Shown here: positions 1 through 64,000 of the stretch, one piece after another
How the letters are laid out: every line of letters begins with the position of its first letter
How positions within the stretch are numbered: the first letter of the stretch is position 1
NCBI GenBank assembly: GCA_030431255.1
Contig: JAUIJL010000010.1
Location: 1 to 64,000, forward strand
Source of the DNA: Thermoanaerobaculia bacterium
GTDB lineage: Bacteria > Acidobacteriota > Thermoanaerobaculia > Multivoradales > J023
Length of the DNA: 64,000 nucleotides
Direction of reading: 5' to 3'
The notes under the pieces: model-generated
Databases searched by the model: none
What the model saw: only the letters and a program-made list of their open reading frames with translations
What the model was told of the DNA's origin: nothing
Program-made: the position numbers and the translations under genes

Positions 1-1450
1 ATCACCAACCGCTTCGACGGAGCCGTGATCTACGCCGAGTCCTTCCTCTACGACAAACGGGGCTGGATCACCGACCTCACCCGCACCCAAGGCGGTGCCA
101 CCGTGGCCGAAACCTTCGGCTACGACAGGTCGCCTCGAAACCGTCAGCTATGACGGCACCCTAGTGTCGACCTACGGCTACGACGTCAATTCCAACCGCA
201 CCTCCTATGACGGTCCGTTCGGCACCGTCACCGAGCTCGACACCGACTACGACGCCAGAGATCGCCTTCGGCAATACGGCGACACCGACTACACCTACAA
301 CGAGGCGGGCGAGCTGACGTCGAAATCCGCCAACGGCCAAGCCGTCACTTACGACACCGACGTTTTCGGCAACCTGCGCCGAGTGTCCCTACCATCGGGC
401 ACCACCATCGACTACGTCATCGACGCGGCCCAGCGGCGCATCGGCAAACAGGTCGACGGTACCTTGACCCGAGGCTGGCTCTACCAAGACGGCCTCAACC
501 CCATCGCCGAGCTCGACGGCACGGGCAACGTGGTAACGCGCTTCGTCTACGCCACCCGCCCGAACGTGCCGGACTACCTGATCAAAAACGGCGCCACCTA
601 TCGAGTCGTCAGCGACCATCTGGGCAGCCCGAGACTCATCGTCGATGTCGTTACGGGGGTGATCGTCCAGGAGCTACGTTACGACGCCTTCGGCCGTGTC
701 ACCCTCGACACCAACCCGGGCTTCCAACCCTTCGGCTTCGCGGGCGGCTTATACGATCCACAAACCGGTCTGATACGGTTCGGAGCCAGGGATTACGATC
801 CCGAAATCGGCCGGTGGACGACTATGGATCCGATCGGTTTTGGTGGCGGGCTGAATCACTACAGCTACTCCAACCAGAACCCGGTCAACTACTCCGATCC
901 GGCAGGCAACGTCCCACTCATCGTCGCCGCGGGTCTGCTGTGGGGTGGTGTCGAGCTGGGGCTGAGCCTGTGGGATCTGTGGGAAACCGGCACCACCCTG
1001 GCGGATCCATGTGCGCCCGACGGTGAAAAAATCGCGGCGGCCGGTGGCATGCTGCTCGGAATGGCTCTACCGGGGGGAGGATATGGGGCTGGTGGCAAGG
1101 CTTTGGCATCGGCAACTTCAAAAGGAGCAGATGGAGCCACGACTCTTTATCGGGCGGTTTCGAAGGCTGAACTGGATGACATAGCTTCGAATGGTCTCAG
1201 GACCAAGTCAGGAGGTTACGAGTCTGGGAAGTTGTTCGCGACGAATCTTTCTGACGCTTCGAGATTTGGTAGAAACAACTTCCAGCTGGACGGTATCCCT
1301 AATCATCTCATTGAAGTCGACGTTCCGAGTAGCGTCATGGCGGGAGTCACAAAGTTTAGGGCCGATTCTATGGATGCAGTCTTAATACCCGCGGGCGACC
1401 TCAGCAAACTGAGGTCGGCATCGTTGAATTTCAGCCCTGTTGGACAGTGA
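1..1450 (+). CDS. RHS repeat protein, C-terminal part with variable toxin tip (5' partial, frameshifted)
   Basis: This is the 3' end of an RHS/YD-repeat polymorphic toxin; the upstream part is outside the window. YD repeats are visible (GYDVNSNRTSYDG, YNEAGELTS, YDAFGRV) and the RHS core ends with DHLGSPR, RFGARDYDPEIGRW and PVNYSDPAGN, the signature after which the toxin tip begins. The tip (about 150 aa) has a hydrophobic glycine-rich linker and then a domain starting LYRAVSKAELDDI with a later KLFATNLSDA segment; this resembles ADP-ribosyltransferase-like RHS tips, but I am not sure of the fold. Frame 1 is open from base 1 to a TGA at about 148 and reads FDGAVIYAESFLYDKRGW. The rest lies in frame 2, which has its own stop at 26-28, so the frame changes at about 130. 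Tip DNA (after about 1090) is less GC-rich than the core. In families of this kind the tip is an exported antibacterial toxin neutralised by the gene that follows. Confidence 0.85.
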
Positions 1451-1731
1451 TGGTGCGGATTCTAGCAAGTCTATACCTCTATGCAGGTGAAAGTAGTCGC
1501 CAGACACCCTTTGAGACCGGCTACCGCCCGCTGTTTGACGTGGTGGAGGGTGTCAAGACCTCAGGAATGATCACTTTGCTAGATCGGGAGCAATTCTTTC
1601 CCGGAGATGAGGGAATGGTTGAAATCAAGTTTATTGAAGCTGATTGTTCCAAGGGTATGAAGTTTCAGTTCTCCGAAGGGCGGGAACCCCTCGGAGAAGC
1701 AACTGTGATTAGAATTTTGCAACGAGCCTAG
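1450..1731 (+). CDS. EF-Tu domain III-like small protein, candidate immunity protein
   Basis: The product is 93 aa. The ATG at 1450 shares its A with the RHS stop (TGATG), so the two genes are translationally coupled, the classical toxin-immunity layout; a GTG three bases earlier is also possible. The sequence lines up end to end with the third beta-barrel of elongation factor Tu: an early beta strand, (S)RQTPF, GYRPLF, a TSG turn where EF-Tu has VTG, PGD, then GMKFQFSEG and a closing GEATVIRIL strand. There is no GTPase domain and no signal peptide. By position it should protect the cell from the RHS tip. The EF-Tu resemblance suggests either a fold reused for binding the toxin or a decoy of the toxin's target; both are inference. 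Base composition is AT-richer than the neighbouring core genes, as expected for an exchanged cassette. Confidence 0.75.
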   Translation: MVRILASLYLYAGESSRQTPFETGYRPLFDVVEGVKTSGMITLLDREQFFPGDEGMVEIKFIEADCSKGMKFQFSEGREPLGEATVIRILQRA

Positions 1732-1805
1732 GACACGCATAGGCCGCCGGTGCCTACTCGGAATAGCCCTAACAAGGAAGTAACTATTGATAAGGTCCGA
1801 AGCCC

Positions 1806-2174
1806 TTGGAAGCTCCGCTAGTTGTCTTGGCCCAGTCGAATTTGGTGATGTTCTATCGAACCGCAGAGTCACTGGAATTGGATCTTGAAGCGGTTGATGT
1901 TCGAAAGGGGGAGTATAGGGCTTTTGATGCACAAGGGCAGATTCTATCCCTTTCCATCGAGCAAAGGACCACGAAAAAGACACCTTGGTTTTTGGGAGGC
2001 GACTGGAAAGCAGAATTCGTTTGTGTAGCTGAAACGGGTGTCTATTCAACAGAAGAGCTCAAATTTGTGCTGACGGAATTCCTAACAAAGCAGACAGACG
2101 CGCCTGCTACCGATTGCGTTCGATCGCTAGAGGATTTGGTCAAGCTTGGTGTGGATGAAATAGGTTTCGAATAG
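1806..2174 (+). CDS. Small protein, probable second immunity protein of the RHS locus
   Basis: The product is 122 aa, read from a TTG; internal starts exist and the start is uncertain. A central segment (LEAVDVRKGEYRAFDAQG followed by a strand LSLSI) is a pattern I associate with small solitary proteins near polymorphic toxins, but I cannot name the family. There is no signal peptide or membrane segment. It sits 74 bp after the EF-Tu-domain-like gene and just before an eroded RHS-core fragment, which fits an immunity gene left behind by an earlier toxin tip. The DNA is AT-rich relative to the window average, as in the preceding gene. Its function rests on position only. Confidence 0.6.
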   Translation: MEAPLVVLAQSNLVMFYRTAESLELDLEAVDVRKGEYRAFDAQGQILSLSIEQRTTKKTPWFLGGDWKAEFVCVAETGVYSTEELKFVLTEFLTKQTDAPATDCVRSLEDLVKLGVDEIGFE

Positions 2175-2205
2175 TAGAGGTTATTGCCCATCGCCAGATT
2201 GGACA

Positions 2206-2340
2206 CAGGTCGACTTGGTACGGTTCGGCGCTAGGGACTACGACCCCGAGATCCCCACCGCCAAGAAGTCCCACAATCTGTTAACGTTCGCGGGTCATCG
2301 CGAGCGGACGGATCCCCTCGCGACCGTGGTCAAGCACTAG
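2206..2340 (+). pseudogene. Eroded RHS-core fragment (orphan tip remnant)
   Basis: In the frame starting at 2206 the sequence reads VRFGARDYDPEI, nearly identical to the core end of the intact RHS gene at about 775-815. It continues without the GRW motif or a toxin domain and ends at a TAG at 2338-2340. Just upstream, bases 2203-2211 would encode DTG of the usual DxxTGL motif but in a different frame, so the piece is broken. RHS loci often carry displaced tips that begin with a short core segment, and this looks like the worn remains of one. Confidence 0.7.
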
Positions 2341-2374
2341 ACGATCCAGCGTAGCTTTGGTCCAAGGGGGACCC

Positions 2375-3436
2375 ATGAGAACCATCCCACACTCCATCCT
2401 ACGAACCCCGATCCAAACCGCGCTCGTGGCGGCGCTGCTGATACCTGGTTTCGCCATGGCGGACGAGGAGAAGAAACCCGCGCTGGAAGGCATTCCAGTA
2501 GAGGGATTTCAACAGCTGATGCCCCGCGGCGGCATTCCCGCCTTGGTCGATCCGGAATTCGTCACCGCCGACGAAGCGAAGATTCCGGACGAGGCCTGGG
2601 TATTGGGCTTTGAGCGCGACGGCGAGTCATTCGCATACGACTTGAACCTGCTGAATCGCCACGAGGTGGTCAACCACGGAACGGAGGCCACGAAATTCGC
2701 GGCCGTTTGGTGACCGCTCGCCAACACGGCTGTCGTGTACAGCCGCACGCAGGGTGACGCCACCTACACCTTCGAGCCCAGCGGAGGGCTCCTCCACGCC
2801 GCATTGGTGATGCAGGATCGCGAGACCGACACCTATTGGTCGATCCTCACGCACGATGCCATCTACGGTGCTGAAAAAGGAGCCGAGCTGAGGCAGCTGA
2901 CAGGCTCGATGAAAACCACATTCGGGCAATGGAAGGCCCTACATCCCGAGACCAAAGTTCTTTCCGTCGAAGGCGAGCAACATGTGGAAAGCTCACCATA
3001 CGACAAATATTTCGACTCCGACGAAGGCTTCCGAGGCCTCAAAGCCGAAGATGATCGGCTCGCGGACAAAGCGGAGATTTTCGGATTTCGCATCGATGAT
3101 CGAGTGATCGCCGTCCCCCATTCGCTCTTCGAGAACGGTGGCGCTTTGATCAAGGTGGAGGATCGAAACATCTTCCTCTACCGCGAGAAAGACGACTCCC
3201 ATTACCAGGGAACCGTCGCGATGTTGATCAAGCCCCATTTCAATTTGGTCCGAAGCGACGGCGGCTGGTCCCTCTCCACGCCCGACGGCAGGGAGATCAG
3301 CTTCAAGCCGGAAAAACGGTCTTTCGGGGTGCGAGGAGCGATCACCCGTCCGCTCACGGGTTTCGACACCTTCTGGTATCAATGGAGCTTGACCAACCCC
3401 GAGACGTCGATCGTCGAGCAGGCCGCGCTGCCGTGA
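2375..3436 (+). CDS. DUF3179 domain protein with in-frame TGA, probable selenoprotein
   Basis: One reading frame runs from ATG 2375 (preceded by AAGGGGG) to TGA 3434-3436, 353 residues, interrupted only by TGA at 2711-2713 (codon 113). Residues 1-30 are an export signal ending in FAMA. The DUF3179 hallmarks follow in order: DEAWVLGFERDGESFAYDL, NRHEVVNH, AAVW-TGA-PLANTAVVYSR, then TYTFEPSGGLLHAALVMQDRETDTYWS. The family has a Cys-Pro-Leu-Cys motif exactly here, so the TGA replaces the first Cys; the second position is Ala. A perfect 7-bp hairpin (2727-2733 with 2739-2745, loop CGTGT) starts 13 bases after the TGA, fitting a bacterial SECIS. I recall public annotations naming this family '(seleno)protein' but could not check. 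The alternative is a recent nonsense mutation. It is followed at once by a zinc-ribbon gene (GTGA overlap). The biochemical function of DUF3179 is unknown to me. Confidence 0.8.
2727..2745 (+). promoter_or_regulatory. Candidate bacterial SECIS hairpin
   Basis: CGGCTGT (2727-2733) pairs perfectly with ACAGCCG (2739-2745) around the 5-nt loop CGTGT. The loop begins 20 nt after the TGA at 2711-2713 and has a G at its second position. From memory, the general bacterial SECIS model asks for a loop 16-37 nt after UGA, a 4-16 bp upper stem and a G in the first two loop bases; this hairpin meets all three. High GC makes chance hairpins common, so the call depends on the family match at the TGA. Confidence 0.55.
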
Positions 3437-3819
3437 GCACCGAGGCTAATCCGTTTACCATCAGCGAGATCGGCGAGCCCGGCTCGCTGGTGGCTGTGGC
3501 GGATTTCACCTGCCCGAAATGTGGTGAGCACAGCCGATTCTTCGCCCATCACCAAGGGCAAGACGGCTCCTTCGAATGCGCCCATTGTCGGCTGGTGATC
3601 CACATTCGGGGCACGCGTTTATCCGACTATCAAGAGCAGCTCGACGCCATCAACGCCAGCCTCGGCGATTTCACCGCCAAGGTCACCGATCGGGTCAAGA
3701 AGGCATCCCAACGATTGGGATCCACAGTGGAGGAACCCGACGAGGCCCATGACGAGACGGCCGACGACAAAAGGGCCGGTGGTCATCGGCATGGTCCCGG
3801 CTGTGGCTGTGCTCACTGA
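3433..3819 (+). CDS. Small zinc-ribbon protein with His/Cys-rich tail
   Basis: The product is 128 aa from GTG 3433, which overlaps the preceding stop (GTGA); an upstream start at 3382 would run through the end of that gene and is less likely. Residues 31-60 hold a zinc ribbon (CPKCG, then CAHC about 23 residues later). A helical middle is followed by an acidic stretch and a terminal metal-binding tail, HRHGPGCGCAH. No signal peptide is seen, so it is probably cytoplasmic. Its coupling to the DUF3179 gene and the CusF-like gene downstream suggests a shared metal or redox role, which is inference. Confidence 0.75.
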   Translation: MSTEANPFTISEIGEPGSLVAVADFTCPKCGEHSRFFAHHQGQDGSFECAHCRLVIHIRGTRLSDYQEQLDAINASLGDFTAKVTDRVKKASQRLGSTVEEPDEAHDETADDKRAGGHRHGPGCGCAH

Positions 3820-3867
3820 TCGGGCGATGGCCCGTTGAAACACTTGGATCGATTGAGGAGAATTTCC

Positions 3868-4404
3868 GTGAGACTTCAGTGGCGCAGCTCGTCTGCTTCC
3901 CGGCTGGTAACGGCCTTGATCGTGCTCTTCCTCGGCGCTTGCGGAGGAAGCAGCCCGGAATCGACCGAGGCCGCGAGCTATACGACCCGTGGCATCGTTC
4001 GACAGTTGGGCGATGGTCCCGCCCAAGAGCTGTTCATCCACCACGAGGCCATCCCAACGTTCGTCAACATCGATGGTGAGGTCCAAGGCATGGGCTCCAT
4101 GGCCATGCCCTTTCCCGTCGATGAGGCGGCTTTGCCCAGCGATCTTCAAGTCGGCGACAAGGTGAGCTTCGAATTTGAGGTGAATTGGACCGGCTCACCC
4201 CCCATGCGTCTGCTGTCGGTGGAGAAGCTACCCCCCGAGACGTTGTTGGCGTTTGAGATGCCCCAGGCCGGCGACGCTCCGGCGGAATCGTCCGAAGATC
4301 ACGGTCCCCACGAAGATCACGGTCTCCACGGAGATCACGGCCAGCACGAAGATCAAGAGCACCTCGGAGATCAAGAGCACGGCGGCTTGGGGCACAGCGG
4401 TTAG
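3868..4404 (+). CDS. CusF-like copper-binding lipoprotein with His-rich repeats
   Basis: The product is 178 aa from GTG 3868, chosen because GAGGAG lies 8 bases upstream. A signal peptide ends in a lipobox (LGAC, then GGSS), so the protein should be membrane-anchored outside the cytoplasm. Residues about 37-120 match the copper-binding CusF/PF11604 fold: TTRGIVRQL, FIHHEAIPTF, GMGSMAMPFPV and LQVGDKVSFEF; the His and paired Met residues are the usual Cu(I)/Ag(I) ligands. The C-terminal 40 residues are degenerate six-residue repeats (DHGPHE, DHGLHG, DHGQHE) encoded by 18-bp DNA repeats and rich in His and acid, typical of a metal sponge. Such proteins normally act as periplasmic copper chaperones with CusAB-type pumps or copper oxidases; none is seen nearby. 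Confidence 0.82.
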   Translation: MRLQWRSSSASRLVTALIVLFLGACGGSSPESTEAASYTTRGIVRQLGDGPAQELFIHHEAIPTFVNIDGEVQGMGSMAMPFPVDEAALPSDLQVGDKVSFEFEVNWTGSPPMRLLSVEKLPPETLLAFEMPQAGDAPAESSEDHGPHEDHGLHGDHGQHEDQEHLGDQEHGGLGHSG

Positions 4405-4409
4405 CTAAG

Positions 4410-6017
4410 CTAGCTACCCCCAGCTTCTTCTGTTCGGGTGGATGAGTCTTCTATGCGCCCCACCCAAACCACGAGGAAGAGCACGGGCACGCCGAGCAAA
4501 GCGGTGCCGACGAAGAATATGGGATAACCCACGGCATCCACCATGGAGCCGGTATAACCGCCCACGATTTTCGGCAGCAGGGTCATCAACGAGCTGAAGA
4601 GGGCGTATTGGGTTGCGGTGAAACGGATGTTGGTGAGGCTTGAAAGGTAGGCGATGAATGCCGCTGCGGCCAAACCCATGGAAAGGTTGTCGGCCGTGAT
4701 CACCGCCACCAGCATCCAAGGATCGTTGTCCATGGTGGCCAGCAACGCGAATAGAAGGTTCGTCGCCGAGGCCATCATGGCGCCGAGGAAGAGAGTGCGG
4801 ATCAAGCCGTAGCGCACCGAAAGCATCCCGCCCAAGAATCCACCAGCGATGGTCATGAACAGACCGAAGGTCTTGGCGATGTCGGCAATTTGATCCTTGG
4901 TATATCCGTGGTCGATGTAGAAAACATTGGCCACGGCGCCCATCACCAGATCTGAAATGCGATACGTGCCGATCAAGAGTAGGATCAAGAATCCGTTTCG
5001 GCCGAAGCGGGTCATGAAGTCCGTAATCGGCTCCACGTAGGACTCTCGCACCATACCCTCCGGCACCCACCGAATTTTCACCAGCAGCCACGCAAGGACC
5101 GCCGCCAGGGCCAAGCTGAGCAACAAGCGGGCGGACTCCACCAAGAATCCAGCCAATGTCACCACCAGACCCAAGTGGGTTTCCAAGTAGGTCTTGGCCT
5201 CCGCTGCGAAGTCGCTGGAGCCGACGAAACCGAGCACAAAGATCGCGGCGGCGGCGATGAAGAGGGAGACGAATCGCAAGTAGTCCGAGGGTCGACGCCG
5301 GGATTCGGAGCGCCGAGCCGATACCTCCGGCTCGCGGATCAAAAGGGTGGTGATCACCCCGACGAGCATGGACAAGGCCATACAGCCGTAAGCCAGGGCC
5401 CAGGCCCGATGGGAATAGACCTCCGCGGTGCTGCCGAAGAGGGCGGCCAGCTTGAGCGCGCCCGCTCCCGCCAGCAGCATGCCGATGCGATAGCCGGCGA
5501 TATAAGCGGAGGACATCATGGCCTGAAGGTCCGCTTCCACCGCTTCGATGCGGTAGGCGTCCAGGGTGATGTCTTGGGTGGCCGAGGAAAATCCCAGCAT
5601 CACCGCGGCCAGGGCGGTCATGACCAGGCTTTGTTGGGGATCGGACGCCGCCATCCAAAGCATAGCGCCGATCACCGCCAGCTGAGAGACCAGGAGCCAA
5701 GCTCGTCGGCGCCCCAATTTCCTCGTCAACCCCGGGATCGGCAGGGTGTCGATCACCGGCGCCCAAACGAATTTGAAGGAATAACCGAGCACGGCCCAAC
5801 TGAAGAAAGTCACCGTCGAGCGCGCGACCCCCGCTTCCCGTAACCAGACCGAGAGGGTGCCGAAGATCAACAGCAGGGGGATTCCCGCGGAGATGCCCAG
5901 GACGAAAATGGCCACCACCCGCGGGTGCAGAAACGCTCTGGCGGCCTCGCCCCAGCTCCGTTTCGGCTCGAGCTTGATGTCACCTTCGAGGGTTTGTGAT
6001 GCTTGTTCTCGGCTCAT
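4410..6017 (-). CDS. ampG: AmpG-family muropeptide permease (MFS)
   Basis: The product is 535 aa with about 12-14 hydrophobic segments. The N-terminal half carries AmpG hallmarks: GISAGIPLLLIFGTLSVWL, a FFSWAVLGYSFKFVWAP segment, GRRRAWLL and SATQDITLDAYRIE. AmpG imports anhydro-muropeptides released from the cell wall for recycling; in some bacteria it also feeds the beta-lactamase induction signal. The gene converges on the CusF-like gene with only 5 bases between stops. Its start codon abuts a 13-bp tandem repeat (6024-6140) that occupies the leader. No ampD, nagZ or ampR is nearby. Family assignment is firm; muropeptide specificity is inferred. Confidence 0.85.
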   Translation of the reverse strand: MSREQASQTLEGDIKLEPKRSWGEAARAFLHPRVVAIFVLGISAGIPLLLIFGTLSVWLREAGVARSTVTFFSWAVLGYSFKFVWAPVIDTLPIPGLTRKLGRRRAWLLVSQLAVIGAMLWMAASDPQQSLVMTALAAVMLGFSSATQDITLDAYRIEAVEADLQAMMSSAYIAGYRIGMLLAGAGALKLAALFGSTAEVYSHRAWALAYGCMALSMLVGVITTLLIREPEVSARRSESRRRPSDYLRFVSLFIAAAAIFVLGFVGSSDFAAEAKTYLETHLGLVVTLAGFLVESARLLLSLALAAVLAWLLVKIRWVPEGMVRESYVEPITDFMTRFGRNGFLILLLIGTYRISDLVMGAVANVFYIDHGYTKDQIADIAKTFGLFMTIAGGFLGGMLSVRYGLIRTLFLGAMMASATNLLFALLATMDNDPWMLVAVITADNLSMGLAAAAFIAYLSSLTNIRFTATQYALFSSLMTLLPKIVGGYTGSMVDAVGYPIFFVGTALLGVPVLFLVVWVGRIEDSSTRTEEAGGS

Positions 6018-6023
6018 GGAGCT

Positions 6024-6140
6024 CCAGGTCTGTGTGTGCCAGGTCTGTCTGCCAGGTCTGTGTGTGCCAGGTCTGTCTGCCAGGTCTGTCTGCCAGGTCT
6101 GTCTGCCAGGTCTGTCTGCCAGGTCTGTGTGCCAGGTCTA
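6024..6140. repeat. 13-bp tandem repeat array in the ampG leader
   Basis: Nine head-to-tail copies of CCAGGTCTGTCTG, two of them lengthened to 15 bp by an extra GT and the last one truncated, lie immediately upstream of the ampG start (minus strand). Copy number change here would alter the leader or promoter spacing. An ORF reading through the repeat on the plus strand is low-complexity and not credible. Confidence 0.9.
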
Positions 6141-6497
6141 GGTGGGAGTCACGGCTCTCGCCATGCCGGATTCGTCCGGTGGACGGCTCGTCACGACTAT
6201 AACCCCTCAGCAGGCGATTCGCTCGGCATCCACCAGCTCGGTTTCGATGCTCGGCTTCGACGCCACCGACGACGGCTGAGTGGTCATGAGGTCAGGCGAT
6301 TCTCTAGATCCCTGACAATCTGCCGGCACAACGTATCCGTAGGATCCAACCGTAGGATCGAAAAAAAAGCCGGAAAGAGCTGCCGATGGATTGTCGGTTT
6401 TCACCCATTCCATTCGTCTAAGAGTCGATACCTGGACTTATTCCACCCCGACCCGTGGTCGGGCGGGTAGTGCCTGTTAAACCGAAGGAGATTCAGA
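6141..6497. other. Intergenic region without recognisable gene
   Basis: Together with the repeat array this makes a 480-bp gap between the divergent ampG and DinB-like genes. Short ORFs exist on both strands but none has a ribosome site or recognisable motif. A hairpin CCCGAC-CCGTG-GTCGGG lies near 6447-6463 and GAAGGAG near 6484-6490 serves the next gene. It presumably holds the two divergent promoters; I could not identify -10/-35 boxes. Confidence 0.5.
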
Positions 6498-7121
6498 ATG
6501 CCCCGCAATTCCCTTTTCAAGATGTTTTCGTTACTGATGGGCTCGTCCCTACTTTGGGTCGGCACCGCCGCCGCTGAGGAAGCGGTCAAGGACGGTTTGT
6601 CCGACCACGAGCGAGCCGAGGTGATCAAGCTGCTGGAGACCTCCCGCTCCGAGCTCGAAACCCTGGCCGCCCAGACCGACGAGGCCCATTGGTATCAAAA
6701 GCCCGATCCGGAGCGTTGGTCCGTCGGTGAGGTCGTCGAGCATTTGGTGCTCACGGAAGAGTCGCTCTTCGGCATGGTCCACGGGGCCCTCGCAAGCGAC
6801 GCGGATCCGGAATGGGTGCAAATCGCCGCCAACGGCACCGACGCATTGGCCAAAACGGTCCAGGATCGGAGTCAGAAATTCCAGGCACCGGAGGTCTTGC
6901 AGCCCAAAGGTGAGGCTCCGAGGGAGGAGCTGCTCGCGCGCTATGCGGCCCTCAGAACCAAAACGTTGGACTTCGTGCGCTCCACCCAAGCCCCGGTCAA
7001 ACGCCACACCGCCGCCGGTCCCCCGGGAAAGATGAATGTGCACCAATGGCTCACGCTCATCGGCGCCCACAACCTGCGTCACAACCAACAAATCGCCGAG
7101 GTGATCGAGGGCTTCGAATGA
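6498..7121 (+). CDS. Exported DinB-like superfamily protein
   Basis: The product is 207 aa with a clear signal peptide (residues 1-26, ending GTAAAEE). The mature part is a four-helix DinB/YfiT-type domain: RSELETLAAQTDEAHWYQKPDPERWSVGEVVEH, with the Trp-Ser/Thr-x-x-E-x-x-x-H motif, and a C-terminal HNLRHNQQI carrying the second and third metal-ligand His. DinB-fold proteins bind a divalent metal and include thiol transferases; an exported version is less common. GAAGGAG precedes the ATG at good spacing. It stands alone between an intergenic region and the PlsC-like gene 26 bp downstream. The substrate is unknown. Confidence 0.8.
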   Translation: MPRNSLFKMFSLLMGSSLLWVGTAAAEEAVKDGLSDHERAEVIKLLETSRSELETLAAQTDEAHWYQKPDPERWSVGEVVEHLVLTEESLFGMVHGALASDADPEWVQIAANGTDALAKTVQDRSQKFQAPEVLQPKGEAPREELLARYAALRTKTLDFVRSTQAPVKRHTAAGPPGKMNVHQWLTLIGAHNLRHNQQIAEVIEGFE

Positions 7122-7147
7122 TCTGAGCGCCCGTTAAAATCAGGACC

Positions 7148-7882
7148 ATGCGAGCGCTCTTCGTTTTTTGCGTCCTATGCTCGGTCAAAATCCTGAGCCG
7201 ACTCTTTTATCGCGTGGATCTGAAATGGGTCGGCGAGCCGATGCCCGAGCCTTGGTCCGGTCTGCGGGTCGCCGCCCTTATCCACCACACCAGCCTCTTC
7301 GAGCCCATCTTCTTGGCGGCGGTGCCGATCCAGCTGCTTTGGCGGATCGCCCGCCGGGGCGTGGTGCCCGGCGCGGACAAGACCCTCGCCAGACCTTTGG
7401 TCGGTCTGTTCTTCCGCGTCTTTGCCCATCGAATGGTGCCGATCAGTCGGCGCCGTGACCACACTTGGAATCAATTCCTTGCCGAAGTCGGTCCCGATGC
7501 ATTGGTGGTCATGGCGCCTGAAGGCCGCATGATGAGGCCGTCCGGCCTCGACCTCGCGGGCAACCCCATGACCATCCGGGGCGGTATTGTCGACATCCTC
7601 CAAGCCTTGAAAACGGGTCGGCTTCTGCTCGCCTACAGCGGCGGCTTGCACCACGTCCAAACCCCCGGTCAGCTCGTTCCACGTATTTTCCAGACTGTGC
7701 GGCTTCGCCTCGAGGTGGTAGACATCGAGACCTACCTCGCCGGGCTCAGCCCCGACGGTGATGCAACCCGACACGATCCGAGCCGACACGATCCGAGCCG
7801 ACACGATGTGATCAGGAAAGCCGTCATCCGAGATCTGGAACGGAGGCGGTCTCTCTATTGCCCGATTCCGCCGAATCTTTGA
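7148..7882 (+). CDS. PlsC-like acyltransferase (HX4E variant)
   Basis: The product is 244 aa with an N-terminal hydrophobic segment. It has the layout of 1-acylglycerol-3-phosphate O-acyltransferases: block I is HHTSLFEP near residue 47 and block III is APEGRMMRPSG near residue 120, corresponding to PEGTRS. Block I usually reads NHxxxxD; here the acidic residue is Glu, giving HX4E, so activity or substrate may differ. Near the C-terminus a 15-bp DNA repeat (about 7768-7810) encodes repeated SRHDP units. It likely acts at the inner membrane on a lipid or lipid-like acceptor. Confidence 0.7.
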   Translation: MRALFVFCVLCSVKILSRLFYRVDLKWVGEPMPEPWSGLRVAALIHHTSLFEPIFLAAVPIQLLWRIARRGVVPGADKTLARPLVGLFFRVFAHRMVPISRRRDHTWNQFLAEVGPDALVVMAPEGRMMRPSGLDLAGNPMTIRGGIVDILQALKTGRLLLAYSGGLHHVQTPGQLVPRIFQTVRLRLEVVDIETYLAGLSPDGDATRHDPSRHDPSRHDVIRKAVIRDLERRRSLYCPIPPNL

Positions 7883-8100
7883 AAATTTTCCCCAGATGAC
7901 GGCGTGTTTTTCCTGCGGTTTGCGTGACTAGGAATAGGACCCCACCGACCTGTGTCGAAGATGCGCCGAAAAAAATCCAGAAATGATTCAGGGGTCCCGC
8001 GCATACATGATTGCCGGCCCCGGAATTTCACCTTTGTTCGTCCTTCAAAGGGGCCGGCCCTTCGGTTCGTCGAGCCGAGCGAGAGGAGCCTTTCCCCCCA

Positions 8101-9027
8101 ATGGATATCGCCGCCCCTAGCCCTGAGATCGGAGCTCGGCTGAGACTTTGGAAATCTTCATCGCCTGATCGGCATCCGGTCCGCCCACGGCCGATCGTCG
8201 AAAACCTGGGTAGCCGACTGCTGCGCGCGCTGGCTCCCAAGACCCCAAAGAGCTCTACCGCCACCCCTCCTGCCGCCCTCACACCGTGGTCACAGCTGAC
8301 CATCCACACCGAAGACAGCCGATTGAGCGCGACGTGGTTCCCCGCCCAGGGGTCTGCCGCCGAAGCCGCCGATTCCGGATCATCCGAGGTTGACGAGCCG
8401 GCTCGTGGCGTTGTTGTGCTCGCCCACCCTTGGGTGCCCGGCGGGCAAGCCTACTTCTTCCGCCGCTCACGCTTGAAAGCCTTGAGACAAGCCGGCTACC
8501 ACGCCTTGACCTTCGATTTCCCCGGATTCGGTGACAGCAAGCGTTGGAAGGCCGGATTCTTGGATCGTGATCTGACCGCGGTCCTCGACCACGTCGACTC
8601 CCTCGCCCCGGGTCTACCGAAGTACTTCTGGGGTGTCAGCGCGGGCGGATATTGGGGTCATCTGGCCTTGAGCAGCCGATCCGACGTGGCGGCAGCGGTT
8701 TTCGAAGAAACCCCCATCCACCTCATCGATTGGTCGGATCGGGTGGCCCCCCAACGACGTTGGTGCCATGCCTTCTATCGCCGAGCCCTGGCCCCGGCCT
8801 ACCGCTTTCTCGACCTGAGGTGGCACGCGGCCCATCTCAAGGTCTCCGCAGCCGGCTATGTCTCCGGCCTCGAGGATCCGGGCATCCTGCCTGAAGAAAC
8901 CCATGAGCTCGCCCGCTTGGCGGCCGGACAATGCCGCATCGTGCCCAACGCAGGTCATCTCGACGTGATCAAGCGAGACAGCAAAGGCTGGATTCCGATG
9001 GTGCTTCAGATCTTTTCCACCTGCTAG
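8101..9027 (+). CDS. Alpha/beta hydrolase
   Basis: The product is 308 aa from ATG 8101, selected because GAGAGGAG lies about 13 bases upstream; an in-frame start at 8011 would add 30 residues of poor quality. The core reads VVVLAHPWVPGG (oxyanion region), FDFPGFGDS, the nucleophile elbow GVSAGGYWG and a late NAGHLD supplying the catalytic His. A Pro/Ala/Ser-rich linker with no signal precedes the core. This is a serine hydrolase of the lysophospholipase/esterase type; the substrate is unknown. It stands alone, 143 bp before the TfoX-like gene. Confidence 0.78.
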   Translation: MDIAAPSPEIGARLRLWKSSSPDRHPVRPRPIVENLGSRLLRALAPKTPKSSTATPPAALTPWSQLTIHTEDSRLSATWFPAQGSAAEAADSGSSEVDEPARGVVVLAHPWVPGGQAYFFRRSRLKALRQAGYHALTFDFPGFGDSKRWKAGFLDRDLTAVLDHVDSLAPGLPKYFWGVSAGGYWGHLALSSRSDVAAAVFEETPIHLIDWSDRVAPQRRWCHAFYRRALAPAYRFLDLRWHAAHLKVSAAGYVSGLEDPGILPEETHELARLAAGQCRIVPNAGHLDVIKRDSKGWIPMVLQIFSTC

Positions 9028-9170
9028 GCGCGCCGCCACCACAAATCCATAGGGCGGTGTCGGCTGCGTGTCCACCCATTCGTCCTTTGGGGTGGATCGA
9101 TAGAATCGTGCCGCTCGATCCGTGAAGGCACGACCGAAAGCTCCCCTTCGACGCACCGAAAGGACACCCC

Positions 9171-9497
9171 ATGCCCCACGACCCTCACCTCGCCGATCTC
9201 ATGCGCCGCGCCCTCGAAAAACGTCCGGGAATCACCGAAAAAAAGATGTTCGGGGGATTCTGCTGGATGCTCAACGGCAACATGCTGTGCGGCGTCGAGG
9301 TCGGTCGATTCATGTTTCGGGTCGGCAAAGAGTTGGAAGCAGAGGCCCTGGAAAGACGGGGGGCCTCACCCATGGACATTACAGGACGCCCCATGCGCGG
9401 GATCATTTGGGTCGACGCCGACGAAGCTGTCGACGCCGGACTCGACAGCTGGCTCGATTTCGCCGGCCAATTCGTCGGATCGCTTCCGGCCAAGTAG
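9171..9497 (+). CDS. TfoX N-terminal domain protein
   Basis: The product is 108 aa. It matches the stand-alone TfoX-N fold: EKKMFGGFCWMLNGNMLCGV, then FRVGKE and a C-terminal MRGIIWVDAD...WLDFA. TfoX/Sxy in gamma-proteobacteria activates competence genes, but short N-domain-only homologues such as this one are widespread and of unknown role. AAAGGAC precedes the ATG. It is monocistronic in appearance. Confidence 0.85.
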   Translation: MPHDPHLADLMRRALEKRPGITEKKMFGGFCWMLNGNMLCGVEVGRFMFRVGKELEAEALERRGASPMDITGRPMRGIIWVDADEAVDAGLDSWLDFAGQFVGSLPAK

Positions 9498-9530
9498 CAA
9501 GCTCCGGGAAGCCACGGCCGCTGGGGAATC

Positions 9531-9550
9531 GTTTACCCGGGCGGGTAAAC
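9531..9550. terminator. Inverted repeat, possible terminator or operator
   Basis: GTTTACCC and GGGTAAAC form a perfect 8-bp inverted repeat around GGGC, 34 bp after the TfoX-like stop. It is followed by a short pyrimidine run (CTTTTCCC) but no true T tract. It could end the TfoX transcript or be a protein-binding palindrome ahead of the cyclase gene. Confidence 0.4.
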
Positions 9551-9723
9551 CTTTTCCCAAAGTTTTCGCCGACTCGAGCTGACGAGCTCATAGATCAAGG
9601 GTCTGTAGCCGGCACGCTGTTTGCTCCCTATCCAGGTGAACGTCGGCCGGGCTTTTGGGTTGGAATCCCCAGCCGAGCCCGGCAGACCCTTAGACCCTGG
9701 CCCCCGGAAAGTGAGCAAACGGC

Positions 9724-10977
9724 ATGACCTCCACAGTCCAAGCGCCGCCTTTGGCGTCAGCACCCAACACATCGTCTGCTGGTGATGCCGAATTCGACCG
9801 CGCAGCTGCCGAAATCATCGATCTACTGCGCGGTCACGCTCGGAGGCACAGAGGATCGGCGATCTGGCTCGGGCGCAAGAGTGACGACACCTTCTCGGAG
9901 CTACCGCCCAATCTCTACGCGGGCTCAGCCGGCATAGCCCTGGCCCTGGCCCAATGGGGCAAAGCCGATAGCTGCGCCCAATCCAGCCGACTCGCCCTGG
10001 AAGCGGTGCTCTTGCCGAGACGTCGGCTCAAAGCCCTCGCGGCCAAAATCGTCGAGGAGCAACCTCGCAAGGATATTCGCCTAGGCGGTGGATTCCGAGG
10101 TATCGGCTCGGCGATTTACGCCTACTCACGGCTCGCCCTGTGCTTGGAGGATTCGGAGCTGGTCGAAGACGCTCTCGAGCTGTGCCGGATCGTGACACCA
10201 AATCGCATCCAGCGTCAGCAGAATTGGTCGTTGATCGACGGGGTCTCCGGACTGCTGCTGTCCCTATTGACGGCCCATCGAGCAGCGAAGCATTTCGGGT
10301 TGGAATCCTCCCTGGAGGCACAAATCGAGACCTGTGGCGAACGTCTGCGGGCCTTTCTCGACGACCCGTCCTTCCCTTGCTCGTCGGGATTCGGGCACGG
10401 CCTGAGCGGTATCGCATACGCATTGATTCGGCTTCACGACGAGGACCCGGAAGGGAATTGGCATTGGGATGCCCACGCCGCTCTCGCCCAGGAGCGCCTG
10501 CTCTTCGATCCCCGCCTCCGGGCTTGGAAGAAAAGCCCGGCAAAGGATCAAACCGTGGCCGAAAACGCTTGGTGCGAAGGGCCGGCGGGCATGTTGCTGG
10601 CCCGAGCGGCGATCGTGGCCCGCGACCAATATCCGCAAGATCCCATCTCAGCCGCGGACCTCGACGTGCTCCAGGAGCAGACTCGCTGGCTTGCCGCCCG
10701 GCGCCAAGACCATCTCTGCTGCGGGAATTTGGGTCAAGCCCTCATTTTGCAACAGGTAGGTCGCGACCTCGACGATCAGGAGCTCATCGACGACGCTCAG
10801 CAGATCGGCCGAGCGGTGGCCAAGCGGGCCCCGGAATCTCTTTTCGTGCCCAAAGCGACGATCCACGAGACGGAAGCTTGGCTCGATCCCGCGTTCATGA
10901 CCGGCCTGGCAGGGGTGGCGTATGCCTTCATCCGCCTGTCGCGGCCTTCTTTCGCCAATTTAATGTTGCTGGAATGA
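9724..10977 (+). CDS. Stand-alone LanM-type lanthionine cyclase domain protein (LanC-like)
   Basis: The product is 417 aa and is entirely a LanC-like alpha/alpha barrel: NLYAGSAGIALAL (63-75), GFRGIGSAIYA (123-133), GFGHGLSGIAYAL (222-234), AWCEGPAGMLLARA (282-295), HLCCGNLGQAL (330-340) and a closing MTGLAGVAYAFIRL (392-405). Zinc ligands are expected at Cys284, Cys332 and Cys333; the CCG motif and the C-terminal MTGLAG box are typical of class II LanM cyclases, and His225 matches the catalytic His of LanC. The LanM dehydratase domain (about 600 aa) is absent here and nearby, and no Cys-rich precursor is visible. LanC enzymes add Cys thiols to dehydrated Ser/Thr. A stand-alone copy may act on another dehydratase's product or on small thiols, as eukaryotic LanCL does (inference). 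It is followed after 9 bp by a one-TM protein gene. Confidence 0.8.
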   Translation: MTSTVQAPPLASAPNTSSAGDAEFDRAAAEIIDLLRGHARRHRGSAIWLGRKSDDTFSELPPNLYAGSAGIALALAQWGKADSCAQSSRLALEAVLLPRRRLKALAAKIVEEQPRKDIRLGGGFRGIGSAIYAYSRLALCLEDSELVEDALELCRIVTPNRIQRQQNWSLIDGVSGLLLSLLTAHRAAKHFGLESSLEAQIETCGERLRAFLDDPSFPCSSGFGHGLSGIAYALIRLHDEDPEGNWHWDAHAALAQERLLFDPRLRAWKKSPAKDQTVAENAWCEGPAGMLLARAAIVARDQYPQDPISAADLDVLQEQTRWLAARRQDHLCCGNLGQALILQQVGRDLDDQELIDDAQQIGRAVAKRAPESLFVPKATIHETEAWLDPAFMTGLAGVAYAFIRLSRPSFANLMLLE

Positions 10978-10986
10978 GAATGCGCT

Positions 10987-11319
10987 ATGTCCCACGCCGA
11001 GACCGAGGCAAAAGCTTCCTCAACATCACCAGATATATCCCCTAGGCTCGAGCACAGCTCAGATCCGGCGGGTCGCGATTCGGGAGGTTTCGAAGCAACC
11101 AGCGGAGAGCTCCAGAATCACGGCTTGAGCAGATCCCGCATTTGGCTCTGGCTTGCCTTCGCGTTGCTGGCTCTCATTCTGTTGATTCTCTGGCAGTTAC
11201 AGTCCCAGACCATTTCCCCCGACGGCATGGGAGTCGCCCGTCACCACCCCGTGGCTCCCAGCTCTATCGGCCTACAGACATCGATCGAGCGCTCGGATCA
11301 GCCGATCGACCTCGTCTAG
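10987..11319 (+). CDS. Single-pass membrane protein, function unknown
   Basis: The product is 110 aa. A polar Ser/Glu-rich N-terminus of about 50 residues is followed by one strong transmembrane helix (IWLWLAFALLALILLILW) and a 35-residue tail. It has no Cys, so it is not a lanthipeptide precursor. It begins 9 bp after the cyclase stop, so co-transcription is likely, and its last 48 bp overlap the convergent desulfurase-like gene. No family is recognised; it could be an over-prediction. Confidence 0.45.
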   Translation: MSHAETEAKASSTSPDISPRLEHSSDPAGRDSGGFEATSGELQNHGLSRSRIWLWLAFALLALILLILWQLQSQTISPDGMGVARHHPVAPSSIGLQTSIERSDQPIDLV

Positions 11320-12630
11320 GGTGTTGTAGTGCACCATGCTGATTCGGATGACGCCACCCGCCGACTGCAAGCCAAGGGACTGCACCGCCCGCTTGGCATA
11401 GAAATCTCCCCACCGAATGGCGACCTTTTCGCCGTCTAAGGCAGTGGGAATTTCGCTCGCGTGCCGCCCCTCCGCAACGAAGGAGATGGTCGGCACCCGG
11501 ATCGCGGCATCGGAGGACTCCGGGCCGATCACACGCACTCCCTGACGTTGGCTCAGAAACTCCAGAACCCGAGCCGCCAAAGCTCGTTCATGGGTCGCGA
11601 TGAGCTCGAAAGCTCGATCCAGCGGATTGGGCTCCGTCCCAGACCTCGCGCCGCCGGCCCAGTCGTGAGCCCCATGGTGGGTCGCCAAGGATTCGAGGTA
11701 CTCGGGGATCGCCGGCAGTGACGCCGCCAGCTCGTGATTCGGGCCACCGGGCTCCATCTTGGCCGGCAATTGATCCTCGCCGACGAAAAAGTGATTCTGG
11801 CTCCGCGCTTCGGCGAGCAGCTCGCGCCGACCCCAAAGCACGGCCTGATGGGGTCCATAGGTCTTATAGGTGCTGAAGACGTAGAAGTCGACGCCGAGGG
11901 CACGCACATCTATTCTTCGATGGGGTGCGAAAGCTACACCGTCGACGCATACCCGGGCGCCCACCCCATGGGCCGCTTCGGCCATCGCGGAGACATCGTG
12001 AATTCGACCCACAATATTCGAGCAGTGGGTCACGGCGACCAAGCGGGTCCGCTCCGTGAGCAGAGCCTTCAAGTCCTCCAGCTCAAGGGATGCTGATTCC
12101 CGGCGTAGCTTCCACTCTTTGAGAACTATGCCCGAGGCGCCGAGAGCACGCCACGGCCCGATATTGGCTTCGTGATCCAAATCGGTGACGATCACCTCAT
12201 CCCCCTCGCGCCAGCTCGGGCGCAAGGCTCGCGCCAGATGGGCCAACAAAACGGTGGTCGACGGCCCGAGGATCACCTCCCCGGATTCCGCCACCATCAG
12301 CTCTTCCATCGAGCGATGTCCGGCCTGAACCCGCTCCCCGGCTTCGACGGAAAGGTCGTAGGAGGCGCCGAGCTGAACCCCGAGCCGCCCCATGTAGCTC
12401 GCCACCCCGTCGATCACCGAGGCTAAAGGAACGCTTCCGCCGGCATTGTCGAAGAGAGCCCAATCCGTGGAAAGCGCGGGAAATCGTGATCTGACGAAAT
12501 CCAAATCCAACACGTTCTGATTTCGCGCTGTAAAGTTTCTGGTCTCCAAGCTCCAAACCTCCGAATGACTGCCTCCGGCTTCAAGCGCCTCGTGCCAAGT
12601 GATATCGTTCAAGCATGAAATTTCGATCAA
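11272..12630 (-). CDS. Cysteine desulfurase-like aminotransferase class V (VC1184 subfamily)
   Basis: The product is up to 452 aa if read from the TTG at 12630; the first 40 residues look atypical and the true start may be nearer FVRSRFPALS. It is a fold-type I PLP enzyme: LFDNAGGSVP, TDLDHEAN (PLP-stacking His), a CVDGVAFAPH segment holding the PLP Asp, and the Schiff-base Lys in FSTYKTYGPHQA. It matches the VC1184-type cysteine-desulfurase-like subfamily rather than IscS/SufS. I see no mobile catalytic-Cys loop of the IscS kind, so desulfurase activity is unproven. It converges with the one-TM protein gene and is divergent from the PAS-HisKA gene. Confidence 0.75.
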   Translation of the reverse strand: MIEISCLNDITWHEALEAGGSHSEVWSLETRNFTARNQNVLDLDFVRSRFPALSTDWALFDNAGGSVPLASVIDGVASYMGRLGVQLGASYDLSVEAGERVQAGHRSMEELMVAESGEVILGPSTTVLLAHLARALRPSWREGDEVIVTDLDHEANIGPWRALGASGIVLKEWKLRRESASLELEDLKALLTERTRLVAVTHCSNIVGRIHDVSAMAEAAHGVGARVCVDGVAFAPHRRIDVRALGVDFYVFSTYKTYGPHQAVLWGRRELLAEARSQNHFFVGEDQLPAKMEPGGPNHELAASLPAIPEYLESLATHHGAHDWAGGARSGTEPNPLDRAFELIATHERALAARVLEFLSQRQGVRVIGPESSDAAIRVPTISFVAEGRHASEIPTALDGEKVAIRWGDFYAKRAVQSLGLQSAGGVIRISMVHYNTLDEVDRLIRALDRCL

Positions 12631-12632
12631 CC

Positions 12633-12725
12633 GTGAGATCTCTATGAGAGTGAGATCTCCATGAGAAAGGTCTCATAGGCTGGATCTCAATGAACCGGAT
12701 CTCGACAAGCCGAGTGATCTCGCCC
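12633..12725. repeat. Degenerate tandem repeats with GATCTC core
   Basis: Six imperfect units of about 13-17 bp, each built around GATCTC or GGTCTC (for example TGAGATCTCTATGAGAG and TGAGATCTCCATGAGAA), fill the gap between two divergent genes. The first two units are nearly identical and the others progressively diverged. They could be binding sites for a regulator or simple slippage duplications. Confidence 0.6.
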
Positions 12726-12759
12726 CAACCACCGATCGGTCATCATCTGTGAGTCATCC

Positions 12760-13332
12760 ATGAGCCGTCCATCCATAGTACCGAAAGAAGAGCCGTTCGC
12801 CCTCGTGACCTGTGATGAAAGGGGGGTTGTCGTCGCTTGCACCGCGGATGTCATGGACCTGCTCGGCGTCGCCCAACACGATCTGGTCGGCCAAGATTTT
12901 TGCCGGCTACCCTGGCGGCCCTGTGACGGACAAGGCCGAGCTCTGGACATCCGCTTTCACCCACTCAAAGAGGCGTTGGCCAGTGGCAAAGAAACCAGCG
13001 GCACCCTGGTGTGCCCGACCCAGCCGAATCCCATCGCATTGCGCGTCTCCCCTTGGCTGGGGCAAAAGCCGGCCCAGCTCGTGTGCCGGCTCTATCCCGC
13101 CGACGGGTCAAAGGTTGCCGCGGAGCCCCATGAGCAGCATACCTACAAAGTGGCCCACGACCTGAAAAGCCCGTTGATCGCCGTGTTAGGCCATCTGGAA
13201 TTTGCCGAGGAAGCCGCTTTGCAAGGGGACATCGGCGAGATGCGCCGTGAATTCGCTCGCATCGACGCCGCCGCGGAACGGATGAACGAGCTGCTCGAGC
13301 AACTGCTCACCCCACCGAGGAACCCGAGTTAG
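12760..13332 (+). CDS. PAS-HisKA protein lacking an ATPase domain
   Basis: The product is 190 aa. Residues about 10-110 form a PAS-like sensor (FALVTCDERGVVVACTADVMDLLG). Residues 127-182 are a HisKA dimerisation/phosphoacceptor domain with the H-box YKVAHDLKSPL, His133 being the expected phosphorylation site, and the second helix RIDAAAERMNELLEQLL. The chain stops right there, where a HATPase_c domain would begin; the stop TAG is clean and the next gene converges on it with a 4-bp overlap. It cannot autophosphorylate on its own and may be a phosphotransfer or dominant-negative partner, or a truncated kinase. Confidence 0.75.
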   Translation: MSRPSIVPKEEPFALVTCDERGVVVACTADVMDLLGVAQHDLVGQDFCRLPWRPCDGQGRALDIRFHPLKEALASGKETSGTLVCPTQPNPIALRVSPWLGQKPAQLVCRLYPADGSKVAAEPHEQHTYKVAHDLKSPLIAVLGHLEFAEEAALQGDIGEMRREFARIDAAAERMNELLEQLLTPPRNPS

Positions 13333-14186
13333 AACTGGAACGGTTTGGGGGTGAAGATCAGCGGGGCGGCGGCTAGGGTCGCCCAGCCGAGGATTCTGCG
13401 ACCGAGGCCCAGGGCAGGTCCTCCCGATCGCACCGGCGGGTGCCGAAAGCCGATTAAGGCCAAGAGCAACAGCATCAGAGTCCACATCCAATATTGCTCC
13501 CAGAGCATCCACAACCAGGCCCCCAACACCACCAACCAAGACGTCCTATGGGCCCACTTCGGTGCCAGCGCATAGAGAATGTGGCCGCCGTCGAGCTGAC
13601 CGATCGGCATGAGATTCAGGGCGGTGATGAAGAGCCCGACCCAGCCGGCGTACGCCATGGGATGCAAAAGGATCGAGTGACCGTCGGGCACCTCGATCAT
13701 CAGGCTCGCCAACCAACGGAAGAGCGGAGGCGCCCCCAACGTCGGGCCGCTCTCTTCCTCCACTAGCGGCACCACATCCGAGAGGTGCAGACCCCAGACG
13801 GTCGCGATCAAGGACGGAAATAAACCTGCGAGCGGACCGGAGACCGCGATATCGAAGAGACCGCGGGTTTGGGCCGAGCCCGGACGCATAGCCAGCACGG
13901 CCCCCATGGTGCCGAAAGGGGACAACATGGCCGGCATGGGCAGGAAATACGGCAGGCTGGTGGGAACTCCATAGCGCCGAGCTTGTAAATAATGCCCAAG
14001 CTCATGGGCCAAAAGGATGGTCATCAGGGCCACGGCGTATACCGGCCCACCCAAATCGAGGGTGCTCAAACAGGTCAGCAAGAAGAGGATCGCGGGCAGG
14101 TGGCGCAACCACTCGGCGCGGCGCGGCGGTACCTCGACCGGCTCACTTTGGGGTCTCAGGGTAACGGGTGGGTAGTCCGATTCCAT
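13329..14186 (-). CDS. Site-2 protease family (M50) membrane metalloprotease
   Basis: The product is 285 aa from ATG 14186, chosen because GCAGGAAAAT precedes it; an ATG seven codons upstream lacks such a site. It has multiple membrane helices with the zinc motif HELGH at about residues 61-65 and the third-ligand motif NLMPIGQLDGGH about 130 residues later. Between them FGTMGAV and DIAVSGPLAGL match the short S2P/YUP8-like group without PDZ domain. Such enzymes cleave transmembrane substrates or handle membrane protein turnover. No anti-sigma factor is next to it. It converges on the PAS-HisKA gene. Confidence 0.85.
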   Translation of the reverse strand: MESDYPPVTLRPQSEPVEVPPRRAEWLRHLPAILFLLTCLSTLDLGGPVYAVALMTILLAHELGHYLQARRYGVPTSLPYFLPMPAMLSPFGTMGAVLAMRPGSAQTRGLFDIAVSGPLAGLFPSLIATVWGLHLSDVVPLVEEESGPTLGAPPLFRWLASLMIEVPDGHSILLHPMAYAGWVGLFITALNLMPIGQLDGGHILYALAPKWAHRTSWLVVLGAWLWMLWEQYWMWTLMLLLLALIGFRHPPVRSGGPALGLGRRILGWATLAAAPLIFTPKPFQF

Positions 14187-14613
14187 ATTTTCCTGCCAAT
14201 TTTGCATATTCGTCCATATTTAGGCACACGTATGTCTCTATCAGTCGACACTCAGCTACTGATGTGCCTCGCAAAGGTTTACCACATTTTGTCCCAGCAA
14301 GAATCCTAAGTGCACTAATAACAGCATTTAGTGGACACTCGATCCGCAGTCCTAGATTTTCTCCGACATTTATTCGCCGCAATGGGAACCTGGCACGTCG
14401 ATTGCTTATCTAAAGAGACAACAAGGCGCACATTGAGCGCCTGGGTCAAACGGCCCGAATTGACACACCTATGAGTTGACCCCTCCGGGGTCAATCCCAC
14501 CTACTGACCCACCTGAGCTACCTACCACAACAGCAAACCTAACCGGCCACCCCGAATTCATGGGGTGGCCCTGCCATATCTACCCTACGCTTGCGGACGA
14601 TACAATCCGCACC
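14187..14613. other. AT-richer intergenic region
   Basis: This 427-bp gap lies between the divergent M50 protease and glycosyltransferase genes. It is noticeably less GC-rich than its flanks from about 14190 to 14400. The short ORFs on either strand have no recognisable motif. It contains a perfect palindrome at 14476-14494 (TTGACCCC-TCC-GGGGTCAA). It probably holds both promoters; I see no RNA gene. Confidence 0.45.
14476..14494. promoter_or_regulatory. Perfect inverted repeat, possible operator
   Basis: TTGACCCC and GGGGTCAA are separated by TCC, about 120 bp upstream of the glycosyltransferase ATG. There is no T-run on either side, so a regulator-binding site is as likely as a terminator. 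Confidence 0.35.
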
Positions 14614-16362
14614 ATGTCTCAGAGCAACTCAGCGCCTCAAAGCCACACAGCGCCCCGAAGCCACACAGCGCCCCAAAGCCACACAGCGCCCCAAAGCCAC
14701 ACAGCGCCCCAAAGCCACACAGCGCCACCAAATCTAGACGCGACCCAAAACCAAGCCACGTCGAGCCGTCCCCTCGCGCCCAAACGCCCCATCGTCACCA
14801 TGACGGCGTTGCTCCTGCTGGCCGTGCACGCCGGGCTGGCCTACCAGAGCTTGCGGATCAAATCCGTCACCTACGACGAGCTGACCCATCTTCCGGCGGG
14901 CATGGCCATCGCGGCGAGCGGAGACATTGAGCTCAATCGCCAGCACCCTCCCTTGGTCAAGTGGCTGGCCGGCATCGCCGCCAACACCGCCGACCCACAC
15001 ATACCTTTCGACGACCCTTCCTATTCACCCGAGCAGGAGTGGGAGTTCGGCGCCAAGACCCTTTTTGCCCCGGAAAACGACCATTGGCGGATCTTGCGCC
15101 GGGGTCGTCTACCCACGGTGGGATTTTCCATCTTAGCCGGCTGGATCATCTTCCTGTGGGCAAGAAGGCGGTCCGGAGAGCTGGGTGCTCTCTTTGCCGT
15201 CGGTCTATGGGCTTTCTCGCCGTCGGCCCTCGCCCATGCCCGCTGGGTCACCATGGACGCCGCGGTCACCGCCCTCGGCATGCTGAGCCTCTACCTGTGG
15301 TGGCGGCTGTGCGAATCGTCCGACCGGCCCCAGGCGCTTCGGTGGGCCGTGCTCGCCGGCTTCGCTCTCGGGTTGACTCTCGGCGCTAAATTCAGTGGCC
15401 TGGTGCTGATTCCGGCCATGGTGCTGGCGGATGTCTTGGCCACGGTGGGTCGGCACCGCCGGGACATGTCGGCATGGAAGCGTTGGATCCGTGGCAGAGC
15501 CTTCCTTTGGTCAACCTTGGGAGCCGTGGCCTCCGCAACCCTCTGGGTGCTCTATCTTTTTCCCGCGGATCCCCTCTTTTACCTCAAGGACCTCAGCCGT
15601 CTCTACGCCGACCTCGAGCCGGACTACCGATTCTATTTGGCGGGGCAATTCCGCGAGGGTCGCTTTCCCCACTACTTCCTGGCCACTTTCCTACTCAAGA
15701 GCACTCCGCCGGAGCTGTTGATCGCGGTCGCCGGGTCCGCGCTGCTCCTGTGGCGCCGCTCGTCTCAGGATCTCTTCTTGGTGGTGCCGGCCCTCGCTTG
15801 GTTTGCCGCCACGACCACCATGGCATCGAATCAGGGACATCGCTACATCCTTCTGCTCTATCCCCTTCTATTCATCACTGCCGCGGGTTTGGCGCCCCTG
15901 GTCGCGAAAAGCCAACGCGTTTCCTTGGCCCGCCTCGCCCTAGTAGCGCTGTTGCTGACCCAGGCTCTGGAGGTCGTCAACCATCACCCCGACTATTTGC
16001 CCTATTTCAACCGACTAGCGGGAGGCCCACTGGCCGGCCCCTATTGGCTGGACGACTCCAATGTCGATTGGAACCAGGATATCGGTCGTGCCGCGGCCTG
16101 GCTCGACGCCAAGGGCATCGACTCGGTCCGGACGATTTTCTTCGGCCGTACCCACCCGGAGTTTTACGGTCTCCACCGAGAGCCCTTCCGGCGCTCCGAT
16201 TGGAAGGATGGCCCACGGCCGGGAGCCTATCTGGTCTCAGCCCACGTGCTGTCCCGCGGCCTGGAGCTCGAAGCCTTCGAGGGCTACCACAGTGATTGGC
16301 TGATTCGATACCAGCCCACGGACGTGCTCGGCGGATCCCTCTACCTCTACGTGTTTCCTTGA
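14614..16362 (+). CDS. GT39/ArnT-type membrane glycosyltransferase
   Basis: The product is 582 aa from ATG 14614; the ribosome site is weak and the start is provisional. A hydrophilic N-terminal stretch has five SHTAPQ/R units encoded by 18-bp tandem repeats (about 14640-14730). The body has about 10 hydrophobic helices. The first extracytoplasmic loop carries TYDELTHLPAG, the Asp-Glu motif of GT-C fold dolichyl/undecaprenyl-phosphate mannose transferases (PMT/ArnT), then NRQHPPLVKW. A C-terminal soluble part contains DSNVDWNQD and HPEFYG. It likely uses a lipid-linked sugar donor at the outer face of the inner membrane. The acceptor is unknown. It converges with psd with a 16-bp overlap. Confidence 0.8.
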   Translation: MSQSNSAPQSHTAPRSHTAPQSHTAPQSHTAPQSHTAPPNLDATQNQATSSRPLAPKRPIVTMTALLLLAVHAGLAYQSLRIKSVTYDELTHLPAGMAIAASGDIELNRQHPPLVKWLAGIAANTADPHIPFDDPSYSPEQEWEFGAKTLFAPENDHWRILRRGRLPTVGFSILAGWIIFLWARRRSGELGALFAVGLWAFSPSALAHARWVTMDAAVTALGMLSLYLWWRLCESSDRPQALRWAVLAGFALGLTLGAKFSGLVLIPAMVLADVLATVGRHRRDMSAWKRWIRGRAFLWSTLGAVASATLWVLYLFPADPLFYLKDLSRLYADLEPDYRFYLAGQFREGRFPHYFLATFLLKSTPPELLIAVAGSALLLWRRSSQDLFLVVPALAWFAATTTMASNQGHRYILLLYPLLFITAAGLAPLVAKSQRVSLARLALVALLLTQALEVVNHHPDYLPYFNRLAGGPLAGPYWLDDSNVDWNQDIGRAAAWLDAKGIDSVRTIFFGRTHPEFYGLHREPFRRSDWKDGPRPGAYLVSAHVLSRGLELEAFEGYHSDWLIRYQPTDVLGGSLYLYVFP

Positions 16363-17267
16363 GCAGGCGGGCTATCCGGTTCCAGATCCGACGCTGCCGT
16401 CGGCTGGGTCCATCGACCGATGGGGCTTCCCAGCCGCAGGGGGGCTCCCTGGGAAGGTGGGTCGAGCTCCACCACGCCGGGACCGGCGAGCAATACCAGA
16501 GTGGAGCCGAACAGGAAACGTCCCCATTCCTGACATCGATCGAGCTCATGGGGCGAGGGATATTCACGCTCAGTCCGTCCGATTCCGGGCCGATTCGTCT
16601 CCAAGTCGTCGAAAGTCAGCTTCACCTTGCCCACCATGGTGGCGCCCACCGCCACTAGGCAGATCTCTCCGCCGAATCCCGGCTCCGCCACCTCCATGAA
16701 CGCGCAAATTCGCTCGTTGCGGGCGAAGAGGCCGTCCACCAGCTCCACTCCGGCCGAGTTGACCGGCCACAGGCTGCCCGGCAAGTACCGGGCCCGGTGA
16801 ACCCGCGCGCGACCCGGAGTGTGGAAACGGTGGTAATCCTTGGGGGAGAGATAGAGGGTGGCGTAGACGCCGCCTTCAAAGCGCTGTGCGTCCACCTCGT
16901 CTCCCAGCAGCTCAGCCAGGGAGTAGGACCGGCCTTTCATTTGCAGCAAGGTGCCGGATTCCACCGTGCCCCACTGCCCCCAAGCTCCATCGCACGGTGA
17001 GACCAGAACCCCGGGCGTTGGATCGACGGGCCTGACCCCATCCTTCAGCTGCCGAACGAAGAAGTCCTGGATCGAAGGATAGGTGCTCAGGGGCTCGGCG
17101 ACCTCCGACAAGTCGGCGCCGAACACCGCAGCGTAGGCTTTCATGGCCGTGGGCCTGAGGAAGCGGGGCAGCCGAATCGACACCAGCCGACCGGCCAGCC
17201 GCGAGATCAGATTCCGCGGTAGGCATCGCAGGAATCCGATCACCGCATGGTTGCGCAGGGATGCCAT
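16347..17267 (-). CDS. psd: Phosphatidylserine decarboxylase
   Basis: The product is 306 aa, the usual proenzyme length. Landmarks: SIQDFFVRQLK, SPCDG (Asp93), YLSPKDYHRFHTP (His147) and the self-cleavage motif FGST at 253-256 instead of the common LGST, where Ser255 becomes the pyruvoyl group. The enzyme makes phosphatidylethanolamine from phosphatidylserine at the inner membrane. It starts 7 bp after the NCS1 transporter stop, so both are probably co-transcribed. No pssA is nearby. The residue pattern supports an active enzyme. Confidence 0.92.
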   Translation of the reverse strand: MASLRNHAVIGFLRCLPRNLISRLAGRLVSIRLPRFLRPTAMKAYAAVFGADLSEVAEPLSTYPSIQDFFVRQLKDGVRPVDPTPGVLVSPCDGAWGQWGTVESGTLLQMKGRSYSLAELLGDEVDAQRFEGGVYATLYLSPKDYHRFHTPGRARVHRARYLPGSLWPVNSAGVELVDGLFARNERICAFMEVAEPGFGGEICLVAVGATMVGKVKLTFDDLETNRPGIGRTEREYPSPHELDRCQEWGRFLFGSTLVLLAGPGVVELDPPSQGAPLRLGSPIGRWTQPTAASDLEPDSPPAQGNT

Positions 17268-17274
17268 GGTCCGC

Positions 17275-18810
17275 TCAGCCCCGGGAATCCGATGCCGAGG
17301 GCGGGATCCTTTCCGCGGGAAAAAACCGGTCCGGGGGAAACAACCGGGTCAGCGCCCAGTGGCAGGCGCCCGCGATGAAGAACGACACGAACCAGGCGTG
17401 GGTGTAGAGGTGATGGAAGGCGGGAGCGATCGCAATCGCCCCATGGCTCGCTTGGGCCAAGAAACCCGGCACGTTGGGAGCGATGCCCAGCCCCAACGCA
17501 ACCAGAGCGCGCCAATTGAAACCACTGCCGCCGAAGTTGTAGACACCGTCCTCACGGTAGAGATCCTCGACCTCCAAACGACGCCGACGAATCAGGTAAT
17601 AGTCCACGATCATCACCCCACCGATGGCGCCGAGCAGCGCTCCGTAGCCGATCAGCCAGGTGAAGATATACGCCGCCAGATCGTTGTACAGCTTCCACGG
17701 CAGGATCACGATGCCCAAGACCGCGGTGATCACGCCGCCGGTTTTGAAGCTGATTCGCCGGGGCGAGAGATTCGAGATGTCGTTGGCCGGTGAGACCACA
17801 TTGGCGGCCAGGTTGGTGGAGAGGGTCGCGAGGGTCAAGGCAAAGAGCGAGAAACCCACGACCGCCTTGGACGGGAATCGCCCGATCAATTGCACCGGAT
17901 CCCAAATGGCCTCGCCGAAGATCACCACGGTCGCCGCGGTCACCGCAATGCCGATGAAGGAAAAAAGGGCCATGGTCGTGGGCAGGCCGATGGCTTGACC
18001 GAGGATCTGATCCTTTTGACGTCGGGCGTAGCGGGTGAAGTCCGGAATATTGAGGGCGAGGGTGGCCCAGAAGGCCACCATGGCGGTGAGGTTGGGCCAG
18101 AACACACTCCAAAAGTCGAACGAGCCCGCCTCCGCCCCCCGGACTCTCGCCACGGTGTCGTCCGATAGGACCACGCTGAAACCGCCGGCTTCGGAAACCG
18201 CCCAAGCCAGCAATCCGAGGCCGATCAGCAGCAGGAAGGGGGCGGCCAGGGTTTCGAGCCATTTCAAGGTCTCGATGCCCAAAACAATCACCCCGAGATT
18301 GATCGCCCAGAAAAGCAGGAAACAGGCGAGCTGGCCGGGGGAGATCCCCAAGCCGGGGATCATGTCCGCGGGTCCCGCGGGCTCGAATCCGAAGAGCACG
18401 GAATGCAGGATGTAGATCGCCGAGCCGCCGATCCAAGTTTGGATGCCGAACCAGCCACAGGCCACCATCGCGCGCATCAGGGCCGGCACATTGGCTCCCC
18501 AAATGCCGAACGACGATCGGAGCAATACCGGGAAAGGAATACCGTATTGGGTGCCGGCGTGGGCGTTGAGGGTGAGGGGAATCAACACCACTGCATTGCC
18601 GAGGGTGATGGTCAGCAAAGCCTGTCGCCAGCTCATGCCCTGGGAGATCATGCCCGCAGCCAGAGTGTAGGTCGGGATACAGACGGAGATTCCCACCCAC
18701 AGGGCTGCCAGATTCCACATACCCCAGGTCCGACCGGACTGGGGAACCGGGGCTAAATCTTGATTGTATAGGCGATCGCTGACGCGATCCGGTTTCACGG
18801 AATCGTGCAT
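17275..18810 (-). CDS. NCS1-family nucleobase/allantoin:cation symporter
   Basis: The product is 511 aa from ATG 18810, which follows a strong GAGGAGG; an upstream start at 18867 is weaker. It has about 12 membrane helices. NCS1 signatures are clear: DLAPVPQSGRTWGMWNLAALWVG near the start, GMSWRQALLTITLGN, and GIPFPVLLRSSFGIWGANVPAL. The family imports purines, pyrimidines, allantoin, hydantoins or thiamine precursors with Na+ or H+. No purine catabolism gene is near, so the substrate is open. Its stop lies 7 bp from psd. Confidence 0.88.
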   Translation of the reverse strand: MHDSVKPDRVSDRLYNQDLAPVPQSGRTWGMWNLAALWVGISVCIPTYTLAAGMISQGMSWRQALLTITLGNAVVLIPLTLNAHAGTQYGIPFPVLLRSSFGIWGANVPALMRAMVACGWFGIQTWIGGSAIYILHSVLFGFEPAGPADMIPGLGISPGQLACFLLFWAINLGVIVLGIETLKWLETLAAPFLLLIGLGLLAWAVSEAGGFSVVLSDDTVARVRGAEAGSFDFWSVFWPNLTAMVAFWATLALNIPDFTRYARRQKDQILGQAIGLPTTMALFSFIGIAVTAATVVIFGEAIWDPVQLIGRFPSKAVVGFSLFALTLATLSTNLAANVVSPANDISNLSPRRISFKTGGVITAVLGIVILPWKLYNDLAAYIFTWLIGYGALLGAIGGVMIVDYYLIRRRRLEVEDLYREDGVYNFGGSGFNWRALVALGLGIAPNVPGFLAQASHGAIAIAPAFHHLYTHAWFVSFFIAGACHWALTRLFPPDRFFPAERIPPSASDSRG

Positions 18811-18884
18811 CCTTGCCTCCTCAACGAGCTTTCGTTCAGTGGCCGGATGGTAGCACGGAGCCGCCATCTAGATTCCGGAGCTGG

Positions 18885-20291
18885 TTATGGATTCGCTTCT
18901 CCGAGCTGGACCTCGATGCCCTGCCATTTCCCTTGTTGGAAGCGCAGCACGGACAACAAACAGCGGGTGAAGTGGCCGGCGACGATAGCCATCCAAATGT
19001 CTTTCGAGCCCAGGCCGTGCATGGCCTCGAGCACCGCGCAGATCACGATCGGCAGCACCAGCTGGGAGAAGATCGAAATATACATGGGGCTGCGGGTGTC
19101 TCCCGTGCCCTGAAGGGCGCCGGTATAGCTGAGGGCGGTGGTGAGGAAGAATCCGGAGATCGCCAGGAAGGCCAGCAGCTCGCCTCCGAGGGACAACACC
19201 ACCGGGTCTTTCATGCCGAACGCCCCCAACAGGGTGCTCGGCACGGTGAAAAATAGAACGGCGATGGGAAATGCCATCATCATGCCGATTCGCGAGGAAG
19301 CGCCCGGCACGGAGAATGCCCGCTCCGTGTTGCCGGCTCCGAGGCTCTGGCCGGCCACCGTCGAGGCGGCCGCCATCAGCGCCACCGACGTCCAAGTGAT
19401 CAACGAGAACAGCTGGTTGTAGCTCACCGCATAGGCGGCTTGAGCTTCGGCGCTTTGGGGCAAAGAGCCCACATAGCGCACCATGATCACTCCGCCGATA
19501 TTCATCGCGATGCCTTGGAATCCCGTGGGCAGACCGAAACGGAAGACCTTCGACACCACCTCACGGTCGAAACGACGTCCGAGCGCCCGGCGCAAATCAA
19601 TCACCAGACGCCCCGAAAAGAAGAGCACGATCGCCACCGCGCTGACGATCAGGCCGGAAATCACCGTGCCCATGGCCGCGCCCTTGGTGCCGAACGCGGG
19701 GATGGGGCCGAAACCACGGATCAACAAGACGTTTAGGCCGATGTTGAGCACCGTCAGCAGGATGCCCAGACGCAAGGGAGTTTTGGCATCACCCGCGGCG
19801 CGCAAGGCACCACCGATCATGAAGAAGTACATATTGCCGATGCTGAACATGAAGAGAATGCGCAGATAGGGCAGCGCCTCTTCCCGCACCTCGGGAGCCG
19901 CGTGGACCAGATCCAACAACCAAGGTGACAGCCAATAGCCGACCGGCGCAAAGACGAAGATGCCGATGCCCGCCGACAGCAGGAACACTTGGTAGACCAC
20001 CCGAGCCACTTTGTCGTGCTGACCGGCGCCGGCGAATCGTGCCACCAGCACACCCATGCCCGAATAGAGCGAGCTGATGAATACCACCACCACCAGGAAG
20101 ATCTGCCAGGACACGCCGATCGCGGCATTGCCGGCGAATCCCACGTAATTCCCCACCATAGCGTGATCCACCAGCCCTTGGAGGCCGGCGATCAAGTTTT
20201 GTAGCAGGGTCGGCCAAGCGATCGCCCAGATCGCCAAGCCGACGGGTCCACGGGTTAATGTCTCGTTGATCTCGTTGCGCTGATTGGACAT
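18885..20291 (-). CDS. MATE family efflux transporter
   Basis: The product is 468 aa with 12 predicted helices in two similar halves. The N-terminal half has IAWPTLLQNLIAGLQGLVDHAMVG and the GNAAIGVSWQIFLVVVVF segment; the second half has GFQGIAMNIGGVIMVR and GQSLGAGNTERAF. MATE transporters export cationic drugs and metabolites with Na+ or H+. It sits 74 bp upstream of the NCS1 gene in the same direction. No regulator is adjacent. Confidence 0.9.
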   Translation of the reverse strand: MSNQRNEINETLTRGPVGLAIWAIAWPTLLQNLIAGLQGLVDHAMVGNYVGFAGNAAIGVSWQIFLVVVVFISSLYSGMGVLVARFAGAGQHDKVARVVYQVFLLSAGIGIFVFAPVGYWLSPWLLDLVHAAPEVREEALPYLRILFMFSIGNMYFFMIGGALRAAGDAKTPLRLGILLTVLNIGLNVLLIRGFGPIPAFGTKGAAMGTVISGLIVSAVAIVLFFSGRLVIDLRRALGRRFDREVVSKVFRFGLPTGFQGIAMNIGGVIMVRYVGSLPQSAEAQAAYAVSYNQLFSLITWTSVALMAAASTVAGQSLGAGNTERAFSVPGASSRIGMMMAFPIAVLFFTVPSTLLGAFGMKDPVVLSLGGELLAFLAISGFFLTTALSYTGALQGTGDTRSPMYISIFSQLVLPIVICAVLEAMHGLGSKDIWMAIVAGHFTRCLLSVLRFQQGKWQGIEVQLGEANP

Positions 20292-20477
20292 AGAGCTCGC
20301 CGCTGTGGTGTTGCCGGTTGTTCACCGCCGGCTATTAGACCTTTTAGATCGGCCCAATAACGGATTTTCGATGGGAAGGTCGACCCGAGCAGAACCACCT
20401 AAAGGGGTCGACCACCCCTTGTACGCACTCGAAGACCAGAAGTTGAGCCCACATCCACGGGAAGATGGGCTCCGGTC

Positions 20478-21209
20478 TCAGATCAGCTTTCTAAACAGAG
20501 CTGCGGAGGTAAAGATTCCGGCGATGTAAACCGTGCCCAGGATCAACGCGGCCGGTAAGGTCGTCCAGAGCGGACGGCGGTAGAAGCTACCCAGGGCGGT
20601 GGTCAATCCGAGGATCAAGGCGGCGGCCAAGGCCACCAATCCCACATTGGAGGCAAAAGCCCCGAGACCGGCGAAGATCGTCTGCAGGATCGCCAAATGG
20701 CCGAAGACGTAGAGATCGAAAACCCAGGTCTGGGTCACGTTGTAGCGAGCTTGGCGAAAAAGGGAGCGCTGCAACCATGCCACCAGAGCCGACACCCAGA
20801 GCATGGAAAAGCAAGCAAAGGCGAAGGTGGGCGGAGAAGGCTCCGCAGCCCTCTGGCTACCCCAAGGGGTGATCGGCGAGGAAAGGTCGAAAGACCACCA
20901 AAGCAAGGACACGGCTAAGAGGGTGGCGGTGGCCACGGAATAGGCCAGCGGGCCGACATAGGGAAGACGGCGACCCCGCAGATAACCCCGAATCATCTTG
21001 CCCGGGCTGCGGGTCAGCTCGATCGCGGTCCGCAGCCAGGGGTCCTCGAGGTGCAGCACCCGTCGACGAAGCTCCGAGCCCCATCTTTGAAGGGTGATTT
21101 CCTCCGTGCTCTTTTGGCCGCAGTGCGAGCAGAAGCCGCCATAGAGCACTGAGCCGCAATTCATGCACGTCGGCAGGGTATCTGTCTTGCGCCGAAAGTC
21201 GTTCCCCAT
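20478..21209 (-). CDS. DUF3667 zinc-ribbon membrane protein
   Basis: The product is 243 aa. An N-terminal treble-clef-like zinc ribbon (CMNCGSVLYGGFCSHCGQ, residues 15-32) is followed by a TRSPGKMIRGYLRGRR segment and four or five membrane helices, the typical DUF3667 layout. Function is unknown. GAGAGAG precedes the ATG. It lies between the MATE and galactokinase-like genes on the same strand but with gaps of about 190 bp on each side, so it is probably transcribed separately. Confidence 0.85.
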   Translation of the reverse strand: MGNDFRRKTDTLPTCMNCGSVLYGGFCSHCGQKSTEEITLQRWGSELRRRVLHLEDPWLRTAIELTRSPGKMIRGYLRGRRLPYVGPLAYSVATATLLAVSLLWWSFDLSSPITPWGSQRAAEPSPPTFAFACFSMLWVSALVAWLQRSLFRQARYNVTQTWVFDLYVFGHLAILQTIFAGLGAFASNVGLVALAAALILGLTTALGSFYRRPLWTTLPAALILGTVYIAGIFTSAALFRKLI

Positions 21210-21354
21210 TTCACTCTCTCACGTCGCGGAAGCCCCAACGCGGATGCCACCTTAGGATTGAATCCTGGTACTGAAAAAAAAAGAAAACGATTCACGGCCC
21301 GATGCCCTACCTTACCAGCAGGTCAAGCCCAAAAGTCGAGCCACAGGCTATTTC

Positions 21355-21378
21355 TCACCGCGTATTTCCACGCGGTGA
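21355..21378 (-). terminator. Hairpin after galactokinase-like gene
   Basis: TCACCGCG and CGCGGTGA form a perfect 8-bp stem with an 8-base loop, 25 bp beyond the stop of the galactokinase-like gene. There is no T tract directly after it; a run of nine T on the minus strand occurs farther on, near 21274-21282. It is a possible factor-dependent terminator. Confidence 0.35.
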
Positions 21379-21402
21379 AGGCTGCCGTGTGGTGTGGATT
21401 CC

Positions 21403-22608
21403 TCAGTCGAAGCGCGCGATTTCGGCCCCATCGACCAATTGGGCTCTCAAGGTTGAAGGTCGTCTCCCGAAGCCGGCGGTGAAGGCCTCGACCATGGAGG
21501 CCTCCACTCGATCGACCGCCTGCTCTCGGACCAGAGCCGCGACACACCCCCCAAATCCCCCGCCCATCAGCTTGGCGCCGAGACAATCGGGGTCACGCGC
21601 GGCCACCTCGCTCAGCAAGTCGAGCTCGGGGATGCTGACCTCGTACAAATCTCGAGAGCTGGCGTGGGAAGCGACCATGGCCGCGCCAAAGGATTCCACG
21701 TCACCGCCGGTCAAGGCTCGCGACGCCTTTCGAACCCTGGCCATCTCCTCGACCGCGTGACGCGCGCGACAAGCCAGCGTCGGCGGCAAGTGATGAACAT
21801 GCTGCTCAAGAAAATCCAGATCGACGTCCCTGAGGGTCGAAAGCTCCCGGGAGGTGTGCTTCTGCAGCTCAGCCACGGCCTGCTCGCACTGACGGCGGCG
21901 ATCGTTGAATCCTGAGGTGGCCAGCCGCCGGCGCACCCCCGAATCGACCACTAGCACCGCCAATCCCGGCGGCAACGGCACCAGCTGGTGCTCATGGGTC
22001 CGACAATCCAGGTAGATCAAATGGTTTCGGCGTGAGAACAATCCGGCGAAGGGATCCATGATGCCGGATTGCAAACCCAGAAAAGTGTTTTCGACCCGTT
22101 GAGCCTGGCGCGCGGTCGACAAACGGTCCGGAGCACCGTCACCGGCCAGGCCCTTCGCACCTAGGAGGAAAGCGACCTCCACGGCCGCCGACGAGCTGAC
22201 CCCGGCACCGGCCGGAAGATCACCGCCGTAGACCGCGTTCATGCCTCGCACCGTGTCCTTCGATTCAGATTCTTCCCTGAGCACCCAAGCGACGCCGGCG
22301 GGCAGGTCCGTCCAATCCATCTCCCGACCCTGCTCCGGAATCGGGACGGGTAGGTTCTCCAAATCCAACGTCGCCCGATGCTCGAGGTCGATCGCCTCGA
22401 GCTGCCACCGGCGGTCGTTCCGCGCCCCCGCCGCCAACCAAACCGCCGAGGAGATGGCGGCGGGCATCACCCAGCCCTCGCTGTAGTCCACGTGGGAGCC
22501 CAACAAAGCGACCCGCCCCGGCGAGCGCACCACAAGCTCGGGATCTTGACCGAATTGTCGACGATAGGCCTCAACGACCCGATTCCGCTGTTGGTTGTTG
22601 TCCTTCAT
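21403..22608 (-). CDS. galK: Galactokinase-like GHMP kinase
   Basis: The product is 401 aa from ATG 22608, placed so that the sugar-binding motif falls at the usual distance; ATG 22620 is also possible. GHMP motifs are present: SPGRVALLGSHVDY, GAGVSSSAAVEVA (ATP loop), LQSGIMDPFAGL with the catalytic Asp, and MGGGFGGCVAAL. In galactokinases the first motif is GRVNLIGEHTDY; here the Glu that contacts the sugar is Ser, while His and Asp are kept, so the substrate may be another sugar. No galT or galE lies next to it. The 5' end is close to and divergent from the acyl-CoA synthetase gene, leaving only about 35 bp for both promoters. Confidence 0.8.
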   Translation of the reverse strand: MKDNNQQRNRVVEAYRRQFGQDPELVVRSPGRVALLGSHVDYSEGWVMPAAISSAVWLAAGARNDRRWQLEAIDLEHRATLDLENLPVPIPEQGREMDWTDLPAGVAWVLREESESKDTVRGMNAVYGGDLPAGAGVSSSAAVEVAFLLGAKGLAGDGAPDRLSTARQAQRVENTFLGLQSGIMDPFAGLFSRRNHLIYLDCRTHEHQLVPLPPGLAVLVVDSGVRRRLATSGFNDRRRQCEQAVAELQKHTSRELSTLRDVDLDFLEQHVHHLPPTLACRARHAVEEMARVRKASRALTGGDVESFGAAMVASHASSRDLYEVSIPELDLLSEVAARDPDCLGAKLMGGGFGGCVAALVREQAVDRVEASMVEAFTAGFGRRPSTLRAQLVDGAEIARFD

Positions 22609-22643
22609 TCCGTGAAGCATAATCGGAAGATTGCCGTCGTTCC

Positions 22644-24581
22644 ATGAGCACGACATCGAGCTCCTTGAAGTCTCCCGGAGCCACACCATCCCCCCAGCCC
22701 AAGTCGAGGAACCGCGACCGAATGGATAGCTCTCACCGTCCCATCGACGCTCCGGCTCTACTGAACGAGATCGAGTCTCGCCCGCTCGCGGAGCAGCTCG
22801 CGGCCCGCTCTACCTATGACTTGTTACGCCGAATGGCCGAGCAGGACGAGCACGCTCCGGCCCTCACCTTTTTGCCCTCCGGAGCCGAAGGGGAGCCGAT
22901 CATCCGGCTGAGCCGAGGACAGCTGATCGGCCGTATTCATCAGACCGCCAATACGTTCCACGAGCTCGGGATCGGATCGACTGACGTGGTGTCGACCCTA
23001 TTGCCCCACTTGCCGGAAACTCACGAGGTCTTCTGGGGCGCGGAGGCGGCGGGCATCGTCAATCCGATCAATTTCCTCCTGCGGGTCGAGGAGATCACCG
23101 AGCTGCTGCGGGCGGCCGGCACCAGGGTTTTGGTCGCCGCCGGCCCTCACCCGAATCTGGAAATCGATTCCAAAGTCGCCGAAATCCGGAGCAGAGTGCC
23201 CAGCCTCGAGCACGTGATCCAAGTGCGCTCAGCCCCTGATGCTCCCATCCAGCCCGGTATCCTCGACTTCGCGCAAATTCGTGACGCGCAACCCGCGGAC
23301 CGCCTGCTCTCCGGCCGAAACATCGATCCAGGCGACATCGCCGCCTATTTCCACACGGGTGGCACCACCGGCTCCCCGAAGCTCGCCCGTCACACCCAGG
23401 GCAATCAGGTCTTCACGGCTTGGTCGTTCGCCCGCCTCTTCGAGCTCGGACCGCGCGACGTCATGCTCAACGGGCTGCCCATGTTCCACGTCGCCGGGTC
23501 CCTGATCTGCGGCCTCGCTCCCCTTTCGGCCGGTGCCGAGATGGTGATTCTGTCGCCGGCGGGCATGCGTCATCCGAATATCGTCAGCTCGTATTGGCGT
23601 ATTGCCGAGCGCCACCGAGCCACGGTCATCGGTGGGGTGCCCACGGCGCTTGCGGCCCTCAACGGTGTGCCCTTGGAAGGCGCCGACCTGTCGGCGGCCG
23701 AGGTGTCGATCACCGGCGCATCCCCCTTGCCCCTGGCGGTGGGCCGACGATTCGAGGAGGTCACCGGTAAACCCATTCACGAGATCCTGGGCATGACGGA
23801 GACCGCCGGCTTGCTGGCGGTGACCCCGCGGCGCAGCCTACGGATCCTCGGCTCCGCGGGCTACCGCCTGCCGTTTACCGAGGTGGAAATTCGGCCATGG
23901 GCGAACGGCGAGATCGGCCCCTCCCCGTGCCCGCCGAACGAGTCGGGCATGTTGGTGGTGCGCGGCCCGAATGTCTTCGCGGGTTATTTGGACCCACGCC
24001 ACGACCGTGGCTGTCGCACCTCCGGCGGATTCCTGATCACCGGGGACCTCGGACATATGGACGAAGACGGACGCATTTTTCTCACCGGTCGGGCCAAGGA
24101 CGTCATCATTCGAGGTGGTCACAACATCGATCCGGTATGGATCGAAAGCGCGGCGGAACGCCATCCGGACGTCCACCTCGCGGCCGCCGTCGGCGAGCCC
24201 GATGCCTACGCCGGAGAGATTCCCGCCCTCTTCGTGACCCCCAAACCGGGAGCGACCCTCGACCTGGAGGAGATCCGGGACTTCGTCGGTCGACATATCG
24301 CGGAAAAGCCGGCCCGGCCGAAATCGGTCTACGCGCTCGACGAGCTGCCTCTGACCACCGTCGGCAAGCCGTTCCGGCCCGAGCTGAGGCGCCAAGCGGC
24401 CCAATCGCGTCTTCAACGGGATCTCGAAGGCGAGCTCGGCCGAGGAAATTTCGAGCTCCGAGTGACCCTCGACGCCGGAGGGTTGAAGGTCCATGCCCAG
24501 TGCTCGGTGCCCGAAGATACGGACAAGGCCGAGGCCCTGCTCACCAAGCTCTCCATGCCCTTCGAGGTCAGCACGGGCTAG
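22644..24581 (+). CDS. AMP-dependent acyl-CoA synthetase
   Basis: The product is 645 aa from ATG 22644; an ATG at 22722 is a plausible shorter start. It is an ANL-superfamily adenylating enzyme: P-loop HTGGTTGSPKLARHT, MFHVAG, the GMTE adenine motif, ITGDLGHMDEDGR, the hinge GRAKDVIIRGGHNI and the C-terminal catalytic Lys in TTVGKPFRPEL. About 60 extra residues follow the usual end. It activates a carboxylic acid, probably a fatty or aromatic acid, to its CoA ester. It stands alone and is divergent from the galactokinase-like gene. Confidence 0.85.
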   Translation: MSTTSSSLKSPGATPSPQPKSRNRDRMDSSHRPIDAPALLNEIESRPLAEQLAARSTYDLLRRMAEQDEHAPALTFLPSGAEGEPIIRLSRGQLIGRIHQTANTFHELGIGSTDVVSTLLPHLPETHEVFWGAEAAGIVNPINFLLRVEEITELLRAAGTRVLVAAGPHPNLEIDSKVAEIRSRVPSLEHVIQVRSAPDAPIQPGILDFAQIRDAQPADRLLSGRNIDPGDIAAYFHTGGTTGSPKLARHTQGNQVFTAWSFARLFELGPRDVMLNGLPMFHVAGSLICGLAPLSAGAEMVILSPAGMRHPNIVSSYWRIAERHRATVIGGVPTALAALNGVPLEGADLSAAEVSITGASPLPLAVGRRFEEVTGKPIHEILGMTETAGLLAVTPRRSLRILGSAGYRLPFTEVEIRPWANGEIGPSPCPPNESGMLVVRGPNVFAGYLDPRHDRGCRTSGGFLITGDLGHMDEDGRIFLTGRAKDVIIRGGHNIDPVWIESAAERHPDVHLAAAVGEPDAYAGEIPALFVTPKPGATLDLEEIRDFVGRHIAEKPARPKSVYALDELPLTTVGKPFRPELRRQAAQSRLQRDLEGELGRGNFELRVTLDAGGLKVHAQCSVPEDTDKAEALLTKLSMPFEVSTG

Positions 24582-24596
24582 CGAACGGATTCCGAA

Positions 24597-24707
24597 CGTA
24601 GGGGCGATCCTTGTGATCGCCCTCGCCTTTTAGAGCGAATACACGTAGGGGCGATCCTTGTGATCGCCCTCGCCTTTTAGAGGGCGAATACAAGATTCGC
24701 CCCTACG
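24597..24707. repeat. REP-like palindromic elements (two direct copies and a variant)
   Basis: Two nearly identical copies of about 45 bp, each starting CGTAGGGGCGATCC, contain the palindrome GGGCGATC-CTTGT-GATCGCCC. They are followed by a third, altered palindrome GGGCGAAT-ACAAG-ATTCGCCC whose outer end CCCCTACG mirrors the start of the copies. The cluster sits between two convergent genes, the usual place for bacterial REP elements, and could form a shared terminator. Similar GTAGGGGCGA palindromes are scattered in many bacterial genomes. Confidence 0.85.
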
Positions 24708-24730
24708 CAGTGCACCGACGAGCCTACGGA

Positions 24731-25567
24731 TCACATCGCGTTGGACACATCTTTGGGATGTTTTCTCGCTTGAAAAACTCGACCGTCCTCGATCCGCACG
24801 GCGGTCAAAGGCCCTCCCCAAGCGCAGCCGGAATCGAGCCCGGTCACGTCTTTGCCTCGGAATAGACCAAGGGCTGCCCAATGGCCGAAGAAAATCCGCG
24901 GACCCCGCCAGCGGCGGCCCGGGGCTTCGAACCAAGGCACACAGCCGGCAGGTGTGTCTGCCGGGGGCCCTTTGTGACGGCAGGGGATCTGGTCTCGATC
25001 TAATTTCAAGGTGCGTAGGCTGGTGAAGGCGTAGAGAGCCTCGCCCAGGCGTCGAAGCCGGCCCGGGGCGTTGCTCAAGGCCTTTGGACCCAGCATCAGC
25101 TCATGGCCGTGACGCGGATCCCGCAAATGCTCCCCCACCCGCTCGGCCCAACGGCCGGCGCGCTTGAGCGTCCAACCCGGCCACAAGCCGGCATGCACCA
25201 GGACCGCTTGCTCGCCGGCGATCTTTTCACGGTGCAACATGGGGCGAGATCGCAGCCAGGTGATCAACGTCCGGCGATCGGATGCTTTGAGAATAGAACG
25301 GAGATCTCCGCCTTCGGCCTTGCCGATGCCCGCGTCCAGCGCCAGCAGGTGCAAATCGTGATTGCCCAACACGCTGACGAATCTAGGCCCCATCGAGCCG
25401 CTTCTTTCATGGGCCCAACGCAATACCCCGAGGGAATCCGATCCCCGGTTCACCAAATCGCCGACCATCCACAATCGATCTCGAGACTCGTCGAAACCCG
25501 CCTTCTTGAGCAGGGATTTGAGGGTGCGATAGCTCCCGTGCACATCACCGACGACCAGCGTTGCCAT
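24731..25567 (-). CDS. apaH: Symmetrical bis(5'-nucleosyl)-tetraphosphatase (ApaH type)
   Basis: The product is 278 aa, the normal ApaH length. The metallophosphatase motifs are intact: GDVHG (residues 7-11), GDLVNRG, GNHDLHLLAL and VHAGLWPG, with a late FFGHWAA. The enzyme hydrolyses Ap4A to two ADP. It starts 13 bp after the ppk2 gene stop on the same strand, so the pair is likely an operon dealing with nucleotide and polyphosphate balance. The middle is slightly altered from E. coli ApaH (CRHKGPPADTPAGCVPWF in place of the usual KxxP segment), which is a common group variant. Confidence 0.88.
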   Translation of the reverse strand: MATLVVGDVHGSYRTLKSLLKKAGFDESRDRLWMVGDLVNRGSDSLGVLRWAHERSGSMGPRFVSVLGNHDLHLLALDAGIGKAEGGDLRSILKASDRRTLITWLRSRPMLHREKIAGEQAVLVHAGLWPGWTLKRAGRWAERVGEHLRDPRHGHELMLGPKALSNAPGRLRRLGEALYAFTSLRTLKLDRDQIPCRHKGPPADTPAGCVPWFEAPGRRWRGPRIFFGHWAALGLFRGKDVTGLDSGCAWGGPLTAVRIEDGRVFQARKHPKDVSNAM

Positions 25568-25580
25568 GTTCTCGCCCCAT

Positions 25581-26459
25581 TCAATCAGCTTCGCTGTTGA
25601 GCAGCTCCCGCATCTCGTCGAAGCGCTCCTTCTCTTTCGGATCCACGGAGGGATATCGCAAATTCAAAGATTTCATGGTGTCGACCACGATTTCAGCCAC
25701 CTTCAAACGCATATACGGTTTGTCGTCCGCGGGAATGGCGTACCACGGAGCCCAAGAGCGAGACGTCGCGGCGAGGGCTTGCTCGTAGGCCTCCATATAT
25801 TTGGGCCAAAAACCCCGCTCGCGCACGTCGCCGGCGGAGAACTTCCAGTTCTTCTCCGGCTCGTCGAGGCGGGACAGAAAACGCTGCTTCTGCTCCTCCC
25901 TGGACACGTTCAGCCAAAATTTCACCACCACGGTGCCGTTGCGGGCCAGGTGCAGCTCGTGATCGCGGATAGAGTCGAAGCGGTGCTGCCAGATTTGCTC
26001 ACGATCGACATCGTCGGGTAGGCGCTGGCCGTCCAGATATTCGGGATGCACACGCACCACCAGAGTTTCCTCGTAGTAGCTCCGGTTGAAAATTCCGATC
26101 CGACCTCGTTCCGGAAGCCGGCGCGCGGTCCGCCAAAGAAAGTCGTGATCCAGCTCTTCGGGGCTCGGTTGCTTGAACGAGAAGACCTGACAACCCGCGG
26201 GATTGACCCCGCTCATCACCGCCCGGATCGTGCCGTCTTTGCCGGCGGCGTCCATGGCTTGAAAGACCAAAAGAAGCGCGTGGCGATCAAAGGCGTAGAG
26301 GCATTTTTGCAGATCGTGGAGCTCGTCGATTTTGTCCTTCAGCGCTTTCTTCAGCTCTTTTTTTCCCGGTGCTCCCTCCGGAGGGGCCGTGGTCGCATCG
26401 GTGACTTTGAATCGACCGTCAAACGGCACGAGATAAGGACTCTCAACGGCTTCAAACAT
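25581..26459 (-). CDS. ppk2: Polyphosphate kinase 2 family protein
   Basis: The product is 292 aa from ATG 26459, which follows GGAGGAAGAGC. PPK2 signatures: QAMDAAGKDGTIRAVMSGVNPAGCQV (Walker A region), the RLPERGRIGIFNRSYYEETLVVRV segment with the catalytic Asp region replaced by the usual FNRSYYE, and a WKFSAGDVRERG lid. The family transfers phosphate between polyphosphate and NMP/NDP. Its pairing with apaH is notable since both act on adenine nucleotide pools. Class (I, II or III) cannot be told by eye; length and sequence favour class I or III. Confidence 0.88.
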   Translation of the reverse strand: MFEAVESPYLVPFDGRFKVTDATTAPPEGAPGKKELKKALKDKIDELHDLQKCLYAFDRHALLLVFQAMDAAGKDGTIRAVMSGVNPAGCQVFSFKQPSPEELDHDFLWRTARRLPERGRIGIFNRSYYEETLVVRVHPEYLDGQRLPDDVDREQIWQHRFDSIRDHELHLARNGTVVVKFWLNVSREEQKQRFLSRLDEPEKNWKFSAGDVRERGFWPKYMEAYEQALAATSRSWAPWYAIPADDKPYMRLKVAEIVVDTMKSLNLRYPSVDPKEKERFDEMRELLNSEAD

Positions 26460-26645
26460 GCTCTTCCTCCGTGCTTTTCCAGATGCTCGTTCTCTACGAA
26501 GAGGGCAGCCCGGCACTGCCCACGCATCATGGAGACCGTTTGCGGCGACAGGGGACGGGATGGCGGTATCTTAACCCGTTGCAACCTTCTCCCCGCCCAC
26601 CAGATACGAAGCTGAGGCCGCGATCAGCGTCCTAGGAACCGAGGC

Positions 26646-29600
26646 TTGACATCGGCGCAACAAGGTGATCGATTGACCGAGCCTATGGATAGCCAAACCC
26701 CTCAAGCGCAGGGCCTAGAACCGGGATCGAGCTCGCTCGCTTCCGCCGCGGTGATCCGCCGACGGCTCAGCACGTTGTCTTTTCTTTCCGGCTTCTGCGC
26801 GCTGGTCTGCATCGGTGTCGGCTTTCAGCTGCTGCGACCGATTCTCGGCGCCTCCGCGACAGCGGATGCGACGGCCGCGGGTTTGCTTTTCGCCGGTTTG
26901 GGATTGGGCGCCGTGTGGTGGGGACATCGGGCGACGCAGTCCTCCCGTCCGATCGAGCTGCTCGCCCAATGGCATGTCGGAATGGCGATCTGCGCGGCGG
27001 TGACCCCCTGGATCGCCGACGTCTCGGGTGCTCTCTACCCCTTCTCATCCGGCCTTTTGGGAATCTCGCTCAGTCGCTGCATTCCCGTCGCCGGCGTGCT
27101 CGCGATCCCGAGCTTCTGGATCGGTGGCCTCCTTCCGGCCCTGGCCCAAGCCGCCCCTCAGCCTCCGGACCCCGCCCGACGACAAACCGTCGCCCTTTCG
27201 GCCCAGGCGATCCTCGGCGGCGCCGCGGGTCTGTGGATCACCCATTTCTTTTCCATCGAAATCCTCGGACTGCGCCGAACCCTCTGGTTGGCCTGCATGC
27301 TGTGGTTATTGTCGGCCATGGGTCTCAGAAATCTAGCCCGCAAATCTCACCAGCTTTCTGCAGCGGCCGACCCTCAGCCCTCTGAAAGCACGGCCTCGAG
27401 CAACAAAGCTGAGAATGCCGCCCCCTGGGGATGGCTTCTCCTCGCCGCCGCCGGTGGTTTCGCCACCTTGCTCATGACCCAGGTATGGCGCCGGATGTTG
27501 ACGCCGTTGCTGGGCGATTCGATCTTCGCCACCGCTTTGGTGCCCGCCATGGTCCTGCTGGGCATCGGCCTGGGCTATCTGATCCGCTATCAAAGCGCAC
27601 CGGACCCACGCCCCACCCACAGATCATTGGCCACGGCTTTCGGATTCCTGGCCCTGGTGCTTATCGTGCCCTTCGCCCTGGGGGATTGGATTGCGCTCGG
27701 AGCGGCTTTCCTCCGCCCCCTCATGGTCACGGGTTTTTCGGGTCTGGTGGTGAGCTGGGTCATGGTGACCTCAGCGGTTCTCTTGCCCGCTTCTCTCGTA
27801 GCCGGCTATATCTCGGCGCTGTGGCCGGCCATGCCGGGTCGGGGTGGGCGGGTCGGCTCGCGCTTGGGCCGGCTGCTCGCCAGTCAACTTTGGGGAGCCG
27901 CGGTGGCGGTGGGGATCTCCAGCCTCGGTTGGCTACCGACCGGGGACATCCCTCAGCTTTGGCGGCTCCTCTCGATCGGATGTATGGGTTTGAGCCTCTG
28001 CGTTCTCGGTTGGGAGCTTTGGTGCCGGCCGCCCTCGGGCTTTAAGGTTCCCCTCGGCACCTTGGCGACTTTGGCCGCCGTCTGCTGGCTCCTACCCTCT
28101 GCCGGCCCGGGCGCCTTCTGGCGCCACACGGACATCGGCAACGGTGGCGTCGACGCCGGGTTCAAGAACCCCCATGAGCTTCAAGGCCTGAAACACGCGG
28201 TCGAACGGGGCATGCTCGCTGAGGTGGACGGAGCGAAAAGCTCGGTGGCTTGGGCTCGGGACAACGATCTGGCCCTGATCGTCGACGGCAGGAATCGTGG
28301 AACGGCCCACGGTGATGCCCCGAGCCACATCATGGGGCCTTTAATCGGCGCCGCTCTGCACCCGGAGCCCCGACACATCTTGGTGCTCGGCCTCGGCACG
28401 GGACAAACCGCCGGCTGGTTGGCTCAGATTCCGTCCGTCGAGCGCATCGACGTGTTGGAGGTGGAGCCGCAGATCGCCCAGCTTGCGGACCGAATCGGAT
28501 CCGTGCGCCACAATGCGCTCAGCTCACCGAAAGTAGATTTACGGATCGGCGACGGTCGCGAGTGGCTCACCGTCCACCGCGAGCCCTACGATTTGATCAT
28601 TTCCGGGATGTCGGACCCCTACCGCGAGTCGGAAGCCCATCTTTTCTCCCGAGATTTCTATCGAAAGGTGCTCGAGCGTCTGGGTCCCGGAGGCCTCTTC
28701 CTTCAGCCGCTGGACGGCACAGGTATCGCTCCAGAGACCCTCCAGGGCAGCTTCGCCACCCTTCGCTCGGTGTTCCCGTCGGTCGAAACCTGGCAGCCGG
28801 ACACCCGAGGTTTGTGGCTCGTCGCGGCCACCGAGCCCCTGGTCCATCATCCGCATCGCATCGAGCAGCGGCTCGGCCAAGAGCCCTGGCGCAAAGCCAT
28901 GCGCGAGATTTGGGGAGCCGACGGATTGAGCGCCCTTTACAGCGCCTTTCTGGCCAATGATCGCCTCGCGGAAACCTTTGCCGCCACCTCACCTATGGAT
29001 GTGGCGACGGACGACCGCCCCAGCCTGAAATACTCGTTCGCTCACCAATTCGGCTATCCCGAAGCGCTCGATATCGCTCGCCTCCGTTCCCTCAGCGATT
29101 ATTTGGTCGCCGGCCTGCCCCAGCTCTTCCCAGGTACATCGGCGCCAGACACCTCGTCGCCGGGCGCTGAGTCGTCGGTGGATTGGAGCGAGGCCTTCGA
29201 GCTCCGGGCGACCCGTTCCCTCGGCGGAATCTTCGTCCAAGCCGGACCTTGGGCGCGATCGCCGTCCAGCTCCGATCGTGCTTCTGAAAACCGGCTTCAC
29301 GGTGCTTCTCTGGCGCGATTCTCCGCCCGAAAGGCATGGCACGCCGGCGATCTGCCGAGCGCTTATCGGTTGTGGCCGAAGGCCGGCGACCAACTCAGCG
29401 AGCCGCTTTTTTTCTCCGACCGGCTGATGCTCGCAGAGCTCTTGGCGACGGGCCTCTACGAGATTACCGATGCCGAAGCGGACACCCCGTCCGACCCGTT
29501 CGCCCTTCTGCGAGGGGATGCACCGGTCGAATCGTCGATTCTAGACGCCCACCTGGCCTATTCCGAGCGTCGGATCGGCGAGGCCACCGCCCATCTGGAT

Positions 29601-30110
29601 ACGGCCTTCAAGCTCCTGAAGCAGGACCCCTGGGTCCATTTGCCGATGGTCGACCGCGGTTTCCAATTGGCGAAGAAGCTCGCCTCATTCGACTCCATCT
29701 CAGGCCAAGCTCTCTTGCAAGCCCTCGACCAGCCCTTCGCGGCCTACACCTTCGAAGAGGTGAGGCTGGCAACCCGCGTGAATTTGGCCGGCAGAATCCA
29801 CCTCGACGGCGCCTGCCGCGAGATCTATGCCGACTACGAGCCACACCCCATCTGGACCCTCCGATTCCTACAGGCCAGATTGCAGTGTTATCAGCTCTCC
29901 GAGCCGGATCCGGAGATGCAGGTGCTGTTGCGGCATGCCGAGCGGGACACCCGGGAATTTCTCCAAAACAACCCGCCCAGGCTTCAGCTGGCCGGCCGAC
30001 CCACCGGCCCAGATGCCGCGGACGCCGTGGATGCCGCGGATCCAGAGATGGACGGAAACGATTCGGATATCCCGGACCCTGAGCACGAGGGAGGGGATCA
30101 GGAGCCATGA
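26646..30110 (+). CDS. MFS/spermidine-synthase fusion with long C-terminal extension, copy 1
   Basis: The product is 1154 aa from TTG 26646 (AGGAACCGAGG nearby); ATG 26685 is an alternative. Residues about 35-480 are a membrane domain of roughly 14 helices. Residues about 560-760 are a spermidine-synthase-like Rossmann domain: ILVLGLGTGQTAGWLA, IDVLEVEPQI, ARIGDGREWL-type motif and LERLGPGGLFLQ. The usual SEPSNP loop is altered to SGMSDPYRES. A C-terminal region of about 350 residues rich in helices looks TPR-like. Members of this fused family are membrane proteins of unknown substrate; aminopropyl transfer is not established. Its stop overlaps the start of the second copy (ATGA). Confidence 0.8.
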   Translation: MTSAQQGDRLTEPMDSQTPQAQGLEPGSSSLASAAVIRRRLSTLSFLSGFCALVCIGVGFQLLRPILGASATADATAAGLLFAGLGLGAVWWGHRATQSSRPIELLAQWHVGMAICAAVTPWIADVSGALYPFSSGLLGISLSRCIPVAGVLAIPSFWIGGLLPALAQAAPQPPDPARRQTVALSAQAILGGAAGLWITHFFSIEILGLRRTLWLACMLWLLSAMGLRNLARKSHQLSAAADPQPSESTASSNKAENAAPWGWLLLAAAGGFATLLMTQVWRRMLTPLLGDSIFATALVPAMVLLGIGLGYLIRYQSAPDPRPTHRSLATAFGFLALVLIVPFALGDWIALGAAFLRPLMVTGFSGLVVSWVMVTSAVLLPASLVAGYISALWPAMPGRGGRVGSRLGRLLASQLWGAAVAVGISSLGWLPTGDIPQLWRLLSIGCMGLSLCVLGWELWCRPPSGFKVPLGTLATLAAVCWLLPSAGPGAFWRHTDIGNGGVDAGFKNPHELQGLKHAVERGMLAEVDGAKSSVAWARDNDLALIVDGRNRGTAHGDAPSHIMGPLIGAALHPEPRHILVLGLGTGQTAGWLAQIPSVERIDVLEVEPQIAQLADRIGSVRHNALSSPKVDLRIGDGREWLTVHREPYDLIISGMSDPYRESEAHLFSRDFYRKVLERLGPGGLFLQPLDGTGIAPETLQGSFATLRSVFPSVETWQPDTRGLWLVAATEPLVHHPHRIEQRLGQEPWRKAMREIWGADGLSALYSAFLANDRLAETFAATSPMDVATDDRPSLKYSFAHQFGYPEALDIARLRSLSDYLVAGLPQLFPGTSAPDTSSPGAESSVDWSEAFELRATRSLGGIFVQAGPWARSPSSSDRASENRLHGASLARFSARKAWHAGDLPSAYRLWPKAGDQLSEPLFFSDRLMLAELLATGLYEITDAEADTPSDPFALLRGDAPVESSILDAHLAYSERRIGEATAHLDTAFKLLKQDPWVHLPMVDRGFQLAKKLASFDSISGQALLQALDQPFAAYTFEEVRLATRVNLAGRIHLDGACREIYADYEPHPIWTLRFLQARLQCYQLSEPDPEMQVLLRHAERDTREFLQNNPPRLQLAGRPTGPDAADAVDAADPEMDGNDSDIPDPEHEGGDQEP

Positions 30111-33100
30111 AACCGACGTTCCAAAGGATGCTGATCATCATCGGCGTCTCCGGCGCTTGCTCATTGATCTACCAGGTGGCTTGGCTGCGTTTGATGCGGC
30201 TGATTTTCGGCTCCAGCACCGCGGCCTCCGCCGCGGTCGTGGCGATTTTCATGGGCGGCCTGGGGCTCGGAGGCTGGCTCTTCGGGCGCCGCGCCGCCGC
30301 CATGGAGAACCCGCTTCGGGTCTATTCCCGGCTGGAATACGGCATCGCCGCGGCGGCGGCGTTGAGCCCTCTGCTGGTGTGGATCGCCCGCGCCCTCTAC
30401 CTGGAGCTGGGCGGCGTCTTCAGCTTGGGCCTAGCCGGCGCCTCGGCGGTCCGGCTCGTCCTAGCGGTCTTCGTCCTCGGTGTGCCCACAGCGCTCATGG
30501 GCGGCACCTTGCCGGTCGTTACCCAGGCCCTAGAGCGCGAGGAAGACGCGGGTCGCAGGCGGCTCGCCTGGCTTTACGGCGTCAATACCCTCGGTGCGGT
30601 GTTGGGAGCGTGCCTGGCGAATTTCTTCCTCTTGGAACAGTTGGGTATCCGCAAAACGCTATGGTGCGGCGCCGCGGTCAATTTCCTGCTGGCGGTCGTC
30701 GCCGCCCTGCTCGCCCGACACCGGACTGAAGGTTACGTCGAGGCGACCGACCGCGAGGTGGCCGACGACTCAACGACGACCGAGGCCGAGGAGGGACCGC
30801 GAGCCGGCTCGACGGTGCCGGTCCACTCCCATGGCGTCTTGGCCTACGGCTTCGAAAGGCGAGGCCTCTTCATCATCGCCGCCCTGGTGGGATGCGCCTT
30901 CTTTCTCATGGAGCTGGTGTGGTATCGCATGTTGGCTTCCATTCTCGGCGGCTCCACCTACACCATGGGTTTGATTCTCGCCATGGCTTTGCTCGGCATC
31001 GCCCTCGGCGGTCTGCTCTACGCCTTGGGACGGGAAAACCGTCGACCCACCCTCTACACTTTGGCCGCCACTTGTGGCCTCGAAGCTCTTTTCCTGAGCT
31101 TTCCTTTGTGGCTCGGAGACGACTTGGCCCTTTTTGCCTCCCGGATCCGAGAATTTGCCGTCTTGGGCTTCGGCGGCTTGGTCTTCTCTTGGTCCGTGGT
31201 GGTGGCGATCATCGTTCTGCCCGCAGCCCTGGTGGCGGGCTATCAATTCCCGGTGTTGGTCGGCTTGCTCGGCCGTGGGCGCGAAAACGCCGGCAAGGAT
31301 GTCGGCCTGGCCTACGCCTGGAATACGGGCGGAGCTATTCTGGGCTCCCTCGCGGGCGGCTTCGGATTGATCCCTCTGCTCGGCGCACCCATGCTTTGGC
31401 GGGTTACCACCGGGCTGTTGGCGATCACCGCGATAGCGCTGGCCGTGCTTCCCAATGCCCGGGTCGGCTCCGCCGTCTCCATCAGCCGCAGAGCCGCCTG
31501 GCCCACCGCTGCTTTGGCCTTGTTGGTAGCGACCCTGGCGCAAGGCCCCACGGCCTTTTGGCGACATGTGCCGATTGGTGCCGGGCGGGTGACCAGCGAC
31601 ATCCAAGGGCTCAACGGCTATCAGGCCTATCGCCGAGAGGTGCAATGGGCCACGCGCCGAGAGGCCGACGGCATTGAGAGCAGCATCGGGCTGCAGGTGA
31701 TTTCCGACTCCGCGTTGATCGTCAACGGCAAGAGCGACGGGGCCGCCTTGGGCGACGCAGCGACCACACTGATGAGCGGGCTGATCGGCGCGGCCCTCCA
31801 CGAAAACCCGCAGAAGGTGTTGGTGATCGGTCTCGGCATTGGCACCACGGCGGGCTGGTTCACCACCGTCGACTCGATCGAAGCCGTCGACGTGGTGGAG
31901 CTGGAGCCGACCGTCGTCGAGCTCACCCGGCCGCTCGGGCCCGCAACCTTCCACGTGCTCGATTCACCCAAGACCCGGATGCATCTGGGAGACGGCCGGG
32001 AGCTCATCCTGACCCAAAAAAAGACCTGGGACCTGATCTTCTCCGAACCGTCCAACCCCTACCGCGCCGGGGTGGCCGATCTATTTTCCCGGGACTTCTA
32101 CCACGCGGCCCGCCAACGCCTGGCACCCGGTGGCCTCTTCCTCCAGTGGTTGCAAGGTTATGAGGTCGATGCACAGCTGATGCAAACGGTCTTCGCCACC
32201 CTCCGCTCGGAATTCGAGACCGTGGAGACTTGGCAAGTCGGCAGCGGAGACCTGCTGCTGGTGGCCTCGAACGAGCAAATCAAGCACGACTTTTCACGGG
32301 TCGCCGAGCGCATGAAGCTCCGTGCCTACGCCGATGGCATGCGCAAAGTTTGGGGGGTCGATGGGGTCGAAGGCCTCTACTCCGGTTTTGTCGCCGGCCC
32401 GGAGCTGGCCCAGGCTCTGAGCACAGCCGCTGAGCCGTCGTCCGATGACCAACCCCGCATTGAGTTCGGATTCGCGCGCAAAGTCGGGCGCCCTCGATTC
32501 GCGCCGATTCGGGATCTCCGGTCCGCGGCACAGAAGCTCGGAGCGGATCGACCCGCCGGCGTCGACCCGGAGCTCTGGCTCAGGAGCCTGGAGCTCTTGC
32601 GGCTGAGAACGGCCCAGGGCAGCGCGTCCCATCCCGAGCTTTTGCGAAACGCCACGGAAAGGGATCGAGCCCGGCAAGCCTACGTTCAGGGCAAACACCG
32701 AGAGCTGATCGAGCATTGGAGTCGCCAAAGCGCAGCCCCGGCGGCGTATTGGGACAAGCTGATGATGGCCCAAGCCCATGCCGAGCTCGGCTCCGAGGAC
32801 CATCTGGCCCTGCTCGACGAAGCTGAGCGGTTCGACCCGGGCGCCGCCGCCACCGTCAAAGCCCGATATCAATGGCGCCAAGGCAACGTGGACCAAGCCG
32901 TCGAGTGGGTGTTGGAGGCTATTGCCGATCTGCGGTCAGACCCCTGGTTCGACTATCCAGTGATCCACACCTTGCCGGACCTGGTGGTCGAGCTGGCGCG
33001 CACCCATCCGCACGTCGCGACCCGTCTCTATCAGGCTCTCGACGAGCCTTTTTCCGTCCGGGTGTTGGATCAGCCCAGACTGCTCGCCCAACACCGCATC

Positions 33101-33304
33101 TTGGTCAACTTGCCGGATTTCAAAGACCGATGCCGCCCGTTCTACGATCGGCTGTCTCCCAGAGTCTTCTGGCTGTCGTCGTTCCTGGAGGGCCGCTTTC
33201 GGTGCCTGCAGCTCAACGACGATCCCAGGGCCGAATCCGCCCAACGCGAGCTCGAGCTCTTCATCACCCAAGATCCTCAGGGTTTCGCCTTGCCCGAGCT
33301 CTGA
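30107..33304 (+). CDS. MFS/spermidine-synthase fusion with long C-terminal extension, copy 2
   Basis: The product is 1065 aa, starting in a 4-bp ATGA overlap with copy 1. The N-terminal membrane domain starts SGACSLIYQVAWLRLMRLIFGSSTAA, the classic opening of this fused family, and about 14 helices follow. The synthase-like domain is complete: VLVIGLGIGTTAGWF, VDVVELEPTVVEL, LGDGRELIL, FSEPSNPYRAG and RLAPGGLFLQW. The C-terminal 300 residues parallel copy 1 (for example PWFDYPVIHTL against PWVHLPMVDRG). The two are diverged tandem duplicates and probably form one functional unit, perhaps a hetero-oligomer; this is inference. Confidence 0.85.
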   Translation: MKPTFQRMLIIIGVSGACSLIYQVAWLRLMRLIFGSSTAASAAVVAIFMGGLGLGGWLFGRRAAAMENPLRVYSRLEYGIAAAAALSPLLVWIARALYLELGGVFSLGLAGASAVRLVLAVFVLGVPTALMGGTLPVVTQALEREEDAGRRRLAWLYGVNTLGAVLGACLANFFLLEQLGIRKTLWCGAAVNFLLAVVAALLARHRTEGYVEATDREVADDSTTTEAEEGPRAGSTVPVHSHGVLAYGFERRGLFIIAALVGCAFFLMELVWYRMLASILGGSTYTMGLILAMALLGIALGGLLYALGRENRRPTLYTLAATCGLEALFLSFPLWLGDDLALFASRIREFAVLGFGGLVFSWSVVVAIIVLPAALVAGYQFPVLVGLLGRGRENAGKDVGLAYAWNTGGAILGSLAGGFGLIPLLGAPMLWRVTTGLLAITAIALAVLPNARVGSAVSISRRAAWPTAALALLVATLAQGPTAFWRHVPIGAGRVTSDIQGLNGYQAYRREVQWATRREADGIESSIGLQVISDSALIVNGKSDGAALGDAATTLMSGLIGAALHENPQKVLVIGLGIGTTAGWFTTVDSIEAVDVVELEPTVVELTRPLGPATFHVLDSPKTRMHLGDGRELILTQKKTWDLIFSEPSNPYRAGVADLFSRDFYHAARQRLAPGGLFLQWLQGYEVDAQLMQTVFATLRSEFETVETWQVGSGDLLLVASNEQIKHDFSRVAERMKLRAYADGMRKVWGVDGVEGLYSGFVAGPELAQALSTAAEPSSDDQPRIEFGFARKVGRPRFAPIRDLRSAAQKLGADRPAGVDPELWLRSLELLRLRTAQGSASHPELLRNATERDRARQAYVQGKHRELIEHWSRQSAAPAAYWDKLMMAQAHAELGSEDHLALLDEAERFDPGAAATVKARYQWRQGNVDQAVEWVLEAIADLRSDPWFDYPVIHTLPDLVVELARTHPHVATRLYQALDEPFSVRVLDQPRLLAQHRILVNLPDFKDRCRPFYDRLSPRVFWLSSFLEGRFRCLQLNDDPRAESAQRELELFITQDPQGFALPEL

Positions 33305-33682
33305 CCCGGCTTCTTTCCCCACCGTTCGCTCCCTACCGTTTCCTTACCCGCCGGCACCTAGACAACCCTGCCGGTCTAGCATTTTCTCCTCTTGGCATAT
33401 GATTCGGGATGTGCTACGGTCTCGCTGCGGGGTCGCCACGGTGGCGGCCCTATTCCCGCATGGGGCACAGAGGTCGGACATCCCACACCGGATTCCCTTC
33501 TTTTCGAATCGCCGACCGACTCTTCTTGCGCCCTCCCTACTGTCTGAAAAATTCCCCAAAGCCGACACCGAATTCTCGAATCTCTACAACTCGGACCTGT
33601 ATTTCTCGGACCCGCACTTCTCGGTGCTCCGAAGACGTCGGGCCGAACGAGACGGTTTCGCTTATGGGACGGAGATTGTCAA
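33305..33682. other. Intergenic region with possible terminator
   Basis: This 378-bp gap follows the synthase pair. CTAGAC (33358-33363) and GTCTAG (33374-33379) form a 6-bp stem followed by CATTTTCT, a weak terminator for the upstream operon. Overlapping ORFs of about 100 codons at 33399 and 33409 have no start signal and no recognisable motif. The promoter of the next gene must lie here. GGAG before 33683 is its ribosome site. Confidence 0.45.
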
Positions 33683-33979
33683 ATGCTGAAGAAATCCTAC
33701 TCCAAGACTCGTAAGAGCTGTCGCGTTACCTTTAAGCTGCCCGCCGACTTCGGTGCTGAGAATGCCGCGGTCCTCGGCGAGTGGAACGACTGGAGCCCCG
33801 AGTCTCACCCGATGGTCAAGCGCAAGGACGGTTCCTTGAGCACCACCATCTCCCTCGACGCCGGCAAAGAGTACCGCTTCCGCTACCTCCTCGACGGCGA
33901 GCGCTGGGAGAATGACGAGCAAGCCGACAGCTTCTCGGTCAATCGTTTCGGTTCCCAGGACTGTGTTCTCGCTGTCTGA
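33683..33979 (+). CDS. Small isoamylase-N/CBM48-like glycogen-binding protein
   Basis: The product is 98 aa, cytoplasmic. It is a single early-set beta domain: CRVTFKLPADFG, VLGEWNDWSPESHPM and YRFRYLLDGERWENDEQAD, the core of CBM48/AMPK-beta glycogen-binding modules. Such free-standing modules are common in Acidobacteria-like and delta-proteobacterial genomes and have no proven function. The Trp pair in the WNDW loop and W in RWENDEQAD fit carbohydrate contact. GGAG stands 9 bases before the ATG. A 16-bp inverted repeat follows the stop. Confidence 0.85.
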   Translation: MLKKSYSKTRKSCRVTFKLPADFGAENAAVLGEWNDWSPESHPMVKRKDGSLSTTISLDAGKEYRFRYLLDGERWENDEQADSFSVNRFGSQDCVLAV

Positions 33980-33988
33980 TATCTCTCG

Positions 33989-34056
33989 ATCACCGTCGAA
34001 GCCGCGATTTGCGTCCCAAAGACTTTGGCAGATGCGTAGTCGGCTTCGACGGTGAT
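33989..34056 (+). promoter_or_regulatory. Long hairpin over the nucleotidyltransferase start codon
   Basis: ATCACCGTCGAAGCCG (33989-34004) is a perfect 16-bp reverse complement of 34041-34056, with a 36-nt loop that itself contains CCAAAG-A-CTTTGG. The right arm contains the GTG/ATG start of the next gene, which lacks a Shine-Dalgarno. In the transcript the start would be buried in the stem, so the element could terminate the upstream gene or gate translation of the next. Confidence 0.6.
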
Positions 34057-35011
34057 GAGCTCTCTTCCCATCCCACTGATTCTTCTCGCCGGCGGTAGCC
34101 GCCGATACGAGCAGATGCCTGAGGAGGGTCAGGCTCACCACCCTCTCGACGGATATAAGGCTGCCTCGCTTCAGCTGGCGGGCAAGCCGATGATCGAGCA
34201 CGTCTGCGCTCGCTTCCGTGAATCCGGAGCCTTTGATCCGATATACATTGCGGGTCCCCGCGACATCTACGGCGGATTCGAGCTGTCAGGCGCCGAGGTC
34301 ATCGACACCGACGGCAATTTCGGCGACAACTTACGAAACGCCACCGAGCACGTTTTCGCCGCCCATCCCGAAAGCCGGGTGGCCTACGCTACCGCCGACG
34401 TCCTACCCAGCCTAGCGGACCTCAAAACCGCCACCGACGACTACGAGCGCTGCTCCCCGTGCTCTTTTTGGATGCTCGAGTGCCGGTCTCCAGAACAAAA
34501 ACAAGAGCTCGGCTCCAGCTCTTGGAAACCCAAATATTGGATCCGCGGCGACCACGATTCAAAACCGGTTCCCACCCTGCCCGGCCATTTGGTCATTGCG
34601 TTACCGAAGGCCGTACGGCGACAGCTGCTTTACGACATTTTCGAAATCGCTTACAGCACCCGCAATACCTCGATCGGGTATCGCTTTCGGGTGGTCACGA
34701 TCGGCATCTTTACCCGCCTCTTGCAAGCCGACTGGCGACGCCTCCGCCGCTTCCAGCCTCCGACGGTGACCCTTGAGATCTTGGGCAATGGAACCCGCTT
34801 TGCTCTGCATCTGAAACGGGGCATCGACCACGGTTTGATGGCTCGTCTGCTGGGCCGTATTTACCTACGCCGGGACTATCGTCGGCAGCATCGAGGAGAG
34901 ATCGGTCGGGTCGCTGTCCTGGATGTCCTCACCTTGGCCAAGGATGTGGATACCCGGGAGGAAGCCAGGGAGCTCGGGTTGGCCATGGAGCCACCCTCGG
35001 GCTCGAATTAG
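34055..35011 (+). CDS. Nucleotidyltransferase family protein (NTP-transferase fold)
   Basis: The product is 318 aa from ATG 34055 (GTG 34052 also possible). The N-terminus has the nucleotidyltransferase signature LILLAGGSRRYEQM with a KPMIEHV lysine motif and an AYATADVLPS segment at the place of the metal-binding Asp. The C-terminal half is basic (RLLGRIYLRRDYRRQHRGE) with no clear family. It resembles sugar-nucleotide or MobA-like transferases; the substrate is unknown. There is no upstream Shine-Dalgarno and the start lies in a hairpin arm. Confidence 0.72.
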   Translation: MSSLPIPLILLAGGSRRYEQMPEEGQAHHPLDGYKAASLQLAGKPMIEHVCARFRESGAFDPIYIAGPRDIYGGFELSGAEVIDTDGNFGDNLRNATEHVFAAHPESRVAYATADVLPSLADLKTATDDYERCSPCSFWMLECRSPEQKQELGSSSWKPKYWIRGDHDSKPVPTLPGHLVIALPKAVRRQLLYDIFEIAYSTRNTSIGYRFRVVTIGIFTRLLQADWRRLRRFQPPTVTLEILGNGTRFALHLKRGIDHGLMARLLGRIYLRRDYRRQHRGEIGRVAVLDVLTLAKDVDTREEARELGLAMEPPSGSN

Positions 35012-35166
35012 TCGCCGTATTCCCCGAAGAAGCCGATAGAATAGGTCCTACTACCGAAGCCCCCTCGGAAACAGAATCGGCGGCCGGCCCGTGAGGCCGG
35101 CCCGCCGACCCCGTTCCACCCCGTGCAAACGGGCTGGGATCGAATCCACACGAGAAGGAAAATCAT

Positions 35167-35769
35167 ATGTCTCTTCTTGAGCTGCTCAGCCAACAACTCG
35201 ATGACCAAGCCATCCGGAATATGGGCCGACAGTTGGGGGCTGATCCGCAAAGCACCTCGAAGGCGGTCAACGTGGCATTGCCGATGCTCGTCGGAGCTTT
35301 GGCCAACAACACCAAGGACCAAGGCGGCGCGCAGTCGTTGGCCGGAGCTCTCGACAGAGATCACGACGGCAGCATTTTGGACGATGTCGCAGGCTTCCTG
35401 GGCGGCGGCCAATCCTCCGGCTTGGGCGCGGGCATCCTCAAGCACATGCTCGGCGGCCGTCGCCAGGGTACTGAGACCGCCATCGGCAGGGCATCCGGTC
35501 TGGACTCCGGACAGGCGGGCCAATTGCTCGCCATGCTGGCTCCGCTGGTCATGGGAGCCCTGGCCAAAACCCGCCAAAACAACCAGCTCGATGCCGGAGG
35601 CCTCGCGGGCATGTTGGCCAACGAGCGCCGTCAGGTAGAACGGGCTCAACCCCAAGCCGGATCCCTGCTGAATCAGGTGATCGACCGGGACGGTGACGGA
35701 AATATCGCCGACGATATCGCTGAGATCGGCGCCGGTTTGCTCGGCAGCTTCCTGAAAAGCCGCCGCTGA
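35167..35769 (+). CDS. DUF937 protein with two Ca-binding-like loops
   Basis: The product is 200 aa, with GAGAAGG before the ATG. The DUF937 body (LPMLVGALANNTKD, LAPLVMGALAKTR) is Ala/Gly/Leu-rich. DRDHDGSILDD and DRDGDGNIADD, each followed by a GLLGS-type helix, look like single EF-hand/dockerin loops. These repeats are typical of the family, whose function is unknown; similarity to YidB is usual. There is no signal peptide. A hairpin of GGCCGGC/GCCGGCC type lies upstream near 35082-35101. Confidence 0.85.
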   Translation: MSLLELLSQQLDDQAIRNMGRQLGADPQSTSKAVNVALPMLVGALANNTKDQGGAQSLAGALDRDHDGSILDDVAGFLGGGQSSGLGAGILKHMLGGRRQGTETAIGRASGLDSGQAGQLLAMLAPLVMGALAKTRQNNQLDAGGLAGMLANERRQVERAQPQAGSLLNQVIDRDGDGNIADDIAEIGAGLLGSFLKSRR

Positions 35770-35794
35770 GCCGCTACTGAGCCGCTACTGAGCC
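35763..35794. repeat. 11-bp tandem repeat after DUF937 gene
   Basis: CTGAGCCGCTA is repeated nearly three times, running from the DUF937 stop codon into the spacer before the Fur-family gene. It is a short slippage-type duplication. Confidence 0.7.
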
Positions 35795-35813
35795 GTTGGA
35801 CCTGGGGCGCGCG

Positions 35814-36257
35814 ATGTCATTCCCAGAGCTGGATCAATTTCTCGAGGTGCTGCGCAAGAAGGGGCATCGTGTGACCCCGGAGCGGTTACGCCTGTTCCGA
35901 GAGATTTACTCTCACCACACCCACATCCACGCAGATTCGCTATTGGAGTCGATGAAGGAGAGGGGATTAAAAATCTCCCGCGCGACCCTCTATCGAAACC
36001 TGGATCTGATGGTGAAGTACGGCTTCGTGGAAAAGCGGCGGATGGGAGGCAACCGTTTCCTTTTCGAGCATGTCCATCCCGGCATGCGCCATGATCATTT
36101 GGTGTGCTCGCAGTGTGGCAAGGTGGTGGAATTCGTCAGCCCGGCGATCGAAGCCCTACAAAAAGAAATCTGCCGGGCCCACGGCTTCCATCCGGATCAA
36201 CACACGCTGCAGATCCACAGCCTGTGCAGCGACTGTCGTCCCCTGCCGGAAAGCTGA
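35814..36257 (+). CDS. Fur-family transcriptional regulator
   Basis: The product is 147 aa from ATG 35814 (MSFPELDQFLEVL); an upstream start at 35796 is less fitting. The winged helix has GHRVTPERLRLFREIY and ISRATLYRNLDLMVKYGFV. The metal-binding half has HDHLVCSQCGK and LCSDC, the two structural-zinc Cys pairs, and a His-rich centre (FEHVHPGMRHDH). Fur, Zur or PerR identity cannot be decided from sequence alone. It probably represses metal-uptake or peroxide-defence genes, none adjacent. It is convergent with the TPR lipoprotein gene, 12 bp apart. Confidence 0.9.
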   Translation: MSFPELDQFLEVLRKKGHRVTPERLRLFREIYSHHTHIHADSLLESMKERGLKISRATLYRNLDLMVKYGFVEKRRMGGNRFLFEHVHPGMRHDHLVCSQCGKVVEFVSPAIEALQKEICRAHGFHPDQHTLQIHSLCSDCRPLPES

Positions 36258-36269
36258 TCAGCCGGCCGG

Positions 36270-37628
36270 CTACTGAATCTCCATACCCAGCTCGTCCATC
36301 AGCACCACCAGAGGTCCAGGAGATTCGGTCACCGCCACGTCTTCGCTGAGAACCTGCTTGGCCTCGTCGATCCTGCCCATCTGAATCAGCATTCTGGCGT
36401 AGCGGGGCGAGGCCTCGACGTGCCCCGGCCGGGTTTCTCGAGCTCGGGCCAGAAACTTCAGGGCTTCCTCGAGACGACCTTGATCCTGATAAATATCCGC
36501 CAGCTTCAGCATGGCCTGCACCAAGTTGCCGTCCAGCTCATAGGCTTTGAGGAAGTAGGGCTCACCGGAGCCCGGCTCCAAAGCCTCATGCGCTCGCCCG
36601 GCAATGAACTGGACTTTAGGTCGGTCGGGGAAAGACGTCGCTAGGCGATTTGCTTCGATTCTGGCCTGCTGCTTGCGATCCAAAGCAAGCATGGCCCGGA
36701 CCACCCCGAGGCGCGCTTCCACGGAACCGGGTCGCGAGTCCGACGAACGGCGATATTGATTCAATGCCTCGACGAAATTTCGATTCGACATCGCCTGCCG
36801 AGCGCGTTTCATGGCGGTGGTATAACCCACGTCCATGCGCGTGACTTCCATGGAAAAGGGATCCCGCATGAGAAATCCCTCGGGATTGGACTCCGGATCC
36901 GCCTTGGCCAAGTGGGCGTTGGCCACCTCCTTGGCACCGGCATCTCGGAAGGCGAGACCCAGGTGATAATGAATCTGCGGCGATTCCTGAAGCTTCAAGG
37001 CGCGGTCCAAAAGCTCTACGGCTTCCTCCGCCTCCCCGGCTCGGCGCTTCCTATCGGCCAGCAGTACCATGGCCCGCACATTGCTCGGATCCTTTTCCAG
37101 CGCCGACTCCAGATGCTCTCGGATCAACGGATCCGACACACCCTGCCCGATCAAGGTCTCCGCCAGCCTGACCTCCGCCGCTGAGTAGGTGGGATCCAGC
37201 TCCAAGGTCCGACGAAAAGCCTGCTCGGCGGCTTCGAGCTCGCCGAGGGTGGACATGGCAACCCCGTTGAGGAAGATCCACTTCGGGTTTCCGGGCTGCA
37301 GCTTGACGGCTTCGGCATAGGCCACCGAAGCCGTGCCTTGAAAGCGATAGATCTGAAACCACATGCCGAGTTGGCCGAGCCGATCGGCGATCTCCGCGTC
37401 GGCGGCGCCTTCGGCGACGGCTCCGTCGAGCGCTGCCCGAAGCTCGACATATTGTTCTTGGACGACCTCGTCCATCGAGTCGAAGCGTTCGGGCGGATCG
37501 AGCTGAGGAAGCTCAACCGACGGAGCTTTGCCACAACCCGACCCAATGGCCGCCCAGCCCAACACCACAAGGACCACGGCTCTCAGACCACTGGGTCCAG
37601 TGCGAAAACGGTTGGCGATGCCTGCCAT
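36270..37628 (-). CDS. TPR-repeat lipoprotein
   Basis: The product is 452 aa from ATG 37628, which overlaps the stop of the upstream FG-GAP gene by one base (TGATG) and follows GGGGAAGAG. A signal peptide ends in a lipobox (GSGC, then GKAP). From about residue 90 onward it is built of TPR helices (NPKWIFLNGVAMSTLGELEAAEQAFRRTLELDP and at least five more). This genomic pairing of a TPR lipoprotein with an ASPIC/UnbV FG-GAP protein recurs in Acidobacteria-like genomes; the two are likely partners outside the inner membrane. The role is unknown. Confidence 0.82.
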   Translation of the reverse strand: MAGIANRFRTGPSGLRAVVLVVLGWAAIGSGCGKAPSVELPQLDPPERFDSMDEVVQEQYVELRAALDGAVAEGAADAEIADRLGQLGMWFQIYRFQGTASVAYAEAVKLQPGNPKWIFLNGVAMSTLGELEAAEQAFRRTLELDPTYSAAEVRLAETLIGQGVSDPLIREHLESALEKDPSNVRAMVLLADRKRRAGEAEEAVELLDRALKLQESPQIHYHLGLAFRDAGAKEVANAHLAKADPESNPEGFLMRDPFSMEVTRMDVGYTTAMKRARQAMSNRNFVEALNQYRRSSDSRPGSVEARLGVVRAMLALDRKQQARIEANRLATSFPDRPKVQFIAGRAHEALEPGSGEPYFLKAYELDGNLVQAMLKLADIYQDQGRLEEALKFLARARETRPGHVEASPRYARMLIQMGRIDEAKQVLSEDVAVTESPGPLVVLMDELGMEIQ

Positions 37629-39436
37629 CACTCTTCCCCTGCCGCGGTCGGGGCTTCCTTCCCGGTCCGCTCCACGACCCAATAGGAATCCAGCACCTCG
37701 GGCTGCGTTTGCATCGTCCAGCCATCGGGCCAAATCACCTCGACCTCGGGGATCTCGGTGGAAGAGCCCAGGCCGAAAAGGACCCGGGGATCGCTGCTGG
37801 ACGCGTAGCTTCCGTCTACCCGCACCGTTTGCACCTTCGAGCTACCGTCGGCAAAGATCAGTCGGACCCTGGCACCCAAGCTATCCCGCCGAAGACGCCG
37901 ATCCACGACCCGGATTCCCAGCCACCTATTCTCCGTGCCGACGCGATTGATCAGCAGGCGTGCCGGACCGCCGTTATTGGTCAGGATCACGTCGGCGTCT
38001 CCATCGTTGTCGATATCTCCCACCGCCAATCCTCGGCTCACCTCGAGATCGGTAATGCCGGGTCCCGCTTGGGGGGAAACGTCGACGAAGGTGCCGTTGC
38101 CCGAATTCCTGAACAATTGGTTCGGCTGCCGAAGGGTCACCTCTTCGGTGGTCGACACTCGCTTGCGGGTGGAGGTGACGGCTCCGCTGCAGACGATGAT
38201 GTCCAACCAACCATCGTTGTCGTAGTCGAAAAAGTGGGTGCCGAATCCTGTGGATTCGTTGGTCAAGCTTTCCAGGCCGAAACTGGGAGTGTCGTCTTCA
38301 AACGACAGATTGCCCCGATTGCGGTACATGGTGTGGGACTCTCGGCTCAGGTGGGTCACGAAGATATCGTCGTCGCCGTCCCAGTCCACGTCGGCCAAAG
38401 CCAGACCCATGCTGGCCTCGGACCGACCGCTCCGATTGACCGCGCTGCCGGACAGCAGGGCTTGATCCTCAAAGGTCCCGTCACCCCGATTGACCCACAA
38501 GAAGTTGGGCGTCATATCGTTGGCGACGTAGAGATCCGGGAAACCGTCACGATTGAAATCACGGGTGACGACGCCCAGACCGTTTTGAGCCGCCCCGCGG
38601 ATGCCCGAGCTCACCGATACATCCTCGAAAGTGCCGTCACCCCGATTCCTCAGCAGGGTGTCGACCTCCGGGCTGAACACCTGAGGGCTGCAATACTCTG
38701 GAATGCCGGAAGGCGAGCTGCAAGCGCGATTCTCCCCTTCAGGAATGTTGACGTAATTCGCCACATAGATATCCAGATAGCCGTCGCTGTCGATATCCAG
38801 GAACGAAGCGCTCACTCCCCAACGCTCGTCACCGACCCCGGCGCGGGCGGTGACATCCTCGAAGGTACCGTCGCAACGATTTCGCCACAGCTGATTCGGT
38901 CCGCGGTTGAGCACGTAGAGGTCGTAGCAGCCGTCATTGTCGATGTCTCCGACGGCCACGCCCATGCCTGCTCCGCGGGCGGTGATGCCCGCGGCTTCGG
39001 TCACGTCGACGAAGCGCAGGGGGCCCTCGACGAGCTTGCCGTCTTCCAGCCGCAGGAGATCGTTGCGAAAAAGACGGTCACCGATCGGGGTGCTGGGACT
39101 CGCGGCGCCCTCGACTTCCGTATCCTGGACCAAATAAACGTCCAGATCACCGTCTTGGTCGACATCCACCAAGGCCACACCCGAGCCCACGACCTCGGAG
39201 AGCAGCAGCTCGCCCGTCGCACCGTTCTGATGCACAAAGTCGATTCCGGCGTCGCGGCTTCGATCCTCGAAGATGAAATCCGAGGTTTGCCCGCCGGCAC
39301 CGGATCCTGGAGACGCCGCCCCACCTTCAGCTCGGTCAGGGTTGCCGGAGTCACAAGCGACCAGCAGCGGGCAGGCCATCAAGGCCCAAAGAAAAACCAC
39401 CTGAAACCCGGGAATGGATTTCAGGTGGATTCTCAC
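37628..39436 (-). CDS. FG-GAP repeat / ASPIC-UnbV (CRTAC1-like) lipoprotein
   Basis: The product is 602 aa from GTG 39436 (AAAGGCGG upstream). An N-terminal signal has the lipobox LVAC. The mature part is a seven-bladed FG-GAP beta-propeller with Asp-rich calcium loops (DVDQDGDLDVYLV, DIDNDGCYDLYVLN, DIDSDGYLDIYVAN, DYDNDGWLDIIVC). It ends with an ASPIC/UnbV domain (LGIRVVDRRLRRDSLGARVRL and GSYASSSDPRVLFGLG). The family is extracellular and calcium-binding, abundant in Acidobacteria, Planctomycetes and marine bacteria; function is unsettled. It is translationally coupled to the TPR lipoprotein downstream. Confidence 0.92.
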   Translation of the reverse strand: MRIHLKSIPGFQVVFLWALMACPLLVACDSGNPDRAEGGAASPGSGAGGQTSDFIFEDRSRDAGIDFVHQNGATGELLLSEVVGSGVALVDVDQDGDLDVYLVQDTEVEGAASPSTPIGDRLFRNDLLRLEDGKLVEGPLRFVDVTEAAGITARGAGMGVAVGDIDNDGCYDLYVLNRGPNQLWRNRCDGTFEDVTARAGVGDERWGVSASFLDIDSDGYLDIYVANYVNIPEGENRACSSPSGIPEYCSPQVFSPEVDTLLRNRGDGTFEDVSVSSGIRGAAQNGLGVVTRDFNRDGFPDLYVANDMTPNFLWVNRGDGTFEDQALLSGSAVNRSGRSEASMGLALADVDWDGDDDIFVTHLSRESHTMYRNRGNLSFEDDTPSFGLESLTNESTGFGTHFFDYDNDGWLDIIVCSGAVTSTRKRVSTTEEVTLRQPNQLFRNSGNGTFVDVSPQAGPGITDLEVSRGLAVGDIDNDGDADVILTNNGGPARLLINRVGTENRWLGIRVVDRRLRRDSLGARVRLIFADGSSKVQTVRVDGSYASSSDPRVLFGLGSSTEIPEVEVIWPDGWTMQTQPEVLDSYWVVERTGKEAPTAAGEE

Positions 39437-39450
39437 CCGCCTTTCGGCTC

Positions 39451-39489
39451 GGTTTTGCAGAACAATCAAAGGTTTTGCAGAACAATCAA
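39451..39489. repeat. 20-bp tandem duplication in the FG-GAP gene leader
   Basis: GGTTTTGCAGAACAATCAAA is followed directly by the same 19 bases plus G. It lies 15-54 bp upstream of the GTG at 39436 (minus strand), in the leader or promoter region. It is AT-rich compared with its flanks. Confidence 0.8.
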
Positions 39490-39517
39490 GCCGAGGCGTT
39501 CTAAGGCTGAGACTTGC

Positions 39518-40180
39518 TCAGGAGCGACGGAGCACGACGAAAGCCGCGCCGGCCAGCAAGAGAGCCAAGGCCAAGAGACCGGTCTCAGAAGCGGTCGGGA
39601 CCTCGATGATCGGGGTCACAGGACCGGCAAACGAGAGGTTGTCGGTAGCGATGAAAATCGTCTGACCACCGATCGTACCCATCGTCGTCGCCAAGTTACC
39701 GGCGACCAATTGGCTGGCATTAGACGGCGGCGGCTGAATGCCACCGGAGGTGATGCCCGCGCGACCCGCAACCACGACCGGACCGGCAGGCGGAGCGGCG
39801 TAGGTGTGGGTGAAGTTGCCACGGTAACCGCGAACGGCCACGCCACCGACGGTGGTGGTGGTCGCGGTCAGGGGCAGGCCGGTACCCGGATTGTTGGTGG
39901 TGACCGGCGGCTCAGCGTTGCCGTCGCCCCAATCAATCGCAGGAACGTAGAAGCCGATCGAAGTCGCGTTCGATCCGCCGATGAAAGCTGTGGGCCATGC
40001 ATAGTAGGAAACTGGCCAGCTGCCGGTGTAGTACTCGACGAAATCGATATCCAGATTCGTACCATCGAAGCTGTTCTCGATTACGCGTACACCCGCCACG
40101 AATTGCCCGGACGCTGGGGCAACCACAAAGGCCAGTACAACCAGCATGAGGGCTACTTTAGCCCAGCGTGCAGTCGTCAT
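39518..40180 (-). CDS. Exported protein with IPTL/VPT-CTERM-type sorting signal
   Basis: The product is 220 aa from ATG 40180, which follows GAGGAGGAATTGG. An N-terminal signal peptide (ending PASGQ) and a C-terminal tripartite tail, EVPTASETGLLALALLLAGAAFVVLRRS, are present: a motif, a hydrophobic helix and a basic end, as in IPTL- and PEP-CTERM proteins cleaved by exosortase-type enzymes. The middle is a beta-rich domain containing a PKD-like IDWGDGNAEPP and FTHTYAAPPAG. It is likely displayed on the surface or exported. No exosortase gene is in the window. Confidence 0.82.
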   Translation of the reverse strand: MTTARWAKVALMLVVLAFVVAPASGQFVAGVRVIENSFDGTNLDIDFVEYYTGSWPVSYYAWPTAFIGGSNATSIGFYVPAIDWGDGNAEPPVTTNNPGTGLPLTATTTTVGGVAVRGYRGNFTHTYAAPPAGPVVVAGRAGITSGGIQPPPSNASQLVAGNLATTMGTIGGQTIFIATDNLSFAGPVTPIIEVPTASETGLLALALLLAGAAFVVLRRS

Positions 40181-40285
40181 GTTTCCAATTCCTCCTCGGA
40201 ACTCGTTAAGGATGTGGCAATTATACTTTGAAGGCCTCAAAGGTCAAGCGTTGAGACCTGTCAAAGACGGATTCCACAAAAAGAG

Positions 40286-43057
40286 TCAAGGACCTGTAAC
40301 TGTCAGATTCTCCAGCATTTTTCGCACTTCCACTGTCCTGGAATCCTTCTCCTGGGAGTACTTCAAGAAGGCGTTGAAGTGATTCCGAGCCTTGGCAGGA
40401 TCCGACATCGGACCGGCGTAGAGCATGCCCAGCTCGTAGTGGGCCGCCGGCAACTGAGGAACACGGCTCAGGGCTTCTCCCAAAGCAGTCAAAGCTTCCG
40501 AGCTTCTGCCGATCTTTCGGTAAAGGATGCCGAGATTGAGATGGGACGGCCAATACTCCGGATCCAGCTCCAGGGCCCTTGTGTAGGAACGCTCGGACTC
40601 TTCCGACCGCCCTTGCTCTTCCTGGGCGATCGCCAAGTTGTTCCAAACCTCGGGCAAGGTGCCGTCGAGATCCAAGGCGATCCGCGCGTAGCGCTCCGCT
40701 TTCGACCATTCTTCCTTGTCGACGGCGATCGCGGACAAATTGTTGTAGGCATCGACGTTCTTGGGCGAATCGGCGATCAGCTCCATCAACAGCTTTTCCG
40801 CCTGCTCAATTCGACCGTGGCGACGCAAGGCCACCGCGTAATTGTTCCTCGCCCCGGGATGCTTGGGTTGGACCGCGAGCACCCGCTCGTATTCTTTGCC
40901 CGCTGCTTCCAGCTGCCCGAGCTCCGCCAGTGCCCCACCCAAGCTGACGTGTAGGGACGGCTGCATGCGCGGGCTCAAACGCACCGCTTCTTTGAGGTGC
41001 TGAATCCCCTCGGTCAAGGCGCCCCTGGACACCAAAAGCGTTCCCAGGCTGCCGTGCAGATCCATGTTGCTCGAATCCGACTCCAGACCCCGGCGATAGG
41101 TGTCGATCGCCTCCTCGGCACGGCCCGTTCGTTCCAACACGCGACCGAGCACCACCCAGCCGAGGGCGTTGAAGGGATCATGCTCAACGGCCTCGCGCAG
41201 GCGGGTTTCCGCCGACTCAAGCTCGCCTCGCCGAACCTCGATCAGCTGGGCATAGGCCACGGAAATCTTGGGGATTTCGGAGAAATCCTCGATACCACGG
41301 GTCAGCAACTTTTCCACCTCGTCCTGGCGGCCGGCCCGGGCCATGAGGCGGGCTTTGACCAACAAGAACTCCGGATTCTTGGGATCCTTATCCATCGCCA
41401 GCTGAGCCAGCTCCAGCGACTTATCGAGCTCACCGCGATTGGCCTCCAAACGAGCCAAGACCACGAACATGCGGGTGTAGTCCGGGTCGATCTCAAGCGC
41501 ACGCTCGGCGGTTCGAATGGCGGCCTCGACCTTATTCTGACCCTCCAAGGCTTGGACCAAATCCACCAGAGCCGCCAGATTCTCCGGATCTTGCTCCAAC
41601 ACCTTGCGCAGCTGGGTCTCAGCTCGATCGAATAATCGATCTTGCAACAGCTGGCGGGCCAGCTCGAGATTCACGTGCAGCCCGATCACTTCCTTGGGAT
41701 CTGGGCGGGGGCCCGTGTCCTTATTGCCGCTGCCGGTAGACAAATATCCGAGGCTGCGCAGCTTCTCCTCCGATTCCGAATCGAGAGAGAGCGCCGCTTC
41801 GTGCTCGGAATCCTCGACGGTGCCCAGCAGCTCTGTCAGATCGCGGGTCAGGTCGTGGGAATAGCCAGGCTCGCGGTCGTGGACGTTGGTCAGCTCACTG
41901 GGATCGGCTTTGAGGTTGTAGAGCTCGGGGGTCGGTGCGTCGATGAATTTCCAACGCCCCTGGCGAAGCACCCGCAGCTTGGACCAACCGTAGGTATAGA
42001 AAGGAAGGTAGGTTTCGGAATAGAGGGCCCGATTACCCCCGGACTTGCCGGCGATGACAGGCAACAGGCTCTTGCCCAAAATCTCGCCCCCGGGCTTCAA
42101 ACCCAAAAGCGCCAACAGAGTTGGGACGACGTCCACTTGGCTGACGTTCCCGGGCACTCTCGTGCCCTGTGGCCCCCCAGGAACCTTGAGCAAGAACGGA
42201 ACGTGAAGGGTGGAATCGTAGGCGAGCATGGCGTGGGTGCGCTCGTTGTGCTCCCCAAGGCTTTCGCCGTGATCGCCGATCACCACGACGATGGGCTCTT
42301 GCCCCCCTTTCAGCCGAGGATGCTCCAACAGCTGTCCGATTTGGGCGTCCATGTAGGCGATCTCGCCGTCGTAGAGCCGTTCCCGATAGCGATCGCGATA
42401 GGGGGCCGGCGGCGAATACATGGCGTGGGGATCATAGAAGTGCGCCCACAGGAAGTAGGGCTCGTCGTCGTCCAAGGTCTCGAGCCAACCGGACGCGGCT
42501 TCGACCACCGCTTCGGCCGGACGATCCGCCACCATCCGAGGTCGGCGGTTCCTGCCCGTAGACAGGTCGTCGTCGTAGACCTCGAAGCCCTGTGCCAAGC
42601 CGTATCGACGCTCCAACACCGCCGCGGACACGAAGGCACCGGTGCGATATCCCTCGCTGCGCAGCTGCTCGGCGAGGGTCTCGACCTCCTCCGGCACGTA
42701 TTGAATGCCGTTGTTGCGAACCCCGTGCTCAAACGGGTACAGTCCCGTCATGATGCTGGTGTGAGCCACCAAGGTGATCGGCGCCACCGAGTAGGCTTGC
42801 TCGAAGGTGATGCCTTCCTGGGCCAAACGCAAAAAAGTCGGCGTCGCGATGTCCTTGGCCCCATAGGGCTGAAGGTGATCCGCGCGCGTGGTATCTACGG
42901 TCACCAGCACCACCGGCCGGCGACCGATAGGAATATCGGCTCCGCCCTCGGAAGAGGAAGACTGCATCCGGCCTTTGGCCAACCAGATGAGAATACCGGC
43001 GGAGATCAGAAGCAAAATTACTCCGAGCATCCGCGAGACTTTTGAGCCGTTGGCCAT
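40286..43057 (-). CDS. Membrane-anchored alkaline-phosphatase-fold (sulfatase-like) protein with TPR domain
   Basis: The product is 923 aa. One N-terminal helix anchors an extracytoplasmic domain. Residues about 45-400 are a sulfatase/phosphodiesterase-type domain: PVVLVTVDTTRADHL (metal Asp pair), VAPITLVAHTSIMTGLYPFEHGVR, VVIGDHGESLGEH, and a WKFIDAPTPELYNLKADPSE C-terminal piece. Where true sulfatases have the formylglycine motif CxPSR, this has A-P-I-T-L, so Thr would be the nucleophile and it may be a phosphatase, phosphodiesterase or transferase. Residues 450-900 are about 12 TPR repeats. It heads the minus-strand block of exported proteins. Confidence 0.85.
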   Translation of the reverse strand: MANGSKVSRMLGVILLLISAGILIWLAKGRMQSSSSEGGADIPIGRRPVVLVTVDTTRADHLQPYGAKDIATPTFLRLAQEGITFEQAYSVAPITLVAHTSIMTGLYPFEHGVRNNGIQYVPEEVETLAEQLRSEGYRTGAFVSAAVLERRYGLAQGFEVYDDDLSTGRNRRPRMVADRPAEAVVEAASGWLETLDDDEPYFLWAHFYDPHAMYSPPAPYRDRYRERLYDGEIAYMDAQIGQLLEHPRLKGGQEPIVVVIGDHGESLGEHNERTHAMLAYDSTLHVPFLLKVPGGPQGTRVPGNVSQVDVVPTLLALLGLKPGGEILGKSLLPVIAGKSGGNRALYSETYLPFYTYGWSKLRVLRQGRWKFIDAPTPELYNLKADPSELTNVHDREPGYSHDLTRDLTELLGTVEDSEHEAALSLDSESEEKLRSLGYLSTGSGNKDTGPRPDPKEVIGLHVNLELARQLLQDRLFDRAETQLRKVLEQDPENLAALVDLVQALEGQNKVEAAIRTAERALEIDPDYTRMFVVLARLEANRGELDKSLELAQLAMDKDPKNPEFLLVKARLMARAGRQDEVEKLLTRGIEDFSEIPKISVAYAQLIEVRRGELESAETRLREAVEHDPFNALGWVVLGRVLERTGRAEEAIDTYRRGLESDSSNMDLHGSLGTLLVSRGALTEGIQHLKEAVRLSPRMQPSLHVSLGGALAELGQLEAAGKEYERVLAVQPKHPGARNNYAVALRRHGRIEQAEKLLMELIADSPKNVDAYNNLSAIAVDKEEWSKAERYARIALDLDGTLPEVWNNLAIAQEEQGRSEESERSYTRALELDPEYWPSHLNLGILYRKIGRSSEALTALGEALSRVPQLPAAHYELGMLYAGPMSDPAKARNHFNAFLKYSQEKDSRTVEVRKMLENLTVTGP

Positions 43058-43196
43058 ACGAAGAATCTCTCCTAAATCTAGAAATCGGGGTCGCTGAAAT
43101 GAAAGGGTCTCAACGCGAGATGAGGGCGCTCATCCGCTGGGGGCCTTTGGCTATCACGATAAGCCCCTTGAAGTAAACCAAACCGGAGACTATGCC

Positions 43197-43715
43197 ATGA
43201 GATCTCGACCGTTCCTCACCACCGCTTTCTCACTCGTTCTCATCTCGGCCGCTACCCTAACCGCCCCGGCTGTAGCCCAGCAAGGCAAAGGTGGGGCCGC
43301 CACCGACCCGGCCTCGGTCGAGAAGCGGGCTTTGAAACGGGTATGGTGGAATCAAGAGAAAAAACTGGCGAGGATCAAGCTGAGCGAGCAAACCCGCAAG
43401 CAAATGGATGAGGTGGCCAAGGTCTTCCTGGCTGAGCGCCACGAGATCATGGGGCAGCGCACCTTCGACGCGTTCAGCGACGCCCTCGAAGCCGGTGATT
43501 GGGAATTGGCGACCCAGGAAGCGGACCGTCAGACCGAGCTCAGCGCCAAGGTCAATCGGGCCAAGATGCAGATGATGATCGACGTCATGAAGCTGATTCC
43601 GGCGGACAAGGTCGCCCAGATCCGCGAAGAGTTTCCGCTGTTGCTGCGTCGGGATTGGATCCCCGGCCGCGGCTTGATCCCGAGCCCCCGGGCCGCCTCT
43701 AAAAATCGAGAGTAA
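43197..43715 (+). CDS. Periplasmic Spy/CpxP-like helical protein
   Basis: The product is 172 aa with a signal peptide (APAVAQQ). The mature part is charged and helical, with VWWNQEKKLARIKLSEQTRKQMDEVAK and a paired second half, as in LTXXQ/Spy-type or 'heavy-metal resistance' (Spy_CpxP-like) proteins. It ends with a basic tail. Such proteins act as periplasmic chaperones or envelope sensors. CCGGAGA precedes the ATG. The family match is moderate. It converges with the M32 peptidase, 7 bp apart. Confidence 0.6.
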   Translation: MRSRPFLTTAFSLVLISAATLTAPAVAQQGKGGAATDPASVEKRALKRVWWNQEKKLARIKLSEQTRKQMDEVAKVFLAERHEIMGQRTFDAFSDALEAGDWELATQEADRQTELSAKVNRAKMQMMIDVMKLIPADKVAQIREEFPLLLRRDWIPGRGLIPSPRAASKNRE

Positions 43716-43722
43716 AAGCCCG

Positions 43723-45276
43723 TCAGGAGAGGCCGTAGACCGCCTCGGTTTTACGCCGCAAATAAGTCATCAGCGCCGCGGGCGATCGGGGCTCACCGGT
43801 CGCCCGTTCTATCAGCTCCCCAGCCTCGTACCGCCGTCCATGCCGATGGACGTGCTCCCGCATCCACCCCAGCAGCGGCTGGATCTCCCCCTCAGCGAAC
43901 GCTTCCTCCAAAGGACCCAGATCTCGCTCGGCGGCTTCGAAGAGCTGAGCCGAGGTCATGGTCCCCAAGGTGTAGGTGGGGAAATAGCCGAAGATCGCCT
44001 GGGACCAGTGAATGTCTTGCAGCACCCCTTCCGAATCATCGGCGGGCCGGGTGCCCAGCAGCTCCCCGTAGGCGTCGTTCCAAGCCTCCGGTAGATCCGC
44101 GACCTGCAGATCGCCCCGAAATAGCGCTCGCTCGATCTGAAACCGAATCGCCACGTGCAAATTGTAGGTGCCTTCGTCGGCCTCGACGCGGATCAACGAG
44201 GGTTTGACCGTATGCAAAGCCGGCCAGATTCGATCGACGCTGCCGGCGGCGGCTTGCTCTGGAAAAAGCTCGGCAAACCGGGGCCACAACCAGGTCCAGA
44301 ATCCCCGGCTCCGTCCCACCTGATTCTCGAACAGCCGGCTCTGGGACTCGTGCACACCGAGGGAGACCGCGTTGCCGAGGGGGGTGCGATGCCAATCGGC
44401 CGGCAAGCCCTGCTCGTAGAGCCCATGACCCGCCTCGTGCAAGACACCGTACAGAGCCGGACGCAGGTCGTCTTCTTGCCAGCGCCAAGTCAGACGCACG
44501 TCATCCGGGGCAATACCGACGCAAAAGGGATGGATCGCCGTATCCAAACGGCCGGCTTCAAAATCGAAGCCAAAAGCGGACGCCGCATATTTCGCCAGCT
44601 CTTGTTGTCGAGTGACGTCGAAGAAACCTTGGACCGGAGATTCGTCCACTTCCTTGCCGGAGTCCATCACCGCCCGGACCATGGGGGTCAGCTCCGCCAC
44701 CAGATGATCGAAGAGCGGCACCAGCTCTTCCTCGGTGGCCCCGGGCTCGAAGCGATCCATCAGGGCGTCGTAGGGGTTGCCGTCCGGATCGAGGGCTGCG
44801 GCCTCCTCCTTGGCCAAATCCAAAAGCTCTTGGAGCTCGCTTTGGAAAAGGCTGAAATCGGCGGCCGCGCGGGCTTTTTGCCAGGCCATGGTGCCCCGGC
44901 TTCGGGCGATCGCTTTGGCTTTCGCCAAGTCCTCGGGAATCCTCCGTGCGCGGGCCGCGTCACGACGGGCCACCCGCGCCTGAGCTGCCAAGAGACTACC
45001 TTCGGGCGCCTCCGCGGCACAGGCTTCGATGACCTCCCACAGCTCGTCGTCGGTGACCGCTCGATGCTTGAGGGTCGCGACGGTGCCGCAGACATGGCTT
45101 CGAGAGACGGCTCCCCGGCTGGGCATATGGGTTTCTTGATCCCAGTCGAGCAATTCTTGCACCGAGCCTAAATCCCGGATGGCGCCCCAAAGCTCGTAAA
45201 GACGACGCTCATGCTTGGAAGGAGGCTCCGCCACGGCGGTATTCGTCTCTTTCTCAATGGAAGCGGGCGATTGCAT
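43723..45276 (-). CDS. M32 family metallocarboxypeptidase (Taq type)
   Basis: The product is 517 aa, normal for the family. Conserved landmarks: LLDWDQETHMPSRG near the N-terminus, the zinc motif HEAGH at residues 280-284, the third-ligand segment GVHESQSRLFENQVGRS and YNLHVAIRFQIERAL. M32 enzymes remove C-terminal residues from peptides, broad specificity except Pro, cytoplasmic. GGGAGGATC precedes the ATG. It is monocistronic in appearance. Confidence 0.92.
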   Translation of the reverse strand: MQSPASIEKETNTAVAEPPSKHERRLYELWGAIRDLGSVQELLDWDQETHMPSRGAVSRSHVCGTVATLKHRAVTDDELWEVIEACAAEAPEGSLLAAQARVARRDAARARRIPEDLAKAKAIARSRGTMAWQKARAAADFSLFQSELQELLDLAKEEAAALDPDGNPYDALMDRFEPGATEEELVPLFDHLVAELTPMVRAVMDSGKEVDESPVQGFFDVTRQQELAKYAASAFGFDFEAGRLDTAIHPFCVGIAPDDVRLTWRWQEDDLRPALYGVLHEAGHGLYEQGLPADWHRTPLGNAVSLGVHESQSRLFENQVGRSRGFWTWLWPRFAELFPEQAAAGSVDRIWPALHTVKPSLIRVEADEGTYNLHVAIRFQIERALFRGDLQVADLPEAWNDAYGELLGTRPADDSEGVLQDIHWSQAIFGYFPTYTLGTMTSAQLFEAAERDLGPLEEAFAEGEIQPLLGWMREHVHRHGRRYEAGELIERATGEPRSPAALMTYLRRKTEAVYGLS

Positions 45277-45385
45277 CGATAGATCCTCCCTGGAGGAGTG
45301 TTAGTCCATTTGCCTGTCAGTGGATTCTACCGAGAAAACCTCTCCAGCCGGAAATTTCCCCCAATTTGCCGCGAGGCACTGCGAA

Positions 45386-48300
45386 TCACTGCCAATAACC
45401 GGTCAAGGTGCGAGGGGTCAGCCCCCGCCGCGTGACGTCGACGTCCACATCTCGCCAACCACGATCTTTGCTCACACCCTGTGGGTAGTAGGTGATCAGA
45501 TATTGGCTGCGCAGCTCTTCCTCGATCTCGCTGTAGACGTCGCCGAGATCGTCGTATTCCTTGGCGTAAAAAACCCGCCCCCCGGTGGCTTCGGCCAGCC
45601 GTCGAGCTCGGGAGGTGAAGGAACGGGACAAAAGACCCAGAACCGGGGTGTCCTTCGGCTCCTTCTTCATCAGGATCAAATAGATGGGAACGCCCATTTC
45701 CTTGGCGATGCGCATCGAGCTGCGGAAGGGGAATTGGTCGTCTTCGTCGGCGCCGTCGGAGAACACCACTAGCGCCTTGCGTCCCCGGACCCCCTGGAGC
45801 TGGACCAAGGAAAAGACGATCGACTCCCAAAGCGCGGTGCGGCCGGAGGCTTCGAGACCGTAGATGGACTCCACCACCCGGTCGACATCGTTGCTGGTGC
45901 CGCGGGCCAACCGTGGCACGCTGTCGAAATCGATGACGAAGGCTCGGTCGTGCTCGCCGAATGTGGAATATAGGAAGTCGGAGGCCGCTTTCTGGACCCG
46001 CGGTAGCTTGACGAACATGCTGGCGGAGGAGTCGATCGCCATGCCGAGGGTCAGCGGTAGGTCCGCGGCGTCGGAGAAGGTGGCGATGCTCTGGCGCACC
46101 CCTTCCTCTTCGACCTCGAAGTCTTCCTGGGTCAAACCGCGAACCGGACGACCGTCCTTGTCCGCGACCACCACGTAGAGCTCGACCAGATTGACCTCTA
46201 CCCGCTCTCCCGCTTCCGGACCGTTCATGAACAGCACGTCCTCCGCCAGGGAGCCGTCGTCCAGCAGAGCGACCACGCGCACGTATCCGACGGGCCGATC
46301 CTCGGGCACGACCACCGACTGGCGGAAAGGGGGCGAGAAGAGGGTGGCGACCTGCTCGTTGTTCCAGAAGAACAACACGCGGTCGAGCTGCCGCTCAAGG
46401 GGCACGGAGACCTCGGCTTCCACCTCCACGGCGCCGACGCCTTTGGTGGAGGTGGGTCGAACGATCTCGACCGCCAAGCCGGCGTCACCGCCGTTGAGAA
46501 TCGCCGAATCCCGTCCGGCTTCCACCCCCTGGGCGTCGTAGCCGATCACCGTCAGGGACTGGCGACGGGGTGTTCTTCCCAAATCCAGGCGGGTGGTCCA
46601 AGGGGGCTGGCGCACCGACGCCACTTCGCGATCGTCGAGCAGGAAGGACAGGCGGCGGATGCGATTGTCGTACACCGAAACGTCGAATTTCACCCGTCCT
46701 CGGAGCAGGATCTCGTCCGGCCGCTGGATTTCGAGCACGGTGGGACTGGGTAGGTAAGCCCTCGCCTCCTCGCCGGCGGCGCGCACCACCGTCGCCCTGC
46801 GACCACCCCAAACGCCGCCCGCTAGGTCTTCCACCAAGACGGCCACGGCCGTGGCATCGGGCGGCAAGTCGATCCGACGTTGGAAACGCCATTCCAATCC
46901 CGAGCTGAGGTCTTGATTCGGCAGGACCTCACGCAGGATCAACGGCTCCTCGTCCGACAATCCCAGGGCTTGCACGCTCACCCGCAGATCCGCCCGCGTG
47001 CCGTCCGCTCGCAGCTCGTCACCTTCGAGGTCGTGGAGGTCGAGGCGGACGTCCAGGGTGGCCCGGGCCGGGGCATCGGCTCCGCCCTCGGAATCGGTCT
47101 CGAGGACCTCCGGCACCTCTAGAACCGCGGCGAGGGTCAGGTCTCCTTGGGCTCCGGTGCTCAAGATCCGGTCCAATCGAAGGTCCGCCAAACCGACAGG
47201 GGTGCCGAGACTGCGCCATCGGGGAGCCCTGACGATCCAATCCGGTCGATTGACCTTGACCTCGATCGCCGCCAGCTCCTGCTCGTGGGTGACGGTGGAG
47301 CTCCAGGTTACCCAGCGACGTTGCCCCAAGCGGTGGATCGCGTCTCTCAAGGCGGGGTCCGTGGTCACGAGCTCACCGCCGGAGCCGGTGGCCAGGAGGA
47401 AGAGCGGTTTTTGCGGGTCCACCAGACGGACCTCGCTCGCATCTTCTTGTTCTTCGCTTTCGTCGTCGTTCTTGCGACCGAAGATGCGTCCGGGGCGCAG
47501 GGTGATGCCGGGCACCACGGTTTGTTGGTCATCGTCGCCGGTTTCTACGGCCGCGAATTCTGCGGCCTTTTGCTCCATGTCGGTCACCGGCATGGACACC
47601 GGGAAGATTACCCAGCCGGCGGCCGCCAGGGTGCGGGCCAGGGATCGCACCTCCGCGTCCAAGGAGCCTCTTTCGCCGACCGCCGCGCGCAACGCCTCGG
47701 AAGTCGAGGCATCGAGCCGCTCGAGGTAGAACGACAACGGGTCGAGGTCGAACCCTTCCATGACCACCATCAAGACCTTCGGACCCGTCGAACGGCCCAC
47801 GCCCTCCCGGGTCACCCAGGTCACCAGCCGGCGAATCCGAATCTGGACCAGCTCACGTTCTTCGAAGATGGCTCGGCTGAGGGCGGTGACCCGCTCATCG
47901 AGGGGAACCGGCGGATTGGCGGTCGCCCCTTCCCGCCACTCGCGCAGGGCTCGCTCACGAATGGAATAGAGCAGACGCTCGCTGCGTTCCGTCAACGCCA
48001 TCCTGCCCAGTCGCTCGGAAAGCACGAAGGGATCGGCGCTGCGCACCTGAACCTGGGGCTCGTCGTCCACCGAGGCGGACACCACCTCGATCTCGCCCAC
48101 CGTCGCCAGGCCGGTGGTGGCATCGGACAAGGCGTCGGCGGCCCGACGCAAGGCGCCACGGCCGGCCAAGGCCTGGTCGAAATAGAGCACCATACGGCCT
48201 TTGGCGCCCGAGACCGCCAACGGACGACCCACTCCGGACACCCGGGCCGTGCCGGACGGCTCTTCGATGGTCAGATCGGAAACCCCTAGGCTTTCCGCCG

Positions 48301-48457
48301 GACGCCCTTGGCCGTCCAAAACCTCGATCCATGCCCCGGTGGGATGGGCCGGGTCGCTCGCCCACGCGGCGCCGGCGATCCAGCACCCTAAGAAAGCGAG
48401 CAGCAGGAAGGTGAGCGCCGGGGAACGGGATGCGCCTGAGCAGACCCAACGCTCCAT
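45386..48457 (-). CDS. VWFA-related acidobacterial domain protein
   Basis: The product is 1023 aa from ATG 48457, which puts a signal peptide (TFLLLAFLGCWIAGAAWAS) at the N-terminus; a longer reading to 48562 has no clear start signal. The C-terminal 300 residues match the VWFA-related acidobacterial domain: EVNLVELYVVVADKDGRPVRGLTQEDFEV, followed by a vWA fold with the MIDAS-type motif IDSSASM and FSDGADEDD, ending SQYLITYYPQG. The N-terminal two thirds contain another vWA-like region and beta-sandwich repeats. It is exported and probably surface-associated; function is unknown. The family is strongly enriched in Acidobacteriota. Confidence 0.88.
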   Translation of the reverse strand: MERWVCSGASRSPALTFLLLAFLGCWIAGAAWASDPAHPTGAWIEVLDGQGRPAESLGVSDLTIEEPSGTARVSGVGRPLAVSGAKGRMVLYFDQALAGRGALRRAADALSDATTGLATVGEIEVVSASVDDEPQVQVRSADPFVLSERLGRMALTERSERLLYSIRERALREWREGATANPPVPLDERVTALSRAIFEERELVQIRIRRLVTWVTREGVGRSTGPKVLMVVMEGFDLDPLSFYLERLDASTSEALRAAVGERGSLDAEVRSLARTLAAAGWVIFPVSMPVTDMEQKAAEFAAVETGDDDQQTVVPGITLRPGRIFGRKNDDESEEQEDASEVRLVDPQKPLFLLATGSGGELVTTDPALRDAIHRLGQRRWVTWSSTVTHEQELAAIEVKVNRPDWIVRAPRWRSLGTPVGLADLRLDRILSTGAQGDLTLAAVLEVPEVLETDSEGGADAPARATLDVRLDLHDLEGDELRADGTRADLRVSVQALGLSDEEPLILREVLPNQDLSSGLEWRFQRRIDLPPDATAVAVLVEDLAGGVWGGRRATVVRAAGEEARAYLPSPTVLEIQRPDEILLRGRVKFDVSVYDNRIRRLSFLLDDREVASVRQPPWTTRLDLGRTPRRQSLTVIGYDAQGVEAGRDSAILNGGDAGLAVEIVRPTSTKGVGAVEVEAEVSVPLERQLDRVLFFWNNEQVATLFSPPFRQSVVVPEDRPVGYVRVVALLDDGSLAEDVLFMNGPEAGERVEVNLVELYVVVADKDGRPVRGLTQEDFEVEEEGVRQSIATFSDAADLPLTLGMAIDSSASMFVKLPRVQKAASDFLYSTFGEHDRAFVIDFDSVPRLARGTSNDVDRVVESIYGLEASGRTALWESIVFSLVQLQGVRGRKALVVFSDGADEDDQFPFRSSMRIAKEMGVPIYLILMKKEPKDTPVLGLLSRSFTSRARRLAEATGGRVFYAKEYDDLGDVYSEIEEELRSQYLITYYPQGVSKDRGWRDVDVDVTRRGLTPRTLTGYWQ

Positions 48458-48692
48458 GGGAAGTGCCAAATCGACCCTTCTGAGGGATTCGACGGGGGCA
48501 TCGGACAACAAGCTCTGCGTGCGGTCGCCGGCGGGACGGGAGGGTGGGCAATGACTGTGCATAGGCCTCTAAGCGGGATGATGCGGGGTGAATCGGCACG
48601 ATTCGAGCCGATGGGTGCCGACGCGATGCCGGCGACCCTCTATGACGTCTCAGATTTCACGTGCAATCCTCTTGCCGGCTGATACGCCACCG

Positions 48693-49328
48693 TCATTCCA
48701 CGGGATAGCCGATCTCCTCGATCTCGGTTCGCAGCTCTCGAAAGCTCGCTTCCGGGTTCAAAGCCGCGACCAAGGAAGCATTCAACGGAACATGGCGATA
48801 GACCCGATCGATTGCGCCGGGGTGAACAGGTTGTCCGAAATATTCGTCACCCCAACGTTTGTAGGTCGCGGGACGACCATCGAGAAAACGCATGAGGGTC
48901 GCAGAGCCGTCGGGGTCCGGTCCTTCGGGGAATTCCAAATCCCCGATCTGCCAAGCCTTGTCGTCGAAGGTGCGCCAGACGCAGAAGGTCGTAGCTTCCC
49001 GGGAAAAGGCCGGCTCATGGAGAAAGCTCGAAAACGCCTCGGGCACACTGTCGAAGATTCCCGGCCAGGGTGCTTTGACCGCCATCGGGCAGTTGTGGAC
49101 GAATCCCTTGAGCACCGCGCCTTGATCGTTGAAATAGAGCAACCAATCATCGCCTTCGCCGTTGCGCATCAAGCCGAGCTTGGCGTTGGCTTCCCAACGG
49201 TTATTGAAGGAGAAGTAACGAAACTCCCACTCCGGGCACAGAATAGCGTCCAAGGTGGCCAGCGATTGGCTCAGCCTCAACAGACCTTCGATATCGGTTA
49301 ATTCCGACAGATCACGAGTCGAAATCAT
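48693..49328 (-). CDS. Conserved protein of unknown function
   Basis: The product is 211 aa without signal peptide or membrane helix. It begins LSQSLATLDAILCPEWEFRYFSFN and has DWLLYFNDQGAVLKGFVHNCPMA and FCVWRTFDDKAWQ; I recognise this as a widespread uncharacterised cytoplasmic protein pattern but cannot assign a family name. In some genomes such proteins sit near toxins, which is not the case here. GAGAGATC precedes the ATG. It stands alone between the VWFA gene and the E2 gene. Confidence 0.72.
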   Translation of the reverse strand: MISTRDLSELTDIEGLLRLSQSLATLDAILCPEWEFRYFSFNNRWEANAKLGLMRNGEGDDWLLYFNDQGAVLKGFVHNCPMAVKAPWPGIFDSVPEAFSSFLHEPAFSREATTFCVWRTFDDKAWQIGDLEFPEGPDPDGSATLMRFLDGRPATYKRWGDEYFGQPVHPGAIDRVYRHVPLNASLVAALNPEASFRELRTEIEEIGYPVE

Positions 49329-49434
49329 CGAGATCTCTCACCCCCAATTTAGTGCGCACGACCTTTGGATTTTAGCACACAGCTCACACCCACCCGACCT
49401 CTGTGACCACCGGCCGTCCCTAACGGCCACACCT

Positions 49435-50814
49435 TTATTTGAACGCTGCCAGCTCGTCCCAGGACCCTGCCTGCAGGGTGTCCTTGATCGCGTTCATGAA
49501 GTGATCCGCGTCGGCGCCGTCGATCAGACGATGATCGAAGGTCAGGGCAAAATAGCTCATGGTTCGGATTGCCAGGGAGTCCGCGCCCTCGGCATCGGTC
49601 ACCACCACCGCCCGCTTCTCGATCGTTCCGATGCCGAGAATCGCCACCTGAGGCTGCGGGATGATCGGCGTGCCGAAGAGGGAGCCGAAGACCCCCGGAT
49701 TGGTGATGGTGAAGGTACCGCCCGCACCTTCGTCGGGTTTGAGCTGCTTGGTGCGAGCACGATCCGCCAAGTCGTTGGCCGAGCGGGCCAAACCCACCAG
49801 ATTCTTTTCGTCGGCTTTTTTCAGCACGGGAACAATCAGACCGCCCCCGGGCATCGCGACGGCCATGCCGAGATTGATGTCGTTCTTATAAACGATGTTG
49901 TTGCCGTCGACTGCGGCGTTGAGCTGAGGAAACTCGCGCAAACCTCGACAAACCGCTTTGAAAATGAACGGCATGAAGGTCAGCTTGGTGCCCGTGCCGC
50001 GCAAGAAGGCGTCCTTGCTTTGCTGTCGCACCTTGGCGACCCGGGTCATGTCGACATGGAAAACCGTGGTCACGTGAGCCGACGTTGCCTTGGAATAGAC
50101 CATATGGGCTGCGGTTCGGGAGCGAATCCGGTCCATCGGCTCGATGGTGACGTTCTCCCCGGGGTGGTAGGCGGGCACCGAGAATCCTCCGGTGGGTCGG
50201 GTGGCCGCCGCCGGTGCGGCGGGGGCAGGGGCTGCGGCCGGAGCCGGTGCGGCAGCAGCAGGAGCAGCGACCGGCAGCTCGCCGGCGGCACGCTTCTCCA
50301 AATAGCCGAGAATGTCCTTCTTGGTCACCCGACCATGAATACCAGATCCCTCGACCGCCGAGATCTCCACACCCTCCTCGGCGGCGATTTTGCGCACCAC
50401 CGGGCTGGAGAATTTGCGCAGCCGCTGCTCGAGGGTCAGGTCGCCGCCGTCCTCAGCCGGGTCGGATTGGACGGGGGCAGCGACCACAGAAGTCTCAGAA
50501 GACGGGCTCGACGCGGGCTGAGCAGCACCTTCGCTCGATGCTGTGCCGGCCGACGCGGCGCCGGCCGGCTTCTCACCGGCTTCGCCGATCAACCCGACCA
50601 CCTCGTTGACCGGCACGGTCTCGCCTTCTTGGCGGCTGATCTCGATCACCACGCCATCGGCCGGAGCCGGGATCTCAGCATCGACTTTGTCGGTGGAAAT
50701 CTCGAGGAGAGGTTGATCGCGTTTGACGGCATCCCCGACTTTCGCCAACCAACGGGTGATGGTGCCCTCAGCGATCGACTCGCCCATTTGAGGCATCAAG
50801 ATTTCAGTCGCCAT
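49435..50814 (-). CDS. Dihydrolipoamide acyltransferase, E2 of a 2-oxoacid dehydrogenase complex
   Basis: The product is 459 aa. Domain order: lipoyl domain (residues 1-76, lipoylation Lys in EISTDKVDAEI), Ala/Pro-rich linker, peripheral E3-binding domain (about 130-168, KFSSPVVRKIAAEEGV and GRVTKKDIL), second Ala/Pro linker, then the catalytic domain ending with the acyltransferase motif FDHRLIDGADADHF (His and Asp). It forms the core of a pyruvate, branched-chain or 2-oxoglutarate dehydrogenase; the sequence at hand leans to the pyruvate/branched-chain group, but I cannot decide. It lies 69 bp downstream of the lpdA gene. Confidence 0.92.
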   Translation of the reverse strand: MATEILMPQMGESIAEGTITRWLAKVGDAVKRDQPLLEISTDKVDAEIPAPADGVVIEISRQEGETVPVNEVVGLIGEAGEKPAGAASAGTASSEGAAQPASSPSSETSVVAAPVQSDPAEDGGDLTLEQRLRKFSSPVVRKIAAEEGVEISAVEGSGIHGRVTKKDILGYLEKRAAGELPVAAPAAAAPAPAAAPAPAAPAAATRPTGGFSVPAYHPGENVTIEPMDRIRSRTAAHMVYSKATSAHVTTVFHVDMTRVAKVRQQSKDAFLRGTGTKLTFMPFIFKAVCRGLREFPQLNAAVDGNNIVYKNDINLGMAVAMPGGGLIVPVLKKADEKNLVGLARSANDLADRARTKQLKPDEGAGGTFTITNPGVFGSLFGTPIIPQPQVAILGIGTIEKRAVVVTDAEGADSLAIRTMSYFALTFDHRLIDGADADHFMNAIKDTLQAGSWDELAAFK

Positions 50815-50883
50815 GATCTAACCTGCTCCTTGTTGATCTATCTAAATTCCGTCTGGAAATTACGTTCTCTAAAAAGCTCGGTC

Positions 50884-52284
50884 TCAGAAGTGGATCGCGT
50901 GCCCAACCGCTGCGTGGGCCGCTTCCATGACCGCCTCCGAGAGGGTCGGATGGGCGTGCATGGTGCGGATGAGCTCCTCCGTGGTGGTTTCCACGCTCAA
51001 CGCCACACAGGCCTCACCGATCAAATCCGTGGCGTGAGCTCCGATGATGTGAACACCGAGCAGCTCGTCGTATTTCTTCTCCCGCACCACTTTCACAAAG
51101 CCTTCCGGCCGTTGCAGAATGCCGGATTTACCCAAGGCGGAGAATGGGAATTTTCCGACCTGGACGTCGTAGCCTTTTTCCTTGGCTTGGGCCTCGGTCA
51201 AACCCACGCTCGCCACCTCGGGATCGCAGTAAGTGCACGACGGCACGCGGCCGTAATCCACCGGCCGCGCTCCCCCGTAGCCGGCCATATGCTCCGCCGC
51301 CAAAATGCCTTCCGCCGACGCCACGTGGGCGAGCCAAGGGGTGTTGACCACATCGCCGATGGCATAGACATTCGGCACGGAGGTCCGCATCATTTCGTCG
51401 ACCTCCACATAACCGCGATCGGTTTTCACGCCGATCTGTTGCAGACCGATCTTCTCGGTCACCGGCGCCCGGCCCACCGCCACCAGCAGTTGCTCCGCAT
51501 CGAGGGTTTCCGGCTCGCCGGCCCGTTGCAGCTGCAAACGAACACCGCCGTCCACCCGCTCCACGGATTCGAGCTTGGTCTCGACCATGGCCTTAATGCC
51601 CCGCTTGCGGAAGACCTTTTCCAGCTCCAAGGAGACGTCCTCATCCTCGATCGGCAAGAGGCGAGGCAGCATCTCCACGATGGTGACCTCCTCGGTGCCG
51701 AAGGATTTGAAGATGGAGGCGAATTCCGTGCCCACGGCGCCCGCGCCGAGCACCACCAGAGATTTGGGAATGCGCTGCTGCTGCAAGGCATGATCGGAGT
51801 TGATGATCGCTTCCCCGTCGCTGGGCGCGATCGGAATCTCCCGGGGCACCGAGCCCGTGGCGATCAAGATATTCTTGGTCTCAAAGGTCTCGGCCACTCC
51901 ACCCCGTTGCACCTCGACCCGATTGGGACCCACCACACAGCCGAAACCGTGGATGCCGTCGATTTTGTTCTTCTTGAACAGAAATTCCACACCCTTGGCG
52001 TTCTTGGCCACGACCTTGTCTTTGTAGGCGTGGGCTTGACGCATATCGACCGTCGGGTCTCCGACCTCGATGCCGATGCGCGACGCGTGGCGGATCTCGT
52101 CCAACGTGGAAGCCGTGTGCAACAACGCCTTGGTCGGAATACAGCCACGGTGCAGGCAGGTACCACCGAATTTGGGGTCCTTCTCCACCACCGCGGTGCT
52201 CAAACCCAACTGGGCGGCGCGAATGGCGGCGACATATCCGCCGGGACCGCTACCGATAACAATGAGGTCGTACGTTTTGCTCAA
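50884..52284 (-). CDS. lpdA: Dihydrolipoyl dehydrogenase (E3)
   Basis: The product is 466 aa from TTG 52284, six bases after AGGAG, so the protein begins SKTYDLIVIGSGPGG; a reading from 52341 would add 19 unlikely residues. FAD motif GSGPGGYVAA, redox disulfide GGTCLHRGCIPTK, NAD motif VLGAGAVGTEFASIF, FAD motif YAIGDV and the C-terminal His-Glu pair HAHPTLSEA are all present. It reoxidises the lipoyl arm of the E2 product, transferring electrons to NAD+. It is the first gene of an lpd-E2 operon without an E1 in view. Confidence 0.94.
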   Translation of the reverse strand: MSKTYDLIVIGSGPGGYVAAIRAAQLGLSTAVVEKDPKFGGTCLHRGCIPTKALLHTASTLDEIRHASRIGIEVGDPTVDMRQAHAYKDKVVAKNAKGVEFLFKKNKIDGIHGFGCVVGPNRVEVQRGGVAETFETKNILIATGSVPREIPIAPSDGEAIINSDHALQQQRIPKSLVVLGAGAVGTEFASIFKSFGTEEVTIVEMLPRLLPIEDEDVSLELEKVFRKRGIKAMVETKLESVERVDGGVRLQLQRAGEPETLDAEQLLVAVGRAPVTEKIGLQQIGVKTDRGYVEVDEMMRTSVPNVYAIGDVVNTPWLAHVASAEGILAAEHMAGYGGARPVDYGRVPSCTYCDPEVASVGLTEAQAKEKGYDVQVGKFPFSALGKSGILQRPEGFVKVVREKKYDELLGVHIIGAHATDLIGEACVALSVETTTEELIRTMHAHPTLSEAVMEAAHAAVGHAIHF

Positions 52285-52372
52285 GAGCAGCTCCTGAAGG
52301 GTAGAAAACGATATTTGGGGGGCAGGCTGATACGCCGACAACGGAGCTCAAGAGCCGAGCTTCGACGAATGC

Positions 52373-53224
52373 TCAGTCTACCTCGACCGGCTCGGCGGCA
52401 TAACGCCCCTTGGCATCGCGCACGATTCTGCCCCAGGGACGGTCGGATTCGTGCTCGAAAATGCACAGCCACTGCTCCTCCTCCGCCCTGGGAATCCAAA
52501 GCTCTTTGTTTTCGAGCGTTTGCAGCGGATAGAGGTCGTAACCCATCACCCAAGGAAACGGCACATGGGCCGCCGTGGGGATCAAATCGGCCCAAAACAC
52601 ACCCTGTGTTCCTTTGGATCCGCCGTCCAAGCGCACAATGCACATATTGGCGTTGTGGCCCGGCACCTCGATCACCTCGACACCTTCCATCGGCGTCGCT
52701 TTGCCCTCGAAGAGCTCCGCTTGACCCGATTCGAAGACCGGCTCCCAATTGTCGGGCTGGTAGCTCGCACGATCCCGAGCATTGGGGCGACGGGCGTGCT
52801 CCACCTCTCCGCGGCTCATCCAATAGCGAGCGTTCGGAAAGGTCGGCACAATGCGCCCGTCTTGCTCCCGGGTATTCCAACCGCAGTGGTCGAAATGCAG
52901 ATGGGTCAGCACCACGTGGGTGACGTCGCCCAGCTGATACCCGGCATCCTCGATCGCTCGGGGCAACCGACGGGCACCTTCCTCCAGGCCGAAGATGTCC
53001 CTAAATTTGGCGTCGTTTTTGTCGCCGATTCCGGTGTCGATCAGCAGCAGCTCCGAGCCGCGCTCCACCAACAGACAATGGGTCTGCATAGCGATGCGAT
53101 TGCGATCGTCGGCGGGTTTGTGCCGTTGCCAAAGGGGCTTCGGCACCACACCGAACATGGCCCCGCCGTCGAGTCGGAAGGCGCAATCGTTGACCAACGT
53201 GAGCTTGAGATGACCGAGCTGCAT
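52373..53224 (-). CDS. MBL-fold metallohydrolase
   Basis: The product is 283 aa from ATG 53224. The zinc motif is THLHFDHCG (residues 107-115), with further ligands in EVPGHNANM and WADLIPTAAH. LIDTGIGDKND precedes it. It belongs to the lactonase/quorum-quenching-like or general MBL hydrolase group; substrate unknown. It starts 15 bp after the stop of the DUF2090 gene, on the same strand, so they are likely co-transcribed. Confidence 0.87.
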   Translation of the reverse strand: MQLGHLKLTLVNDCAFRLDGGAMFGVVPKPLWQRHKPADDRNRIAMQTHCLLVERGSELLLIDTGIGDKNDAKFRDIFGLEEGARRLPRAIEDAGYQLGDVTHVVLTHLHFDHCGWNTREQDGRIVPTFPNARYWMSRGEVEHARRPNARDRASYQPDNWEPVFESGQAELFEGKATPMEGVEVIEVPGHNANMCIVRLDGGSKGTQGVFWADLIPTAAHVPFPWVMGYDLYPLQTLENKELWIPRAEEEQWLCIFEHESDRPWGRIVRDAKGRYAAEPVEVD

Positions 53225-53238
53225 AGCGAACCGGGAGA

Positions 53239-54168
53239 TCAACCGCGGGCGGCTTGCCAAACGTCGACGCAGCCCTTGAAGTTCTCAGCGATCTGCTGGA
53301 TGGCGGCTTCGGCAGCGGCTTCGCTCGGATTGGCGAGGTAGGTTTTCAGCGGCTCGCTGAAATTCGTCCGACCGACGGCAAAGCCGATGTAGCCGTCCAG
53401 TGGGGCGGCGACCTTCAGCCAGCGGTGCACACTGTCCTTGTCGGAGCCACGGCCGAGCAGGATGTTGCCGACGGTTTCGCGACCGGCGCCGGAGCGGGTT
53501 TGGGCGGCCACAGCCTTGGCGTCGTCCTCGCTGTCGAGGCCTTCGATCTTCCAGATGTCGGGCTCGATGCCGAAATCCTGAATCTCTTGGATGGCTTCGA
53601 GCATGAGCTTCGGCCGCATCTCGGAATCGTAGCGATCACCGAGGGCTTTGTCCTCGTCGGTGGTCGCCGGCACCAAAAGCTCGAACATATAGTGGCAATC
53701 GTCGCTGCTGTGGACGAAATCGGAGATCTGCTTGAGGCGAGCCATTTGCTCGCGACGGCCGCCTTCGTCGACCCGGGGATGGTGACGCACCAGAACCTTG
53801 ACGATGTCCGGCCGTACGAAACGGAGATGATCTTGCCAAGCCGCGCCGTATTCGAAATCGAAGATGGGTTGACCGGATTTCTCGACACAAACCGCCACCG
53901 GAATGCCCCGGCGTTTGGCGTCGGCGATGATCGGGCTACCGAATTGGGTGTCGATCAGAATGCCGACGGTGTCCGCGGGCACGCCCAGCTCGATCGAGCG
54001 CAGCAGACCCCGGTAGACGAGGGTCTTAGCGCCGGCGACGGCACTGTGCTGGTCGGCGGCCGGAGTGATTTCCGGGTCGCCGGTGAGACCGAAGAAGCCT
54101 TTCGTAAAGCTACCGCGGTGGTCGAAGGGTTGCACGAACAACGGACGATCGTATCCGATAGATTTCAA
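53239..54168 (-). CDS. DUF2090 aldolase-like protein (IolC C-terminal type)
   Basis: The product is 309 aa from TTG 54168, placed six bases after a perfect AGGAGG. It begins RPLFVQPFDHRGSFTKGFFG, the opening of DUF2090, a TIM-barrel domain that forms the C-terminal half of IolC-type 5-dehydro-2-deoxygluconokinases and resembles class I aldolases. Other landmarks are GILIDTQFG, VKVLVRHHP, MFELLVPAT, EPDIWKIEGL and a GYIGFAVGRTNF phosphate-binding end. It may cleave a phosphorylated keto-sugar. No iol gene is nearby, so the pathway is unknown. Confidence 0.82.
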   Translation of the reverse strand: MKSIGYDRPLFVQPFDHRGSFTKGFFGLTGDPEITPAADQHSAVAGAKTLVYRGLLRSIELGVPADTVGILIDTQFGSPIIADAKRRGIPVAVCVEKSGQPIFDFEYGAAWQDHLRFVRPDIVKVLVRHHPRVDEGGRREQMARLKQISDFVHSSDDCHYMFELLVPATTDEDKALGDRYDSEMRPKLMLEAIQEIQDFGIEPDIWKIEGLDSEDDAKAVAAQTRSGAGRETVGNILLGRGSDKDSVHRWLKVAAPLDGYIGFAVGRTNFSEPLKTYLANPSEAAAEAAIQQIAENFKGCVDVWQAARG

Positions 54169-54343
54169 GGGAAACCTCCTGAGCTTCAGGTTCCTGAGTT
54201 TGGGATGATTCGGGACCCGGGGGTCGAGAAATTTAGGCGGGAAATACCCCGGATAGGCCTTTAGTAAACCACATTCTCCGACTCCTCGACAAGCTCAACG
54301 AGGCCCGCGGCACGTCGGAGCCCGATCTTTACGGAGAGACCCG

Positions 54344-55360
54344 ATGCAAACAGCAGATCCAGCGGCAAGAGCTTGGTCAGAGCCCGTATTGGTCACCGGC
54401 GCCGGAGGCTTCATCGGCCGGCACTTGATCCGCCGCCTGCGCGAAGACGGTGTCGACATGCAAGCGCTGTTGCTGCCGGACGAGCAAATCCCCGAAAACT
54501 GGCAAGACGTCGAGATCCTGCGCGGCAACGTCACCGACGCCGACGCCATGGCCGAAGCGGTGAAGCAGGTCGGCACCGTCTTTCATCTCGCCGCGGTGGT
54601 CACGGATTGGGGACCGGAGGAGCTGTTCCAAGCGGTCACCGTCGACGGCACCGCCAACGTGCTGCTGCCCGCCGCCAGATACGGGGTCCGGGCGGTTCTG
54701 GCTTCGTCCATCGTGGTCTATGGCGACGATTTGGGCAAAGGTCCATGCCGGGAGGATCGGCGCTACGGAGCCGCCCAAGGCCCCTACAGCCGGGCCAAAC
54801 AGGCCCAAGAGCAACTGGCCCTACGCTTAGCGGAGGACACCGACCTCGAGCTGACCGTGGTCCGGCCGGCCAACGTTTACGGCGTCGGCAGCCGCCCATG
54901 GGTGGAGATGGTCCTGCCGCTGCTGCGCCGGCGGGAATTTACCCTCATCGCCGGGGGCGAGCACAACGCCGGTCTGTGCCACGTGGAAAATCTGGTCGAG
55001 ATGCTGATGCTGGCGGGCAGCCGAGCCGACGCCGTCGGTCGCGTCTACAACGCCTGCGATCCTTGGGATATCACCTGGAAACGTTATTTCAGCGACCTCG
55101 CCCGTTGCGCGGGAGCTCCGCCTCCTCGCTCTTTGCCCCGTTTGCCGGCCAAGCCGATCGCCGCGTTGTTCGAGCGCTGGTGGCGTTGGACGAAACGTGA
55201 GGGACGTCCGCCCATGACCTTCGAGGCCCTCAATCTCGCCGGCTCGAACCACCAAATTCCCATCGATCGTGCGCGCAACGAGCTGGGTTACGAGCCCCGG
55301 GTCACCTACGAAGAGGCCATCGCCGAGCTCGAAACCCACCTGCGCGAATCAAACGGCTGA
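54344..55360 (+). CDS. NAD-dependent epimerase/dehydratase (extended SDR)
   Basis: The product is 338 aa, with GAGAGACC before the ATG. Rossmann motif VTGAGGFIGRHLI, NVTDADA, HLAAVV, SSIVVYG and the catalytic YSRAK (YxxxK). A CHVENLVE segment is typical of the C-terminal substrate-binding part. It resembles sugar epimerase or 3beta-HSD/dihydroflavonol-type reductases; the exact substrate is unknown. It is divergent from the DUF2090 gene and 138 bp upstream of the vWA-like lipoprotein. Confidence 0.85.
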   Translation: MQTADPAARAWSEPVLVTGAGGFIGRHLIRRLREDGVDMQALLLPDEQIPENWQDVEILRGNVTDADAMAEAVKQVGTVFHLAAVVTDWGPEELFQAVTVDGTANVLLPAARYGVRAVLASSIVVYGDDLGKGPCREDRRYGAAQGPYSRAKQAQEQLALRLAEDTDLELTVVRPANVYGVGSRPWVEMVLPLLRRREFTLIAGGEHNAGLCHVENLVEMLMLAGSRADAVGRVYNACDPWDITWKRYFSDLARCAGAPPPRSLPRLPAKPIAALFERWWRWTKREGRPPMTFEALNLAGSNHQIPIDRARNELGYEPRVTYEEAIAELETHLRESNG

Positions 55361-55498
55361 AACTTTCATCGCGGCCTCCGAGTCTGTCTAAAGGACAGGT
55401 CTGATCGACGGCACAGTTGCACTTTGCTGAGCAACCGTGTCTCACCGGGTGTGGCACCGAGCGACGGTCCACATCCAAGAGATCCAACGGAGGCTGCT

Positions 55499-57868
55499 AT
55501 GTACGACCCGCGATCCGGCGACCCGCGATCCGGCGATCCGCGATCCCGCGAACCCCGAGCCGGCGATCCGCGACCGGGGCGACCCGCCCGCAGAATCGTC
55601 CCCTTCTTCCTTGCCGGGTCACTCTCGGTGCTCAGCTGCCTGAGCTGGGTGGCCTGCGATCGCGGGACCTCTTCACCCTCCCGCAAAGACGACCGGGCGG
55701 ATCAGGTCGAGGCGGACAAATCCGGGCTGGTCGGACCGGAAACGCAGGCCGAGGCCTTGACCTTGCCGCCGCTCGCGAAGATGCAACGGCCGCGGGCGAA
55801 AAAAGTCCCGATCCCAGACCCGACGCCCGACGAGTCGCGAGATACGTCACCGGAAGCGTCGGTGTACTTCGATGCCCCGTTCCCGGACGCACCCGTCGAC
55901 GGGGATCGGTCCTCGTTGCCGAGGATCTCCGAGACCCTGACGGTTTCCGCCGACGAGACAACCATCAAAGGGGAAGTCGAGGCCGATTCGTTGTCCTTGG
56001 AGGAGCCCGAGCTTCCGGCCGTCGACGATCTTTCCTTCCCCGACCCCGCCTCCGAGCCGCAACCCGCGGGCCCGGCCGACCTTTATTCACAGATCGGCGA
56101 TGGGCAAATCGGCGGGGCGCTCGAAGGAAAGGCCAAGCCACAGAATAGATCGTTTCAAGGAGGATCGTCCGATTTGCGATCGGCCGACAAGCGGATCGCC
56201 CGCCTGGACGAGACTCGTCCGCAGACACCGGTGCCCCTCGGCCCCCCCGAGACCCGCGCACGCTCCAGGGCCCGCGCATGGCTCACGGATCGTCAAAGGA
56301 TCGAAGGGCTGACCTTCCAAGAAGCCCGCGGCTATTGGGCCAACACCTACTTACCCGGAGATCCCGGGCTGAGATTTCTCCAAGCTCGGCTCTCGGCCCA
56401 GACCGCCGTCGACCCGGAGCTCGGTCGGCCCGGCACCCAACCTCCCCACGCTCTGAGCCGGCGCCCTCGGCCACCGTTCGACCCACCGTCCCACGCCGCT
56501 CTCGGCCTTCATCTCCACGCGGATCAAAGCGCCCTGGAAGGCCGCTCCCGACTCCTATTGCAGGTCGGCTTGCAAGCCACCGAGCGGTTCGGCGGCCGAC
56601 GCACAGCCATGAATCTCGCGGTGGTCCTGAGCCTCCCCGCCTTGGCAACCCATGGAGGTCCGGACGACTCACGTCCCGAGAACCTGCCGGCTCAGGATCT
56701 CGAAGCACTGCGGCAACTGCTCTTTGCCTTCGCCGAGCAACGGGATTTTGAGGATCGCTTCAGGTTGTGGGTCGTCGGCCGCAGTGGCGGTTTGGTGTTG
56801 TCGGCCAAGGATTTTCGACACGGTCCGCTGGCGGTGCTGTGCGAGCAGCTGGCCCGCGGCGAAGAGCTGCCGGGGCCCACCCTCGACCCCACCCAAGTCC
56901 TGACCATGGCCCTCGAGGACCTCGCCGCCACCGACGATCCCTCCGCGCCCCTCGGCTCGAGCGGATTGGTGTGGATTGAGACCACGCCCCAGACCGGCTC
57001 TCCGGCGTTGGAGGCTCAGATCCACTCCGCGGCAGTCGCCGGCTTGCCGACCACCACTTTCGGCATCGGCAGGAAAGTCCGCTCGGATACCCTGGAGAGC
57101 TGGGCCCTGATCGGACAAGGTCGGCACTACAAAGCCGTCCGCGCCGATCGAGCCGAGCTCCAAGTGCAACAAGAGCTGGAAGCCGCCGCCCGAACCGTGG
57201 CCCGAGCCGTGCGCCTGAATATTCGCCTGGCACCCGGGGTCGAGCTGGTGGACGTCCTCGGCTCGCACCCCCTCGACGAGCTCGACGCCGGACGGGTCAA
57301 AGCGGTTGAGCACAGCGTCGACCTGCGGTTGGCCCGTCGCCTGGGCATCACCGCCGATCGCGGAGACGACGATGACGGCATTCAAATCGTGGTGCCCTCG
57401 TTCTACGCCGGCGATTACCACACCATTCTGCTCGACGTGGTGGCCGAGCCGGGCCCCATCGCCGAGGTCACCGCGAAATTCAAGGATCTGGTGCACCTCG
57501 ACAACGGGGTCGCCCGCGCTCACTTAACCCTCGAACGCGGCGAGCCACGCTTCGGCGCTTACCAACGCGCCGTCTTGCTCGACCACCTCGCCCACGAGCT
57601 GCAAACCGCGTTGCGCTCCGCCGGAGACGCGTGGAGCCGAGGACGGACCGCCGAGGTCCACAACACCTTGAGCCGAGCCCGCGATCTGCTCACCGGTTTG
57701 GCCGTCGAACGTCCAGAGCTCCTGGGTCATCCGATCTTGGAAGAAGACTCACACATGATTGAGCGCTTCATCACCTGGATCCCTCGATCTCCCCAATGGC
57801 TCGACGAGTCCCTCCGCTACGCCGGATGGCTGAAAGCCCAACCCGCGCCCGAGCTCCCAGAATCCTGA
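55499..57868 (+). CDS. vWA-like lipoprotein with YfbK-type architecture
   Basis: The product is 789 aa from ATG 55499, which follows ACGGAGG. The first 30 residues contain DPRSG-like units encoded by a 15-bp DNA repeat (55503-55590), then a hydrophobic segment with a lipobox (WVAC); such a long N-region is unusual for a lipoprotein. A low-complexity Pro/Glu linker follows to about residue 260. TFQEARGYWANTYLPGDPGLRFLQARL opens a domain seen ahead of vWA modules in YfbK-like proteins, followed by a vWA-like region with DSRPENLPAQDLEALRQL but without a clear DxSxS motif. It is exported; function is unknown. Confidence 0.68.
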   Translation: MYDPRSGDPRSGDPRSREPRAGDPRPGRPARRIVPFFLAGSLSVLSCLSWVACDRGTSSPSRKDDRADQVEADKSGLVGPETQAEALTLPPLAKMQRPRAKKVPIPDPTPDESRDTSPEASVYFDAPFPDAPVDGDRSSLPRISETLTVSADETTIKGEVEADSLSLEEPELPAVDDLSFPDPASEPQPAGPADLYSQIGDGQIGGALEGKAKPQNRSFQGGSSDLRSADKRIARLDETRPQTPVPLGPPETRARSRARAWLTDRQRIEGLTFQEARGYWANTYLPGDPGLRFLQARLSAQTAVDPELGRPGTQPPHALSRRPRPPFDPPSHAALGLHLHADQSALEGRSRLLLQVGLQATERFGGRRTAMNLAVVLSLPALATHGGPDDSRPENLPAQDLEALRQLLFAFAEQRDFEDRFRLWVVGRSGGLVLSAKDFRHGPLAVLCEQLARGEELPGPTLDPTQVLTMALEDLAATDDPSAPLGSSGLVWIETTPQTGSPALEAQIHSAAVAGLPTTTFGIGRKVRSDTLESWALIGQGRHYKAVRADRAELQVQQELEAAARTVARAVRLNIRLAPGVELVDVLGSHPLDELDAGRVKAVEHSVDLRLARRLGITADRGDDDDGIQIVVPSFYAGDYHTILLDVVAEPGPIAEVTAKFKDLVHLDNGVARAHLTLERGEPRFGAYQRAVLLDHLAHELQTALRSAGDAWSRGRTAEVHNTLSRARDLLTGLAVERPELLGHPILEEDSHMIERFITWIPRSPQWLDESLRYAGWLKAQPAPELPES

Positions 57869-57947
57869 GCCCTGAGCTCTAAGCCCTGAGTCCCGAACTT
57901 GCGCCGACGCCATTTTCGACGCCCGCTGCCCGCCGAAAGGAAGCATC

Positions 57948-60900
57948 ATGTTTGATCGAAGCGCCGCCCATGCCATCTCGTTTCGTCGCCAACTCCCATT
58001 CCTTCACCAATCCTTGGTGTTGCCACTTCTCCTGCTCGGGCTGATCTGGCTTCAACCCGCTGAGGTCTTCGGGCAAGAGGTCTTCGGGCAAGAGGTCCCA
58101 AGGCAGGACGATCCCGCGCGCGGCGACACCGCCCAAGGGACTCAAGTCGCCGGCAGCGTCGGCACGGTCGAGCTTCCTCGGGGGGTCTACGATCGCTTGG
58201 TGGACGCGGCGAGGGATCCGAAACAGCCCGCCAAGCCCGCACCGGTGGCCTGGGCCTTCGGCACCGCCGAGGTCAAGGTCAACGTCGACGAGCGCGGAGC
58301 CGCCCGGGTCGACGCCCAGGTTCGTCTCAGCGTGCTCGAAAACGGCTGGGCGCTGATCCCCGTCTTGGGCGCGGGCACCGCGGTCGATGAAGCGGAGGTC
58401 AACGGCAGCCCGATCCAGCTGGTCACCACCAACCAGGGTCTCGCCTGGAGCACCGAGCAACGGGGCAACTACGAGCTGCGGCTGTCCTATCGAGCGGACG
58501 CCTCCGCGTCCGACGACGGATTCTCCTTGGCTCTGCCCATGCCTCCGGCCTCGTCCATCGTGCTCAACGGCTCTTTGTCCGGCTCCCATCCCGAGTTGGC
58601 GATCATCCCGTCGGCGGGGCGCAAGATCGAAAGTAAGGGCGGTAAGACCACCTTCAACGCCACGCTGCCCTCCACCCAGGGGGTGCAGCTTTCCTGGCGT
58701 CGAGCCGTCGATCGCGGCCACGCCCTGTCGCGGGCGGTCTATCGCGGCAAGCTGCAATCCGGTGCCCTGCGCTTCGACGGCACCCTCAACGTGGAGCTGT
58801 TCACTGACGACCCCTTGGTGCTCGATCTCTTGCCCCTGAACGTCACCTTGCAACAAGTGACCGTCGACGGCGAGGAGGCTCCGATCGTGACCCGTGGTGG
58901 ATCGTTCGCGACCATCGTCTTGGGTCGGGGCAAGCACACCATCCGCGCCGGTTTCGAGGTTCCCCTGGGGTCCGGCGAGGGTCCGCCGAGTGTGCGAGTC
59001 CAAATTCCCAGGGTGCCGGTGTCCAGCTTCGAGCTCGAGCTACCGGGCAAAAAAGAGGTGACGGTCGTGCCCGCTTCGAGCGTCGACATGCGTGCCGGAT
59101 CCGGCGACAATACCCTCGCCGTGGCCCACGTGCCGATGACCGACGGGGTCACCATCGGCTGGACCGAAGCGGTCCCGGAGGCGATCCGCGCCGAGACTCG
59201 ATCGAGCGCCGCCCTCTACCACGCGGCCCACGCCGAGGAAGGCGTGCTCTTCGTGCGCGCCCTGGTGGATCTCGAGGTCACCCGCGGCGACATGGGAACG
59301 GTCCAGCTCGAGGTGCCCACCGGGGTGCAGGTGGCCTCGGTGCAAGCGCCGAACGGCGGGGTCGTGGACTGGCGCCTGGGCGAGCCCAAAGCCGACGGCT
59401 ACCGAGATCTCACCATCTTCCTCGACCGTCGCCTGAAGGGTGCCATGGCCCTCGAGGTACGCTTCGACCGTTCCCTACCCCAGGAAGAGCCCATGCAAAT
59501 GGCCCTGCCTCTGCTGCGCTCCGCCGACGCTCAGCGACAACGGGGCATGGTCGCCCTATTGCAAAGCCGGGACCTGACCCTGGAGCCGATGGTCGACGAC
59601 AGCGTCACCCGGGTCGGCGAGAATCAGCTGCCCGCCCACATCCGGGAGGCCCTCGAGCTGACCGTCGCCCACACCTTCAAATATGTCGAGGATCCGCCCT
59701 CCCTGGTGGTTCGAGCCGAGCGGCCGGAACGGCGCCAAGGACGATTCGACGTGCAGGTCGATACCCTCGTCTCCTTGGGCGACGTCACCCTCGAAGGCAG
59801 CTCGACCCTGGAAATCGACGTCAAGTCGGGCTCCTTGTCGGACCTCAGCCTGCGGCTGCCGGCGGACACCCATCTGCTCAGCCTGTCGGGGCCGTCCGTG
59901 CGCCAACACGACATCGAGGAAAGCGCCGACGGCTCCACCGTGAGCATCGAGTTCACCCAAGAGATGGATGGTCAATTCCGCATCGAGGCGGGTTGGGAGC
60001 GCATCCTGACCGACGGAGAGCCCAAAGTGCCCGTACCGATCCCCTCGGTGACGGGGGCCGAGGTCGAGCAAGGGCGGCTGGCGGTGGAAGCGCTGTCCGC
60101 CGTCGAGGTTCAGCCCGCCGAGGTCAACTCTCTCACCGTGCTCGACATCGCCGAGCTGCCGCGACGTCTGGTTCTGCGCACCACCAACCCCATCCTGCAC
60201 GCCTACAAATACGTCGGCAGCGATCGCGACTTGGTGCTCGGGGTCACCCGCCATCAGGTGGTCGAGGTGCAGGAAGCGGCCATCGATCGAGCCCACTACC
60301 AAACCCTTTACACCCGCGACGGCCTGGCGGTCACCCGCGCCCGCTTCACGGTGCGCAACAGCCGCGAGCAATTCTTGCGCTTGCGCTTGCCCGAAGATTC
60401 GGAGATCTGGTCCGCCTTCGTCGACGGCAAGCCCGAGAAACCGGCCCGCACCGACGACGACGACGGCCGCTGGCACCTCATCCAGATCATCCACCAGACC
60501 CGACCGTTCCCGGTGGAGGTGATCTACCAGACCCCGGCGACGCCGATCCAAGGCTTGGGCAGAATCCGAGGCCGGCTGCCCAAACCGAAAATCCTGGTCA
60601 CCGAAAGCCGCTGGGACGTCTTCGTGCCCCGGGGTGTCACCTACCACAAACCCCGCGGCACCATGGAAGTGGTCGCCACGGCCAAACCCGTGGCTGAAAA
60701 GGAGCTGGAAGAGCTCAAAGCCGCCCCGTCCGCGCAGGATCAACATCTCGATCCCCTGCGCCTGATGGTGCCGACCACCGGCCTTCGCTTCTCCTTCGAG
60801 AAGCTCTACGCCAACCAAAGCGACGACGACATCGGATTCGAAATCCCCTACGCCACCGGCCTCGGCGGCTCCATGGGCCGATTCGGCATGCTCGTCGGCA

Positions 60901-61130
60901 CCCTCTTCCTGTGGCTCGGCCTGCTGCTGGGTCGCACCGGACGACCCCGGCCCGGCCTCGCCGTCGCCGCCGTCGGCCTGCTGCTCACCGTCACCCTGGC
61001 CTACCGCTACCAAGTGGCCATCGGCACCGCCCTCACCCTCTCGGCCGTGCTCGCCGCCGCCTGGATCGGTTATCACCTCTGGCGTCGGCGTCCCGTGCGC
61101 CGAGAGTCGGCCGTCCATTCGGAGACTTGA
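57948..61130 (+). CDS. Large exported membrane protein, function unknown
   Basis: The product is 1060 aa. A signal peptide (LLLGLIWLQPAEVFG) is followed by two copies of EVFGQ encoded by a 15-bp duplication (58062-58091). The body is beta-rich and hydrophilic for about 950 residues, with MALEVRFDRSLPQEEPMQM and a closing FEIPYATGLGG. Three hydrophobic helices at the very C-terminus anchor it. It follows the vWA-like lipoprotein by 79 bp and probably shares its transcript; the two may form an envelope complex. I recognise no domain. Confidence 0.72.
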   Translation: MFDRSAAHAISFRRQLPFLHQSLVLPLLLLGLIWLQPAEVFGQEVFGQEVPRQDDPARGDTAQGTQVAGSVGTVELPRGVYDRLVDAARDPKQPAKPAPVAWAFGTAEVKVNVDERGAARVDAQVRLSVLENGWALIPVLGAGTAVDEAEVNGSPIQLVTTNQGLAWSTEQRGNYELRLSYRADASASDDGFSLALPMPPASSIVLNGSLSGSHPELAIIPSAGRKIESKGGKTTFNATLPSTQGVQLSWRRAVDRGHALSRAVYRGKLQSGALRFDGTLNVELFTDDPLVLDLLPLNVTLQQVTVDGEEAPIVTRGGSFATIVLGRGKHTIRAGFEVPLGSGEGPPSVRVQIPRVPVSSFELELPGKKEVTVVPASSVDMRAGSGDNTLAVAHVPMTDGVTIGWTEAVPEAIRAETRSSAALYHAAHAEEGVLFVRALVDLEVTRGDMGTVQLEVPTGVQVASVQAPNGGVVDWRLGEPKADGYRDLTIFLDRRLKGAMALEVRFDRSLPQEEPMQMALPLLRSADAQRQRGMVALLQSRDLTLEPMVDDSVTRVGENQLPAHIREALELTVAHTFKYVEDPPSLVVRAERPERRQGRFDVQVDTLVSLGDVTLEGSSTLEIDVKSGSLSDLSLRLPADTHLLSLSGPSVRQHDIEESADGSTVSIEFTQEMDGQFRIEAGWERILTDGEPKVPVPIPSVTGAEVEQGRLAVEALSAVEVQPAEVNSLTVLDIAELPRRLVLRTTNPILHAYKYVGSDRDLVLGVTRHQVVEVQEAAIDRAHYQTLYTRDGLAVTRARFTVRNSREQFLRLRLPEDSEIWSAFVDGKPEKPARTDDDDGRWHLIQIIHQTRPFPVEVIYQTPATPIQGLGRIRGRLPKPKILVTESRWDVFVPRGVTYHKPRGTMEVVATAKPVAEKELEELKAAPSAQDQHLDPLRLMVPTTGLRFSFEKLYANQSDDDIGFEIPYATGLGGSMGRFGMLVGTLFLWLGLLLGRTGRPRPGLAVAAVGLLLTVTLAYRYQVAIGTALTLSAVLAAAWIGYHLWRRRPVRRESAVHSET

Positions 61131-61332
61131 CGGCACTTGCCTCGGCACGGACGGTCGATCTAAGGTCACAAGCTGGTCGCATGGTCACATGCTGATCCCG
61201 TGGTAATCTGCGTCACCATAGCGGGAAATAGCAACGGCTCGTTATGATCAGAATCGACTTCGGCCCATCTCTGTCGAGCATCGGGTCCAATCTGACTCGA
61301 GCAACTTGAATGCAGGACTTGAGAGATATTGA

Positions 61333-63075
61333 ATGGTGAAGGTGGCGCTGCCAATTGAGCATTGTGAATCTTCAACCGAAGCGCCCTCAGGCGTGCTTTT
61401 AGATTCCGATCTTGTGGTCAATGGACAGTCGATTCCTCGCCAGCGAATTCTGGGCGCCTACTACACCCCTGAGGGAGTTGCCGAGGATCTGGTCAGGTGG
61501 GCGCTCAACAGCGCCCCGGGTAGGATCCTCGACCCCAGCTTTGGCGGGTGTGCTTTCATGGAAGCGGGAGCCAAGGTCCTTGAGGAGCTCGGCAGCGAAA
61601 GCGTCGGAGAGCAAGTTTTCGGCGTCGACGTCGACCCTTCCTGTGTCCAATACGTGCGGGACAGCGAGAGACTTCGCGAGTCAAATTGCATTTTCGAGGA
61701 TTTCCTCGCGCTAACTCCTTACCGTCTAGAAGGAACGCCGTTCCGAGCCATCGTGGGTAATCCGCCCTACGTACGCCATCACTGGGTCAAGAATCAAAAC
61801 CGCATAGCAGCCCGGCGAATTGCCGCTGAATGCTCCGTCACGTTGCCGGAGACCGCCAGCCTTTGGGCATATTTCGTCTTGCGGGCGACGGCGTTCCTCG
61901 AGCCCGGGGGACGGCTGGCACTGCTGGTTCCAGAAGCGATCCTGCAAGCCGACTACGCGGCGGCGGTGCGAGCTGCCCTGAAAACGAGCTTCCGGCGAGT
62001 CCGGCTCATTCACCTGCGCGAACGCCTGTTCAACGACACGAAGGAACCGGTGGTGGTGGTCGCAGGTGAGGGCTTCGGGGTCGCTGGATCCATCGAGGTT
62101 CACTCGGTCGACACCGCGGGGCAGCTTCGGGAGCTGCTACAAACATCGGTGAGCGCCTTTCGTCGGAGATCTGCCAAAAACGCTCAGCAAACCCTCAAAA
62201 ACGGCCGTAGGGTTTCGTCCAAGGCGCTGGCAGCGATGGCTCAAGTAGAGTTGACCAGAGGCACCTCGGAGCTGGCCGGCATAGCCACCACGCGCATCGG
62301 TATCGTCACCGGCGCCAACAGTCATTTCATCCGGACCGAAAGCGACCTGCGCCATCTCGACGTCCCCTCAAGGGCACGGCACGGGATCGTTTCCCGAACG
62401 AAGTGGCTCGCTGGCATCGACTTCACGACCGAAGACCATGAACACGTCGCAATGTCGGGAGAGCGAGCCTATTTGGTCAGGCCGTCGCCGGATTTGGAGC
62501 ATCTTCCCGGTGTCCGTCGCTGGATCGAGGAGGGCGAAGCCGCGGGGGTCGACACGCATCACAAATGCGAAAAACGTGATCCCTGGTTCCGGGTCGACCT
62601 GCCGACTCGGCCCGATGCCTTCCTCACCTCCACGCGACTTGGACCTCCACGCCTGGTGATCAACAGAACCGATCTGTGTTGCACCAACACCCTTTACGCG
62701 GTGAGGTTTAAGCTTCCAAAAGGCGTCCAACCCGAATGCATCGCTCTGGGGTTCCTGACAACCTATGTTGCCCTCTGGGCTGAGCTCCACGGGCGGCGCT
62801 ACGGCGGTGGAGCTCTGAAGCTGGATCTCAGTGCTCTGGCTCGGTTGCCGGTCCCGATCGTGCCCAGCTCCATTCATGATTTCGTGGCGGTCAATGAGGC
62901 GCTCCGGGCCGGTAGAGAGCATCGTGCTCGCGAGATGGCGGATCGAGCGGTCTTACAAGAAGGGCTTGGTATTGAAAAAGCTACCCTCAACGACATGAGA
63001 ACCGCCCTTCGTGATCTGGCCCGGCAAAGGGTGCCCGACGAGAAAGAGTCCTGTCTTGGCGAAGTTTACGGTTGA
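61333..63075 (+). CDS. N6-adenine DNA methyltransferase (Eco57I/TaqI-like)
   Basis: The product is 580 aa. Residues 41-46 GAYYTP, a SAM-binding motif I ILDPSFGGCAFM (65-76), motif II-like FGVDVDPSCV and catalytic NPPY (143-146) place it with class I amino-methyltransferases of type IIG/TaqI kind. The C-terminal half, with RTKWLAGIDF, RVDLPTRPDA and GALKLDLSALARLPV, resembles the target-recognition part of Eco57I-like enzymes; no nuclease domain is seen. Its last 20 bp overlap the next gene, a GHKL ATPase. The pair looks like a restriction-modification or defence module. The region is a little less GC-rich than the envelope genes before it. Confidence 0.87.
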   Translation: MVKVALPIEHCESSTEAPSGVLLDSDLVVNGQSIPRQRILGAYYTPEGVAEDLVRWALNSAPGRILDPSFGGCAFMEAGAKVLEELGSESVGEQVFGVDVDPSCVQYVRDSERLRESNCIFEDFLALTPYRLEGTPFRAIVGNPPYVRHHWVKNQNRIAARRIAAECSVTLPETASLWAYFVLRATAFLEPGGRLALLVPEAILQADYAAAVRAALKTSFRRVRLIHLRERLFNDTKEPVVVVAGEGFGVAGSIEVHSVDTAGQLRELLQTSVSAFRRRSAKNAQQTLKNGRRVSSKALAAMAQVELTRGTSELAGIATTRIGIVTGANSHFIRTESDLRHLDVPSRARHGIVSRTKWLAGIDFTTEDHEHVAMSGERAYLVRPSPDLEHLPGVRRWIEEGEAAGVDTHHKCEKRDPWFRVDLPTRPDAFLTSTRLGPPRLVINRTDLCCTNTLYAVRFKLPKGVQPECIALGFLTTYVALWAELHGRRYGGGALKLDLSALARLPVPIVPSSIHDFVAVNEALRAGREHRAREMADRAVLQEGLGIEKATLNDMRTALRDLARQRVPDEKESCLGEVYG

Positions 63076-64000
63076 TACCCATCTATTTCGCGAGCTCGGA
63101 GAGCTTCTCGTCGGCCGCGATTCAACAGCTCTCATCGAGCTGATCAAGAATTCCTATGACGCGGACGCCACCGAGGTCGTGGTTCTGGGTCGACATCTCG
63201 ATGATCCCGAGAAGGGCCTCATCACGATTTCGGACGACGGCACCGGCATGACCGGGACACAATTCGAGCGAGGCTTTCTGCGGGTGGCGTCGCGCCTCAA
63301 GGATAGTGGTGATCGGAAATCCAGGAAGCTTTCTCGCCGGTTCACCGGGGCTAAAGGCATTGGACGGCTCGCCGCTCACAAGCTGGCCAAGCTGCTCGAG
63401 GTGGAGAGCATCCCTTGGCCATTTGATGAGGAGGACGGCTCGCAGCCTAATCCATCCGACGACGAGCGCCTTGCCATCGATGCTCGCATCGATTGGGACG
63501 CCGTTGAGAAATTTGAAACACTCGACAAAATCGATGATTCAGACGCGGTGACGGTTCAGCACCTGCCTGTCCCTTCTTCTGCGAGCAGCGGCACTGTTCT
63601 GCGCTTGTCGAAGCTGCGCAGGCGTTGGACGAAATCGGAGAGAGCTCGCTTCTTCGCCGAAGTCCAGTCTTTCGATCCGCCCGCCTTCCTCACGCGCAAG
63701 CTTCGACGATCCATCGTCGAGGAAGAGCTGCTTTTCGACGAGCCTCTGGTTCGCCTGGCTTCGTCGGAAGGCCGGCAATTCTCCGTTCGCCTTGAGGGCG
63801 AATTCGCCTCAGGCGACGACTATTGGCGCCTCATGGAAGAGCACGCCTCTTGGGTCATTGAGATCCGGTGTCGTCCCGGTGATCCGAAGGTCCACTACGC
63901 CATAGCGCCAACCAAGAGGACTCTCAAGGACCTCCCTAATGCCAAGCCGTACTTTGCCGACCACGACCACCCGGCCGCGGAAACCGGACCATTCTTCGAC
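63056..64000 (+). CDS. GHKL ATPase (MutL/MORC-like), 3' truncated by window end
   Basis: The first 315 codons are present, from TTG 63056 (AGAAAGAG upstream), overlapping the methyltransferase stop by 20 bp. The Bergerat fold is complete: the N box ELIKNSYDADA (28-38), the G1 box SDDGTGM (59-65) and the G2 box GAKGIGRLA (98-106). The remainder contains VTVQHLPVPSSASSGTVLRL, the end of the ATPase domain, and part of a following domain. GHKL ATPases next to DNA methyltransferases are known from mobile restriction-modification islands related to the origin of MORC proteins. The rest of the gene and system lies outside the window. Confidence 0.85.
   Translation, partial: MAKFTVDTHLFRELGELLVGRDSTALIELIKNSYDADATEVVVLGRHLDDPEKGLITISDDGTGMTGTQFERGFLRVASRLKDSGDRKSRKLSRRFTGAKGIGRLAAHKLAKLLEVESIPWPFDEEDGSQPNPSDDERLAIDARIDWDAVEKFETLDKIDDSDAVTVQHLPVPSSASSGTVLRLSKLRRRWTKSERARFFAEVQSFDPPAFLTRKLRRSIVEEELLFDEPLVRLASSEGRQFSVRLEGEFASGDDYWRLMEEHASWVIEIRCRPGDPKVHYAIAPTKRTLKDLPNAKPYFADHDHPAAETGPFFD

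Follow-up and report, generated by a model that had tools for sequence, protein, structure and literature searches.

A cysteine-free DUF3179 protein predicted to carry selenocysteine at the first cysteine position of its family motif

The DUF3179 gene at positions 2375–3436 of a 64,000-nucleotide stretch of DNA from a Thermoanaerobaculia bacterium (the whole stretch is called the window here, and the gene and its features lie on its forward strand) very probably decodes an in-frame UGA as selenocysteine (Sec). DUF3179 (PF11376) has been listed before among predicted selenoprotein families, under the motif UxxC/T (PMC9312934, PMC13188914); what appears from sequence comparison to be novel is a Sec-only, mostly cysteine-free variant of it, UxxA. 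We suggest that SelA, SelD and tRNA-Sec would make Sec-tRNA, that SelB, held at a hairpin at 2727–2745, would deliver it to the UGA at 2711–2713, and that the resulting Sec113 would replace the cysteine that opens the CPLC motif of DUF3179. A first-pass annotation had read the gene as a probable selenoprotein. Its coordinates all hold, and none of the contrary findings it had named, from missing Sec machinery to relatives with ordinary cysteine and no conserved hairpin, was encountered.

The reading frame begins at ATG 2375, 3' of a Shine-Dalgarno-like AAGGGGG (2364–2370) read directly from the sequence, meets the in-frame TGA at 2711–2713, continues for 240 sense codons and terminates at an ordinary TGA (3434–3436), giving a protein of 353 amino acids including Sec113. 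With TGA translated as cysteine, PF11376 matched this frame from end to end (residues 52–344, profile positions 2–292 of 292, E 1.3e-49), and the score of 169.6 bits, against a curated cut-off of 27, places the protein in DUF3179. The 240 codons of family conservation claimed for the region after the TGA are present. Sequence identity to relatives over the N-terminal domain is 42–68%, no NCBIfam model matched the protein, and no similar DNA was found in a search of a plasmid collection. Inspection of its own and related N-termini indicates a probable signal peptide at residues 1–29 (2375–2461), with cleavage at AMA/DE (29/30), and lipoprotein-type starts in its place in some relatives; the protein is therefore probably exported to the periplasm.

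Pseudogenes and sequencing errors typically show up as one in-frame stop within a gene that is intact elsewhere, and a nonsense TGA, or a TGC or TGG misread in a draft genome of 54 contigs, has to be weighed first. A search of 59 genomes around the window's own genome led to 25 TGA-bearing matches being fetched, and TGA stood at the homologous codon in every one. In a scan of bacteria and archaea, taken at one genome per species, 58 relatives were returned and all 53 motif-bearing loci had TGA (52, plus the locus L054, which was read by hand). These loci span at least eight groups, namely Acidobacteriota, Gemmatimonadota, Calditrichota, KSB1, Krumholzibacteriota, Latescibacterota, Planctomycetota and Gammaproteobacteria; most relatives that carry a name in the public collection belong to Thermoanaerobaculia (Acidobacteriota). 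The scan used two patterns, one that included the Cys site and one taken from the C-terminal GFDTFW motif, and therefore both Cys and Sec forms could be found. Nevertheless, no Cys version (TGC or TGT) of the branch, whose motif is UPLAN, was seen among the searched relatives. TGA at the same codon in 53 independent loci, together with conservation of the 240 codons that follow it, makes a pseudogene or a sequencing error exceedingly unlikely.

The first-pass annotation had proposed aligning homologues to see whether the TGA recurs: it does so in all close relatives, with Cys in none. It had also placed the TGA at the first Cys of CPLC, and the UGA indeed aligns with the TGC codon of CTLCG/CPLCG homologues that lack Sec. 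In a tree of 97 N-terminal domains, the UPLAN sequences form one supported clade (97/90) of 47 Sec members and one Ser member, a Planctomycetota relative (L100) with the sole non-Sec residue found in the clade. Over the DUF3179 family as a whole, the Sec label requires at least three changes, on the starred branches of the tree.

The host genome, a draft of 10.19 Mb, has everything that decoding of UGA as Sec would call for. All four genes that had been suggested for checking are present: selA (458.7 bits), selB (358.7 bits), selD (359.6 bits) and selC, the tRNA-Sec gene (72.7 bits), with the anticodon TCA (UCA) as read by ARAGORN. The selD gene (C48:70921-71844, locus L050) encodes a Sec-type selenophosphate synthetase and itself contains an in-frame TGA (TCG-U-AAKL); UxxK is the listed site of Sec-type SelD (PMC13188914). 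We take this second TGA as an independent sign, likewise from sequence, that UGA is read as Sec in this organism. A tRNA-Sec was found in 31 of the 33 host genomes of the wider set and in 130 of 149 genomes of the class. It was also found in 35 of the 36 class genomes with a TGA-type DUF3179 match at E <= 1e-30 (the exception, G080, is 82% complete), a figure that is weak evidence because the base rate in the class is high; the 31 of 33 is stronger.

The frame would be equally open if UGA were read as Trp or another ordinary residue without selenium, under a reassigned code or through leaky readthrough. However, TGA terminates the window gene itself and 18 others in the set of 54 genes, so UGA still terminates and the code has not been reassigned. 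A reading without selenium also fits poorly with a UGA that occupies the family's Cys position and not a Trp, with the presence of the Sec machinery and a Sec-type selD, and with a covarying hairpin that it leaves unexplained. We consider such a reading very unlikely.

The putative bacterial SECIS hairpin (2727–2745) is a perfect 7-bp stem (2727–2733 paired with 2739–2745) closed by the loop CGUGU (2734–2738), with the stem beginning 13 nt and the loop 20 nt after the UGA; the perfect stem, its distance and the G-containing loop had all been correctly described in the first-pass annotation. Published bSECIS rules ask for a stem of 4–16 bp, a loop of 3–9 nt located 16–37 nt from the UGA, an MFE of <= -7.5 and a G within the first two loop positions (PMC13188914). 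The window hairpin agrees with these rules in stem, loop and spacing and, at -17.3 kcal/mol for 48 nt, in energy, which answers the proposed SECIS search. As a single sequence it is only moderately unusual: its fold energy is ordinary (z -0.68), and when the peptide was recoded synonymously 20,000 times, 1.4% of the versions gave a rule-conforming stem of at least 7 bp. The case for a SECIS element therefore rests on comparison.

That comparison used 58 distinct sequences, with positions numbered from the base after the UGA. Five of the seven stem pairs are formed in all 58. Pair 18-28 is CG in 50 sequences, UA in 7 and AU in one, and position 18 is the third base of an Ala or Gly codon, where a change is silent; in 8 of the 58 it and its partner have both changed. 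Covariation was 0.137, against 0.054 in shuffled alignments, and doubly changed cells numbered 17 against 3.1, neither value being reached in any of 500 shuffles; paired cells made up 90.4%, against 84.1% after shuffling, and sliding the stem partner lowered pairing to 21–53%. Pair 17-29, the fourth of the stem, does not form in 30 of the 58, so that roughly half of the family has a mismatch inside the stem. Comparison thus shows that the putative SECIS hairpin is maintained as RNA in the branch, with compensatory changes, where the first-pass annotation had counted the lack of a conserved hairpin in relatives as evidence against Sec. Other Sec branches of the class (UPLAH, UPLCH, UPSEQ, UTLCH, UPLTG and UPAIR) carry hairpins that obey the rules, their loops lying at +16 to +23, and most Cys-type DUF3179 relatives have none there. 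One Sec branch, UTLCH/USLCR/ULLCH (L135, L138-L142), uses another register, with an 8-bp stem and a loop 16 nt after the UGA.

Alternatively, the UGA could end a 112-residue protein, with a second protein restarting at GTG 2735, and an open reading frame with that start (2735–3436) does exist. A restart there would split a single beta sheet between strands 107–113 and 118–123 of a confident predicted model, and the residues between the UGA and the GTG (PLANTAV) are almost invariant as protein. We therefore judge two separate products very improbable, and return to a single protein containing Sec113.

The branch motif is UPLAN (UxxA), with Ala at the second Cys position throughout; the substitution had been pointed out for the window protein, where it is Ala116. 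The first-pass annotation had called Sec the only redox residue of the motif, which is correct but understated, as the window protein has no Cys anywhere. The mature form of 39 out of 54 branch proteins is free of Cys, and in these an internal Se-S bond is ruled out; most of the remaining proteins have two Cys residues within the C-terminal domain, close to U+189 and U+205.

Two publications credit the DUF3179 selenoprotein to Zhang and Gladyshev 2007, in an Olavius algarvensis symbiont (PMC9312934, PMC13188914). The published form and the UPLAN branch share PF11376 and one Sec at the first position of a CxxC-like motif, but the published motif has Cys or Thr at its second conserved residue, in place of which the window protein has Ala116. 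The branch is further distinguished by Cys-free mature proteins in the proportion given above and by Sec throughout the clade except for one Ser, across at least eight bacterial groups. A 2026 review treats different Sec motifs as distinct subfamilies (PMC13188914), and by that rule UxxA counts as a new variant of the DUF3179 selenoprotein, though the branch could already be among the members of Zhang and Gladyshev 2007. Branches with UxxC and with UxxT are present elsewhere in the class.

Cys-type DUF3179 proteins (CTLCG/CPLCG), among them a paralogue in the same genome (C32:67270, locus L018), share with the window gene the domain and the HE..N residues before the Cys/Sec site. They differ from it in having a TGC codon, in retaining the second Cys and in not keeping the hairpin (3–5 of 7 pairs). 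The Cys/Sec site is occupied by Asn or Ser in three other relatives (L147, L148 and L150) and by Ala or Gly in second DUF3179 domains elsewhere; such copies are possibly non-catalytic. No function for DUF3179 was found in the literature searched, and PMC9312934 and PMC13188914 list the family without one.

The AF2 model of the protein (pLDDT 89.5) has two beta domains of similar strand order. The N-terminal domain (residues 82–186, 2618–2932; pLDDT 84.8) bears Sec113 and has a predicted Rieske-like fold without Fe-S ligands; the C-terminal domain (residues 224–346, 3044–3412) appears to be a diverged repeat of it without the Sec motif, and hhalign aligned the two over 27 columns (E 2.6e-5, probability 75%). 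When the N-terminal domain was compared with known structures by VIA, all 50 matches listed were Rieske domains, the best among those listed being 2de5_D (Z 7.8, 2.6 A, 91 residues). A Z below 8 can reflect a common arrangement. Foldseek gave no significant match of the model in the PDB (E 0.001), hhalign detected no sequence relationship to Rieske profiles (probability 0.1%), PF00355 did not match the window protein at E 10, and a sequence search for relatives of solved structure found none. Because of the low Z, the Foldseek result and the lack of a profile relation, we describe the modelled N-terminal domain as having Rieske-like topology only.

Any likeness to Rieske domains (PF00355; CarAc ferredoxin 2de5) lies in the predicted fold of the Sec-bearing domain. 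In contrast to them, this domain has no CxH...CxxH ligands for a [2Fe-2S] cluster, the window protein being devoid of Cys, and no sequence relation, and range arithmetic puts Sec off the Rieske ligands. The resemblance of CPxHG to CPLCG had raised the idea that Sec113 corresponds to the second Rieske Cys. This was rejected, as hhalign finds no relation and the aligned ranges (model 38–138, chain 4–98) place Sec113 well before the ligand loops. The register of predicted strands 98–102 and 107–113 would instead put an invariant His96 opposite Sec113, and we propose these two residues as the candidate active site of DUF3179.

Since no Cys is available in the protein, the selenium must act alone, with an outside thiol, or by binding a metal. 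We suggest that one selenolate sits where a beta-hairpin ends, opposite His96, and that its chemistry would involve an outside partner. There is nearly an even chance that this is redox chemistry, in which a selenenic acid or a mixed selenenyl-sulfide would be reset by an external thiol. A selenoprotein whose selenium and His96 bind a soft metal, copper or mercury, is also a real possibility, if short of an even one, and the missing resolving Cys speaks for it too. In L100 (7659-8885), a Planctomycetota MAG sequence, an N-terminal HMA domain is fused to a DUF3179 domain with Ser at its site, and the first metal-binding Cys of the HMA motif GMTCxxxC is TGA, followed at roughly 20 nt by its own 6-bp SECIS-like hairpin (loop CGUGA); in this protein Sec seems to have shifted into the heavy-metal domain. 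There is one such fusion, however, and a search of 59 genomes around and including the L100 host gave no second. A CusF-type copper-protein gene downstream in the window would also suit metal binding, but it is not conserved beside DUF3179. On balance, redox use of the lone selenolate appears slightly more likely than soft-metal binding.

We also considered a stronger proposal, which we think unlikely: that the branch is a Sec-obligate, Cys-free exported family whose lone selenolate, on a Rieske-like, ligand-free scaffold, performs chemistry for which Cys could not substitute. If it were true, L100, with Sec only in the fused heavy-metal domain, would indicate mercury or copper handling. To our knowledge, Cys stand-ins exist for nearly all selenoproteins; a branch that is almost always Sec and mostly Cys-free offers a natural test of what selenium does beyond sulfur. 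Standard-code annotation breaks the gene at the UGA, and a family conserved across many phyla is likely to be held in databases as two fragments.

Clustering of neighbouring ORFs, up to 8 kb around about 53 loci, gave no recurring gene as a conserved operon partner, and the window's own neighbours, a zinc-ribbon ORF and the CusF-like gene, have no counterpart in any other locus. These two lie at 3382–4404, the zinc-ribbon ORF with its start overlapping the end of the DUF3179 gene, followed by the CusF-type copper-binding protein with its His-rich tail. Upstream, positions 95–1450 encode the C-terminal portion of an Rhs/YD-repeat protein (TEN_YD-shell), whose last 110 or so residues form an unclassified tip. 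The two small ORFs after the tip (1447–1731 and 1806–2174) could be immunity genes; the first matches the EF-Tu C-terminal domain below threshold (E 0.0025). Between these ORFs and the DUF3179 gene lies a short Rhs-like remnant (2205–2340, RFGARDYDPEI), which suggests a trace of cassette rearrangement.
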